Source: a virus. Taken from it: a stretch of 39,477 nucleotides of DNA. The position numbers and the translations under genes were made by a program. The notes under the pieces were generated by a model, which was not told the origin of the DNA, searched no databases, and saw only the letters and a program-made list of their open reading frames with translations. The DNA is taken from IMG/VR virus record IMGVR_UViG_3300007512_002366, positions 1 through 39,477 of that record, one strand, 5' to 3'. Below are positions 1-39,477 of this stretch, piece after piece (within the stretch, counting starts at the first letter, position 1; the number at the start of each line of letters is the position of its first letter).

Positions 1-55
1 ACATCATTAGCGCGCCCATTGCTTCTGTTGAAAGTTTTGTGTGTTGTAAATCCAT
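1..55 (-). CDS. 5' end of an unidentified gene (partial)
   Basis: An ATG at 55-53 follows the stop of the upstream gene (57-59) after a single base, and the frame stays open for 18 codons to the window edge (MDLQHTKLSTEAMGALMM). The visible residues resemble the start of a short uncharacterised protein common in marine myoviruses, but this is recollection and too little sequence is present to assign it. The close spacing suggests it is co-transcribed with the glycan block upstream. Confidence 0.55.
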   Translation of the reverse strand, partial: MDLQHTKLSTEAMGALMM

Positions 56-56
56 T

Positions 57-368
57 TTATTCTCCATTAAAAAATGTTTCTGCGTTTATATTTTTGTCAT
101 CAATAAATAAATCGTAAACGGGCTTGCCTAGTTTTACTTGATTATATTTGGCGCCCCATTCTTTCAATTGCATGACAGTAAGCTCAGTCCAATCTATACC
201 GGTGCCTGTTCCTCTTGCTGTCCAATATACAATTGTATCACCATTATCATATAATTCATTAATTTTGTTAATATTTTTTTGTATTGGGGACGCTTTTGTA
301 TAATCTCGGTCATCCGGAGTTATACAGATCGTTTCGTCAATATCTACATAAATAATCATTTTACTCAC
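57..368 (-). CDS. Small HAD-superfamily phosphatase-like protein (103 aa)
   Basis: This is a compact HAD-fold protein. Motif I is DIDET (residues 9-13, two aspartates for nucleophile and acid/base), motif II is the Thr of TAR (50-52), a Lys is present at 82, and motif IV is the DD pair at 90-91 (LFIDDK). The lack of a large cap domain matches the short capsule-biosynthesis HAD proteins, so dephosphorylation of a sugar phosphate is the likely role; the substrate is unknown. The longest frame begins with GTG at 368 in a GTGA overlap with the GT8 stop; ATG at 359, just before the motif I strand, is an alternative. It is a paralogue of 4920-5312, sharing motif I, YxTARG and the YDLxIDDK ending. 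Confidence 0.82.
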   Translation of the reverse strand: MSKMIIYVDIDETICITPDDRDYTKASPIQKNINKINELYDNGDTIVYWTARGTGTGIDWTELTVMQLKEWGAKYNQVKLGKPVYDLFIDDKNINAETFFNGE

Positions 369-1330
369 TCATTGCCAATCATTATGCTATTGTGACACTT
401 TTCACCAAAGCACTCTTCATAATATTCATGCCACATTTTTGCTGGTGTGCTCTTCTTTAGTTCTTCTAATCCGCTTATAGAGCAGGGATTTTTAATCTTT
501 GGTTTAGATCCAGTCGAAGGATCCCAAGGATGCCATATATTTGTATGATCTGCCCAGGGCTTTCGTCTGCCGGAAAAGTGTACTATCTTAATGTCTTTTT
601 TACAAAGTTGAAATAAATTTTCTCCGCCGGCACCGATATTTTTTTCAAAATGTATTCTTGCGCCTCCCCAGTTTTTAAAGTTATATCCATCAGATAATAA
701 TAGAAATTTATTTTTTTTACGTAAATATTCATTTACTGTTGCCTGGTCGGCTCCTTCAACCTTGTGAGTTTTTTTAATAACAATTTTTTTCAACTCATCA
801 TAAACCTCGCCAGTGAGCCATTTTTTACCAATGATCCAAAATCCTCCATTAACTTTTTGAAAATTAGAAAATTTAGGAGAAGAGGATACTTTTTCATATC
901 CGCGAGTGCTTAGGGGGCCATCACAGCCGGCTTGTTTAGTTCGAACTGCTGCAAAATTCGCACTCATTTTATTAACAATGTGGTAATCAAAAGAATTAAT
1001 ACAAAGCATGTCGGAGTCAAAACACACGACTACATCATATTCTGGTTGATTAAAAGATTCTAAACAAAGATACACGTCCCTATTATCATCGCCATAAATT
1101 GTGTTAGCTCCACTACAATAATCCATATTATCCGGGCTTACAAACATCAAATTAATTTTTGGGCCGGCAGCGATTCTTATCTTCTGCTTATTTTCTTCTG
1201 AAAGTTCCGTATAAAATACTTTTAAATCATTTGATTCAAAATCATTTAAATGTTTTCGCAAAGAATATATCATAACTGCGCAACCGTCAGCGAATCTATT
1301 ATCTGATGATGTACAAAAAAGTGTCTTCAT
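365..1330 (-). CDS. Family 8-like glycosyltransferase
   Basis: The 321-residue protein has the layout of GT8 enzymes (glycogenin and LPS galactosyl/glucosyltransferases). It has an N-terminal nucleotide-sugar strand, a metal-binding DSD triad at 105-107 (VCFDSDM), an NGGFWIIGKKW acceptor-side motif at 161-171, and the late HFSGRRKPW motif at 251-259 that supplies a metal-ligand His in the family. It should transfer a hexose from a UDP-sugar with retention of configuration. The ATG at 1330 follows an AAGGAGATAAA ribosome-binding site. No signal peptide or membrane segment is visible, so it is expected to act in the host cytoplasm. Donor and acceptor cannot be read from the sequence. Confidence 0.85.
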   Translation of the reverse strand: MKTLFCTSSDNRFADGCAVMIYSLRKHLNDFESNDLKVFYTELSEENKQKIRIAAGPKINLMFVSPDNMDYCSGANTIYGDDNRDVYLCLESFNQPEYDVVVCFDSDMLCINSFDYHIVNKMSANFAAVRTKQAGCDGPLSTRGYEKVSSSPKFSNFQKVNGGFWIIGKKWLTGEVYDELKKIVIKKTHKVEGADQATVNEYLRKKNKFLLLSDGYNFKNWGGARIHFEKNIGAGGENLFQLCKKDIKIVHFSGRRKPWADHTNIWHPWDPSTGSKPKIKNPCSISGLEELKKSTPAKMWHEYYEECFGEKCHNSIMIGNE

Positions 1331-1340
1331 TTTATCTCCT

Positions 1341-2159
1341 TTATTTTTCTTTGAAGTATTTTCTTCTTACTGTTGGGCAATCATCGTGCCAATTTTTTTC
1401 AGTAAATCTTAATTTATGGAGGGCGCCTAACTCGCTTAAATGATATAAACTTTGTTGATGAGCAGACATACAGCCATTAGAATCCAATGGACACCGGCCT
1501 GGCAAAGAATATTCATCAAGCTTATTATACAGCGTAGTAAACTTATCAATCAACTCTGAGTTTGAAAAAAACCAAGTCCCCAGAAGACCATTTTGATCGT
1601 AGGGGTAGCCGTACCACCTGTTTTCCATTTCAACTCCGGAATCTACGAGTTTCCAATATTCTACATCTTTAAGCATACGACCATTTAAAAATTTCTTAGG
1701 CCACATGGCGGCCCAAATATAGTCTTGATCATAGTCACTAAAAATAAGATCTGATTGCCAAGCTAAATCAAACCTAGCTAGCATTACACAGTCATATTTA
1801 AATCCTTGCTCTTTCTCATAATCTGCTTTAAGTTGAGTAGCAATCATTCTGCTATATTGTAAGCTGTAATGAGTTTGTTTTCTGGGCTCTGTCGTATTGT
1901 TCAATATCGGATATTTAGGTGTATCAAACACTATTTGATTTTCGATAATATGCTTTTTCGGCTCGTACATATCTACTATTTCCTTTGAAAGGTCTGTAGA
2001 CCATGAATGAACAAAAACATCGACATCGTTTTTATCAAGGATATGTTTTTTGTATAACTTAGAACTAATTTCAAAACACTTTTTGGCGTTTCCAATCCTT
2101 TTGTGACTTTTACCTTTGGTGCTGCCGACTAAGCCGCTAAAACACACTGCTACTTTCAT
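1341..2159 (-). CDS. Putative glycosyltransferase-like protein (272 aa)
   Basis: The start MKVAVCFSGLVG followed by VDVFVHSW (46-53) and the segment CVMLARFDLAW (124-134, an RFD in place of a classical DxD) resemble uncharacterised capsule-type proteins with a GT-A-like fold. HYSLQYSRM (97-105) is another recognisable piece of that group. The C-terminal part is rich in aromatic residues and His. It lies between a GT8 enzyme and a C-methyltransferase-like protein in the same tight operon, which supports a role in glycan assembly. I cannot name donor, acceptor or even catalytic activity with certainty; another sugar-modifying activity is possible. Confidence 0.6.
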   Translation of the reverse strand: MKVAVCFSGLVGSTKGKSHKRIGNAKKCFEISSKLYKKHILDKNDVDVFVHSWSTDLSKEIVDMYEPKKHIIENQIVFDTPKYPILNNTTEPRKQTHYSLQYSRMIATQLKADYEKEQGFKYDCVMLARFDLAWQSDLIFSDYDQDYIWAAMWPKKFLNGRMLKDVEYWKLVDSGVEMENRWYGYPYDQNGLLGTWFFSNSELIDKFTTLYNKLDEYSLPGRCPLDSNGCMSAHQQSLYHLSELGALHKLRFTEKNWHDDCPTVRRKYFKEK

Positions 2160-2164
2160 ATTCT

Positions 2165-3301
2165 TTACTCTAAAAAAATTGTTTTGTTATTAATATTTTG
2201 TAATATATCTTGTTTGATCTCGCCATTGTAAGGGCCGGCTCTGAGCACTACTACTGGATTAGAATACTCGGATAAAATTTTAGGTGACCGAACAATCAAG
2301 TCGGTTCCATAAAGAAACTCATTATGCTTTTCTTTGTCGTTGTCTAAAACACAAATAAAATCATTTTCCAACCCAAAGTTCAATAAAAACTGTGTGAATA
2401 TGTGCCCTCCAAAGATAAATTTTTCAGACTCGCGGTGGTTTTTTAATTGCTCGTTTAGTGACATAACAGCATGCTTGTTTAAATCTATAAATTTTTGAAA
2501 ATCTTTTTCTGGCATGTTACTAATATCTAATCTTGTGTTAGTTTCTTGGATAGAACAAATAGCGAATAAACACCAGTCCTCTAAAGCCGGCGACGAATAA
2601 AGTAGACTTTTCTCTATTACAAATCCCGATGCATGAAGCATATACTCAACAATCTCTTTGTTTAAATAGTAAGTGTGCTCAAAGTTTAATGCGTTAGTAT
2701 GTCCCTTTTTTAACATATTATTTATCATTGGAACCGAAAAGATCATTTTTCCATTAGATTTTAATATTCTTCTTATCTTCTTTAGGCTGTCAAGAGGTTC
2801 ATACAAATGTTCTAAAACGTGCGAGTGGATAACAAAATCATATTTCTTATCTTCTATCAAGCTTAAATCAAACAACTTTTCATTAAAAATGATCTTTTCG
2901 ACGGCGACCGTACTTTTAAAAATATTTGAATCTGCCACTTCATATTGTCTTACTCTGTCTGAAACTGCAATTTTATTCGCGAGGGATAGATTACCGCCAC
3001 CGAGTTCTAATATATTGCCGTAACATTGTTCATCTGTAAAATCAACAAAAGCATTATGATGATCTCTCCAAGTTTTACCTAGCGCGGCGTTATGCGGTTT
3101 TGCATACAAAATCTTTTCTTCAATTAATTTTTTTAATTGGATTTGACCACATTTCTTACATTTTGCCCAAGCCATGTCTTGATAAAGATAATCATTATTT
3201 GTGTCAGAGGTACCCACATAAACAGGAAAATTACTAAAAGTATAAAAATTAGCTAAATTCTTATGAGAGCAGAGAACACATCTTTTTCTTTCTTCGATCA
3301 T
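2165..3301 (-). CDS. Zinc-finger C-methyltransferase-like protein
   Basis: This SAM-dependent methyltransferase has the architecture of deoxysugar C-methyltransferases (TylC3/NovU type). An N-terminal zinc-binding knot has CVLC (C8, C11) and CKKC (C48, C51). The Rossmann domain follows with motif I ILELGGGN (97-104) and HSHVLEHLYEP downstream. The C-terminal third would correspond to the substrate-positioning domain; it ends in a second Rossmann-like stretch (FIFGGHIF and later VVLRAG). Length (378 aa) is close to the roughly 400 aa of the family. In known relatives the substrate is an NDP-keto-deoxysugar; no matching dehydratase is in the window, so the true substrate is open. Confidence 0.8.
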   Translation of the reverse strand: MIEERKRCVLCSHKNLANFYTFSNFPVYVGTSDTNNDYLYQDMAWAKCKKCGQIQLKKLIEEKILYAKPHNAALGKTWRDHHNAFVDFTDEQCYGNILELGGGNLSLANKIAVSDRVRQYEVADSNIFKSTVAVEKIIFNEKLFDLSLIEDKKYDFVIHSHVLEHLYEPLDSLKKIRRILKSNGKMIFSVPMINNMLKKGHTNALNFEHTYYLNKEIVEYMLHASGFVIEKSLLYSSPALEDWCLFAICSIQETNTRLDISNMPEKDFQKFIDLNKHAVMSLNEQLKNHRESEKFIFGGHIFTQFLLNFGLENDFICVLDNDKEKHNEFLYGTDLIVRSPKILSEYSNPVVVLRAGPYNGEIKQDILQNINNKTIFLE

Positions 3302-4918
3302 TTATCCAGCATAAGTGAGCATTCTATCAGCTTCACTAGTTCCATATTTGTCGATGTAATACTTCTCTGAAAGCTTTTCAAATAATTCGTTGCCTATATC
3401 ATCAAATTGTTCTGCTCTCTTGATATCAGCATGTAGGCTCTCCGGCATAGTTACATAAAGAGGGAATACCCTTTGAAGGCCCAGCATCTCTTGGGGTTGA
3501 AGATAAGGTTCTGGCATGCTTAAAATAGACTTCTCAATAAATGAGGTTGCTTGTAGCGTTGGATCTAACCAACCCTCTTCGATTGCCTTTTGCCTCAATA
3601 CTGTTCCTCGATATGGAGCAAATATGTTAACAGCAATAGAATCATAGGTTTCTATATCTCTCACAAGATTAATAGTATCAAAAACCAACTCTCTTGTTTC
3701 ATAAGGCATACCAATAATAATATTAACGGAATAGGGTAGCTGGAAATCTCCAAGAATCTTAGCTTTTTCTATCATCGTTTCGTTTTTAATTCTACGATAT
3801 AACCTCTTCTTTCGGAACTCCTCGTTACCGTGCTCAAGACCAAAAGACATGCGGTACAAACCGACATCACGTAGCCAGCCTATCTTGTCTTCGTCGATAT
3901 CTTCAAATCTAGTTTGGCACCAAAATGGTAATTGGAAATCCTTATACATCTCCGCAAACTCTTTCACCTCACTTTTGGGACGAGCCATAAAAGCATCGTC
4001 ATTTATGTATAGAAAATTAGGATTGTATTTCTCAACCATTGATTCTAGCTCTCGTCGAACAGTATCCATACTCTTTCTTCTAGTATAGACTCCTTGATTC
4101 TTTTCCTTAGCTAGTACAACTTGGATAGGCGAGTTACAAAAAGTGCACTGATATGGGCAACCTCTGTAAGTTTCAATAGGAATCGCTTTCCATATTTTAG
4201 CGCCGAGAGGCCTTAAGAAACGGCGCTCATCAAACAACGAGAAATCCGGAATTACGTCATTAACATTTACCAAGGGCCTAGGCATATTAGATATGATCTT
4301 ACCCTCTTTATCTTTTACTCGGGTGCCTTTAATATCAAGCAATGAAATACCAATTCTTGCCGCTTCGCAGAACTCGGGGATGATATGTTCTCCCTCTCCT
4401 GTTGCAATACATGTTACATTTGGATCCGAAATTACATCTTGTGGTGCCATCGTAGGGAAGACGCCGCCTATAATTGACTTAATATCTGGGTATTTAGAGA
4501 CAATCGCCATTAAGTCTTGTACTTGAGGCCACGTATCCTCGACCAAGGTTGAAACAATAACTACATGAGGCTTAAATTCATCTAATTTGCGAGCAAAATC
4601 TCCAAGAAGGTCTGTCTTTGGCGCGCCAAATAGTTTAATAGGATCAAATTTACGGCTAGCCATGAGCTTATTAGCTCTAGTAGCACTAGCTGATTTGTCT
4701 ACCGATGCTTGCACGTCTAACTCTTCCTCTTCGTCTCCCTTGCCAATAAACTCATAAGTTGGCATATATGGTGTACAATCAAAAAGATCTACGTTGTATT
4801 TCTCTTCTTTGAGGATCGCGGTAAATAACCCAATGGCATAAGATGGAGTTAGCATCATACTTAAGTTAGGATATACCATCAAAACTTTAAAATCTTCTCT
4901 TTTTATCTCTTTACTCAT
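3302..4918 (-). CDS. B12-binding-domain radical SAM protein
   Basis: Residues about 10-190 form a cobalamin-binding-type domain (start KVLMVYPNL, then IIGGVFPTMAPQ and a GEGE turn at 174-177). The radical SAM core follows, with the 4Fe-4S ligands C254, C258 and C261 in GCPYQCTFC. Members of this broad family methylate unactivated carbons or phosphinates or rearrange rings; the specific reaction cannot be deduced. The start chosen is ATG 4918, preceded by GGGAGATAAA and just after the upstream stop; the frame extends to 4996, but that would give a spurious hydrophobic leader and a 77-base overlap. It sits between two sugar genes, so a glycan precursor is the most likely target. Both cofactors must come from the host. 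Confidence 0.85.
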   Translation of the reverse strand: MSKEIKREDFKVLMVYPNLSMMLTPSYAIGLFTAILKEEKYNVDLFDCTPYMPTYEFIGKGDEEEELDVQASVDKSASATRANKLMASRKFDPIKLFGAPKTDLLGDFARKLDEFKPHVVIVSTLVEDTWPQVQDLMAIVSKYPDIKSIIGGVFPTMAPQDVISDPNVTCIATGEGEHIIPEFCEAARIGISLLDIKGTRVKDKEGKIISNMPRPLVNVNDVIPDFSLFDERRFLRPLGAKIWKAIPIETYRGCPYQCTFCNSPIQVVLAKEKNQGVYTRRKSMDTVRRELESMVEKYNPNFLYINDDAFMARPKSEVKEFAEMYKDFQLPFWCQTRFEDIDEDKIGWLRDVGLYRMSFGLEHGNEEFRKKRLYRRIKNETMIEKAKILGDFQLPYSVNIIIGMPYETRELVFDTINLVRDIETYDSIAVNIFAPYRGTVLRQKAIEEGWLDPTLQATSFIEKSILSMPEPYLQPQEMLGLQRVFPLYVTMPESLHADIKRAEQFDDIGNELFEKLSEKYYIDKYGTSEADRMLTYAG

Positions 4919-4919
4919 T

Positions 4920-5312
4920 TTATCTCCCACCGGCAATTGCTTGTTCAATATCAGCAATACTACTAATATTACCAGAAAAGCTAGCTTTATCATCAATTAA
5001 TAAATCATAATGCTGTTTACCCATAACTAGTCGGTGATGTTTCACATTCCATTCTTCTAATTGGTCCTTGGTTAATTCATATAGATTATGGTATATTTTA
5101 CTTACATCGCCGGCCTGGGAAGTCATTCCTCTCGCTGTATAAACAATAATTTCATAACCAGCATCATAGCATTCATTACATATATCAATCATTTTCTGTA
5201 CGGGCTTGCATGAAAAATATTTCTCCAGATCTCCTCTGTCTGAATCTCTAGTGCATAGAACGTCATCTAGATCGAATGCAATAATTTTAGTTTTTTCTTT
5301 ATTTGATCGCAT
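4920..5312 (-). CDS. Small HAD-superfamily phosphatase-like protein (130 aa)
   Basis: A second small HAD protein: motif I DLDDV at 14-18, motif II Thr of TAR (59-61), Lys at 99 and the DD pair at 107-108 (LLIDDK). It matches 57-368 in motif order and near-identical ending motif, but has an N-terminal extension, a longer middle loop and a C-terminal tail. The ATG at 5312 lies 46 bases inside the upstream aldolase gene, an unusually long overlap for this block; no later start would keep motif I intact. Dephosphorylation of a phosphorylated sugar or nonulosonate intermediate is the likely role, by family and by context. Confidence 0.8.
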   Translation of the reverse strand: MRSNKEKTKIIAFDLDDVLCTRDSDRGDLEKYFSCKPVQKMIDICNECYDAGYEIIVYTARGMTSQAGDVSKIYHNLYELTKDQLEEWNVKHHRLVMGKQHYDLLIDDKASFSGNISSIADIEQAIAGGR

Positions 5313-6256
5313 ATCTTCTGGTCAGCTTCTAATAATTCTTTCTTAATGCTTAAGAATTCGCCTGTAGCAAAAACATAATGACCACAAACTCTGATTAGTT
5401 GTTCCTTATTGTTTTCTGGGGAGAAGTCTCTGGGAAACCACTTTCTCCATCTATTAGAATCATAACACAACTTATAAAAAGTATTAAATAAATCTTCTTT
5501 GTTTGCTTCTTTAATCGCCTGTAATATACAAGAGGTTTCGATTCCTCCAAACTCTGGAGCTATGTTAATAGCGTCTAGACCAATATCAAATCTGGCTTTA
5601 ATATCTGACTCTGTTATATAATCTCCGTTATGTTCTTTGCTTAGAAGGCCGTGTTTTTTACATACGTCTACCATTCTATGACACCTCTCTTCATCTAAAC
5701 TAGCAATATTCTTACCACTTTCTAGTTTAGTGCCAGATTGTATTACAGCAAATTTAATTTTCTCAAACAGTTCACCGAGATCATGTTGCAGATAATTTAA
5801 AAATAAATCTAGTTGTAAGGGAGAGTATTTTCGTATAGCTTCTTCAGTTCCGACCTCATAAAGACAATCAGGATTTATAGAGTTACAGAACTTTATATTA
5901 TTCATAGTCTCTATAAGAGCGTTCTCTAGATGAAAATGCTTTTTAAAAGGATCAATATGTATTAAGTCAAAGCCAAATTCTGCGTCCGCTTTTAAAGAGT
6001 CTAACCCATCATCCTCTTCATAGCCCTGGAGTGCTCCGGAGTGATCTCTCTGTGTGACTATATTAGATGTTCTACTCTTAACATATTCTAAGAATTCCTC
6101 AGTTGTCCAATTGTTGACATAGCCTCCAGAATATTCTACTTGGCGCCTGGATGGTATAAGGCCAATGGCGGTGTTTTCTTCTTCGCTGAATTGGATAATA
6201 GAATCCACTACGTTTTTGCTCATAGGTCCTATAAAAAATTTTGGATATGTTATCAT
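5267..6256 (-). CDS. Aldolase-like protein (tagatose-bisphosphate aldolase type)
   Basis: The protein (329 aa) reads as a TIM-barrel sugar aldolase-like enzyme. SRRQVE (36-41), QRDHSG (69-74), DAEFGFDLIHIDPF (91-104), NPDCLYEVGTEEA and later HNGDYI recall the class II tagatose-1,6-bisphosphate aldolase subunit family (GatZ/KbaZ). A catalytic zinc site is not obvious, as in the so-called non-catalytic subunits. It starts with ATG 6256 in an ATGA overlap with the nucleotidyltransferase-kinase gene, so the two are probably translationally coupled and act on the same sugar route. Assignment to this family is from motif memory; another TIM-barrel lyase or synthase is possible. Confidence 0.62.
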   Translation of the reverse strand: MITYPKFFIGPMSKNVVDSIIQFSEEENTAIGLIPSRRQVEYSGGYVNNWTTEEFLEYVKSRTSNIVTQRDHSGALQGYEEDDGLDSLKADAEFGFDLIHIDPFKKHFHLENALIETMNNIKFCNSINPDCLYEVGTEEAIRKYSPLQLDLFLNYLQHDLGELFEKIKFAVIQSGTKLESGKNIASLDEERCHRMVDVCKKHGLLSKEHNGDYITESDIKARFDIGLDAINIAPEFGGIETSCILQAIKEANKEDLFNTFYKLCYDSNRWRKWFPRDFSPENNKEQLIRVCGHYVFATGEFLSIKKELLEADQKICDQIKKKLKLLHSI

Positions 6257-7827
6257 TCGTTTAATATGCTATGAAGTTGGTATTTACCTAAATAAAACAA
6301 AAATTCAGAATATGGATAATGATGTAGTGGGGCAATATTCAAAAATATTAAAGCTGTTAGAAGTTTTACCTTTTCAAGATCATAGTTCTCGTTGCAGATA
6401 AAGTCTTCAAATATTCTCTCACATTCTATTAATTTGTGTCTTCTTAAAATATCAAATTTAATTATATCCGCGTTTTTCTCGATTGTAAACAAGTCTTTTC
6501 CAACCATTTCGTGTGGCACTATAGAGCCGTGAAGAAGTTTAGATAAATCATAGTATATGTCTCCGTATTCTTCAAGACCTCCGAAATCTTGACGCCAATC
6601 TAATAATACAAAATCTCCGTTCTCGGCAACTAGAATATTTTCAAAATGAAAATCACCGTGGTATCTTACAGCTAGCCCTGCACTTAAGTCGTCCCAGTCA
6701 ACTTTACTTAAAAGTTCATAAAGCTTGGGTGTTTTTATACCATTAATTGTTTCTTCTGAATCTACATAAGAAAAACGATTAAAGTATTGTTTTACTCTCT
6801 TATATGTTTTTGTCTTATAAAATTCTAGACAGCGCTCTCGAAATTGTTGTTTTTCATCTCCTGAAAGTTTCTTTAAACTCCAAAATTTCTTTGACCATTC
6901 TAGAAATTCTTTAAATATTTTAGCATTCAGCGAGCTTGACATTGTGTGGCCGTTAACGTGCTTATAAGAATACATATTCTTTTTATAATCAATAATTTCA
7001 GGGACATATTCTTTTAACGAATTCGATCTCTTTACTCGATTAGTTATAAAATCTTCGTCAATTGAATATTTTATAACCCTGTCATTAACAAACCATATTG
7101 CTTCATCAGATTTTTCCAAGATATTAGGAGAGCTTTTTCTTTCAAAAGCTCTCCTGGCTTTTTTTAGATTCTCTACGGTGCCAGTGTCGTACCAAGTAAA
7201 CTTCTTAGCTTTTACTTCAGTTCCGCTAGCTAGCATTTTTCTCAATGCATATGATTCGCCAATAAGAATAGAACCTCTAGTAACTCCGTTGCTCATCCAT
7301 TCCCAGAATGTTTTATAGTCGCTAATACCAGCAAGGCCAATATATGGCTTTACATCAATCCCCTCATCCTTTTCATATATTTTATTCACTATCGATTTGG
7401 CACTAACTTGGATCGATCTATACTGATCGGTATTTTCTACTTCAGAATATGCCATCCAGTTTTCATCAGGCTTTGGAATATCTTCTAAAACTAAAGTATC
7501 GTTGGGGCTGAATATAAAAGGACACTGTAGGTGCTTCTTACACTGCAAAATTGAATACCCTAAACCACTTTTATGGCCATGATAAGAATCAATGTCGACA
7601 CAGGTTATTTTCCTATCCGAGTGAGCGAGGGCGAGATAATCCTTTAGAAGTTCCCCCTTGTGACCTACGGCTACGACGATTTCTATCTCTTTAGGAAACT
7701 TTTCAATAACGTGAGAAATTACCGGCTTGTGTGCAACCGACACCATGGCTTTATTAATGTTTTTTCCTATGTCGCCTAGGCGAGTGCCTAGACCGGCACT
7801 AGGTATTAAGACTTTGTATTGAGGCAT
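6253..7827 (-). CDS. Sugar/alcohol-phosphate nucleotidyltransferase fused to an APH/choline-kinase-type kinase
   Basis: Residues 1 to about 230 form a nucleotidyltransferase: SAGLGTRL (10-17) with Lys26, and a catalytic-site-like PND at 108-110. Residues about 240-524 form a small-molecule kinase of the aminoglycoside phosphotransferase/choline kinase superfamily: HGDFHFEN (390-397, catalytic Asp392, Asn397) and LLDWRQD (408-414, metal Asp410). The fusion could phosphorylate a small sugar or alcohol and then activate it with CTP or another NTP, like separate LicA and LicC proteins. It heads a run with the aldolase, cupin and HAD genes. The actual substrate is not determinable. Confidence 0.83.
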   Translation of the reverse strand: MPQYKVLIPSAGLGTRLGDIGKNINKAMVSVAHKPVISHVIEKFPKEIEIVVAVGHKGELLKDYLALAHSDRKITCVDIDSYHGHKSGLGYSILQCKKHLQCPFIFSPNDTLVLEDIPKPDENWMAYSEVENTDQYRSIQVSAKSIVNKIYEKDEGIDVKPYIGLAGISDYKTFWEWMSNGVTRGSILIGESYALRKMLASGTEVKAKKFTWYDTGTVENLKKARRAFERKSSPNILEKSDEAIWFVNDRVIKYSIDEDFITNRVKRSNSLKEYVPEIIDYKKNMYSYKHVNGHTMSSSLNAKIFKEFLEWSKKFWSLKKLSGDEKQQFRERCLEFYKTKTYKRVKQYFNRFSYVDSEETINGIKTPKLYELLSKVDWDDLSAGLAVRYHGDFHFENILVAENGDFVLLDWRQDFGGLEEYGDIYYDLSKLLHGSIVPHEMVGKDLFTIEKNADIIKFDILRRHKLIECERIFEDFICNENYDLEKVKLLTALIFLNIAPLHHYPYSEFLFYLGKYQLHSILNE

Positions 7828-7830
7828 TCT

Positions 7831-8169
7831 CTATCTCTTATAGTCGTCTTCTACTCTTACTATATCGTCCTCGCCGAAATAACTTCCATGTTGTACTTCT
7901 ATAAAAACTAAGTCTTCCGTGCCTGTATTGCAAATTCTATGTTTTACACCAACGGGCACCTCTACCGTAGTTCCGGCGGTGACTATAATCTCTTTGTCGT
8001 CTAGAGTGACGACACCGCGGCCTTCTACTATAGTCCACACTTCGCTACGCTTATGATGGTACTGATAGCTGGGCCGGTGGCCTGCATTTATATAAAGGCG
8101 CTTAACCTTACATGTATCTGAATCGAGAAGAACTTCATATCTTCCCCAAGGTCTTTCTTCTGTTTCCAT
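7831..8169 (-). CDS. Cupin of the type II phosphomannose isomerase family
   Basis: This single-domain cupin of 112 residues matches the C-terminal isomerase half of bifunctional GDP-mannose pyrophosphorylase/phosphomannose isomerases. ERPWGRYEVL is at 5-14, the metal-binding QYHHKRSE at 36-43, WTIVEGRG at 45-52, PVGVKHR at 72-78 with the second-motif His77, and the ending is VQHGSYFGEDDIVR at 92-105. A mannose-6-phosphate/fructose-6-phosphate isomerase role is possible, but many free-standing homologues are uncharacterised. Its ATG overlaps the upstream stop by one base (TAATG), so it is coupled to the NTF2-like gene. Confidence 0.82.
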   Translation of the reverse strand: METEERPWGRYEVLLDSDTCKVKRLYINAGHRPSYQYHHKRSEVWTIVEGRGVVTLDDKEIIVTAGTTVEVPVGVKHRICNTGTEDLVFIEVQHGSYFGEDDIVRVEDDYKR

Positions 8170-8507
8170 TAGTTACCCTTGTAAGCTCTAATATCTGTTA
8201 TTTTCCCATTGTCGTCAAACTCAATTATGTCAGTAACAAGAAGTTCTACATCGCTATTGACCGTAATATTTAGTTCGGCAATCACCGTATTATTATCACA
8301 AAAGATATGTGTAGGTTCGACATTGATAGTTTCCACAGAAGAGAATATGTTTTTGTTAGCAGCGACCACCGCGGTCTTTCCCGAAGCTTGTATTTCCCAA
8401 TCTCTTAAGGAAACATCATCTGAGAACATATCTGATAAGGCATCTATATCCTTATTGGAAAATGTTTCGAAATATTGTTTTGATAGTTGTTTTAAATTAG
8501 TTTCCAT
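8169..8507 (-). CDS. NTF2-like / SnoaL-like protein
   Basis: The 112-residue protein shows the start LSKQYFETFSNKDIDALSDMF, a helix pair followed by DDVSLRDWEI and alternating strands ending IIEFDDNGKITDIRAYKG. This is the signature layout of the NTF2-like alpha+beta barrel (SnoaL/ketosteroid isomerase-like). Such folds act as small isomerases, hydratases or ligand binders; no catalytic residue can be assigned here. The position between a 2-oxoglutarate dioxygenase and a sugar cupin suggests it works on the same modified sugar. It stops one base before the cupin gene starts to be read and begins 2 bases after the dioxygenase stop. Confidence 0.75.
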   Translation of the reverse strand: METNLKQLSKQYFETFSNKDIDALSDMFSDDVSLRDWEIQASGKTAVVAANKNIFSSVETINVEPTHIFCDNNTVIAELNITVNSDVELLVTDIIEFDDNGKITDIRAYKGN

Positions 8508-8508
8508 T

Positions 8509-9420
8509 TTATACCTTTATTAAAAAATCTGCCACAGGCTTCAAGTTATCGGGAATATTTTCATAGTCTTCTTTATTGATTTGAAACCAATCCTCTTGCG
8601 GAGACTCTTGTCGATGGCCCGGGCCGGTTAGCTCAGGATGTATTAAAAAGCAAGCATGAATGGCTATCCTTTCTTTCTTTTGTGGCTTGGCGCCCTTGTG
8701 CCAACCGCGAGTATTGGCGAATAATAGATCGCCAAAGTTTGCAGTTAGTGGTAGAATATTTTCTTCACCGTATAGCTCTTGTAAAGTTTGGTCATTTAAA
8801 TAATGGTAATCCCACCAATTATCGAACATCTTATTTGAACTTCCTGCAACATATGTAAATGGGCCGTCGTCTTCTCCGACATCATTTAAATAAATAACAG
8901 CTTTTAAAATCTTCACCAAACTATTGTAATCGCGGTGGAAATATTGGTTATTGACAGGTGCAGCGTCTGTAAGGTAACTTCTTCTAACTGCTATCGAAGA
9001 TAGCGCTGGTATGCACTCGTAGAAAGAGGTTATAAGATCAATCAAGTCTTTGTTGAAAATAACTTTATAAAGGTTTGGTATATTCAAAATAGGCTGATTA
9101 ATGAAAGCCATATTTGCATCCCTCTTCTTGATATTTTTGTTATCATCTGTAAAATCAATAATAGTTTGTTTCACATTCTCTAGAATATCTTTTTGTGTAT
9201 CACCAAAGAATCCTTCAACCTTATGGAAACCATTATCCTTAAGTTCATTTACTATTTTTTCTGCTTTTTCAGCGGGCTTATTTTCAGACGGGTAAAGTTC
9301 TCTGCGTTCTGTAATTTTATTATTATAATATTTTACGGCAGATAATCCATCGTGTAAAGAGCCGTGGAAGCCATAAAAATCCGGATCTTTTATTCCTAGC
9401 CATTTTATATTTTTATTCAT
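8509..9420 (-). CDS. Fe(II)/2-oxoglutarate dioxygenase, phytanoyl-CoA hydroxylase (PhyH) type
   Basis: The 303-residue protein has the facial triad of this family: FHRD (H162, D164) and distal His241 in RGWHKGAKP, with Arg251 ten residues later to bind 2-oxoglutarate. The segment IYLNDVGEDDGPFTYVAGSS (176-195) is the typical double-stranded-helix core. It should hydroxylate a carbon of a small molecule using oxygen; in glycan clusters such enzymes modify sugars or amino-acid substituents. It is followed at once by a second, only distantly similar member (9422-10231). Substrate unknown. Confidence 0.83.
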   Translation of the reverse strand: MNKNIKWLGIKDPDFYGFHGSLHDGLSAVKYYNNKITERRELYPSENKPAEKAEKIVNELKDNGFHKVEGFFGDTQKDILENVKQTIIDFTDDNKNIKKRDANMAFINQPILNIPNLYKVIFNKDLIDLITSFYECIPALSSIAVRRSYLTDAAPVNNQYFHRDYNSLVKILKAVIYLNDVGEDDGPFTYVAGSSNKMFDNWWDYHYLNDQTLQELYGEENILPLTANFGDLLFANTRGWHKGAKPQKKERIAIHACFLIHPELTGPGHRQESPQEDWFQINKEDYENIPDNLKPVADFLIKV

Positions 9421-9421
9421 A

Positions 9422-10231
9422 TCAATCTAGTGGGTACATTTTTACATTTCTTTCTGGTATATAACTATGTGTTTTTTCTGATATATATTTTCTCTCTGAT
9501 ATACAAGGGCGGAGAAAGAACACTATTAAATCTCTAGGGTTTGTTCCCTGCTTTGGTATGGTTGCTCTATGGGCCATATTTGGAGTAAACAAAGCATATT
9601 TTCCAGGCGCCCCTGTTAAGTTATATATAGACCCGCCCCTGTTAACGGTTTCTTGTATAACTTCTTCCGGGATCCTGGATGCTTGATATTTCTGAGGTCT
9701 CTGAGGCGCGCCCCTGTGTTGGGGACCTATTCTGGAAGATTCTATCACATAAAATTCCTTATTCGGCTCTTGTAATACTTGTAGACACCCGTTTTCCTCT
9801 GTTACCTCATTTAAATAAACAAAAAGTTTGAGGAATTCTTTTGGGCAATCGTCATAGTGCCATTTCCAGGAGGATTCTACTGGCGCACTGTGTAAGTTTC
9901 TATATGGATGCACGAATTCTACTGCCAGGTTTGAGTGAAAAATTTTTTCTTCAATTTGAGGCATTATAATTTCCGCCAGTTCACTCACTTCTTCTATATC
10001 TCTCCACTCATTTAATCTAATTGCCTGACCATCACTATAACATCCTTGACCATGGTCGAGTTTATTCGCAATTTTTTTTGACAATTTTTCGATTGTGGAA
10101 TAATAAATTTCGTTTAGCTCTAAAATATTCTCATCAATGACCAAATCATATAGTGATGAGTATTTAGAGTCGTCCTTTTTACCGGTATATAATCCTCGGC
10201 ATACATCGTAATGGCCTTTATAGGTCTGCAT
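9422..10231 (-). CDS. Second Fe(II)/2-oxoglutarate dioxygenase (PhyH-like)
   Basis: The iron ligands are H125 and D127 in WHYDD and H221 in MAHRATIP, with Arg233 (NPRD) in the place of the 2-oxoglutarate-binding residue. The core strand LFVYLNEVTEENGCLQVL (136-153) matches the same fold as the neighbour but the sequences are otherwise dissimilar, so it is unlikely to be a recent copy. The ATG at 10231 has the strong site GGGAGGAGAA; that site overlaps the last codons of the upstream methyltransferase gene. Expected reaction: hydroxylation or oxidative modification of a sugar intermediate. Confidence 0.78.
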   Translation of the reverse strand: MQTYKGHYDVCRGLYTGKKDDSKYSSLYDLVIDENILELNEIYYSTIEKLSKKIANKLDHGQGCYSDGQAIRLNEWRDIEEVSELAEIIMPQIEEKIFHSNLAVEFVHPYRNLHSAPVESSWKWHYDDCPKEFLKLFVYLNEVTEENGCLQVLQEPNKEFYVIESSRIGPQHRGAPQRPQKYQASRIPEEVIQETVNRGGSIYNLTGAPGKYALFTPNMAHRATIPKQGTNPRDLIVFFLRPCISERKYISEKTHSYIPERNVKMYPLD

Positions 10232-10232
10232 A

Positions 10233-11621
10233 CTATTCTCCTCCCTCTCCTAAAATTCCGCTGCCTTTCCATTTCGAATTTTTATTTTCCATATTATCGA
10301 CTGGGCGGCACATGTAAATTGCCCTAAAACCTGTAGAATAACAATCGTAAAGATAAACTAACCTAACATCTGAAAAGTGTTTCTCTAATTTATTTGTTAC
10401 CTGTTCCAGAGAATAATTATAGTGTTTATGTTTTATTGGAGTTTCGAAAAAGAAATATGTACATTTTTTAGCTATTAAACTTAGGAACTCATCACAGCCA
10501 GGATCGGTAATGTCTGGATATAGTTGATGTAAAACTGAACTTAAAATTACTAGTTCATAATGGTCCTTTTCCTGTTTTATTATCTCTTTCGCATCTCCGT
10601 TTAAGAATTCAATATTTTTAAGCTTGGTTAAATTATCTCGTATCTCGCTAGCCAACTGAACATCTTCCTTTGTTATTTCCACGCCTTTAACACTTCGCGC
10701 TCCATGGAGCGCAGCCTGTGTACAAAAGAAACCCTGATTGGAACCAAATTCGATTACATTTCCGCCCGCTACTCGATCTAAAGGCATGAAATGTATTTTG
10801 ATGTGGCTATCATAAGTTTCAGAATCAGACATGTATCCTGGCATAACGAAATTATTATCAAATTGCATACCTTGATATATTTTACCCTTCCACTTTGGTA
10901 CGCCGTCGATCGGGATCCATCTTTTATATCTCTCTAGTGCGGCGTTATAAAACTCTTGTGTGTTTTCATATGAATATCCATTTGAAGGAAATATATATCT
11001 ATCTTCTTTTTTTCTGAACATGTGGAAATCAACTATCTTGTCGTCGATTATGTTAACAGTAGAAAACCCGCCATTCTTATACCATGTAAACTCTGGAAGT
11101 ATGTAATGTTTATTAAACTCTTTTATACACTTGTTCAGAAACCACAGGGGGACGTTTAGGTTTTCTTTGATATATTTTTTGTCTTCTTCGTCTAGATATT
11201 TTTCTTTGTCAGAAAAAAACACATGTTCTTTTGTTTGTATATTCTGTATCTGGGTGACTATACAAGGTAAGTCACCTATTTCACACTCTTCTGTCCAATC
11301 AATACGCGGGAATATATCAGAATCGATAGATTTTATAAATCTTATATTTTCCGCGACGGAATCGAAATCCCTCATTGGCCGAATTATTTTCAAACCTGTT
11401 TCGTTGTTTAGGGGAAACCACAAGGCATCTTGGCCGAAGGCGCCGGTACCTGAAAAAGATTTACCATCAATCGTTAATTCATATTGGAATGGTTCCTTGA
11501 GGAGTCCTTTTTTCATTAATCGAAAGGGATTTTTAAAGTTTAATTTTTGCTCTTCGCCTCTTTGCGAAATCTTAAATTGTAACTCATTAAAATTGTTTTT
11601 ACTATTGCAAATTATTTTCAT
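10233..11621 (-). CDS. SAM-dependent methyltransferase with N-terminal kinase-like region
   Basis: The C-terminal half is a class I methyltransferase: motif I GNVIEFGSNQGFF (287-299), then GVEITKEDVQLA, NGDAKEII and the motif IV-like LVILSSVLHQLYPD. The N-terminal 240 residues contain GTGAFGQDALWF (58-69) and a possible ATP-type Lys (LKII, 77-80) and resemble a protein-kinase-like lobe that may be degenerate; I see no clear HxD catalytic loop. I start it at ATG 11621, in an ATGA overlap with the upstream gene and preceded by AAAGGAAATAAA; the frame would allow 20 more residues that look spurious. Likely an O- or N-methyltransferase of the glycan. Confidence 0.75.
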   Translation of the reverse strand: MKIICNSKNNFNELQFKISQRGEEQKLNFKNPFRLMKKGLLKEPFQYELTIDGKSFSGTGAFGQDALWFPLNNETGLKIIRPMRDFDSVAENIRFIKSIDSDIFPRIDWTEECEIGDLPCIVTQIQNIQTKEHVFFSDKEKYLDEEDKKYIKENLNVPLWFLNKCIKEFNKHYILPEFTWYKNGGFSTVNIIDDKIVDFHMFRKKEDRYIFPSNGYSYENTQEFYNAALERYKRWIPIDGVPKWKGKIYQGMQFDNNFVMPGYMSDSETYDSHIKIHFMPLDRVAGGNVIEFGSNQGFFCTQAALHGARSVKGVEITKEDVQLASEIRDNLTKLKNIEFLNGDAKEIIKQEKDHYELVILSSVLHQLYPDITDPGCDEFLSLIAKKCTYFFFETPIKHKHYNYSLEQVTNKLEKHFSDVRLVYLYDCYSTGFRAIYMCRPVDNMENKNSKWKGSGILGEGGE

Positions 11622-12277
11622 TTTATTTCCTTTATTATGAGCGAGGCTTGTCTTCCTGGCTCTGCTACGTGACCGATCCATTCATATTTTACGTTTCTCT
11701 CCTCAACGAACTCTTTAAAAGCTTTGTATTCGTGTGCCTGATAACCAGTATAGTTATAAAACTCGTCAAACATAATAACTGTTCCTGGGACTATACGGTC
11801 TCCCAAACAATCAAAAATGGTCTTAGCTGAAGAATATAAATCGCTGTCTATATGCAATAGTGCAACTGGTCCTTTATGTTCTTTCACAAATTTTGGAAGG
11901 CTTTCATTGAACCACCCCTTTACATATTCGATATTGTCGTATCTCTTTTGTGGAAACTCTCCTTGAAGATCAAAGCACCCCTTGTATCCTTGTTCTTGCC
12001 TCTCTCCTGTTTCGGGGTCGACCCAATCTTCCGGCAAACCCTCAAAAGAGTCAAACCCATACACAGTTTTGTGGCCGTGCTCAAGCATGTTCATCATCTG
12101 GGCTATTAAATTAATAGATGTGCCGACCCACACTCCAAACTCTAACCACAAGCCATCAACTGTAACATTGCTAACGTTATGATAATAATAGTTAGGAACC
12201 TTGGCCGGCATCCTGTTTTTAAAAAATGCTTTAGTTTCTTTAAGTAGCTTTATTTCTTCTTCAGGAGGTCGGATCAT
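11618..12277 (-). CDS. TylF/macrocin-O-methyltransferase-like protein
   Basis: This 219-residue protein is a clear TylF-family O-methyltransferase. Motif I is WLEFGVWVGTS (44-54), SAM-binding is YGFDSFEGLPEDW (73-85), the metal site is HIDSDLYSS (142-150, D144 and D146) together with DEF (171-173), and the ending FKEFVEE is also typical. Relatives methylate a sugar hydroxyl in a Mg-dependent way (macrocin, mycinamicin) and occur in capsule and LPS clusters. Its stop overlaps the next start by ATGA, so the two methyltransferases are produced together. Confidence 0.87.
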   Translation of the reverse strand: MIRPPEEEIKLLKETKAFFKNRMPAKVPNYYYHNVSNVTVDGLWLEFGVWVGTSINLIAQMMNMLEHGHKTVYGFDSFEGLPEDWVDPETGERQEQGYKGCFDLQGEFPQKRYDNIEYVKGWFNESLPKFVKEHKGPVALLHIDSDLYSSAKTIFDCLGDRIVPGTVIMFDEFYNYTGYQAHEYKAFKEFVEERNVKYEWIGHVAEPGRQASLIIKEIK

Positions 12278-13320
12278 TTTATCTTTTCTTTTATATGTTC
12301 GGGCAGAGGGCTAACTAATTTTGTAATTTCAGAAGATACATTACATTCGTGATCCTCCCCAAGATTATATATATTATAATTAAAATGTTGTTTTAATTTA
12401 AGTAGATAATCCCAAAAAGTTATAAACTGTCTCTTTTGAAAATCTTCTCCGTATTTGGTATACCAGTTTGGGTTCTCTTTATCTTCTTCAAAAGAATGCA
12501 AAGGCCCTTTAGGCGTAAATCCGTCAACTCCGACAAAATATATATTTTTGCAGCCGGCCATAATAGCATAGCATATGAATCTCATTCCTACCCCGGGCTG
12601 AGATTTATATCTTGTATGGAAGAACGTAGTCTGCTCCGGGTATAGATCCGCGAATTTAGCCATTTCCTTAAATTTTGGTTTGGTGTCTCTCTCAAGTTCG
12701 AAAGAAATAATTGTATTATTTTTTGTTATATAATCTTTTAATTCTTCTTCTTCTAGAACATCAATATGGCTCGCTATAGTTGCTAAATCTACACCTCTGC
12801 TAGCAACCTTTTCGTTTAAATAAAATTTATTAATAGACCATAAATAATCGAATTCTAAGTTATCCCAGTTAACACTATTCGAAGATGGACCTCCTCCTAC
12901 AATCATGACCGTCTTATCTTTAAATTTTTCCATAAATTTAGGATAACCAATAATAGAATCAGGATTCACTTGAATTGGAGCATTTTTAAATATTTCGTTT
13001 TTTTCAAGTATCTTCGTCATAAGGCTTTGGCTCCATGGATGAAAATCTTCTCTATTACAAGAATAAGAATGATCCTTTCTTGGCAAGTTATCAGTTCCCT
13101 TCCAGCGCTTATACTGAGCAGAGCCAAAGCAAAACTTATTATCTAAGTCATACCATATACTCCCTCCATCATCTGCATAACTTGGATTTTCTTTTTTATA
13201 TTTTTTTAACTCTTCTTTCAACGAGTTACTAATATCGTCTGTCTCGTGCCATTGCAGATCTCCTTCAGAGTTTCTCACTAAAACACAATTGTACCAAACA
13301 GATCCTAGCTCATTCTTCAT
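12274..13320 (-). CDS. GT42 sialyltransferase/DUF115-like protein, copy 1
   Basis: The central motif VMIVGGGPSSNSVNW (138-152), followed by WSINKFYLNEKV and later the conserved MRFICYAIMAGCKNIYFVGVDGF segment, matches the nucleotide-binding core shared by GT42 sialyltransferases (CstI/CstII type: GNGPS...CNQFY...ALGYKEIYLSGIDFY) and MptE/Maf-like DUF115 proteins. With NeuB and NeuA-like genes just upstream, transfer of a CMP-activated nonulosonate is the most likely role. An N-terminal 130-residue region (Cys, Trp and Tyr rich) is shared only with copy 2. The protein is a tandem paralogue of 13310-14356 (both 348 aa). A pyrophosphokinase-like activity remains an alternative. Confidence 0.72.
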   Translation of the reverse strand: MKNELGSVWYNCVLVRNSEGDLQWHETDDISNSLKEELKKYKKENPSYADDGGSIWYDLDNKFCFGSAQYKRWKGTDNLPRKDHSYSCNREDFHPWSQSLMTKILEKNEIFKNAPIQVNPDSIIGYPKFMEKFKDKTVMIVGGGPSSNSVNWDNLEFDYLWSINKFYLNEKVASRGVDLATIASHIDVLEEEELKDYITKNNTIISFELERDTKPKFKEMAKFADLYPEQTTFFHTRYKSQPGVGMRFICYAIMAGCKNIYFVGVDGFTPKGPLHSFEEDKENPNWYTKYGEDFQKRQFITFWDYLLKLKQHFNYNIYNLGEDHECNVSSEITKLVSPLPEHIKEKIK

Positions 13321-14356
13321 TATCTAAAGCCTCTCTGATATTTTTTGGCAGGGGATAGCTATCTTTAAAAAGTCTAGATAACACATTATGTTCTGTACCT
13401 TCGCCTAAATTGAAAATATTAAAATCATATTTTTGCTTTAATTCTTGTATATAATCCCAGAAAATAATAAATTGTCTTTCCTGAAAATCATCCCCAAATT
13501 TCTTATACCAATTTGGTATATCCTTACTACCGTCAAAAGCATGCAAAAGATTGCCATTCGTCTCTATTTTAGAGCGACCATCTAGACCAATTACGTATAT
13601 ATCTTTAAAGCCCATACAAATTCCATATATAACCATGCGAAGACCAAGGCCGGGTTGGCCTCTATACCTCGTGTGAAAGAAATTAGTTTTATACTTATTT
13701 AATTCACAAAAGATTGCAGTATTTTTATAAATTTGTGGTATATTCCCCTGCTCTATTTCGAAAGAAATAATCGGATCGTTGTCATCTATATATTTTACAA
13801 ATTCTTCATCATTAAAAATATCTACCACACCAGAATGAACAACAGCTAAATCTAATTTTTTGTTTCTTACTTTTTCATTTTTATAAAAATGGTTGCATGC
13901 CCATATTGAATCAAAATCTAAGTTTTCCCACTGTACACTGTTAACAGACGGACCTCCGCAAACAACTAACAAAGACTTATCTTTATTATTTTTTAGATCA
14001 TATGGGGCCTCAAATATAATCTCTTCGTTATATTCAATCTTATTTTGTCTATTATAGAATGAATACACTTTTTTGTATGTGGAGTCCCAAGAAAGCTTGT
14101 GCCCAGAAAGAAAGTTTTTATAACTCTGTAAAAAATGATGATCTTTACCAGCTACAGTATCTTTATATTGAGCTTGACTAAAGAATACATTGCTCTTATG
14201 ATCATACCATATATTACGAATTTTAGAATCTGGAAAGCTGCTCATATATTTTGCTAGCTTTTCAGTATCTACATTATCAACTATTGTAAACCCATTTTGT
14301 TCAGCGTGCCACTTATAAATAAGTTCGTAGTGTTTAGTTTTGAATCCAAGTTCCAT
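13310..14356 (-). CDS. GT42 sialyltransferase/DUF115-like protein, copy 2
   Basis: Same length and domain order as its downstream neighbour: LLVVCGGPSVNSVQW (129-143), WACNHFYKNEKV (152-163), FFHTRYRGQPGLGLRM and KDIYVIGLDGR, then NWYKKFGDDFQERQFI and FNIFNLGEG. The copies share most motif residues but have diverged clearly elsewhere, so the duplication is not recent. The 11-base overlap with copy 1 means they are translated from one message. The likely role is transfer of the nonulosonate made by the synthases upstream; two copies would fit two acceptors or two linkages. Confidence 0.72.
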   Translation of the reverse strand: MELGFKTKHYELIYKWHAEQNGFTIVDNVDTEKLAKYMSSFPDSKIRNIWYDHKSNVFFSQAQYKDTVAGKDHHFLQSYKNFLSGHKLSWDSTYKKVYSFYNRQNKIEYNEEIIFEAPYDLKNNKDKSLLVVCGGPSVNSVQWENLDFDSIWACNHFYKNEKVRNKKLDLAVVHSGVVDIFNDEEFVKYIDDNDPIISFEIEQGNIPQIYKNTAIFCELNKYKTNFFHTRYRGQPGLGLRMVIYGICMGFKDIYVIGLDGRSKIETNGNLLHAFDGSKDIPNWYKKFGDDFQERQFIIFWDYIQELKQKYDFNIFNLGEGTEHNVLSRLFKDSYPLPKNIREALDNEE

Positions 14357-14358
14357 AT

Positions 14359-15828
14359 CTATATAATTTTTTTAACAATAAATTTGCGTTCCGATAGTTC
14401 TAGTTTATTAATCTCTGGATCTTCGTATACCGAATCATTTGGATAATGAGTGGTGGAGATCTCTTCTACTACGCAGCCCTCTGTACTGTAGAAAGAGTGC
14501 TTAGTTCCTCTTGTTATCAAGACGGGAACTCCTTTTTTAAGCTTAATCTTCTTGTTGTTTAGCACCAAGGTGCAATCACCAGAGAGCAATTCAAATGCCT
14601 CTTCTTTCTTGATATGCCGATGTGTGGGGTGCTTTTGCCCAGGAAGCATCACAAGCAGCTTCTTGCAGTACTCTCTATTAATCTTGTTAACAATAAAGAC
14701 CCCAGTCTGTTCATATGAATCTAATCCATAGTGAGCGGAAATCTCTGCTGTGTCTTTCTCGCCAACAGCAATATTAGAACGTTCCAAAATATCAAATACC
14801 TGATTCTTAATCCTGTCAACACACTCTCTTTGATGAGTGGCCTCAAAACAATCTTCAGTTATTGGAGAGTCTATAGTGATACTAGCATTACTTACAAACC
14901 CTTCTAACACTTGATCTATACAAGATGCATCAAGCTGTTCCTCCACTAGAGGCATAGAAAAATACACATCATCTAGAGAGATTGTCTCTCCGGGCTCAAT
15001 ATTTCTTTTTGCATATATTCCCCTCTTCAATTTATGAAGAGTCTCTTTCTGGCTAGTTGATTCGCCACTGTAAGCGCTTTCAAAAAGTTGAACTTCTGAA
15101 ATTACTTTTTCCATATCCTGTGGTGTGCAGGAATAGCCGTTTAGTGATATCTCTTCTGTCTCTACTCCTACATGCTTTTCTAAAATAGTGCACCCAAGAG
15201 CAACAGCATGAGAAGCTAGAGATTTCTGTTTAGGGGACTCATGTGTTGAAAATCCTATTTCAATATCGGGAAATTCCTTCTTTAACCTCTCGATTCTACT
15301 AAGGTTTGAACACTCTATAGGTGTCGGATATTCGCCAACACAATGCATAAATGCAAAGTCTCTCCTGTTCTTCTTAAAGAGATCATACACTTTTCTAAGT
15401 TGTTCTATTGAGGCGCCGCCAGTAGATATGATGATCCTTTTATTTATCTTGCAAATTTGTCTAAGCAGCGGCCAATCATCTATAGAACAGCTAGCTACTT
15501 TTACAACTGATATATCCAAGTCTTTGAGCCACGGAATTGACTCATTATCAAATGGAGTAGCTATTGTTACAAGGTTCTTTTCTCTAATATATTCAGTTAT
15601 TTCCGTGAATTGCTCTTTTGACAATTTGGTATCTTTAAATCTCTTGACATATTTTAAATCTGAATTTAAATAATCCTTATGAATAAATGTATCCAATTGT
15701 CGAAATTGTAGTTTAACTCCTGCAGATATATTGTATTTGCTTGCCAACTCTGCAAATTCATCCACTATCAATTTGGCATGTTCTACACTGCCTTGGTGAT
15801 TGTTTGCCATTTCAAAAATATAAAGCAT
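14359..15828 (-). CDS. neuB: NeuB-type nonulosonate synthase with SAF domain and C-terminal cupin
   Basis: Residues 1 to about 255 form the PEP-condensing TIM barrel: EMANNHQG (6-13), KLQF (39-42), STGG (135-138), MHCVGEYPTP (161-170), GFSTHE (192-197) and LEKHV (216-220). Residues about 268-330 are the antifreeze-like SAF domain (LKRGIYAKRNIEPGETIS), and about 390-460 a cupin with metal residues H400, H403, H405, E410 and H444. The NeuB domain should condense PEP with a six-carbon amino sugar to give a nine-carbon acid. The cupin is an extra module resembling lyxose-isomerase-type cupins fused to some synthases; its role is unknown. Confidence 0.87.
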   Translation of the reverse strand: MLYIFEMANNHQGSVEHAKLIVDEFAELASKYNISAGVKLQFRQLDTFIHKDYLNSDLKYVKRFKDTKLSKEQFTEITEYIREKNLVTIATPFDNESIPWLKDLDISVVKVASCSIDDWPLLRQICKINKRIIISTGGASIEQLRKVYDLFKKNRRDFAFMHCVGEYPTPIECSNLSRIERLKKEFPDIEIGFSTHESPKQKSLASHAVALGCTILEKHVGVETEEISLNGYSCTPQDMEKVISEVQLFESAYSGESTSQKETLHKLKRGIYAKRNIEPGETISLDDVYFSMPLVEEQLDASCIDQVLEGFVSNASITIDSPITEDCFEATHQRECVDRIKNQVFDILERSNIAVGEKDTAEISAHYGLDSYEQTGVFIVNKINREYCKKLLVMLPGQKHPTHRHIKKEEAFELLSGDCTLVLNNKKIKLKKGVPVLITRGTKHSFYSTEGCVVEEISTTHYPNDSVYEDPEINKLELSERKFIVKKII

Positions 15829-16517
15829 TAATCTTTCCTGTTTTTATAAATTGTTTCGCACATATCGAACTGCCACTGATAATCTATGTCTAAGCATTCA
15901 AATTCTTCCATAGGATATAATTCAATATCTCCGGGTTTCTGAAAATCTCCCATCCAAATACCGTCACCTATCAAGTCCATACGGCCAGCATATAGGCAAT
16001 GTGCTGCCTCATAAGTAGTTTCTACAAACTTTGTGTTCATGCAAGCTTGTCCTGCAGGCCAATTTGTTACAAGCTTCCCATCCGTATTCCAAAAATAGTT
16101 TTTCTTTTTCATAACCCCGAATAAGCCATCGGAGTCACTATTTTTATATGCCTCAACAAACCCGTCTATCGTTTCTATTTGCATGAAAGGGGCGCAAGCA
16201 TTTAATAATATACAGTATTTGAAAGGTAGCTTATCCCACCACTCATACATATCTGTTAAAGGCGTGCCCTCAGAGTTGGCCGACTTTTCAGATCTTTGAA
16301 ATACATTTAGTTCATATTTACTAGCATTATCTAATAGTTCTTGTTCGTGTATAGATAAGAAAAAATTCTCTTTTGGTATTGATTTTGAATTTAGAATCTT
16401 TTGACACATTATATCCATTAAAGTTGTACCTGCAAAACCTTTTAGCATTTTCGCTGGTACCCTTTCTGAACCTAACCTTGCCTGAACAACAACGCATATG
16501 TCTTTTATATCTTTCAT
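15828..16517 (-). CDS. neuA: CMP-nonulosonate synthetase-like cytidylyltransferase (NeuA/SpsF family)
   Basis: The N-terminal CTP-binding signature VVQARLGSERVPAKML (10-25) is that of the cytidylyltransferase 3 family (KdsB, NeuA, SpsF). LLNACAPFM (a variant of the usual L-Q-P-TSPL acceptor strand) and the ending LDIDYQWQFDMCE, which provides acidic metal residues, are also visible. It should activate the acid made by the adjacent synthases to a CMP-sugar. The TAATG overlap with the NeuB-SAF-cupin gene and its place between the two synthases strongly support the pathway. KDO or a related acid as substrate cannot be excluded. Confidence 0.82.
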   Translation of the reverse strand: MKDIKDICVVVQARLGSERVPAKMLKGFAGTTLMDIMCQKILNSKSIPKENFFLSIHEQELLDNASKYELNVFQRSEKSANSEGTPLTDMYEWWDKLPFKYCILLNACAPFMQIETIDGFVEAYKNSDSDGLFGVMKKKNYFWNTDGKLVTNWPAGQACMNTKFVETTYEAAHCLYAGRMDLIGDGIWMGDFQKPGDIELYPMEEFECLDIDYQWQFDMCETIYKNRKD

Positions 16518-16518
16518 A

Positions 16519-17229
16519 TTAATCTAATTTGTGAAATTTATGACCGTCGCCTAAATTAATAAACTCTACATCTGGAAAATTCTCTTTAGTATACTGCCAA
16601 AAATATTTGTACTGGTTGTCGTAAAGCTCTTCTGTAAAACTAGAAGGCAATAATTTCTTACCCGGCTCGTGTGCGTGGTCCCCTTCATATATGGGAGGGT
16701 ATCCATCAAGGCCAACAAATTTTATAGTCTTGCATCCTAAATAACAAGCATGTAAAATCATTCTAATACAAGCGCCAAGTTTACTATAGAACTTTGTGTG
16801 CATAACAAAATATTTTTCGTAATCATCGAACTCATATTCAAACCAACGATCGTGTACTTCAAACCCTAAGTACGGTTGAAACTTATTACGATATGAAATA
16901 AACTCTTTAGAGTTTAAATCAGGCTCGCCCATCAGCATAGCTAAATCAATTTTCATGGAATTGATCTTGGGGTTTAAATAAAAGTGATTACAAGACCATG
17001 TGAAATCTCTATCCACAGTGTCGTAATCAAGTTTGTTAGTAGACGGGCCTCCGCCTATTATTAATACGCTCTTGCCTTCGTATTCTTTAAAGTGTTCTAA
17101 ATCAGAATATACAATTTCACTGTTCGTAAAAACTGACTTGCAGAATTTTCTAAAGCTTTGTCGACAGTCTCTGATTACCCAGTTAGGAAAACTTTCAGTA
17201 GCTCTGTGATGTTGAAAACATCCGTACAT
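16519..17229 (-). CDS. Short GT42 sialyltransferase/DUF115-like protein, copy 3
   Basis: At 236 residues this is the minimal form of the family in the window. SVLIIGGGPSTNKLDYD is at 54-70, CNHFYLNPKI at 80-89, and the late motif TIKFVGLDGYPP at 168-179. It lacks the 75-residue-longer N-terminal region of copies 1 and 2. The gene is placed between the second NeuB and the cytidylyltransferase with overlap on one side and 1 base on the other, so it is part of the nonulosonate core. Function as a CMP-sugar transferase is inferred from motif and context. Confidence 0.7.
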   Translation of the reverse strand: MYGCFQHHRATESFPNWVIRDCRQSFRKFCKSVFTNSEIVYSDLEHFKEYEGKSVLIIGGGPSTNKLDYDTVDRDFTWSCNHFYLNPKINSMKIDLAMLMGEPDLNSKEFISYRNKFQPYLGFEVHDRWFEYEFDDYEKYFVMHTKFYSKLGACIRMILHACYLGCKTIKFVGLDGYPPIYEGDHAHEPGKKLLPSSFTEELYDNQYKYFWQYTKENFPDVEFINLGDGHKFHKLD

Positions 17230-18059
17230 TAGTCTCCTCGTAATTTTTTACGAACTGGAAGTTCACCCTCTGTTACTATCTTGTTTCCGTCTCCTAGGGC
17301 TATTTCTAGCTCTCTAACGCCTTTCACAAGCTTGTAAAGGCCTTGGGGTTCTACGGAAGCTAAATGATCTGAGCCCCACATTGTGCGGTCTAGTGTGATA
17401 TGTCTCTCTAAGATCGTTGCTCCTAGATATACTGAAGCTACAGTCGTTCCTAGGCGAAACTCGTGGCCACTATATCCTACTTCGCAGTTGTACCTCTCTT
17501 TAAGAGTTTGTATACACTTTAAGTTAAGCTCGTCTAACGGAGCCGGATAAGTAGAGTTACAGTGTAGCATAGCAAAGTCTGACTTCTCTTCTCTTAATAT
17601 AGTAACGGCGCGATCGATCTCATCCAAATTGCTCATACCAACCGAAAAGATAATTCTCTTTCCGGTCTTTGCACATTCTCTTAACAAGTCATCATTCGTT
17701 AACATCGCAGAGGGAATTTTTATCCAAGGTAGATGATACTGTTCTAAAAACTTTAAGCTATCTAGATCCCAAGGCGAAGCTGACCACTCAATACCTTTCT
17801 CGACGCAGTAAGCATCAATCTCGTCGTATTCATCTTGGCCAAATTCCATACGGTACTTATAATCGAGATAGGTCATCTTGCCCCATGGGGTATCTCGCAT
17901 CACTCCCTTTTGATGTTCTGGCACACATACATCCGGATTTCTCTTTTGAAACTTAACTGCGTCACATCCCGTTAAGGAGGCAACATCTATAAGTTTTTTA
18001 GCGATGTCTAACTCGCCATTATGATTAATTCCTATCTCGGCAATAATGTAGGTCTTCAT
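17229..18059 (-). CDS. neuB: NeuB-type nonulosonate synthase lacking the SAF domain
   Basis: Only the catalytic barrel is present: AEIGINHNG (7-15), AVKFQKR (34-40), SASPWD, FSVGMS, MLHCNSTYPAP, GYSGHE (195-200, H199), and LERHITLDRTMWGSDH (217-232, H220). All of these are canonical and better conserved than in the other copy. It stops after PVRKKLRGD, just where the linker to the antifreeze domain normally starts, giving 276 instead of about 340-350 residues. In characterised NeuB the SAF domain of one subunit completes the active site of the other, so this protein may use a SAF donated by 14359-15828. The TAATG junction at 17229 argues that the stop is real and not a sequencing error. Confidence 0.87.
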   Translation of the reverse strand: MKTYIIAEIGINHNGELDIAKKLIDVASLTGCDAVKFQKRNPDVCVPEHQKGVMRDTPWGKMTYLDYKYRMEFGQDEYDEIDAYCVEKGIEWSASPWDLDSLKFLEQYHLPWIKIPSAMLTNDDLLRECAKTGKRIIFSVGMSNLDEIDRAVTILREEKSDFAMLHCNSTYPAPLDELNLKCIQTLKERYNCEVGYSGHEFRLGTTVASVYLGATILERHITLDRTMWGSDHLASVEPQGLYKLVKGVRELEIALGDGNKIVTEGELPVRKKLRGD

Positions 18060-20083
18060 TAAATTCTCACTCTTGGTATTTCTTCGTATAACGAACTTTG
18101 TTTCGAAGAGATTTCTAATTCAATATCTTTTGAGCTTAACCAATTGAAAAGATCCTCAGATGCTTTGCAGGTTATTGATATTTCCCAAGGCAAGATATCT
18201 CCCTTGCTTGAAAACTTTTGATTTGAATCGTAGAAATGCTCATATTGTTTATCATTATTGGGATCGACACTTGATAAATCCCAACCTAGGGCAACAATTT
18301 TCTTAACTCCTAAGTGTGCAGCCATATAAAGAACAGTTTCATACATAATTCCGGGCCCACAAGGACGTTCTATGTTATTAGATATCATATACTTATCGAA
18401 TTCTTTTGTCAAGCATAAAAATTCATTATTTATTTCTGTTCGAATTGGTATTTTAAAGAAGACATCGTGTTTCTGAAACTTATGCCAACGAGAATGAAGC
18501 GGATAATTACTACTTCCTACAATAATGGGTTCATTTTCACTATATTTATAGTGTTCTGGAATGAAAGGGTTATCCGGAGCCGGTAGATTCGCACAATTAA
18601 AGAAATGAAAGTCTGACAGGCCAGGAATATAATCCTTTGCCTGCTTGACTGAGAACACTAACTTGTCTTTTAGAGTTTCTTCGAGATATTCTGGAGTGTA
18701 TTCCCTCAAAGACGGGCCACAATTTAAGATATAACAGGTCTCACCTTCATAAGAATTCTCTAAAATGCTCATTTGCTCTTCAAGAGACGTAGCTTTTTTG
18801 ATCTTTTTCTTAAGAAGCTTAGTCTTTTTCTTAATCTCGGGTTCATTTTCTACTTTTTCAGCGTCTTTTAAGCTCTTAAGGGCTTCTAAAAACTTCTCTC
18901 CGACACTGTAGGGGTCATATCCAGACTCTAAAATGTGCTTTTTGCCAGCCTTTCCCATTTCTTCTAGCTTTTTCGGGTCCGATTTCCACATTTCATAGGC
19001 TTTCCTAAGCTCGGATCTGCCGTCAGAAATACTAGTTTCGAACCATTTTGCCTCACAATCATAGGGAATTATGTTAAAAATACACGTATCCCACACTCCA
19101 TCGACGAAAAAAGCAGCATTTTCGTCGATATAGTCGACGTGGCCACCTTCCTTTGGCACAACAACAGGGTTCTCATGCATCAGAGCTTCAGCTACAGGTA
19201 AACCAAACCCTTCGCCTCTAGTAAACAAAGCAAATACGTTAGCTTTCTTTTGAAGCCATGATATATTCTCGCTTGATAGAAAACCGGGAATTAAAACAAT
19301 ATTATTCGTTTTTGGTTTCTGGTTCATCGGTAATAATATAGAATCTCTATAATACTTAATTTCATTTTGTATTGTTTCAGTTGTATGTGTCGGACTGCCA
19401 TGAGTTTTAATTAAAAGCACTGCGTCATCAACCCCATCAAATTCAGTAATAAATGATTGGATTAATCTATCAAACCCCTTTCTCTTAGTCCACTGGCTTA
19501 TAGATAATACAACAAATTTATCATCTAGATTTACAGGAATTCTAAGATTCTTCTCATCGGTAGATAATTTTTCAATCAGATGTGGGACCGTCTTACAAGG
19601 TATTCCGGACTGCTCGCTAAACACACTAGTATTCCACTCGCAAGGAGTCATGATCATGTCCGGCTTAAAGTAATTATAGTCTATAAGCCACTCTGGTGGT
19701 AGTTTATCTACTTCCCAAGCTACCAAATTAACATTGTATTTTGAGTTATCTATTAACTTTTTGAGGGATGCAGAGCAGCCCGGAGAGGCATGAAACCTAA
19801 CATCTGCAAAAGTTATAAGAGGAGGGGGCATATGCCATACAAAGGTATATTCTTCAGATATTGTCTTGTCTATATCTTCGTCATTGATGAATTCATATTT
19901 CTCTAATAGAGCTATTTCATCTGAAGTTAATTTATCAGATTGTTTTACAACACTAGAATATAACTTTAGGTTAAAGGAGTCTGGATGTTCTGATAAATAT
20001 GCATCAAGAGATTTCAAATACCCGCGGGCGGCGACTCCATAACCTGCAGAATCGCGAAATTGTCCACAATAGACTATGTTCAC
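18059..20083 (-). CDS. GT4 glycosyltransferase fused to a GT42/DUF115-like domain
   Basis: Residues 1 to about 400 are a GT-B, GT4-type glycosyltransferase: start IVYCGQFRDSAGYGVAARG, ISQWTKRKGFDRLI for the donor domain, then GEGFGLPVAEALMHENPVVV. A lysine-rich linker follows (around 415-430). From 450 on, CYILNCGPSLREY, KQAKDYIP, GPGIMYETVLYMAAHLGVKKIVALGWDLSS are the same core motifs as the three free-standing GT42/DUF115-like genes. It starts with GTG 20083 one base inside the upstream stop. A single chain may therefore add a hexose and cap it with a nonulosonate. Confidence 0.82.
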   Translation of the reverse strand: MNIVYCGQFRDSAGYGVAARGYLKSLDAYLSEHPDSFNLKLYSSVVKQSDKLTSDEIALLEKYEFINDEDIDKTISEEYTFVWHMPPPLITFADVRFHASPGCSASLKKLIDNSKYNVNLVAWEVDKLPPEWLIDYNYFKPDMIMTPCEWNTSVFSEQSGIPCKTVPHLIEKLSTDEKNLRIPVNLDDKFVVLSISQWTKRKGFDRLIQSFITEFDGVDDAVLLIKTHGSPTHTTETIQNEIKYYRDSILLPMNQKPKTNNIVLIPGFLSSENISWLQKKANVFALFTRGEGFGLPVAEALMHENPVVVPKEGGHVDYIDENAAFFVDGVWDTCIFNIIPYDCEAKWFETSISDGRSELRKAYEMWKSDPKKLEEMGKAGKKHILESGYDPYSVGEKFLEALKSLKDAEKVENEPEIKKKTKLLKKKIKKATSLEEQMSILENSYEGETCYILNCGPSLREYTPEYLEETLKDKLVFSVKQAKDYIPGLSDFHFFNCANLPAPDNPFIPEHYKYSENEPIIVGSSNYPLHSRWHKFQKHDVFFKIPIRTEINNEFLCLTKEFDKYMISNNIERPCGPGIMYETVLYMAAHLGVKKIVALGWDLSSVDPNNDKQYEHFYDSNQKFSSKGDILPWEISITCKASEDLFNWLSSKDIELEISSKQSSLYEEIPRVRI

Positions 20084-21360
20084 TATAACACCACTACTTC
20101 CTCTACGACTGGGTGGCCCTCACAAGAATCAATAATACAATCTGTAAATTCGCTATACTTTTGCTCCTCTGTGAAATTTTTTAAAATCCACTTCTGTAGT
20201 TTCTTTGCTTGCGATAAAAATCTACCATGGTCTTTATAAACATCTCTTATACAATTTCTATAAGAATTTTTCGTAGGGTAACACCACATAGATTGTTTTT
20301 CTAGTACACCATTCCAAACAGCTTCTTGTTGAATGGGTCTTAATTCATAATCTACATCTGAGAACATGGCTTTATTTTTAACTTTTCCTTTTTTGTTCTT
20401 AGTAGGCATATATAGATAATCACATTGGCCGCTCCAACCAGGAGCGATAACCGGGAGACCGCTATAGGCTGCTTCAAAAATAGGCAAACCAAAACCTTCT
20501 CCGTGAGTTAATGACAGATAAGCTTTGATCTTGGGGTGCTTGTATAATCCAGCCAATTCTTCGTCCGACATGTCTCCATGTACCAAGTATATTTTACATT
20601 TACGATCTTCATGCTCTTTCAGAACATTTTTCAACTTTGATACTGTTGCTTCACGGTCCATAACACAATTTTTCTTAAAATTTGCTTTGATAACAAGGCC
20701 GACATCTTCAGAGTCTTTGAACTCATCCACAAACCATTGAACAGTTTTCTTTAGGTTTTTTCTAGGTCCCCACTGAGCTACTGTTAAAAAGTTGAAATCA
20801 GTAGTCAAGCCTAAGTCTAGTTCTTTAGCTTCACACTCTCTGACCGGATAACATACAGATGTTATATCTGTCGAAGTAAAACCTTCGATAGGATTTTTAA
20901 TTGAAATATCTTCTTGTTTTCTCCCCGTGCTTTCATCGTGGGCGGTTAAAGATGTATTCTCGTAGGTTTGTTTCGAGTGATCTGAAACTACTATAATATG
21001 ATCCATTAACCATCCCTTTTGTACCCACTGTGGCGATACCATAGTAGTTTCAATGCCGGCAGTATATCCAATGTTTATTGGGGCTATTTTTTCAAATTCG
21101 TTTGGTATAGTTATCTGCAAGGACACATCATAACCTCCACCATTTTGATGGTGGAAAATCGTTTTCTTTAAAAGATTGTCTATCCATCTCTTTTCTTCTG
21201 TTTCTTCAGATACATGTCCGGTCTGACCCCAAGCGAGATTAATCAAAAAGATATCAAATATATCCTGTCTTTGTTTTAAAGCTCTAAGAGCAAATCTAGT
21301 CTGTTCTCCGTAACCGGAGCGGGACATTGCCGGTCCTTTTACTAAAATCTTCTTTTTCAT
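20083..21360 (-). CDS. GT4-type glycosyltransferase
   Basis: 425 residues, GT-B fold. The N-terminal KGPAMSRSGYGEQTRFAL and the donor-domain start FLTVAQWGPRKNLKKTV parallel the first domain of the neighbouring fusion, as does LTHGEGFGLPIFEAAYSGLPVIAP. The two are thus likely paralogues that diverged in acceptor specificity. Between the halves lies INIGYTAGIETTMVSPQW. Retaining transfer from an NDP-sugar is expected. It is part of a three-gene GT4 run with TAG/GTG and near-zero spacing on each side. Confidence 0.84.
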   Translation of the reverse strand: MKKKILVKGPAMSRSGYGEQTRFALRALKQRQDIFDIFLINLAWGQTGHVSEETEEKRWIDNLLKKTIFHHQNGGGYDVSLQITIPNEFEKIAPINIGYTAGIETTMVSPQWVQKGWLMDHIIVVSDHSKQTYENTSLTAHDESTGRKQEDISIKNPIEGFTSTDITSVCYPVRECEAKELDLGLTTDFNFLTVAQWGPRKNLKKTVQWFVDEFKDSEDVGLVIKANFKKNCVMDREATVSKLKNVLKEHEDRKCKIYLVHGDMSDEELAGLYKHPKIKAYLSLTHGEGFGLPIFEAAYSGLPVIAPGWSGQCDYLYMPTKNKKGKVKNKAMFSDVDYELRPIQQEAVWNGVLEKQSMWCYPTKNSYRNCIRDVYKDHGRFLSQAKKLQKWILKNFTEEQKYSEFTDCIIDSCEGHPVVEEVVVL

Positions 21361-22655
21361 TATTTAACCTCTAGTGATTTCCAAGATTCATATTTCTTTC
21401 TAGTGTCCCAAGAACCAAACTCTTCATGAACTTCTAGCATAAAATTAATCCAGTTTTCTTTAAACTCTTCAAAACTGAAATTATTGTCAACGTGAGCGCG
21501 GCCTCTTTTGCCAAGCTCTTCGCGCTCTTCTGCAGACATATTAAAAATTTGTTTTAAAGCATCAATAAAGTCTTCTTTGCTAACTCTATCCTCATAAATC
21601 CACGGTACACCTTGGGATCCTATAACAGCTTTTGAAGATGGTTCTATACCTACACCAAACCACTCCTTGCCATCCGTCACCTGGAATTGTAGGCCTCCTG
21701 TCATACTTACTATAACCGGAGTTTCACAACTTAAGGATTCTAATGTAGCTAATCCAAAGCCCTCTGCGTCTGATATATTGATAGTGCAATCAGCGGCATT
21801 ATATAGAAGAGACAAAATCTTACTGGATACTTTATCTGTGGATAATATAAGTTGGCCGTCATTTAGTCCCAAGTGATCTGACATTACTTCTAAGTCTTGA
21901 CCGTGGACATCTTTGGGGTCAGTGTGCATAATTAAGCTGGCTTTGTCATGACCCACTTCATCTAAAAATTCTTTAAACCACCATAAGACGCTCCCGCTCA
22001 TCTTCCGTCGAGCATTCCTATTATTCCAGAAAAATAAAACTCTATTCTCGTTTTTCCAGTCACATATTTTTTCCAAAGCATTTATTTTAAAATCCTGCAC
22101 CACTTCATCGGGAAGTTTTTGGTATTCTTCATCTACCGCGTGAGGGATATATTTGCACATGACCTCCGGAGCTACTTCTCGCACAATATTGTCAGTTACC
22201 TTAGAAATAGTTGCTATTGCATCATTAGATTCGTAATAAGGTTTATTAAAATAAGGATACGGATAGTTATCCCACACATGGTAATATACTATAGGCATGT
22301 GCGCACGGACTTCATTTTCAATTTCCCATAGCCAGCCCCAAAATCTAGGGTCGGTCATTATCCACATAATATCAGGTTTCTCACCTTGTATTAGTGATCT
22401 GACCATATCCTGTGTTCCATATCCATCTACGGGATATATTATAAGGTCCTCTCCGAATTCTTCTGTACGAACAGGTTCATAGTTGTGGTGTTTAACAGCT
22501 CCTCCAAGAGCAATAACACTAAATTTCCCGGTTCTTATTAGGGTCTCAATTACATATCTAGTTTGTGTTCCAACACCAGAAGGAGACATTGGATGATCAC
22601 TTAAAACTAGAACCTTTATTTTCTTTTGACTCTCGTCTAAATTAAGTTCTATCAT
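21360..22655 (-). CDS. GT4-type glycosyltransferase, first gene of the glycan block
   Basis: 431 residues with KVLVLSDHPMSPSGVGTQTRYV near the N terminus and the C-terminal DAEGFGLATLESLSCETPVIV, both GT4 hallmarks. NRNARRKMSGSVLWWFKEF corresponds to the donor-domain start. I use ATG 22655: it follows the upstream stop and has an AGAGGAAAA site, while the longer frame to 22688 would overlap the nuclease gene and add an unlikely MEDGALSIRGK extension. As the first gene it probably acts early in chain assembly. Confidence 0.82.
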   Translation of the reverse strand: MIELNLDESQKKIKVLVLSDHPMSPSGVGTQTRYVIETLIRTGKFSVIALGGAVKHHNYEPVRTEEFGEDLIIYPVDGYGTQDMVRSLIQGEKPDIMWIMTDPRFWGWLWEIENEVRAHMPIVYYHVWDNYPYPYFNKPYYESNDAIATISKVTDNIVREVAPEVMCKYIPHAVDEEYQKLPDEVVQDFKINALEKICDWKNENRVLFFWNNRNARRKMSGSVLWWFKEFLDEVGHDKASLIMHTDPKDVHGQDLEVMSDHLGLNDGQLILSTDKVSSKILSLLYNAADCTINISDAEGFGLATLESLSCETPVIVSMTGGLQFQVTDGKEWFGVGIEPSSKAVIGSQGVPWIYEDRVSKEDFIDALKQIFNMSAEEREELGKRGRAHVDNNFSFEEFKENWINFMLEVHEEFGSWDTRKKYESWKSLEVK

Positions 22656-22663
22656 TTTTCCTC

Positions 22664-23458
22664 TTATTGACAGTGCTCCGTCTTCCAAAACTCACACATA
22701 CCAAATGGAGTCTCGCAAGAGCTTTTATTTTTAAGGTGTTTGCCTTCACTGATATTATGCAACGATTTTTTCAATAAGTTAAGTGCATTTTGAGTTTTTC
22801 TTTCGCCGCTGGTCACTCTAAAAATTTCAACATTATCACTTTTTGCTGTTCTCTTTAAAAGAGCAAAATATGTTTCAATGTTTTTCGGGTCTATCCCATG
22901 CTTTTTAGCGAAGTAGTGCTTATAAAAAGTTAGCTGATAAGTCGTCATAGCATCAGACTTCCTTTTTTGATTCCAGCCCCAGCTACAAGTCTTCCAATCT
23001 ATAACATGGTATTTCCCATCTGTAGTTTTTACTACTAGATCAATATAGCCCTTGAATTTAAATTCTTTTCCGTCAAACTCAGGTATTGGTTCGTATAACA
23101 TCTCTTCAACAGAAGAAACTTCAAAATCTTTAAAATACTCTTTTAGGGCGGGTATTGCCAGGGGAGCAAGAGTTAGTCCCTGGTCTCTCATATCCGATAC
23201 TGTTTTAGACGTTATCTGGCTTTTAACATGTTCTGGTAATTTTTTAAGCTCTTCTAAAAAGACTTCTTTAAAATGGGAAGCCACGTCTAGATCTTCATTC
23301 AATAAACTTTGCTCACACACAGAGTGTATAGCTGTTCCGAAAGCAGTGTAATGATTACCTTCAAAACCAGCTAGGCCGTCGATGTATGTTAACTTATGTT
23401 TATGTGGGCACTCGTTCCAAATTTTAAATTCTGAATATGAAATATGTTTTCTGGACAC
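22664..23458 (-). CDS. PD-(D/E)XK nuclease with iron-sulfur cysteines (Cas4/AddB-like)
   Basis: The 264-residue protein has the nuclease core H45 (FGTAIHSV), D140 (KGYIDLV), DWK (154-156) and Gln175 (YQLTFY). Four cysteines sit where Cas4/AddB nucleases hold a 4Fe-4S cluster: C17 (NECPHK) and C248, C254, C263 at the C terminus. It likely degrades or processes DNA ends with 5'-3' polarity in replication or recombination. No CRISPR array or cas1/cas2 is nearby. It starts with GTG 23458, backed by a GGAGG site at 23468-23464. Confidence 0.85.
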   Translation of the reverse strand: MSRKHISYSEFKIWNECPHKHKLTYIDGLAGFEGNHYTAFGTAIHSVCEQSLLNEDLDVASHFKEVFLEELKKLPEHVKSQITSKTVSDMRDQGLTLAPLAIPALKEYFKDFEVSSVEEMLYEPIPEFDGKEFKFKGYIDLVVKTTDGKYHVIDWKTCSWGWNQKRKSDAMTTYQLTFYKHYFAKKHGIDPKNIETYFALLKRTAKSDNVEIFRVTSGERKTQNALNLLKKSLHNISEGKHLKNKSSCETPFGMCEFWKTEHCQ

Positions 23459-23469
23459 GAGTCCTCCAT

Positions 23470-23850
23470 TTATGTTATATCAGTAGTCTTTCGAGTTGAA
23501 GTTCTAGTTGTTCTAGAGCCTGCAATAACCTTTTTTCTTGTTTTCGTCTGTTTAGACGTAGGTTTGGGCGCAGGCAGTACTAACTCATATCTATATATCT
23601 TACTATTTTCTATCTCGTTTGTCAACACATTTTTAGTAAGAGTTTTAGAAATATTAAAACCTTTATCTTTTACCCAATTTTTTACTTCTTGGTTTGACCA
23701 AGAAACTGGTTTAATTTTAGACGGTTTCTTGGGCACCGTCACTACCACATCTAGTGTGTTGTCGTTTTTAGTAGCCTCTATAATAATAGTATAATCTCTA
23801 GAGGTATCGTTAGCAACATTATGTTTAGTATCAATTACTTCCCATTTCAT
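23470..23850 (-). CDS. Uncharacterised basic protein (126 aa)
   Basis: I do not recognise a family. The first half has beta-strand-like segments (DYTIIIEATK, LDVVVTVPKKPSK), the middle has SWSNQEVKNWVKDKGFNIS, and the C-terminal 35 residues are Lys/Arg/Thr-rich and probably unstructured, which would allow DNA, RNA or scaffold binding. It overlaps the metallopeptidase gene by 4 bases and leaves 11 bases before the nuclease start, so it belongs to the same transcript. Confidence 0.7.
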   Translation of the reverse strand: MKWEVIDTKHNVANDTSRDYTIIIEATKNDNTLDVVVTVPKKPSKIKPVSWSNQEVKNWVKDKGFNISKTLTKNVLTNEIENSKIYRYELVLPAPKPTSKQTKTRKKVIAGSRTTRTSTRKTTDIT

Positions 23851-24533
23851 ATTTGTGTATCTCCCAATTGATGAATTAAATAAATCTTATCAAATAACTT
23901 TGGACTTATTTGTTTTAAATAGTTTCTATCTCCCAAATAAAAGTTTTCAAAACCATTTGCAAAATATTCTCGTAAAGAGGTTGCGGCATAAGGAGAATAA
24001 AATAACCCAGATGTCAAAGTTGTCATAAGAGGATAACCTATCTCTTTATAAAAGAATTCGTCAAGATCTGGAGAGTAGTCAGTTTCCTTGAAATCATATG
24101 CAGATATATCATGATCGTGACTTTTGAGTATCCTTTGAAGCCTAATGCGTTTTCCTAAGAATTCACTTTCCATATTTTGATCTGCGTATATTTCTGCTGA
24201 GTATACTTCCTCTAAAGAGTGAGCTATTTCATGAATAATATCGTCCAACATATCTTGTATATCATCTTGAGCGTTAGTAACATATATCGCACCGTCGCTA
24301 TAAAGAGCGTTAACTTCTTTAATATTTAAGATATCAAACTGCCCTACATAAATAATATCGATATTCTCCATAAAATAATTTGGTATTTTAGATTCTAATT
24401 TTTTCAGTAGCTCAGAAATATCAACATTATCAGGCAAGGGATCTTTAATAAATAATGTTGTATTACCAGCTAAAAAATAATGCTCTGGTTTCTTAGAAGC
24501 AGATTCTTTTATATATTCTCTTAAATTACTCAT
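23847..24533 (-). CDS. Putative HEIAH zinc metallopeptidase with capsid-targeting-like leader
   Basis: The 228-residue product has an HEIAH zinc motif (101-105), and a later LREYFANGFENF (187-198) can supply the third ligand E189, the arrangement of toxin-like zincins. I start at ATG 24533, which overlaps the preceding stop and yields MSNLREYIKES: a short amphipathic leader with an I-K-E sequence before a possible cleavage site. The frame extends to 24581 but that would add 16 basic residues and overlap the upstream gene by over 50 bases. The product may be packed in the head and injected; that is inference. Confidence 0.75.
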   Translation of the reverse strand: MSNLREYIKESASKKPEHYFLAGNTTLFIKDPLPDNVDISELLKKLESKIPNYFMENIDIIYVGQFDILNIKEVNALYSDGAIYVTNAQDDIQDMLDDIIHEIAHSLEEVYSAEIYADQNMESEFLGKRIRLQRILKSHDHDISAYDFKETDYSPDLDEFFYKEIGYPLMTTLTSGLFYSPYAATSLREYFANGFENFYLGDRNYLKQISPKLFDKIYLIHQLGDTQI

Positions 24534-24795
24534 CACTCGTTTCAGTTTCTGACATTGCTTTTTCACTTTCTTCAACGTCATTCATAGCTTGAAAATAGCC
24601 TCTAATAAAATTTTCTTCTGCTACAGCGACAAGAAAAGACGGAAACTCTTCCGCTATTGTCTCAACAATCATCTCTACAGTCACTTGATTATTCTCTGGT
24701 TGGTTTTTTTCACCTACATAATCAATTAACCACTCCTTAAGTGGAGAGTCTGGTTCTACATTTTCGAGTAAATCGGGGTTTTCGTTTTCGTTCAT
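24526..24795 (-). CDS. Small acidic protein (89 aa), marine-phage type
   Basis: Strongly acidic at both ends, with a structured middle: SPLKEWLIDYVG (18-29), QVTVEMIVETIAEEFPSFLVAVAEENFIRGYFQAM. I recall similar proteins in other marine myoviruses but know of no function. It overlaps the DoxX-like gene by 4 bases upstream and the metallopeptidase start downstream by 8, so it is translationally linked to both. Confidence 0.75.
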   Translation of the reverse strand: MNENENPDLLENVEPDSPLKEWLIDYVGEKNQPENNQVTVEMIVETIAEEFPSFLVAVAEENFIRGYFQAMNDVEESEKAMSETETSDE

Positions 24796-25181
24796 TCTCT
24801 AGCTCCTTCTAATAAAAATGAGAATTTTTTAATATTAAGCGCTGCATATATAGTATATATAAATACAATCATTCCAACAGTTGGTAAGTGTTGAGATGTT
24901 TCTATATGAAAAGCTAATAAATTTACTATAATTGGAAACATAACGACCATACATAAAAGTGGAGCGACATTAATAAGTAATAACGCGCCACATAATATAC
25001 TAGTCATCATTAACACAGGTTGGGATATTTCATATGTTCCTATAAATCCCAAAAAGTACCTTGCTGGTAAATCGAGAGTTTCTTGTGGGAGAAATTGTAC
25101 AATGTTATTGTATCCCAAAATTATAAATATTAATCCTAAAGCAACTCTAAAAACTCTAGGAAGTGAAAAAGTTACATTCAT
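24792..25181 (-). CDS. DoxX-like small integral membrane protein
   Basis: 129 residues with four predicted membrane helices: FRVALGLIFIILGYNNIVQF, VLMMTSILCGALLLINV, LLCMVVMFPIIVNLLAF and a last one before KKFSFLLEG. The first helix with a Gly-x-x-Asn pattern and the overall size fit the DoxX/DoxD superfamily, found with membrane oxidoreductases and in phages. Its ATG follows AGAGGTGG. It is the first gene after a 44-base gap that carries a likely promoter, so it may open the transcript running into the glycan block. Confidence 0.68.
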   Translation of the reverse strand: MNVTFSLPRVFRVALGLIFIILGYNNIVQFLPQETLDLPARYFLGFIGTYEISQPVLMMTSILCGALLLINVAPLLCMVVMFPIIVNLLAFHIETSQHLPTVGMIVFIYTIYAALNIKKFSFLLEGARE

Positions 25182-25202
25182 TTTATGTCCACCTCTTTAT
25201 TC

Positions 25203-25211
25203 ATTATAACA
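25203..25211 (-). promoter_or_regulatory. Extended -10 promoter (candidate)
   Basis: On the minus strand this reads TGTTATAAT, a perfect extended -10 element (TG-n-TATAAT), in the only gap of more than 20 bases between the PhoH gene and the far end of the glycan block. A start site about 6 bases downstream would leave a short leader with the AGAGGTGG site of the DoxX-like gene. No good -35 box is present, which an extended -10 can tolerate. A perfect palindrome TATAATATATTATA lies just upstream. Confidence 0.42.
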
Positions 25212-25225
25212 CAATATATAATATA

Positions 25226-26533
25226 TTATAGTATTTTTGCAGCAAGAGAAGCCACTTTTGATCTTTCACCCTTCATTAATTGCATATGGCCGGCCAATGA
25301 AGTGGTTTTAAATCTTTCTACTGCGTAAGATAATCCATTTGTTGTTTCGTCTAAATAAATACTATCTATTTGTTCTACGTCACCAGTCAAAATAATTTTT
25401 GTACCCTCGCCCACACGCGTGACTATTGTTTTAAGCTCGTGAGTTGTTAAATTTTGGGCTTCATCAATGATCATATATGCGTTTGGTATCGAACGGCCGC
25501 GTATATATGATAGTGCTTCCATCTGAATAGTGCCATTCTCAAAATACATTTCTAATGTAGTTTTATTGTCACCCATTAAAAATTCTAAGTTGTCTTGAAT
25601 TGGCATAAGCCATGGAATCATTTTTTCTTCTAGTGAACCCGGTAAAAACCCGATGTCGCGGCCGACCGGTTGAATCGGTCGAGATACTACCAGTTTCTTA
25701 TATACATTTTTTTCTAATACTTGTTCTAAGCCAGCGGCTAGTGCTAAAAGGGTCTTACCACTACCGGCTCGTCCGAAAAGCGTTACAATGGGTATTTCTG
25801 GGTTCATGAGGAGATCTAACGAAAACATTTGTTCCTTATTTCTTGGAGTTAGTCCCCAGACACCATTTTTAAACTTACTTACTCGGCTTAAAGAAAAATC
25901 ATACCTCTGAAATTTAGCTAATGCTGTTTTCTTTTCGTTTGTATTAGAAATCAGCATTACATATTGGTTGGGGTATAATTGTATATCTGATTCCTCTAAA
26001 TATATTTGTTCGCCATCATAGAATCTGTCGATTGTTTGATCATCAACTAGGTGGGTAGCAAACCCAATATATAGTCCGTCTGTGGTTGATATAGCATCAT
26101 GAGGAATATAATCTTCACAAGGTATTTCCAGCGCGTCACACTTTACTCGCATGTTAATGTCGCGAGTTGCAACAACAACTTCGTGATCTGGAATTTTTTT
26201 ACCCTCTGTGATAGCCGTACCGATGATCTGATTATCCGCTGTAGATAAATCAAAGTCGTTTGGTAAGTCGAAAGGGTCATATCCTCTAACAGATAAAACT
26301 CCTTTTTCTTCTCCCAAAGTTACGCCTTTGTGTAAATTGCCTCTTTCGCGTAAAGAGTCAAGAACTCTAATAGTATTTCTAGCGTTTACACCGACGCCAT
26401 CTTGTCGTGATTTGTGCTTATCTATCTCTTCGAGAACTTTAAGAGGAACGACAATATCATTTTTTCCATAAGAGAATATAGAATTATAATTTGTAAGGAA
26501 TACACTAGTGTCTAGTATATAAGTTTTTTTCAT
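25226..26533 (-). CDS. phoH: PhoH-family ATPase with N-terminal PIN domain
   Basis: Residues 1 to about 150 are a PIN-type ribonuclease domain (YILDTSVFL with Asp8, EEID around 35-38, TADNQIIGTA with Asp100, ATRDINMRV with Asp125). Residues about 240-435 are the PhoH P-loop ATPase: FGRAGSGKT (253-261) and Walker B MIIDEAQN (354-361), plus ILTGDVEQID. This is the long PhoH2/YlaK-like form, not the short cyanophage PhoH. A role in RNA cleavage or unwinding is known for PIN-PhoH relatives. The gene is the first minus-strand gene after the plus-strand protease. Confidence 0.92.
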   Translation of the reverse strand: MKKTYILDTSVFLTNYNSIFSYGKNDIVVPLKVLEEIDKHKSRQDGVGVNARNTIRVLDSLRERGNLHKGVTLGEEKGVLSVRGYDPFDLPNDFDLSTADNQIIGTAITEGKKIPDHEVVVATRDINMRVKCDALEIPCEDYIPHDAISTTDGLYIGFATHLVDDQTIDRFYDGEQIYLEESDIQLYPNQYVMLISNTNEKKTALAKFQRYDFSLSRVSKFKNGVWGLTPRNKEQMFSLDLLMNPEIPIVTLFGRAGSGKTLLALAAGLEQVLEKNVYKKLVVSRPIQPVGRDIGFLPGSLEEKMIPWLMPIQDNLEFLMGDNKTTLEMYFENGTIQMEALSYIRGRSIPNAYMIIDEAQNLTTHELKTIVTRVGEGTKIILTGDVEQIDSIYLDETTNGLSYAVERFKTTSLAGHMQLMKGERSKVASLAAKIL

Positions 26534-26547
26534 GCTGCCGCCTTTAA

Positions 26548-26555
26548 TATAAATA
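26548..26555 (+). promoter_or_regulatory. T4-like late promoter box TATAAATA
   Basis: A perfect TATAAATA lies 32 bases before the ATG of the plus-strand protease gene in a 53-base divergent gap, at the distance expected for a T4-type late start around 26561 followed by an AGGAG ribosome-binding site at 26571-26575. This 8-mer is expected by chance several times in AT-rich DNA of this length, so only its position makes it convincing. Confidence 0.55.
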
Positions 26556-26586
26556 GTCCCCTAGTTATCTTTAGGAGAGCACATTT

Positions 26587-27420
26587 ATGAGAGTTTTACT
26601 TCGTCTGTTAATTTTAGCCTTTATCATCATGAACATGATCTCATGTTCTGCTAGCAATAAGGCCGTTGTAGATATCAAGTGGGAAAGGGAATCATTTGTA
26701 AAGTTTGAAACATGGTTTTATAAAAAAACATGCGAGCCTGCTGATGGCGAGGCTCTTGATCCGGAGTGTTATAAAAAACAACATGGTTATACTGGATCTG
26801 GTTCTATAATTGCCGGTACTTTCGATGGTTCATATGTTTTAACAGCTGCACACTTGTGTGATCACAAGGGGGAACTAAAAAAACTAAACGAAATTAATAA
26901 TGAACTAGAAGCTGATGATGAATTTACTGAAATCGTTCTTATATATAAAGTCCGAGATATTAGCAACTTTTCCTACAAAGCCAAAATAATTGGTTATGAT
27001 AATGAATTAGACTCATGTATTGCTTTTGTGTGGGGGCTATTTGGGCCTTCCCTAAGTATTTCAGAGGATGGGCCTATAATTGGCCAAGAATATTATAATA
27101 TTGCTGCGCCGGCAGGGTTCTTCGAGAAAGATTTAGTACCTCTCTTTGAAGGTCGTTATATAGGAGACTATAAAGGAGCAGATGTTTATACCATTCCGGC
27201 AATAGGCGGAAGCTCAGGATCTCCGATAATTAATAGAGATGGTGAATTGGTGGGAATAATATATGCCAGGCACCATAGATTCCACCATATTACCCTTTCC
27301 ACAAACTATGATAAGTTGAAGAATTTCATATTCTTTACTATTAAAGATCACTCAAAAAGCAGAGAAACCCTTCTAGAGTTAGAGAAAGAAAGACAAATAA
27401 TTATTAATTTTCAAAAATAG
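26587..27420 (+). CDS. Trypsin-like serine protease, lipoprotein
   Basis: The 277-residue protein starts with a lipoprotein signal (hydrophobic run to MISC, Cys20). It carries a chymotrypsin-fold triad: TAAHLC (H89), ELDSCIAF (D142) and GGSSGSP (S210). A Cys pair (C50, C61) may form a disulfide. It should be anchored to a host membrane in the periplasm and cleave proteins there. It is one of only two plus-strand genes and has its own T4-like late promoter, so production late in infection is likely. Lysis, receptor removal or envelope remodelling are possible roles. Confidence 0.85.
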   Translation: MRVLLRLLILAFIIMNMISCSASNKAVVDIKWERESFVKFETWFYKKTCEPADGEALDPECYKKQHGYTGSGSIIAGTFDGSYVLTAAHLCDHKGELKKLNEINNELEADDEFTEIVLIYKVRDISNFSYKAKIIGYDNELDSCIAFVWGLFGPSLSISEDGPIIGQEYYNIAAPAGFFEKDLVPLFEGRYIGDYKGADVYTIPAIGGSSGSPIINRDGELVGIIYARHHRFHHITLSTNYDKLKNFIFFTIKDHSKSRETLLELEKERQIIINFQK

Positions 27421-27423
27421 TAA

Positions 27424-27894
27424 TTATTTAGAATGCTTGTCTGCTACACTACTAGCTGCATATGCATCGGGTTTCACCTTACATTGAAACCCGGCACCCT
27501 TGGCATATCCAGTTAGCATCTCTGCAAATTTGCTAGTTCCATTGTTCTTGTCAGAACCACTAACGTCTAAATGGATTTCAATATCTAATACGGGAATAAG
27601 TTCTAAAAGCTTAAGTCCTAATTCAACTGATTTTTGAACCTCTGCTAAGATTCTTTGTAAAAGATTTGGATATTTACCCTTATCGATGTTTGTTCGTTTG
27701 ATAAAATAACGTCCGCCATTTTGATTATCTCCGCCGTAAAGGCATATTGCTAAAGAAAAAATACAATCTTGTTTTTTTATAAAGCTGTCGGTTCCTACAG
27801 ATACTTTACCGTTATCGTCTCGATGCTCTAGAATAATATTAATTATTTCTTCAAATGAGACTTCATCTCCAGAGCCGGTAAGCCACCTCGACAT
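27424..27894 (-). CDS. YkuK-like (DUF458) RNase H-fold protein
   Basis: The 156-residue product contains KVSVGTDSFI near 28-37 (the first acidic residue of an RNase H-like fold), LAICLYGG, EIHLDVSG and PDAYAASSVADKHSK at the C terminus, the pattern of the YkuK/DUF458 family whose function is unknown. I start at ATG 27894: it makes a TAATG overlap with the Smr-like gene and has a GGAGG 8 bases upstream, in contrast to the longer frame start at 27921. It converges with the protease gene, separated by only 3 bases. Confidence 0.8.
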   Translation of the reverse strand: MSRWLTGSGDEVSFEEIINIILEHRDDNGKVSVGTDSFIKKQDCIFSLAICLYGGDNQNGGRYFIKRTNIDKGKYPNLLQRILAEVQKSVELGLKLLELIPVLDIEIHLDVSGSDKNNGTSKFAEMLTGYAKGAGFQCKVKPDAYAASSVADKHSK

Positions 27895-28121
27895 TAAACA
27901 TCCTCCATGATAACTAGACATCCATAATTGTCAAAGTATTGTTCATGATAAGTCCAGCCATAATCTTTAATAATTTCAATAACTATATTGCGCATGTCTT
28001 CAGACTTTCCAGTAATGATTTGAAAAGGAGGATCTAAAAAATTAATATACTCTGTTACTACATCAATTACTTGCTTATGAGGTAGGTGATGTAAATCTAA
28101 AGTTGGAAGGTTATCTTTCAT
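27894..28121 (-). CDS. Small Smr-domain-like protein (75 aa)
   Basis: LDLHHLPHKQVIDVV (8-22) and FQIITGKSEDMRNIVIEIIKDYGW (33-56) follow the Smr (MutS-related) pattern: LDLHG-like start, then ITGKG-like loop and a helix before the last strand. Smr domains nick DNA or cleave RNA; isolated ones of this size may have nuclease activity or only bind nucleic acid. It overlaps the RNA methyltransferase gene by 11 bases, so a joint role in RNA metabolism is plausible. Confidence 0.75.
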   Translation of the reverse strand: MKDNLPTLDLHHLPHKQVIDVVTEYINFLDPPFQIITGKSEDMRNIVIEIIKDYGWTYHEQYFDNYGCLVIMEDV

Positions 28122-28653
28122 TCAACTTGCTCGTATAATCGTACATAGCAATACCTGAAGTTGTTCCAACATTCATGCTACGAACTGAACCATATTGAGT
28201 GATGGATACAATATGATCTGCTAAAGATAACATTTCATCCGAAAGGCCGATTCCTTCTTCTCCGAATATCATAAGAGAATTTTCTGGCCAGACGAAATCT
28301 TCCATAGGAATAGAACCCTCTACATTATCCAAACATACGAATATGTATTTAGACTTAAGAGAAATAAGTATATCACGGTTATCAACGTGATTGAGATCGA
28401 CATAATGGTGAGTGCCAACAGCACCTCTCCGGTCAAATCTTCTTTTACCGTAGTAAAATACTTTTTCAGCGTTAAAAGCATTTGCATTCCTTATCATAGT
28501 TCCAATGTTAAAATCACCATTCCAGTGTTCCATCATAACAGCAAAGTTATGAGAAGTTGATCTTAAAGTATATACTATTTCTTCCTTAGATTTTCCTTTG
28601 AAACGATCCTCTACATTATATGTCCACGAGTTCCAATTATTATTAGTTGTCAT
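28111..28653 (-). CDS. SPOUT RNA 2'-O-methyltransferase (TrmH/SpoU family)
   Basis: All three SpoU motifs are present in 180 residues: NIGTMIRNANAF (49-60, catalytic Arg55), IFGEEGIGLSDEM (129-141), and YGSVRSMNVGTTSGIAMYDY (154-173), which forms the SAM-binding trefoil knot. It should methylate the 2'-OH of a tRNA or rRNA nucleotide, possibly protecting host or phage RNA. No extra RNA-binding domain is seen, as in TrmL/TrmH minimal forms. The gene overlaps both neighbours by 11 bases. Confidence 0.9.
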   Translation of the reverse strand: MTTNNNWNSWTYNVEDRFKGKSKEEIVYTLRSTSHNFAVMMEHWNGDFNIGTMIRNANAFNAEKVFYYGKRRFDRRGAVGTHHYVDLNHVDNRDILISLKSKYIFVCLDNVEGSIPMEDFVWPENSLMIFGEEGIGLSDEMLSLADHIVSITQYGSVRSMNVGTTSGIAMYDYTSKLNER

Positions 28654-28942
28654 CTTTTAACCTCTTGAATTTCTTATGATGAGCATCCAAAATCTGTTCC
28701 GCGGCCTGATCTCTGCTATCAAACACACCTATAGTAGTCATATTTGACGTTGTATGGGCTTTCCAAGTAACTAGCCACCTCTCATCGCTTGAAAGCTTCA
28801 AAGTCTTGTCAGAGCGATATTTCTGCCAGTCTATGTCTTGGCGCTCTCTGAGAATAAAATCTAGCTCTCCAATTAATATACCGTTATACCAAACATCCTG
28901 TTTCGTAGTGTGTTTGCGTTTAGTAAAAGAGAATTTACTCAT
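28643..28942 (-). CDS. Uncharacterised protein (99 aa)
   Basis: No family recognised. The product has an N-terminal basic stretch (FTKRKHTTKQ), WYNGILIGELDFILRERQ, DERWLVTWKAHTTSNMTTIGVFDSRDQA and a basic tail, a mixed alpha/beta pattern. I start at ATG 28942 because it has an AGGAAG site 5 bases away; the longer frame to 28987 would overlap the previous gene by 38 bases. Confidence 0.65.
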   Translation of the reverse strand: MSKFSFTKRKHTTKQDVWYNGILIGELDFILRERQDIDWQKYRSDKTLKLSSDERWLVTWKAHTTSNMTTIGVFDSRDQAAEQILDAHHKKFKRLKDDN

Positions 28943-28949
28943 GATCTTC

Positions 28950-29222
28950 CTATATTTCTTCAGGTGCTTCGTACAAAATATAAACAACTAATCTTTTGTT
29001 AATTTTTTGTAGTCTTTTAAGAAGAGGCTCTACGGATTCATATATTACCGGGGCGACCGTTGTATCAAGTTCTTTAACAACAACCGCTTTTACTTCCGAA
29101 TCATAATGATCAAATTTATAATCGATTCCAGTTTCGACAAACAATTCGGCTGATTCTTCTGCACAGATATCCTTAACGAGTTCTAGAAATTGCTTTTTAG
29201 TTAAATCTTTATATTCGGACAT
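28950..29222 (-). CDS. Uncharacterised protein (90 aa)
   Basis: No family recognised. The sequence has a helical acidic first half (DLTKKQFLELVKDICAEESAELFVE), then strands KAVVVKEL and RLVVYILYE. The gene begins right after a 44-base gap with sigma-70-like elements, so it may lead the transcript through the SPOUT methyltransferase, Smr-like and YkuK-like genes. Confidence 0.65.
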   Translation of the reverse strand: MSEYKDLTKKQFLELVKDICAEESAELFVETGIDYKFDHYDSEVKAVVVKELDTTVAPVIYESVEPLLKRLQKINKRLVVYILYEAPEEI

Positions 29223-29229
29223 TTTATCT

Positions 29230-29258
29230 ATAATATCAAATTATTATAAGTTTGTCAA
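29230..29258 (-). promoter_or_regulatory. Sigma-70-like promoter (candidate)
   Basis: Reading the minus strand, TTGACA (29258-29253) is followed after exactly 17 bases by TATTAT (29235-29230), then ATG of the 90-aa gene 7 bases later. The -35 is perfect and the spacing optimal, but the start site would fall on or just before the ATG, giving a leaderless message; no ribosome-binding site is seen. An alternative -10, TATAAT, lies within the spacer. Confidence 0.48.
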
Positions 29259-29266
29259 TATACAAA

Positions 29267-29659
29267 TCAGCTAGCAGTTTCATAGCGCTTTTTAACAGTA
29301 GCACTAATAGGTACTGGTTCGCCGTCTCCGTCGATGCGCACAAATGTCATATCAGTTGTGCATGCAACTTTCTGAGATCCGTTATAAGGGCTATGCCGGC
29401 GAGCTTCGAGTTTAATCACTATAGAGCTATTTCCTATTTCTTTTAGGTCCCCGTAGATCTTAATTATTTGACCGGGGCGGACAGGGCGTTGGAAAATAAC
29501 TTCAGATATCTTTACAGTTACCATTCTAGGAGATTCACATAATTCAGCAGCAAGTGCGGCGCCGGCTTCGTCTAGCCAAGAAAGCATAAGGCCTCCAAAG
29601 AGATTTCCATGGAAGCCTACGTCTTTTGTCATACACACATGTGTAGAAAGTAATTTCAC
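29267..29659 (-). CDS. Acyl-CoA thioesterase-like hotdog protein (YciA type)
   Basis: The 130-residue protein has the YciA/BACH pattern: LLSTHVCMTKDVGFHGNLFGG (the N-terminal strand and conserved GNLFGG loop), WLDEAGAALAAEL with the catalytic-side Asp/Glu, and VKISEVIFQRPVRPGQII. It would hydrolyse acyl-CoA. It starts with GTG 29659, giving the standard MKLLSTHV beginning. A thioesterase in a phage is unusual; it may act on host lipid or lipid A precursors. Confidence 0.85.
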   Translation of the reverse strand: MKLLSTHVCMTKDVGFHGNLFGGLMLSWLDEAGAALAAELCESPRMVTVKISEVIFQRPVRPGQIIKIYGDLKEIGNSSIVIKLEARRHSPYNGSQKVACTTDMTFVRIDGDGEPVPISATVKKRYETAS

Positions 29660-29664
29660 TTTAC

Positions 29665-30213
29665 TTACCAGTAATATACTAAGGAAGTGTTTGGTACTGG
29701 GTATAATCCATAAAATTCCCCATCAGCGAACATAACCGCTAATGGTATTTCTACAGACCAAGCGACATTATCTAACATTCTTAACTCAAATCCAATTCCG
29801 GGACCTACGCCGATCCCCCAGTGTGATTCATCCTCACAAAAAATGTCACTATTATCTTCACAGTTATCCCACATGGTTAAGGCACCGATTCCTAAGCTGG
29901 CATATGCCATGGCCTCTCTACCTTGATGAAGGCGATATAATAAGCCTGCACCGAGAGAAACTGTTCCGGCGTCTTTAGTAATAAAGGGGAGGCCTGTAAC
30001 TTGCCAGCCCCATGAAGATACATCATCTGGATCTGGCAAATATCTATATGTTGCTCCTAAACCACGAGTTGAACCGGCTGCGAAGCCTACAGAATGTTCT
30101 GCCTTTGCCGGAGTGCTAAAGAAAGCTATAAGGCTTACAACAGCAATTGCCGTCATTAGCGCAATTATTGCTCCTGTTAAAATATTATTTAAAATTTTTG
30201 CGTTCCTATTCAT
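29665..30213 (-). CDS. Exported beta-barrel-like outer membrane protein
   Basis: 182 residues with a signal peptide (hydrophobic 13-31, cleavage expected after AKA at 36-38). Alternating amphipathic strands follow (GFAAGSTRGLGATYRYL, VSLGAGLLYRL, AYASLGIGAL, WGIGVGPGIGFELR), ending VYYW with a terminal Trp as many barrel proteins do. Two Cys (in NCEDNSDIFCED) may form a disulfide. Likely an 8-strand outer-membrane barrel; function unknown. Start site GAGGAAAA lies just before the ATG. Confidence 0.72.
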   Translation of the reverse strand: MNRNAKILNNILTGAIIALMTAIAVVSLIAFFSTPAKAEHSVGFAAGSTRGLGATYRYLPDPDDVSSWGWQVTGLPFITKDAGTVSLGAGLLYRLHQGREAMAYASLGIGALTMWDNCEDNSDIFCEDESHWGIGVGPGIGFELRMLDNVAWSVEIPLAVMFADGEFYGLYPVPNTSLVYYW

Positions 30214-30219
30214 TTTTCC

Positions 30220-30453
30220 TCATTTGAAATCTGGTGTTGGTATTGATGTGTCAGGATCTATAGTAACATTACCTAACTTATGCTGTTCAATAAATTTTTT
30301 AGCTGCCTTTTTATTCCTAAAATTCGTTAAATATTGATACTTTCCAATTTCCTTAGATTCATTAACTATTCTAACTTCATAACAACCATGTCGGACATGA
30401 TCAATTTGATAATAACTATGTTTATCTATTTTCATATCAGATAATTTCATCAA
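30220..30453 (-). CDS. Uncharacterised basic protein (77 aa)
   Basis: The product reads YYQIDHVRHGCYEVRIVNESKEIGKYQYLTNFRNKKAAKKF from residue 14, a small basic beta-rich fold, and ends in a Pro-rich tail. It overlaps the ClpP-like gene by 17 bases; an alternative ATG at 30435, after the ClpP stop, would shorten it by 6 residues. No family recognised. Confidence 0.6.
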   Translation of the reverse strand: MMKLSDMKIDKHSYYQIDHVRHGCYEVRIVNESKEIGKYQYLTNFRNKKAAKKFIEQHKLGNVTIDPDTSIPTPDFK

Positions 30454-31069
30454 TCAACCCATAATCTAAACATGTTTTAGCATCCCACCAGAGGTCGTGC
30501 TTTAAAATATCAGCTAATTGCTTTCTTGGAATCTTAGTATACTGCTCGTAAATTCCTTTAATCTTCTTCATAATTAATTCATTGTTTTCCATATCATCTT
30601 TAAGCTCTTCAAACTTACCCCAAGAGCCTGCAGAAATTTGGTGGACCAACATAAAAGCATGTTTATGCATTAACCGATGGTCCGCGACTACACTCATAAT
30701 GGTGGCAGCAGAAGCAGCGCAGCCATCTACAATAGAGTGAACTGGCACCTTACAATTCAAGATATGGTCGACACTAGAAAAACCCGCGAAGACGCTACCT
30801 CCATAAGAGTTAATATGCAAATTAAGAGGTGCGACCACCTCCACACCTAACGAGTTAGAATAATTAAAGTATTTCATTCCAAGAGAATCTAATTTCTTAT
30901 TTAAGGTTAAGTTATTAGTTCTAGTAACTTCCGCATAGAAATAAATATCATTATTTATTGATTCAATTCTATGTTTGGAGTCGCTATGATTTGCACCGGT
31001 GTTATTAACTGTAGAGTCTGTTATATCTTCTTTCTTTTTCTTAGCTAACCAAAAATCGTCATCATTCAT
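30437..31069 (-). CDS. clpP: ClpP-like serine protease
   Basis: The 210-residue protein has the crotonase/ClpP fold signature: INSYGGSVFAG (86-96), the nucleophile in GCAASAATIM (S120) and the His in MLVHQ (H143); the third residue, an Asp, is presumably in the C-terminal part. It has an N-terminal Lys/Asp-rich stretch of about 35 residues in place of the ClpP propeptide. No ClpX or ClpA is in the window, so it would need a host ATPase or act on its own. Such genes occur in T4-like marine phages and may serve as head-maturation or host-protein protease. Confidence 0.87.
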   Translation of the reverse strand: MNDDDFWLAKKKKEDITDSTVNNTGANHSDSKHRIESINNDIYFYAEVTRTNNLTLNKKLDSLGMKYFNYSNSLGVEVVAPLNLHINSYGGSVFAGFSSVDHILNCKVPVHSIVDGCAASAATIMSVVADHRLMHKHAFMLVHQISAGSWGKFEELKDDMENNELIMKKIKGIYEQYTKIPRKQLADILKHDLWWDAKTCLDYGLIDEII

Positions 31070-31081
31070 TTCATTTCTCTT

Positions 31082-31891
31082 TTAATCAAATGGTAAAGTT
31101 GGAACGTCGTTATATAGAACCAACATAATCTTGTTTTCCATAAGGGCAGACCAATAACCCTCTTCAACTAATCTTATTCCCATATCTTTTGTAGTCACTA
31201 ACATAGATAACGGCCATGCATGCCCGGGCATATATTTAATAAATTCTCTATTGGGGTCTGCATACATTTGGTATGTTAAAAATTGATCGGCTAAATCTTG
31301 TGTCATTAGCTGCCAATTCTCCATAAAAATAATATCAGAAGCAAAGTCGGCGCTTTCTAGTTTACCGGCAGATGTATCAAATGGTACATCTCCAGGAACG
31401 TTAGTATTACCCATGGTGTATATAATCTCTAAGCCGTCTTTATGATATGTATTATAAACACTAATAAGGGCTGCTGCTTCTGATAAACACGGGCCGCACC
31501 AGCCGGCCGATGACACTAAAATAAAAGCTTTATGATCTTTGTGCTCAAACATATCAGAAAGCGAAACCCACTTATCCCGCCATGGATTGTAAAAGGTCAT
31601 ATTTGGAATAATTTTGAATAGTTCCAGAGAATAAGGGCCTGAAGGATATAGGGGCATCGTTTGTACCTCTTCTTCCACGTCTGGTTCTTGCACTAGATTA
31701 ACTTCTCTCACAAAAGAGGAGTCTAGAGTAACTTTGTAAGCGTCTCCCTTTGCCGAAGGGGCGGCGTCTCCCGCTAGAACGTTATCCGGGCTAATATTGA
31801 ATTCTGCTTCATCTAGAGGTTCTGTTCCCGGAAGTATAGTGCAAGCGCTGGCTACAAATATTAATGTAGCTAATAGTGTCATCTTTTTCAT
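31082..31891 (-). CDS. Thioredoxin-like lipoprotein (TlpA/ResA type)
   Basis: 269 residues. I start at ATG 31891 rather than the TTG at 31900; this gives MKKMTLLATLIFVASAC, a perfect lipoprotein signal with Cys17 as the lipidation site. Residues 17-100 are a Pro/Asp-rich linker. The thioredoxin-like fold starts near NMTFYNPWRDKWVSLSDMF, with the redox motif AGWCGPC (C132, C135). It likely sits in the periplasm, attached to a membrane, and exchanges disulfides. It is the first gene under a strong sigma-70-type promoter. Confidence 0.85.
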   Translation of the reverse strand: MKKMTLLATLIFVASACTILPGTEPLDEAEFNISPDNVLAGDAAPSAKGDAYKVTLDSSFVREVNLVQEPDVEEEVQTMPLYPSGPYSLELFKIIPNMTFYNPWRDKWVSLSDMFEHKDHKAFILVSSAGWCGPCLSEAAALISVYNTYHKDGLEIIYTMGNTNVPGDVPFDTSAGKLESADFASDIIFMENWQLMTQDLADQFLTYQMYADPNREFIKYMPGHAWPLSMLVTTKDMGIRLVEEGYWSALMENKIMLVLYNDVPTLPFD

Positions 31892-31922
31892 GGTCCTCAA
31901 CCGAATAGTGTATATAGTCTTA

Positions 31923-31967
31923 TTGACAAGTAATTTTCATATTAACATTAGATTTATTATTTGTCAA
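31923..31967. repeat. Inverted repeat carrying two TTGACA boxes
   Basis: Arms TTGACAAGTAA (31923-31933) and TTATTTGTCAA (31957-31967) match at 10 of 11 positions and flank a 23-base loop, inside the divergent gap between the thioredoxin-like lipoprotein and the J-domain gene. Each arm carries TTGACA, one per strand. It may be a promoter pair or an operator for a dimeric regulator. Confidence 0.55.
31939..31967 (-). promoter_or_regulatory. Sigma-70 promoter for the thioredoxin-like lipoprotein transcript
   Basis: Minus strand: TTGACA (31967-31962), 17-base spacer, TAATAT (31944-31939). The leader from about 31932 to the ATG at 31891 is about 40 bases and holds a GAGG site. This is a near-consensus host-type promoter, so the transcript should be made early by host RNA polymerase. 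On the other strand the TTGACA at 31923 has no comparable -10. Confidence 0.68.
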
Positions 31968-31983
31968 GTCATAATTATTTAAG

Positions 31984-32550
31984 ATGTCAAAAAAACTATT
32001 ATATAAGATAAATTACTATCTGCTTGAATTCAATGATATCAAAGAAATATCGGATAAATATATCAAAAAATTTAATGAGGATTTTTCTGACGAGATCAAC
32101 TTTCAAAAAACAAAAGACAACGAAAGTGGTGAAGGAGAGGGAATCGACGAGAGCATCGAAGAGGAACCAGATAGTATTAAGCAAAAAGACTTTCATGACT
32201 TATACAAGAAAATCGCAAGAAAAACCCATCCGGATCTTCACGGGGATGAATTCTTAGAAAATTTTAAGAGAGCCAATGAAGCTTATAACTCTGAAGATTG
32301 GATTACTCTCGTATTTATAGCCGGGGAACTTAATATAGAACCGCCTCAATTTAATGATGAAGTCACCAAATTATTAGAAAGTAATTTATCCACGTTAGAA
32401 TTAGAAATCAATAACTTGAAAAAATCTTTGGCTTGGTCGTGGAACAACATAAAGGATAAGAACAAAGACTCCTTTAGGGAGCGAGTGCGAAAAATGCTCG
32501 ATATTAACGAAGAAGAGTTCGAAGAATATCTTAAAAACAAAAATTCTTAA
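31984..32550 (+). CDS. J-domain protein (DnaJ-like co-chaperone)
   Basis: A J-domain lies in the middle of 188 residues: FHDLYKKIARKTHPDLHGDE, with the diagnostic HPD at 82-84, then FKRANEAYNSEDWITLVFIAGELNI. The rest of the protein has an acidic linker (about 45-65) and a charged C-terminal coiled-coil-like region ending in LAWSWNNIKDK and FRERVRKML. This should stimulate host DnaK in folding or in replication-complex handling. No Hsp70 is near. It is one of two plus-strand genes and converges with the small gene 32547-32705, overlapping it by 4 bases. Confidence 0.82.
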   Translation: MSKKLLYKINYYLLEFNDIKEISDKYIKKFNEDFSDEINFQKTKDNESGEGEGIDESIEEEPDSIKQKDFHDLYKKIARKTHPDLHGDEFLENFKRANEAYNSEDWITLVFIAGELNIEPPQFNDEVTKLLESNLSTLELEINNLKKSLAWSWNNIKDKNKDSFRERVRKMLDINEEEFEEYLKNKNS

Positions 32551-32705
32551 CCCAAAAGAAGCTTTTTGTTTTCCTTAAGTTTTTTTTCTTCTAGAACTTC
32601 TTCTAGTTGAAGTTTAGCCAAATGAGGATATTTTTCAAACAGTTGAGGCAAAGTTAATTTCTCTTCTATCTGAATTCTTTGTATTTCGTCAGCTACCTTA
32701 CCCAT
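32547..32705 (-). CDS. Tiny charged protein (52 aa)
   Basis: ATG 32705 to TAA 32547 gives a 52-residue, Glu/Lys-rich helical protein: start MGKVADEIQRIQIEEKLTL, end KKLKENKKLLLG. The ATG overlaps the stop of the gene upstream by 8 bases, the same coupling as elsewhere in the window, which supports that it is real. Its 3' end overlaps the converging J-domain gene by 4 bases. No family recognised. Confidence 0.62.
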   Translation of the reverse strand: MGKVADEIQRIQIEEKLTLPQLFEKYPHLAKLQLEEVLEEKKLKENKKLLLG

Positions 32706-32976
32706 TTATAAAGCCCTCGCCGCGCTCTTTCTTGGCGCGCTTCTTCTTTTTCTTTTCCTGTTTTTCAACAGCAGGTGCTCTTGTTTTTACAACAAACTTG
32801 CCATCAGAATTGCGGCGGCGAACTTTAACTTCCATATTGTTCTGTCCGCTGGCCTTCCAGATAATCTTTAGGTCTTCTCGTGCTTGATCGGCAGATTCAA
32901 AAGTATCGTGTGTGGAATCAATATCCCATGTTCTTCCGGGTATTACTACCTGTGTTGGTGTTGTTTCTTCAGTCAT
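32698..32976 (-). CDS. Uncharacterised protein with basic tail (92 aa)
   Basis: A short fold with PGRTWDIDSTHDTFESADQA, KIIWKASGQNNMEVKVRR and GKFVVKTR, followed by a strongly basic tail (EKKKKKRAKKERGEG). Repeatedly seen in marine phages as far as I recall, function unknown; the tail suggests nucleic-acid binding. It starts 46 bases past the tRNA gene and lacks a clear ribosome-binding site. Confidence 0.7.
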   Translation of the reverse strand: MTEETTPTQVVIPGRTWDIDSTHDTFESADQAREDLKIIWKASGQNNMEVKVRRRNSDGKFVVKTRAPAVEKQEKKKKKRAKKERGEGFING

Positions 32977-33021
32977 ATAAAAATAATATTATAAAATGGT
33001 AAAAGTGTTAAGTATTTTCTA

Positions 33022-33094
33022 AGCCTCCGGACAGATTCGAACTGACGACCTGCTGATTACAAATCAGCTGCTCTACCAACTGAGCTACAGAGGC
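33022..33094 (-). tRNA. tRNA-Thr (anticodon TGT)
   Basis: On the minus strand the gene begins GCCTCTGTAGCTCAG and ends TCTGTCCGGAGGCT. The acceptor stem pairs G1-C72 through G7-C66 with one T-G wobble. The D-arm is GCTCAGTTGGTAGAGC and the anticodon loop TTTGTAA reads TGT. The T-arm has GTTCGAATC with one T-T mismatch (positions 50-64). CCA is not encoded. It is the only tRNA in the window. Confidence 0.93.
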
Positions 33095-33095
33095 A

Positions 33096-33248
33096 TTATT
33101 TGTTCATTAATTCTAGTAGCTTTTTACAAAGTGCAACGATTATCTTGTTTCTGTCGTAGAAAATGTTTAATTCATCTAGACCCGCAAGAGACTTAATTTT
33201 TTTGATTTCCTTCTCATCTAAATTATCTAGATCAATATCTTTTTTCAT
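33096..33248 (-). CDS. Tiny uncharacterised protein (50 aa)
   Basis: ATG 33248 (MKKDIDLDNLDEKEIKKI) to TAA 33096 gives a charged helical protein of 50 residues. The ATGA overlap with the next gene upstream (33245-33412), and its end 2 bases before the tRNA, fit the tight packing of the region. No family recognised. It ends LLELMNK. Confidence 0.6.
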   Translation of the reverse strand: MKKDIDLDNLDEKEIKKIKSLAGLDELNIFYDRNKIIVALCKKLLELMNK

Positions 33249-33412
33249 TTCCAGTGCCAGAACCATCTGCCGAGATATGTTTGATGAGGGCCAAAATGTT
33301 TTTCGTTTCTAACACAGAAATATGTTGAATCTCCAAAATTTATTTTGATACTACATTGTTGTTTTTCTATAGAAGAAAATTTACTAAATATTCTTTTTAG
33401 CCATCGTAGCAC
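33245..33412 (-). CDS. Tiny uncharacterised protein, GTG start (55 aa)
   Basis: A GTG at 33412 follows the strong site AGGAGGGGG and opens 55 residues: VLRWLKRIFSKFSS, then SIKINFGDSTYFCVRNEKHFGPHQTYLG and a Trp-rich ending RWFWHWK. The N-terminal part may be an amphipathic membrane-binding helix. The ribosome-binding site and ATGA coupling to the following gene support it despite its size. Confidence 0.62.
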   Translation of the reverse strand: MLRWLKRIFSKFSSIEKQQCSIKINFGDSTYFCVRNEKHFGPHQTYLGRWFWHWK

Positions 33413-33434
33413 ACTTGCCCCCTCCTGTAAATAA

Positions 33435-35351
33435 CTATATGCTTTTAAAGGGAAATTCTACTTTAAATTCTTTTCCTAATGTTTTGTCGAAATTCTCTTT
33501 TGAACTTATAAACCACTGTTTAACAGCGTCTAAGCTTCGAGCTGCAGCTTCTTGGCCAGTTTTTAATCCTTCATTGCGAAGTTCAAAATTTAATTTTCCT
33601 TGAATGTGATCCCAAGATTGGCCGGCGGGCGAATCAATAGGTTTTTTGCTTTTTGGCAAATCAAATATGTCTTCTAAATCTTGCATAGCGTGCATTTTTG
33701 ATAATTCTTGGTCCAAATTACGAGCAAACCTAATTATTTTCTCACTTTTGTCTTCAAATATAGCCAGCGCGAAAAGACGTTTGGTACTATATCCGCCAAG
33801 CGTTCCTGCTTCATATTGGCTTCGAAGATATTGGTCTACATTTTCAAAAGTTTGACCTCTCATATGAATTGATATAACATCGGCTATATGTTCTAGTTCT
33901 TCTTTATTTGGAGATCTTCCTATTAATTCGTTGAAGGCTTTTTTAATATAAGGAAAAGCTTCTCTAGTGTACTTGTGCATCTCTCTTCGTTTTACATGAA
34001 CGAAGGACATTTTATTATCAAAACTTTCAACTTGATCTATCATATTTCTACTGAAAAACACTGCTTGCATTGGTTCTGCGTGATGAATCATACCTTTGCC
34101 TACATAATCCGATACTCCGCCGACACCGATTGCTCTCCAAATTTTTGACCAACCTTGCATATCATTGGTTTTTTGTTTGGTATAGCTTCTTGTAATGTTC
34201 CATAATATTCCCAAAGGAAATTTATGATGTGCGCCATCAGTAGCTAGCTGTACTGCGGGGCTCATTTTAATTGTTTGTATATTGCCAGATTTATTATCTT
34301 TAATACCTAGGTGCTTTTTCCACTGTTCTGCAGTAAAATAACCCCATCTATTACCAGTACCTATTACGTCACTAATGCCCAAGGACGGATAATCCGGGTT
34401 CTTTTTTAGTGCTTCTTGTGATTTTTTCTTTAGAAAATCCCACGCATACATTATTGCTTTTGCATGATTTAGATTAAATCCTGGTTCCTTTATTACGCCT
34501 TCTGGATATTTCTCACTAGGCCTCTGCAAAGTTCGTACTGAATCGACTTCAGGGTCGTACCCTATTTTTTTATGTATTGTGTCGACGTACTGTTGAGTAG
34601 CATCAAATTGGCCTTTGACAGCGTAGCTAGCTACCCACCTTATCATATTACTAAAATAATCTAGTCGCGAATACGGGCCAGGATACTTAAAATACTTTTT
34701 TATCTCTTCAAATGCATCTTTTAAATTAGGATCTGCTGTATGGCTTTCTAAAAAGTATTCATCATCTTTTTTACTCAAAAGTCGTCTCAAATCATCGATA
34801 GCATTAAGTTCTTCTTCGACGTGTCCTTTTTCTACTTGTTTCTTAAACTTCTCAAACTCTTCATACATATAGGGAACTTGTTCAAGGTAGCTATCTATTT
34901 CTCCATCCGGAGTTCTTCTGGCCATTCTTTTTGTAAGCTTTTTGCCTACGGGCCCAGAAAACAACTTTACTAATTTCTCATCTAAGTCTTGTTCCGTAAA
35001 GCTTTTGTCGACATATAAAACTTCAGTATCTTTTCTTGGTCTGACTACATGAAGAAACTTTCTTTCAGATGCAAAAGGTATCTTTCCTTTTTCAAGCTGC
35101 CCAAGAATCTCTTCATTAACAGGATAAAAATAAATTCCCAATGGAGTTTCATATCCCGATTGAGGTTTAATACCAATCTTGTTCAGATCCGAAAAATGCA
35201 TATAATGAGTCGGCTTCTGCCCTGAAGGAACAGAATACTTCTTAAGCTTTTCTAGCATAGTCGGAAGATTAATGCCGCGCTTTTTAGCAGCAGTTGCTTC
35301 GTCAATATTATCTTCTTGTAAGAATTTTTGCCAGTTATTATGAAAAGTCAT
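33435..35351 (-). CDS. Large candidate injected protein with ADP-ribosyltransferase-like N-terminal domain
   Basis: The 638-residue product begins MTFHNNWQKFLQEDNID, a capsid-targeting-like leader with L-Q-E before a possible cleavage site. Residues about 45-140 (THYMHFSDLNKIGIKPQSG, then TPLGIYFYPV) resemble the ADP-ribosyltransferase-type fold found in large-phage virion proteins. The long helical rest contains FKYPGPYSRLDYFSNMIRWV and WKKHLGIKD, and is of unknown function. By analogy with T4 Alt it may be packed in the head and enter the host with the DNA; this is inference. It heads a block of three genes with similar leaders. Confidence 0.62.
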   Translation of the reverse strand: MTFHNNWQKFLQEDNIDEATAAKKRGINLPTMLEKLKKYSVPSGQKPTHYMHFSDLNKIGIKPQSGYETPLGIYFYPVNEEILGQLEKGKIPFASERKFLHVVRPRKDTEVLYVDKSFTEQDLDEKLVKLFSGPVGKKLTKRMARRTPDGEIDSYLEQVPYMYEEFEKFKKQVEKGHVEEELNAIDDLRRLLSKKDDEYFLESHTADPNLKDAFEEIKKYFKYPGPYSRLDYFSNMIRWVASYAVKGQFDATQQYVDTIHKKIGYDPEVDSVRTLQRPSEKYPEGVIKEPGFNLNHAKAIMYAWDFLKKKSQEALKKNPDYPSLGISDVIGTGNRWGYFTAEQWKKHLGIKDNKSGNIQTIKMSPAVQLATDGAHHKFPLGILWNITRSYTKQKTNDMQGWSKIWRAIGVGGVSDYVGKGMIHHAEPMQAVFFSRNMIDQVESFDNKMSFVHVKRREMHKYTREAFPYIKKAFNELIGRSPNKEELEHIADVISIHMRGQTFENVDQYLRSQYEAGTLGGYSTKRLFALAIFEDKSEKIIRFARNLDQELSKMHAMQDLEDIFDLPKSKKPIDSPAGQSWDHIQGKLNFELRNEGLKTGQEAAARSLDAVKQWFISSKENFDKTLGKEFKVEFPFKSI

Positions 35352-35362
35352 ATTTTATCCTA

Positions 35363-36247
35363 CTAAATAAATAGTTCTTGAGACTGCTTCTGAATTTGTC
35401 GATACAGTCTTTTTCTAAACTTATTTAACTCTTGTTGATTACTCTTTAGTACTTCTGCATAGTCCCTCACTACTCTTGATATCTCCGGATACCTTTCTAA
35501 ATCGACAGGATTAAGCCTTTTTATCGCTTCAAGAGCTTTCTCGGGCCCATACTTATCTAGGAGCTGTTCTGCTGCTTCGTGGGCATACGCGTCAATTTCT
35601 CCGTGTCTGGTGAGATATAGTTCTCTCTCATCTACTATTTCCTCTTCTGGGGGGTATTCTCCACATATTTCAAAATATCTCTCTGGGTCACCGGCGGGAA
35701 CTTGTTTTGTATCACATACCATTTCTCGATATGCCTCATAATCAGACAGTCTTTTTGATTTCGCTTGATTTTTCAATTGATAAAAGTGTATCAATTCATG
35801 ATTAATTGTTGTAGATATATTTTTAGATAGTTCAAGTGAATCCAACTCGTTAAGATCAAATTCATTAGATATTGGTCTAAGTTCAATCCAAACAACATGT
35901 TGACCGTCTAATTCTTCATATGGTCCCCTATATTGAGCCTGTAATATCCAATTGTCTGGATATCCATCGTATTCATCTTTCGGACCTAAAACATATTTCT
36001 CATCGCCAACAGAAATACTGAAATATATATCTGATATTTGATTGAGAGCTTCTTGAAGTGTTTCAGAGGCCGGTGTTCCCATTAAATTATCTAAACCATC
36101 TGACTTTATATCAATATCTATGGGATTATTTGGTTGTTCCCAAAATTTAGAATCAACAATTGTTTGAAAAATAGCATCTTTTAGTTCTGTTTCTAAAGAT
36201 GTAACTTCGTTTACATACTTCCGCCAATTTTCAAGTAGGAGTTTCAT
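35363..36247 (-). CDS. Putative HELIH zinc metallopeptidase with capsid-targeting-like leader
   Basis: 294 residues. The leader MKLLLENWRKYVNEVTSLE has the same ENWR core as the next gene. The peptidase motif TTINHELIHFYQ (147-158; H150, E151, H154) is followed by HGEIDAYAHEAAE (215-227), where E217 is a fitting third zinc ligand. The middle carries YRGPYEELDGQHVVWIELRP, a strand-rich region. A protease delivered with the genome, or acting in the head, is the natural inference. TAATG overlap links it to 36247-36807. Confidence 0.75.
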   Translation of the reverse strand: MKLLLENWRKYVNEVTSLETELKDAIFQTIVDSKFWEQPNNPIDIDIKSDGLDNLMGTPASETLQEALNQISDIYFSISVGDEKYVLGPKDEYDGYPDNWILQAQYRGPYEELDGQHVVWIELRPISNEFDLNELDSLELSKNISTTINHELIHFYQLKNQAKSKRLSDYEAYREMVCDTKQVPAGDPERYFEICGEYPPEEEIVDERELYLTRHGEIDAYAHEAAEQLLDKYGPEKALEAIKRLNPVDLERYPEISRVVRDYAEVLKSNQQELNKFRKRLYRQIQKQSQELFI

Positions 36248-36807
36248 TAAGCGATCCTTTTTATTTCATTCGGGCTATAACCACGAAGAGAGACCGCCGT
36301 ACCAGTTGTATCGATAACTGCTTGCTGCAAAGCCGTTCGAGGTCTTATAACATCAACCAATTCTTCAAAATATACATCATTATATGTATCATCTTGATAT
36401 GGAGATCCCCAACCCGCATTGTTCATATATGTTTGTAGCGGTTCGGGTACTTCGTCTCTATCTGACCACCAAAAGTGATCCTCCTCTCTGTTAGCATCAT
36501 GATCTTCGAGCGAGGGAAGATCTGGCAATAATAGTTCATCACCAACATCTACTTGAAACGCGGCTCCTTCGTATTCTCTTGTTGTTGACTTGTTTGGTTC
36601 TTTCGAAAGATAAACCGGCCTCATTCCATACACCTCATCGGCCCAGTGGTCTCCGAGAGTGAAGCCTCCAACAAAGCCACCGTGATCTGCATATATGCCT
36701 TCTTGCTCGACATCATTTGCAGTTGTTTCGTGAGTTGTGTGGTACCAAATATTGTTATTTAGAGATTCCGTTAAATATTGGCGCCAGTTTTCAAATAGGA
36801 GTTTCAT
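36247..36807 (-). CDS. Candidate ADP-ribosyltransferase-fold protein with capsid-targeting-like leader
   Basis: 186 residues. The leader MKLLFENWRQYLTES is followed by NNIWYHTTHETTANDVEQEGI (18-38), the H-T and glycine layout of the first strand and helix of ADP-ribosyltransferase-like folds. RPVYLSKEPN (63-72) and YEGAAFQVDVGDELLLPD match the later strands. Catalytic-site assignment is uncertain: a Glu in YFEELVDVIRP is a possible third residue. By analogy with T4 Alt/Mod such a protein would modify host RNA polymerase or ribosomal proteins early. It starts after an AGAGG site. Confidence 0.6.
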   Translation of the reverse strand: MKLLFENWRQYLTESLNNNIWYHTTHETTANDVEQEGIYADHGGFVGGFTLGDHWADEVYGMRPVYLSKEPNKSTTREYEGAAFQVDVGDELLLPDLPSLEDHDANREEDHFWWSDRDEVPEPLQTYMNNAGWGSPYQDDTYNDVYFEELVDVIRPRTALQQAVIDTTGTAVSLRGYSPNEIKRIA

Positions 36808-37010
36808 TTTTGTAACCTCTTATTTGCATAAGTATTCCATTCATAAACTTTTTTAAGTGTACTTTCTAAATTCCATTTTACTGGCATATCGGTTGGCACA
36901 AGGGCGTGAAATAAAAACATTATTCCGCCTAAAATTAAATTTATTCCAACTTTTCCTGCGAATAAAAAATGACTAAGATAAGTTTCGTTGTTATCTTTAA
37001 GGTGTTTCAT
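36804..37010 (-). CDS. Small membrane protein, DUF6356-like (68 aa)
   Basis: The protein opens with MKHLKDNNETYLSHFLFAGKVG and has one strong membrane segment (VGINLILGGIMFLFHALVP). This HL...Y..H...A...HALVP pattern is that of the DUF6356 family of unknown function. It overlaps the next gene by 4 bases. A TATAAATA box lies just upstream (37030-37023), but with only 12 bases before the ATG. Confidence 0.65.
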   Translation of the reverse strand: MKHLKDNNETYLSHFLFAGKVGINLILGGIMFLFHALVPTDMPVKWNLESTLKKVYEWNTYANKRLQK

Positions 37011-37022
37011 TATACTAAATAG

Positions 37023-37030
37023 TATTTATA
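37023..37030 (-). promoter_or_regulatory. TATAAATA box, doubtful late promoter
   Basis: A perfect minus-strand TATAAATA overlaps the stop codon of 37026-37565 and lies 12 bases ahead of the next ATG. The expected start would leave a leader of about 6 bases without a ribosome-binding site, so this may be chance. Confidence 0.25.
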
Positions 37031-37565
37031 TGTCTATATTGGCTAATATCTTATTAAGATTATTAATAAATTCTGTATGTTTAAATGTCCACCCTTCATA
37101 TAGATTTCCTTCGTGATCCGGATCTCCCTGAGAACTTCCAGTATTCCATAAAGCAATATGTACTAGTTCGTGAATTAATGCAGTGGACGCAATTCTATTG
37201 TATCTGTTTTTCCATATACGTATATAACTTGGGGATATAGCTACACCTCTGAAAGTGCCGCTATTAATATTTCCATCAACAGAATATCCTAGCGCCCTTT
37301 GAGACTTTTCGTCTGTCCACTCTATCATAATAGAATTTAAAGCTAAAAAAACCTTATCATCTTTGTCACCGAACTCTTGTTTCCAGTGCTTATAAAATAT
37401 TTGTAAAGCTCTAGACACATTATCTGTAGATGGCCAAGAATTGGTTTCTTGTATTTGCCAAGCATTTGTATGGTTTGGCAATTTAACCAGTTGTGTGTTT
37501 AAATAAGAAGGAGTTGGGCTACAACTAATTAATATTATAGATAAAAATATTAGTAATAGTCTCAT
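37026..37565 (-). CDS. Zinc metallopeptidase-like lipoprotein
   Basis: 179 residues. The N terminus MRLLLIFLSIILISC is a lipoprotein signal with Cys15. The catalytic motif STALIHELVHIALW (127-140; H132, E133, H136) is followed by DPDHEGNLYEGW, in which D150 or H151 may be the third ligand, as in aspzincin- or SprT-like peptidases. It would be periplasmic. A role in lysis or receptor modification is possible. An AGGAGG site lies 13 bases before the ATG. Confidence 0.76.
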   Translation of the reverse strand: MRLLLIFLSIILISCSPTPSYLNTQLVKLPNHTNAWQIQETNSWPSTDNVSRALQIFYKHWKQEFGDKDDKVFLALNSIMIEWTDEKSQRALGYSVDGNINSGTFRGVAISPSYIRIWKNRYNRIASTALIHELVHIALWNTGSSQGDPDHEGNLYEGWTFKHTEFINNLNKILANIDI

Positions 37566-37586
37566 TTATCATAGGGCCCTCCTAAA

Positions 37587-37985
37587 TTAATTAACTAAAC
37601 TGTAGTTTCTTTCAAACGTTTTCATTATTGCATGATTGCGGCCGAGAGTATAAATGATTTCTATTGGATCAAAGCCGGTAATTATTTTATTTCCAATTAC
37701 AAAGACCGGCACTGATCTAATTTTTTTCTTGTAATTTATTCTTTTAGCTGTTTTCATCAGCCTTTCATAATCTTCAGGATCTTCAAAATCATATTTGATG
37801 TATTTAATATTATTTTTATTTAAGAATATTTCTGATCGTTCACACCAATAACACCAAGAAGTAGCATATAAAACTACTGTATCTTCTGGAATTTTTTCAC
37901 TAGTTATTTCAATATGTTCTTGATTACAAGATACAAATAAAAAGAATAATAACAGTAATTTAGTTATGATTTTCTTTACTTTCAT
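37587..37985 (-). CDS. Glutaredoxin-like lipoprotein
   Basis: 132 residues with a lipoprotein signal ending FVSC (Cys20) and a glutaredoxin fold: VVLYATSWCYWCERSE (37-52, redox C45 and C48), IKYIKYDFED, and RSVPVFVIGNKIITGFD with the cis-Pro93. It would be anchored in the periplasm, unlike cytoplasmic phage glutaredoxins, and act on disulfides there. This is the second exported redox protein in the window. Confidence 0.85.
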   Translation of the reverse strand: MKVKKIITKLLLLFFLFVSCNQEHIEITSEKIPEDTVVLYATSWCYWCERSEIFLNKNNIKYIKYDFEDPEDYERLMKTAKRINYKKKIRSVPVFVIGNKIITGFDPIEIIYTLGRNHAIMKTFERNYSLVN

Positions 37986-38023
37986 ATATTATCCATATGA
38001 TAAGACATCCAAGAAGTATTAAT

Positions 38024-38173
38024 TTAATCTCCACCATAAGTTTTCCAAAGTTCTATAGCTTCTTCAAATTCAGCTAAACATTCTGGATTTAATGATTTTA
38101 ATGCATCATCTAATATTTTTTTATTTTCAGGTTTCATATATTTTTCTATTATCTTATCAAGCGAGTTCTTCAT
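38024..38173 (-). CDS. Tiny uncharacterised protein (49 aa)
   Basis: ATG 38173 (MKNSLDKIIEKYMKP) to TAA 38024 gives 49 residues ending ELWKTYGGD. The start lies 17 bases inside the preceding gene with a GGAAGAAG stretch before it. The middle, KKILDDALKSLNPECLAEFEEAIELW, is helical. Without this gene there would be about 170 bases of empty sequence, unusual here. No family recognised. Confidence 0.55.
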   Translation of the reverse strand: MKNSLDKIIEKYMKPENKKILDDALKSLNPECLAEFEEAIELWKTYGGD

Positions 38174-38474
38174 CTTCTTCCAATTTCATTTTAGTAACAG
38201 AATGTTTTAAAGCAGAAGCTAATGGTTGAAATGCTAAATGATTACTTAAAATATTGGCCGCATCTAATATAACACTCTCTTCCTCTGGAGTAAATCCAAC
38301 AGGAATATTTGTTGGCTCGGGAGATGGTTCTGATATGCCTCTAGCTCTTGCAAATGCTCTGTTCCATCGATCGGACCCGGGTTCAGCATATGCTTCAGAA
38401 ATAGTCTGTTTAATAATTTTTCTTAACAGTTCATTAGTTAAGGTTTTTTTGGTTTTTTTATCTCTAGTTTCCAT
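38157..38474 (-). CDS. Uncharacterised small helical protein (105 aa) with leader-like N terminus
   Basis: After a basic start (METRDKKTKKTL) the sequence TNELLRKIIKQTISEAYAEPG has the amphipathic helix and I-S-E/A junction seen in the other leader proteins. The rest, DRWNRAFARARGISEP and EESVILDAANILSNHLAFQPLA, is helical. The start overlaps the upstream gene by 37 bases; no shorter ATG exists. No function can be given. Confidence 0.6.
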   Translation of the reverse strand: METRDKKTKKTLTNELLRKIIKQTISEAYAEPGSDRWNRAFARARGISEPSPEPTNIPVGFTPEEESVILDAANILSNHLAFQPLASALKHSVTKMKLEEDEELA

Positions 38475-38875
38475 TTTTCTTTACCCTTAATAATAACAAC
38501 TAATTGACCAAGTTCAGCCCATATGCCAATTGCGGCCGGCATAATATTTGGTATATAATCTCCACTCTCTACTTTAGATATAAAATATACTGAAGATAGA
38601 ATTACCTGGGCTTCTTCATTTTTTAATTCTGATATCTCGAAAGTCTTTTTACTCTTGTGTAGTTTTTCTAACCAATCTATACTTCGAGCGAATAAATCAG
38701 AATAATCCTTTTTGGATTTCTTTTTAGATATTTTTGTAGAATCGTATAAGTGACCTTTTATGGTTGTGATATGAAGGTCTTTTAGCGGAGTAGTAAATAC
38801 AGTTACTTTAGCATTTGCTGCTAAGGGAAGAAAACAAAGTAGCAGAGCTATAGTTAACTTCTTTAATTTATACAT
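38438..38875 (-). CDS. Exported uncharacterised protein (145 aa)
   Basis: A Sec signal peptide is clear: positive start, hydrophobic LTIALLLCFLPLAANA, cleavage expected after ANA (residue 22). The mature protein is basic (ISKKKSKKDY, GKEKWKLEIKKPKKP) with a strand-rich middle (AQVILSSVYFIS, LGQLVVIIKG). Family not recognised. It starts in a TAATG overlap with 38875-39168. Confidence 0.68.
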   Translation of the reverse strand: MYKLKKLTIALLLCFLPLAANAKVTVFTTPLKDLHITTIKGHLYDSTKISKKKSKKDYSDLFARSIDWLEKLHKSKKTFEISELKNEEAQVILSSVYFISKVESGDYIPNIMPAAIGIWAELGQLVVIIKGKEKWKLEIKKPKKP

Positions 38876-39168
38876 TATGCACCCGGGCCGGATGGCATGT
38901 CTGTATTTAATTTATTTTTTAATTTCTTTAAAATTAAATCTCCGCGGGGAATACTGGCAATATGATTAACTACTGCATCTAGAAACGCCATGCCTTCTTT
39001 TGGTTGATCAATTTTCTGTAGATACATCAGAGCCTTCGCTACATCTCCTTTGGGCTCATCTGTGGCTGGTGCCGCAGCCGGCTCAGGAGCTGCTTCGGGC
39101 ACCTCTTCCGATAAGTTTCCTAACTCTTCTTTAATAAGTGATTTTAAGATTTCTCTTGATAATTTCAT
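38875..39168 (-). CDS. Small protein with capsid-targeting-like leader (97 aa)
   Basis: MKLSREILKSLIKEELGNLSEEVPEA: an amphipathic helix with L-I-K-E and L-S-E, then a Pro/Ala/Glu-rich linker (EAAPEPAAAPATDEP) and a folded C-terminal part with DVAKALMYLQKIDQPKEGMAF and GDLILKKLKNKL. N termini like this are common among marine phage proteins, to my recollection. A strong AAAGGAG site precedes the ATG. Likely virion-associated; function unknown. Confidence 0.7.
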   Translation of the reverse strand: MKLSREILKSLIKEELGNLSEEVPEAAPEPAAAPATDEPKGDVAKALMYLQKIDQPKEGMAFLDAVVNHIASIPRGDLILKKLKNKLNTDMPSGPGA

Positions 39169-39181
39169 TTTGTAAACTCCT

Positions 39182-39367
39182 TTAATCTGTTACTATCGAT
39201 TCTGATAGATAATGTTTTTGAAAATCTTCGTCTTCTTTCTTCCATATAAGTTTCAGAACTTCTAGTGTATGCTCTTTTGTTATTTCTGTATAGGTTTCAC
39301 TAAGATTTTGTCTGGCTTCTTTCCAAGTCATCTTGTCTTTTTCTAAATCTACGCATATTAAACACAT
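39182..39367 (-). CDS. Small marine-phage type protein (61 aa)
   Basis: MCLICVDLEKDKMTWKEARQ, with an N-terminal C-x-x-C, then a helical ELTKE-like region (ITKEHTLEVLKLIWKKEDEDF). It resembles a family of very small proteins found in marine myoviruses; function unknown. The start directly follows the TGA of the partial gene upstream. Confidence 0.7.
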   Translation of the reverse strand: MCLICVDLEKDKMTWKEARQNLSETYTEITKEHTLEVLKLIWKKEDEDFQKHYLSESIVTD

Positions 39368-39477
39368 TCACTTGTTTCTCCTATTCCATCGGCTAGACTG
39401 CTTAGGCTCTTTTCTTGGTAAAAAGCTTGTGCTTCCTTCGTGGTCGGTATGAGTTGCTTGTTTTCTAGAAGCTTCTA
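39368..39477 (-). CDS. 3' end of an unidentified gene (partial)
   Basis: An open frame from the window edge to TGA (39370-39368) encodes a basic C terminus including EASRKQATHTDHEG and ending SRWNRRNK, and the stop touches the ATG of the next gene, as at other junctions. A second frame also stays open here but has a stop at the very edge and no usable start, so I prefer this one. Family not recognised. Confidence 0.5.
   Translation of the reverse strand, partial: EASRKQATHTDHEGSTSFLPRKEPKQSSRWNRRNK

What the first reader, a model, noticed from the sequence alone, without database searches (positions are those of the whole stretch)
33435..36807. Candidate injected effector cassette: two ADP-ribosyltransferase-fold proteins flanking a metallopeptidase
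Three successive genes with leaders encode an NNIWYHTT-type fold, an HELIH peptidase and a large protein with THYMHFSDL...TPLGIYFYP. This recalls T4 Alt, which modifies host RNA polymerase from the injected capsid. A protease between two such proteins would be a novel combination.
Basis: partly seen in the sequence, partly recalled or inferred. Interest (0 to 1): 0.74.

Follow-up and report, generated by a model that had tools for sequence, protein, structure and literature searches.

The report
Phage head cargo with shared leader
These three genes belong to a widespread set of ocean-virus proteins that carry the same 14-residue tag, which most likely loads many different enzymes into the virus head, is cut off there, and lets them be shot into the bacterium with the DNA.

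Summary
In detail: a three-gene minus-strand cassette (P_A 186 aa, P_B 294 aa with HELIH, P_C 638 aa) at the stated coordinates. The key feature is the leader. P_A and P_B start MKLL(F/L)ENWR(Q/K)Y(L/V)xE. A DNA pattern with no start-codon constraint found 119 copies in uncultured phages; 99 begin exactly four residues after an ATG. In 156 proteins (88 cargo clusters), conservation stops at Glu14 of an L/I-x-E motif, the cleavage site of T4 prohead protease gp21. Nine of ten large leader-bearing contigs, including the window's sister phage, encode gp21 (Peptidase_S77). Leaders occur in same-strand arrays of up to 13 and were absent from 257 Gb of cellular genomes. I read it as a new class of capsid-targeting sequence. 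Cargo includes kinases, HExxH peptidases, NUDIX, HAD and ADP-ribosyltransferase-like proteins. P_A's model matches mostly ADP-ribosyltransferases, but weakly. P_C has a conserved I-x-E|A site; its enzyme identity is unproven. Packaging is well supported by sequence; injection is inferred from T4; activities are untested.

The parts
36247..36807 (-). P_A, 186 aa: leader plus small ART-like cargo (IWYHTT ... YGMRPVYLS ... FQVDV ... PNEIKRI)
   Evidence: ORF; homologues L107, L108, L069, all leader-tagged; AlphaFold pLDDT 75.7, pTM 0.75; Foldseek hits mostly ART / KptA / PARP / DarT, weak
36766..36807 (-). Leader of P_A, residues 1-14 MKLLFENWRQYLTE; predicted prohead-protease cut after Glu14 (LTE|S)
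   Evidence: position and conservation census; L/I-X-E rule of gp21 (PMC9026906)
35363..36247 (-). P_B, 294 aa: leader plus zinc-metallopeptidase-like cargo (HELIH at residues 150-154, conserved GEIDAYAHE downstream)
   Evidence: ORF; homologues L126-L129 all with leader and invariant HExxH and E-x-DAYAHEAAE
36206..36247 (-). Leader of P_B, residues 1-14 MKLLLENWRKYVNE; predicted cut VNE|V (V instead of L/I, as in the 13 [VM]xE cases of 156)
   Evidence: 28 N-terminal residues identical to the sister phage despite 5 silent nucleotide changes
33435..35351 (-). P_C, 638 aa: large cargo; candidate ART-like motifs split between residues 48-78 and about 379-433; function unknown
   Evidence: 80% identical in L001, distant homologue in L106 matching two blocks; no Pfam/PHROG/NCBIfam/PDB match
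35298..35351 (-). Candidate leader of P_C, residues 1-18 MTFHNNWQKFLQEDNIDE; predicted cut IDE|A, LQE13 an alternative
   Evidence: I-x-E|ATAAKKRG invariant in all three family members although the residues before it differ
36804..37010 (-). 68-aa DUF6356 protein, first gene of the apparent operon
   Evidence: Pfam E 1.3e-10
37023..37030 (-). TATAAATA, T4-type late-promoter-like octamer 12 nt before the DUF6356 start
   Evidence: the octamer occurs in the window at about chance frequency, so weak
37026..37565 (-). P_D, 179 aa lipoprotein-like HELVH peptidase without the leader; travels with the cassette (between P_B and P_C in the sister phage)

Best explanation
The cassette encodes head cargo of a T4-like phage. 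The first 14 residues (M-K-L-L-F-E-N-W-R-K/Q-Y/F-L-x-E) form a capsid-targeting sequence that binds the prohead core. The gp21-type protease cuts after Glu14 during head maturation, leaving the mature protein inside the capsid with the DNA, and on infection it is ejected into the host. P_A is probably an ART-fold enzyme, P_B a zinc-metallopeptidase, and P_C a large Alt-sized effector, possibly also ART-like. Shown by sequence: the shared, position-fixed leader; conservation ending at L/I-x-E; many unrelated cargoes; gp21, gp20 and gp23 in the sister phage; and leader-tagged P_A and P_B homologues elsewhere. Inferred: targeting, cleavage, ejection, and all enzymatic activities.
For: Unanchored DNA pattern: 119 matches in 81 stretches, 99 exactly 4 residues after an ATG, most others after GTG/TTG or alternative starts. 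Glu14, which was not part of either search, is Glu in 135 of 151; entropy jumps from 0.76 bits at residue 14 to 3.3-4 bits from residue 15; L/I-x-E at the expected site in 126 of 156 (+12 shifted by one, +13 [VM]xE) against 1.1% per position in cargo. Degenerate third codon positions vary while residues do not, so selection is on protein. 88 cargo clusters. Peptidase_S77 (gp21) in 9 of 10 large leader contigs, E 1e-25 to 1e-34, none in 14 control genomes; gp23, gp20 and terminase in the sister G001. Single-strand arrays, 62 hits against 1 with the reversed pattern; 0 hits in 257 Gb of cellular genomes for a KLL-extended version. T4 biology: 10-19-residue N-terminal CTS, gp21 cuts after L/I-X-E, IPs and Alt are ejected (PMC9026906; T4 IPII/IPIII MKTYQEFIAE|A). 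A virion protein of phage PA5oct (annotated ESI-MS/MS) is homologous to leader-tagged cargoes. The same cargo carries the W leader in L112 and MIKLKSLLQE in Mel-JY01, with the boundary at the Glu.
Against: No virion proteomics for any W-leader phage. The window fragment itself has no head genes; gp21 is shown only in the sister. P_B's site is VNE, not L/I-x-E. P_C's leader is degenerate. The PA5oct homologue is remote (about 24-31% identity) and lacks the W leader. ART fold hits for P_A have PDB E of at least 0.6 and TM of about 0.35; P_C's fold is untested. Not every head protein is ejected, so injection is inferred from T4.
Confidence: 0.75

Rival explanations
1. The leader is a core/scaffold-binding tag, but the proteins act during head assembly or inside the virion (structural or morphogenetic role) and are not injected effectors.
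For: W-x(3)-FL-x-E-like and L-x-E motifs also occur in bona fide head-assembly proteins of this lineage: gp23 propeptide LLEKWDRTGLLEG in G001, and a 75-aa protein next to the prohead protease in phage immuto. T4 IPIII affects head assembly (PMC9026906).
Against: Cargo is extremely diverse and swapped between close relatives (88 clusters; P_A replaced in the sister phage) and includes kinases, NUDIX, guanylate kinase, HAD, HExxH and ART-like proteins, unlike structural proteins.
Confidence: 0.15
2. The shared 5' end is a DNA recombination module that helps shuffle genes; the peptide itself has no function.
For: Genes with the leader sit in arrays with exchanged cargo.
Against: Residues are conserved while synonymous positions vary, the element starts exactly at the initiator Met, and conservation ends at a protease motif.
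Confidence: 0.04
3. The leader directs proteins elsewhere, e.g. to the host envelope or for secretion.
For: P_D next door is a lipoprotein, so envelope-directed genes are nearby.
Against: The leader has no hydrophobic core (E, N, R, K interspersed), ends in L-x-E rather than a signal-peptidase site, and gp21 co-occurs.
Confidence: 0.04

Closest known systems
T4 internal proteins IPI, IPII, IPIII with capsid-targeting sequence
   Same: Short N-terminal propeptide ending in L/I-x-E (T4 MKTYQEFIAE|A), hypervariable cargo, T4-type head genes including gp21
   Different: Different leader sequence built around an invariant Trp; arrays of up to 13 genes with recognisable enzyme domains instead of three small basic proteins
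T4 Alt, injected ADP-ribosyltransferase
   Same: Proposed injected ART; P_C has a similar size; Alt is also cut by gp21 at ITE/LTE (PMC5694885)
   Different: No sequence match; P_A has an H-x-T (KptA/PARP/DarT-like) motif rather than an R-S-E arrangement; P_C unproven
Giant-phage head propeptides (phiKZ, SPN3US)
   Same: Head ejection proteins with propeptides removed by a gp21-related protease, some with identical N-termini (PMC5694885)
   Different: Propeptides mostly over 100 aa and a different cleavage motif; here 14 aa and L/I-x-E
MuF / polymorphic toxins
   Same: Constant N-terminal trafficking part plus exchangeable effector part (abstracts)
   Different: Tag is a 14-residue cleavable peptide, carried by T4-like phages; no immunity genes were looked for
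Mel-JY01 ART-peptidase-ART cluster (L138 10276-12718)
   Same: ART-like genes flanking an HExxH peptidase, short leader ending L-x-E
   Different: Different leader; ART family homologous to L112, not detectably to P_A

Membership tests
T4-type capsid-targeting sequence / internal proteins | N-terminal propeptide of about 10-19 residues | tested here: met
   14 residues at the initiator Met in P_A and P_B; 18 in P_C
T4-type capsid-targeting sequence / internal proteins | gp21 site L/I-X-E at the propeptide end | tested here: met
   P_A LTE, P_C IDE; 126 of 156 in the family. P_B is VNE and does not meet it strictly
T4-type capsid-targeting sequence / internal proteins | Phage encodes a gp21-family prohead protease | tested here: met
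   Peptidase_S77 in sister G001 and 8 of 9 other leader contigs; not visible in the window fragment itself
T4-type capsid-targeting sequence / internal proteins | Sequence homology to T4 IP propeptides | tested here: inconclusive
   Only MK...(F/Y)(I/L)xE in common by eye
T4-type capsid-targeting sequence / internal proteins | Protein present, cleaved, in virions | not testable with these tools
   only a remote homologue (PA5oct EST35_0205) is annotated as found by mass spectrometry
T4 Alt family | Sequence membership (Pfam/PHROG/NCBIfam) | tested here: not met
   no hit for any of the three
ADP-ribosyltransferase fold superfamily (P_A) | ART fold | tested here: inconclusive
   model pLDDT 75.7; 13 of the 15 PDB hits are to entries of ADP-ribosyltransferase toxins (chain identity in the Rhs complex entries not checked), but E at least 0.6 and TM about 0.35; viral hits include KptA, PARP and DarT
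ADP-ribosyltransferase fold superfamily (P_C) | ART fold | not tested
HExxH zinc peptidase (P_B) | Conserved HExxH plus downstream acidic ligand | tested here: met
   H150, E151, H154 and E217-x-D219 invariant in five homologues; no Pfam family

The most novel reading that the evidence does not exclude
The 14-residue leader defines a lineage-wide injected arsenal: uncultured marine T4-like phages each load several to a dozen or so exchangeable enzymes (kinases, ADP-ribosyltransferases, peptidases, nucleotide enzymes) into the head through one cleavable tag, forming a phage counterpart of polymorphic effector systems, including fused cargoes split by an internal tag (L128).
Probability: 0.55. 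Interest if true: 0.87.

Novelty: new variant of a known kind. Interest (0 to 1): 0.73.

Why it matters
Which phage proteins enter the host in the first seconds is mostly unknown outside a few model phages. A simple leader motif would let injected proteins be read directly from genome sequence, turning scores of anonymous marine phage genes into testable host-takeover or anti-defence candidates, and would provide a new peptide tag for loading proteins into phage heads. No paper in the held library mentions the FENWR motif in a phage context.

Tried and rejected
Pfam, PHROG, NCBIfam and PDB sequence searches on the three proteins gave nothing significant. tblastn of the three against 50,697 phages gave nothing useful. 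The first AlphaFold job on a two-sequence alignment failed (pLDDT 33) and its fold was not used. P_A homologues in cellular genomes: none found. Profile-profile comparison of P_A with the Mel-JY01/L112 family: no match, so homology between those two ART-like groups is not claimed. Phage immuto, one of the best annotated relatives by capsid, lacks the W leader on cargo. TATAAATA upstream of the operon is at chance frequency overall, so little weight. Secretion-signal and DNA-repeat readings were rejected on composition and codon evidence.

Full report
Setting. The window is a 39,477-base IMG/VR virus fragment. From about 20 kb to 38 kb it is largely colinear with a 161.7-kb contig, G001 (IMGVR_UViG_3300030419_007010), with proteins mostly 45-92% identical. 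G001 is T4-like: gp23-type capsid, gp20-type portal, terminase and a gp21-type prohead protease. Its capsid's nearest named relatives are Microcystis phage Mel-JY01 and Flavobacterium phage immuto.

The three genes. P_A, P_B and P_C lie head to tail on the minus strand, tightly spaced. P_B and P_C are 75% and 80% identical in G001. P_A is not there; its place is taken by three other proteins starting MKNLFESWRQYVNE, MKNLFENWRQYLNE and MKILFENWRKYLNE. So the leader stays and the cargo changes.

Census of the leader. A DNA pattern for FENWR(K/Q)(Y/F)L, with nothing said about a start codon, was run over 2.9 million viral contigs. It hit 81 stretches and 119 sites; 99 sites lie exactly four residues after an ATG, most of the rest after GTG/TTG or other starts, and a handful look like chance hits in very short frames. 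A relaxed collection gave 156 proteins in 88 cargo clusters. That collection required the Trp motif near the start and L/I/V/M at residue 12, so those positions are not independent evidence. Glu14 was not required, and is Glu in 135 of 151. Residue 15 onward is unconserved. L/I-x-E at the expected place occurs in 126 of 156, in 12 more one residue later, and [VM]-x-E in 13, against 1.1% per position in cargo. Codon third positions vary where the residue does not; P_B's first 28 residues are identical in the two phages across five silent changes. In 14 large contigs a motif pattern gave 62 hits, all on one strand within each contig and up to 13 per contig, against one for the reversed pattern. 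A KLL-extended version gave no hit in 257 Gb of cellular genomes.

Meaning of the leader. In T4, internal proteins carry 10-19-residue N-terminal capsid-targeting sequences; gp21 cuts after L/I-X-E; [quoted passage not shown] T4 IPII and IPIII begin MKTYQEFIAE|A. Nine of ten large leader contigs encode a Peptidase_S77 protease, against none of 14 control genomes. The leader thus meets the tested features of a capsid-targeting sequence, with a sequence of its own. Three supporting points: a virion protein of PA5oct, annotated as found by ESI-MS/MS, is homologous to several leader-tagged cargoes (remote, E-values for a small set; E 1e-4 in the full phage collection); L112 and Mel-JY01 carry homologous cargo behind two different leaders, with the boundary at the Glu in both; and in L128 a P_B homologue runs into an internal IFNNWRKFLRE followed by a second cargo whose relative in L047 is a separate gene with its own leader.

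P_A. Homologues L107, L108 and L069 all carry the leader. A four-sequence alignment gave an acceptable model (pLDDT 75.7, pTM 0.75). Foldseek against PDB returned, as its first 12 hits, only entries of ADP-ribosyltransferase toxins, at E of at least 0.6 and TM about 0.35. Viral hits, the best at E 0.007, include an RNA 2'-phosphotransferase, a PARP domain and DarT among unnamed proteins. I take an ART-like fold as likely (about 0.75) and NAD-dependent activity as open (about 0.5); a KptA-like RNA 2'-phosphotransferase role is a live alternative.

P_B. HExxH and a downstream E-x-DAYAHEAAE are invariant in five homologues, all leader-tagged: a zinc-peptidase-like protein without a named family.

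P_C. Only two relatives were found. All three share I-x-E|ATAAKKRG although the preceding residues differ, which fits a gp21 cut at residue 18. The distant relative matches two separate blocks, HF(S/T)...TP-G-(Y/F)..YP and GV-D-G...IH..EP.QAVFF; these resemble ART motifs by eye only. Its neighbourhood holds W-leader cargo with a YHGS motif and proteins with RGM...SW(S/T) motifs, one a sub-threshold match to Pfam ART (E 0.044). ART membership of P_C: about 0.45.

Verdict on the combination. Peptidase and ART-like genes recur together in Mel-JY01 and L108, so the arrangement is probably one draw from a large exchangeable cargo pool rather than a dedicated three-part machine.

Noticed in passing
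window 38875-39168 and 38157-38474; G001 54023-55397 (L008) and 139933-141531 (L012/L013); L121 13188-13946; L108 6742-7047: A second short leader class, MK(L/I)TK.QLKQIIKEEL...LxE, on several small genes in the same phages and in cultured phage immuto; perhaps another core-targeting tag.
   Followed up: partly
L138 10276-12718: Cultured Microcystis phage Mel-JY01 has ART-like genes with leader MIKLKSLLQE flanking an HELSH peptidase, with a truncated 60-aa third copy.
   Followed up: partly
L128 3001-4266: P_B homologue fused through an internal leader-like IFNNWRKFLRE to a second cargo; may be a precursor split by the prohead protease.
   Followed up: partly
window 365-22688: Long surface-sugar island: glycosyltransferases, methyltransferases, NeuB-like synthases, sugar nucleotidyltransferases.
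   Followed up: no
window 33022-33094: tRNA-Thr (TGT) just downstream of P_C.
   Followed up: no
L036:1418-2452, L043:5003-6016, L079:2756-3829, L127:1392-2393: Leader-tagged proteins with protein-kinase glycine-loop motifs; candidate injected kinases.
   Followed up: partly
window 37026-37565: Lipoprotein with HELVH peptidase motif that changes position relative to the cassette between the two phages.
   Followed up: no
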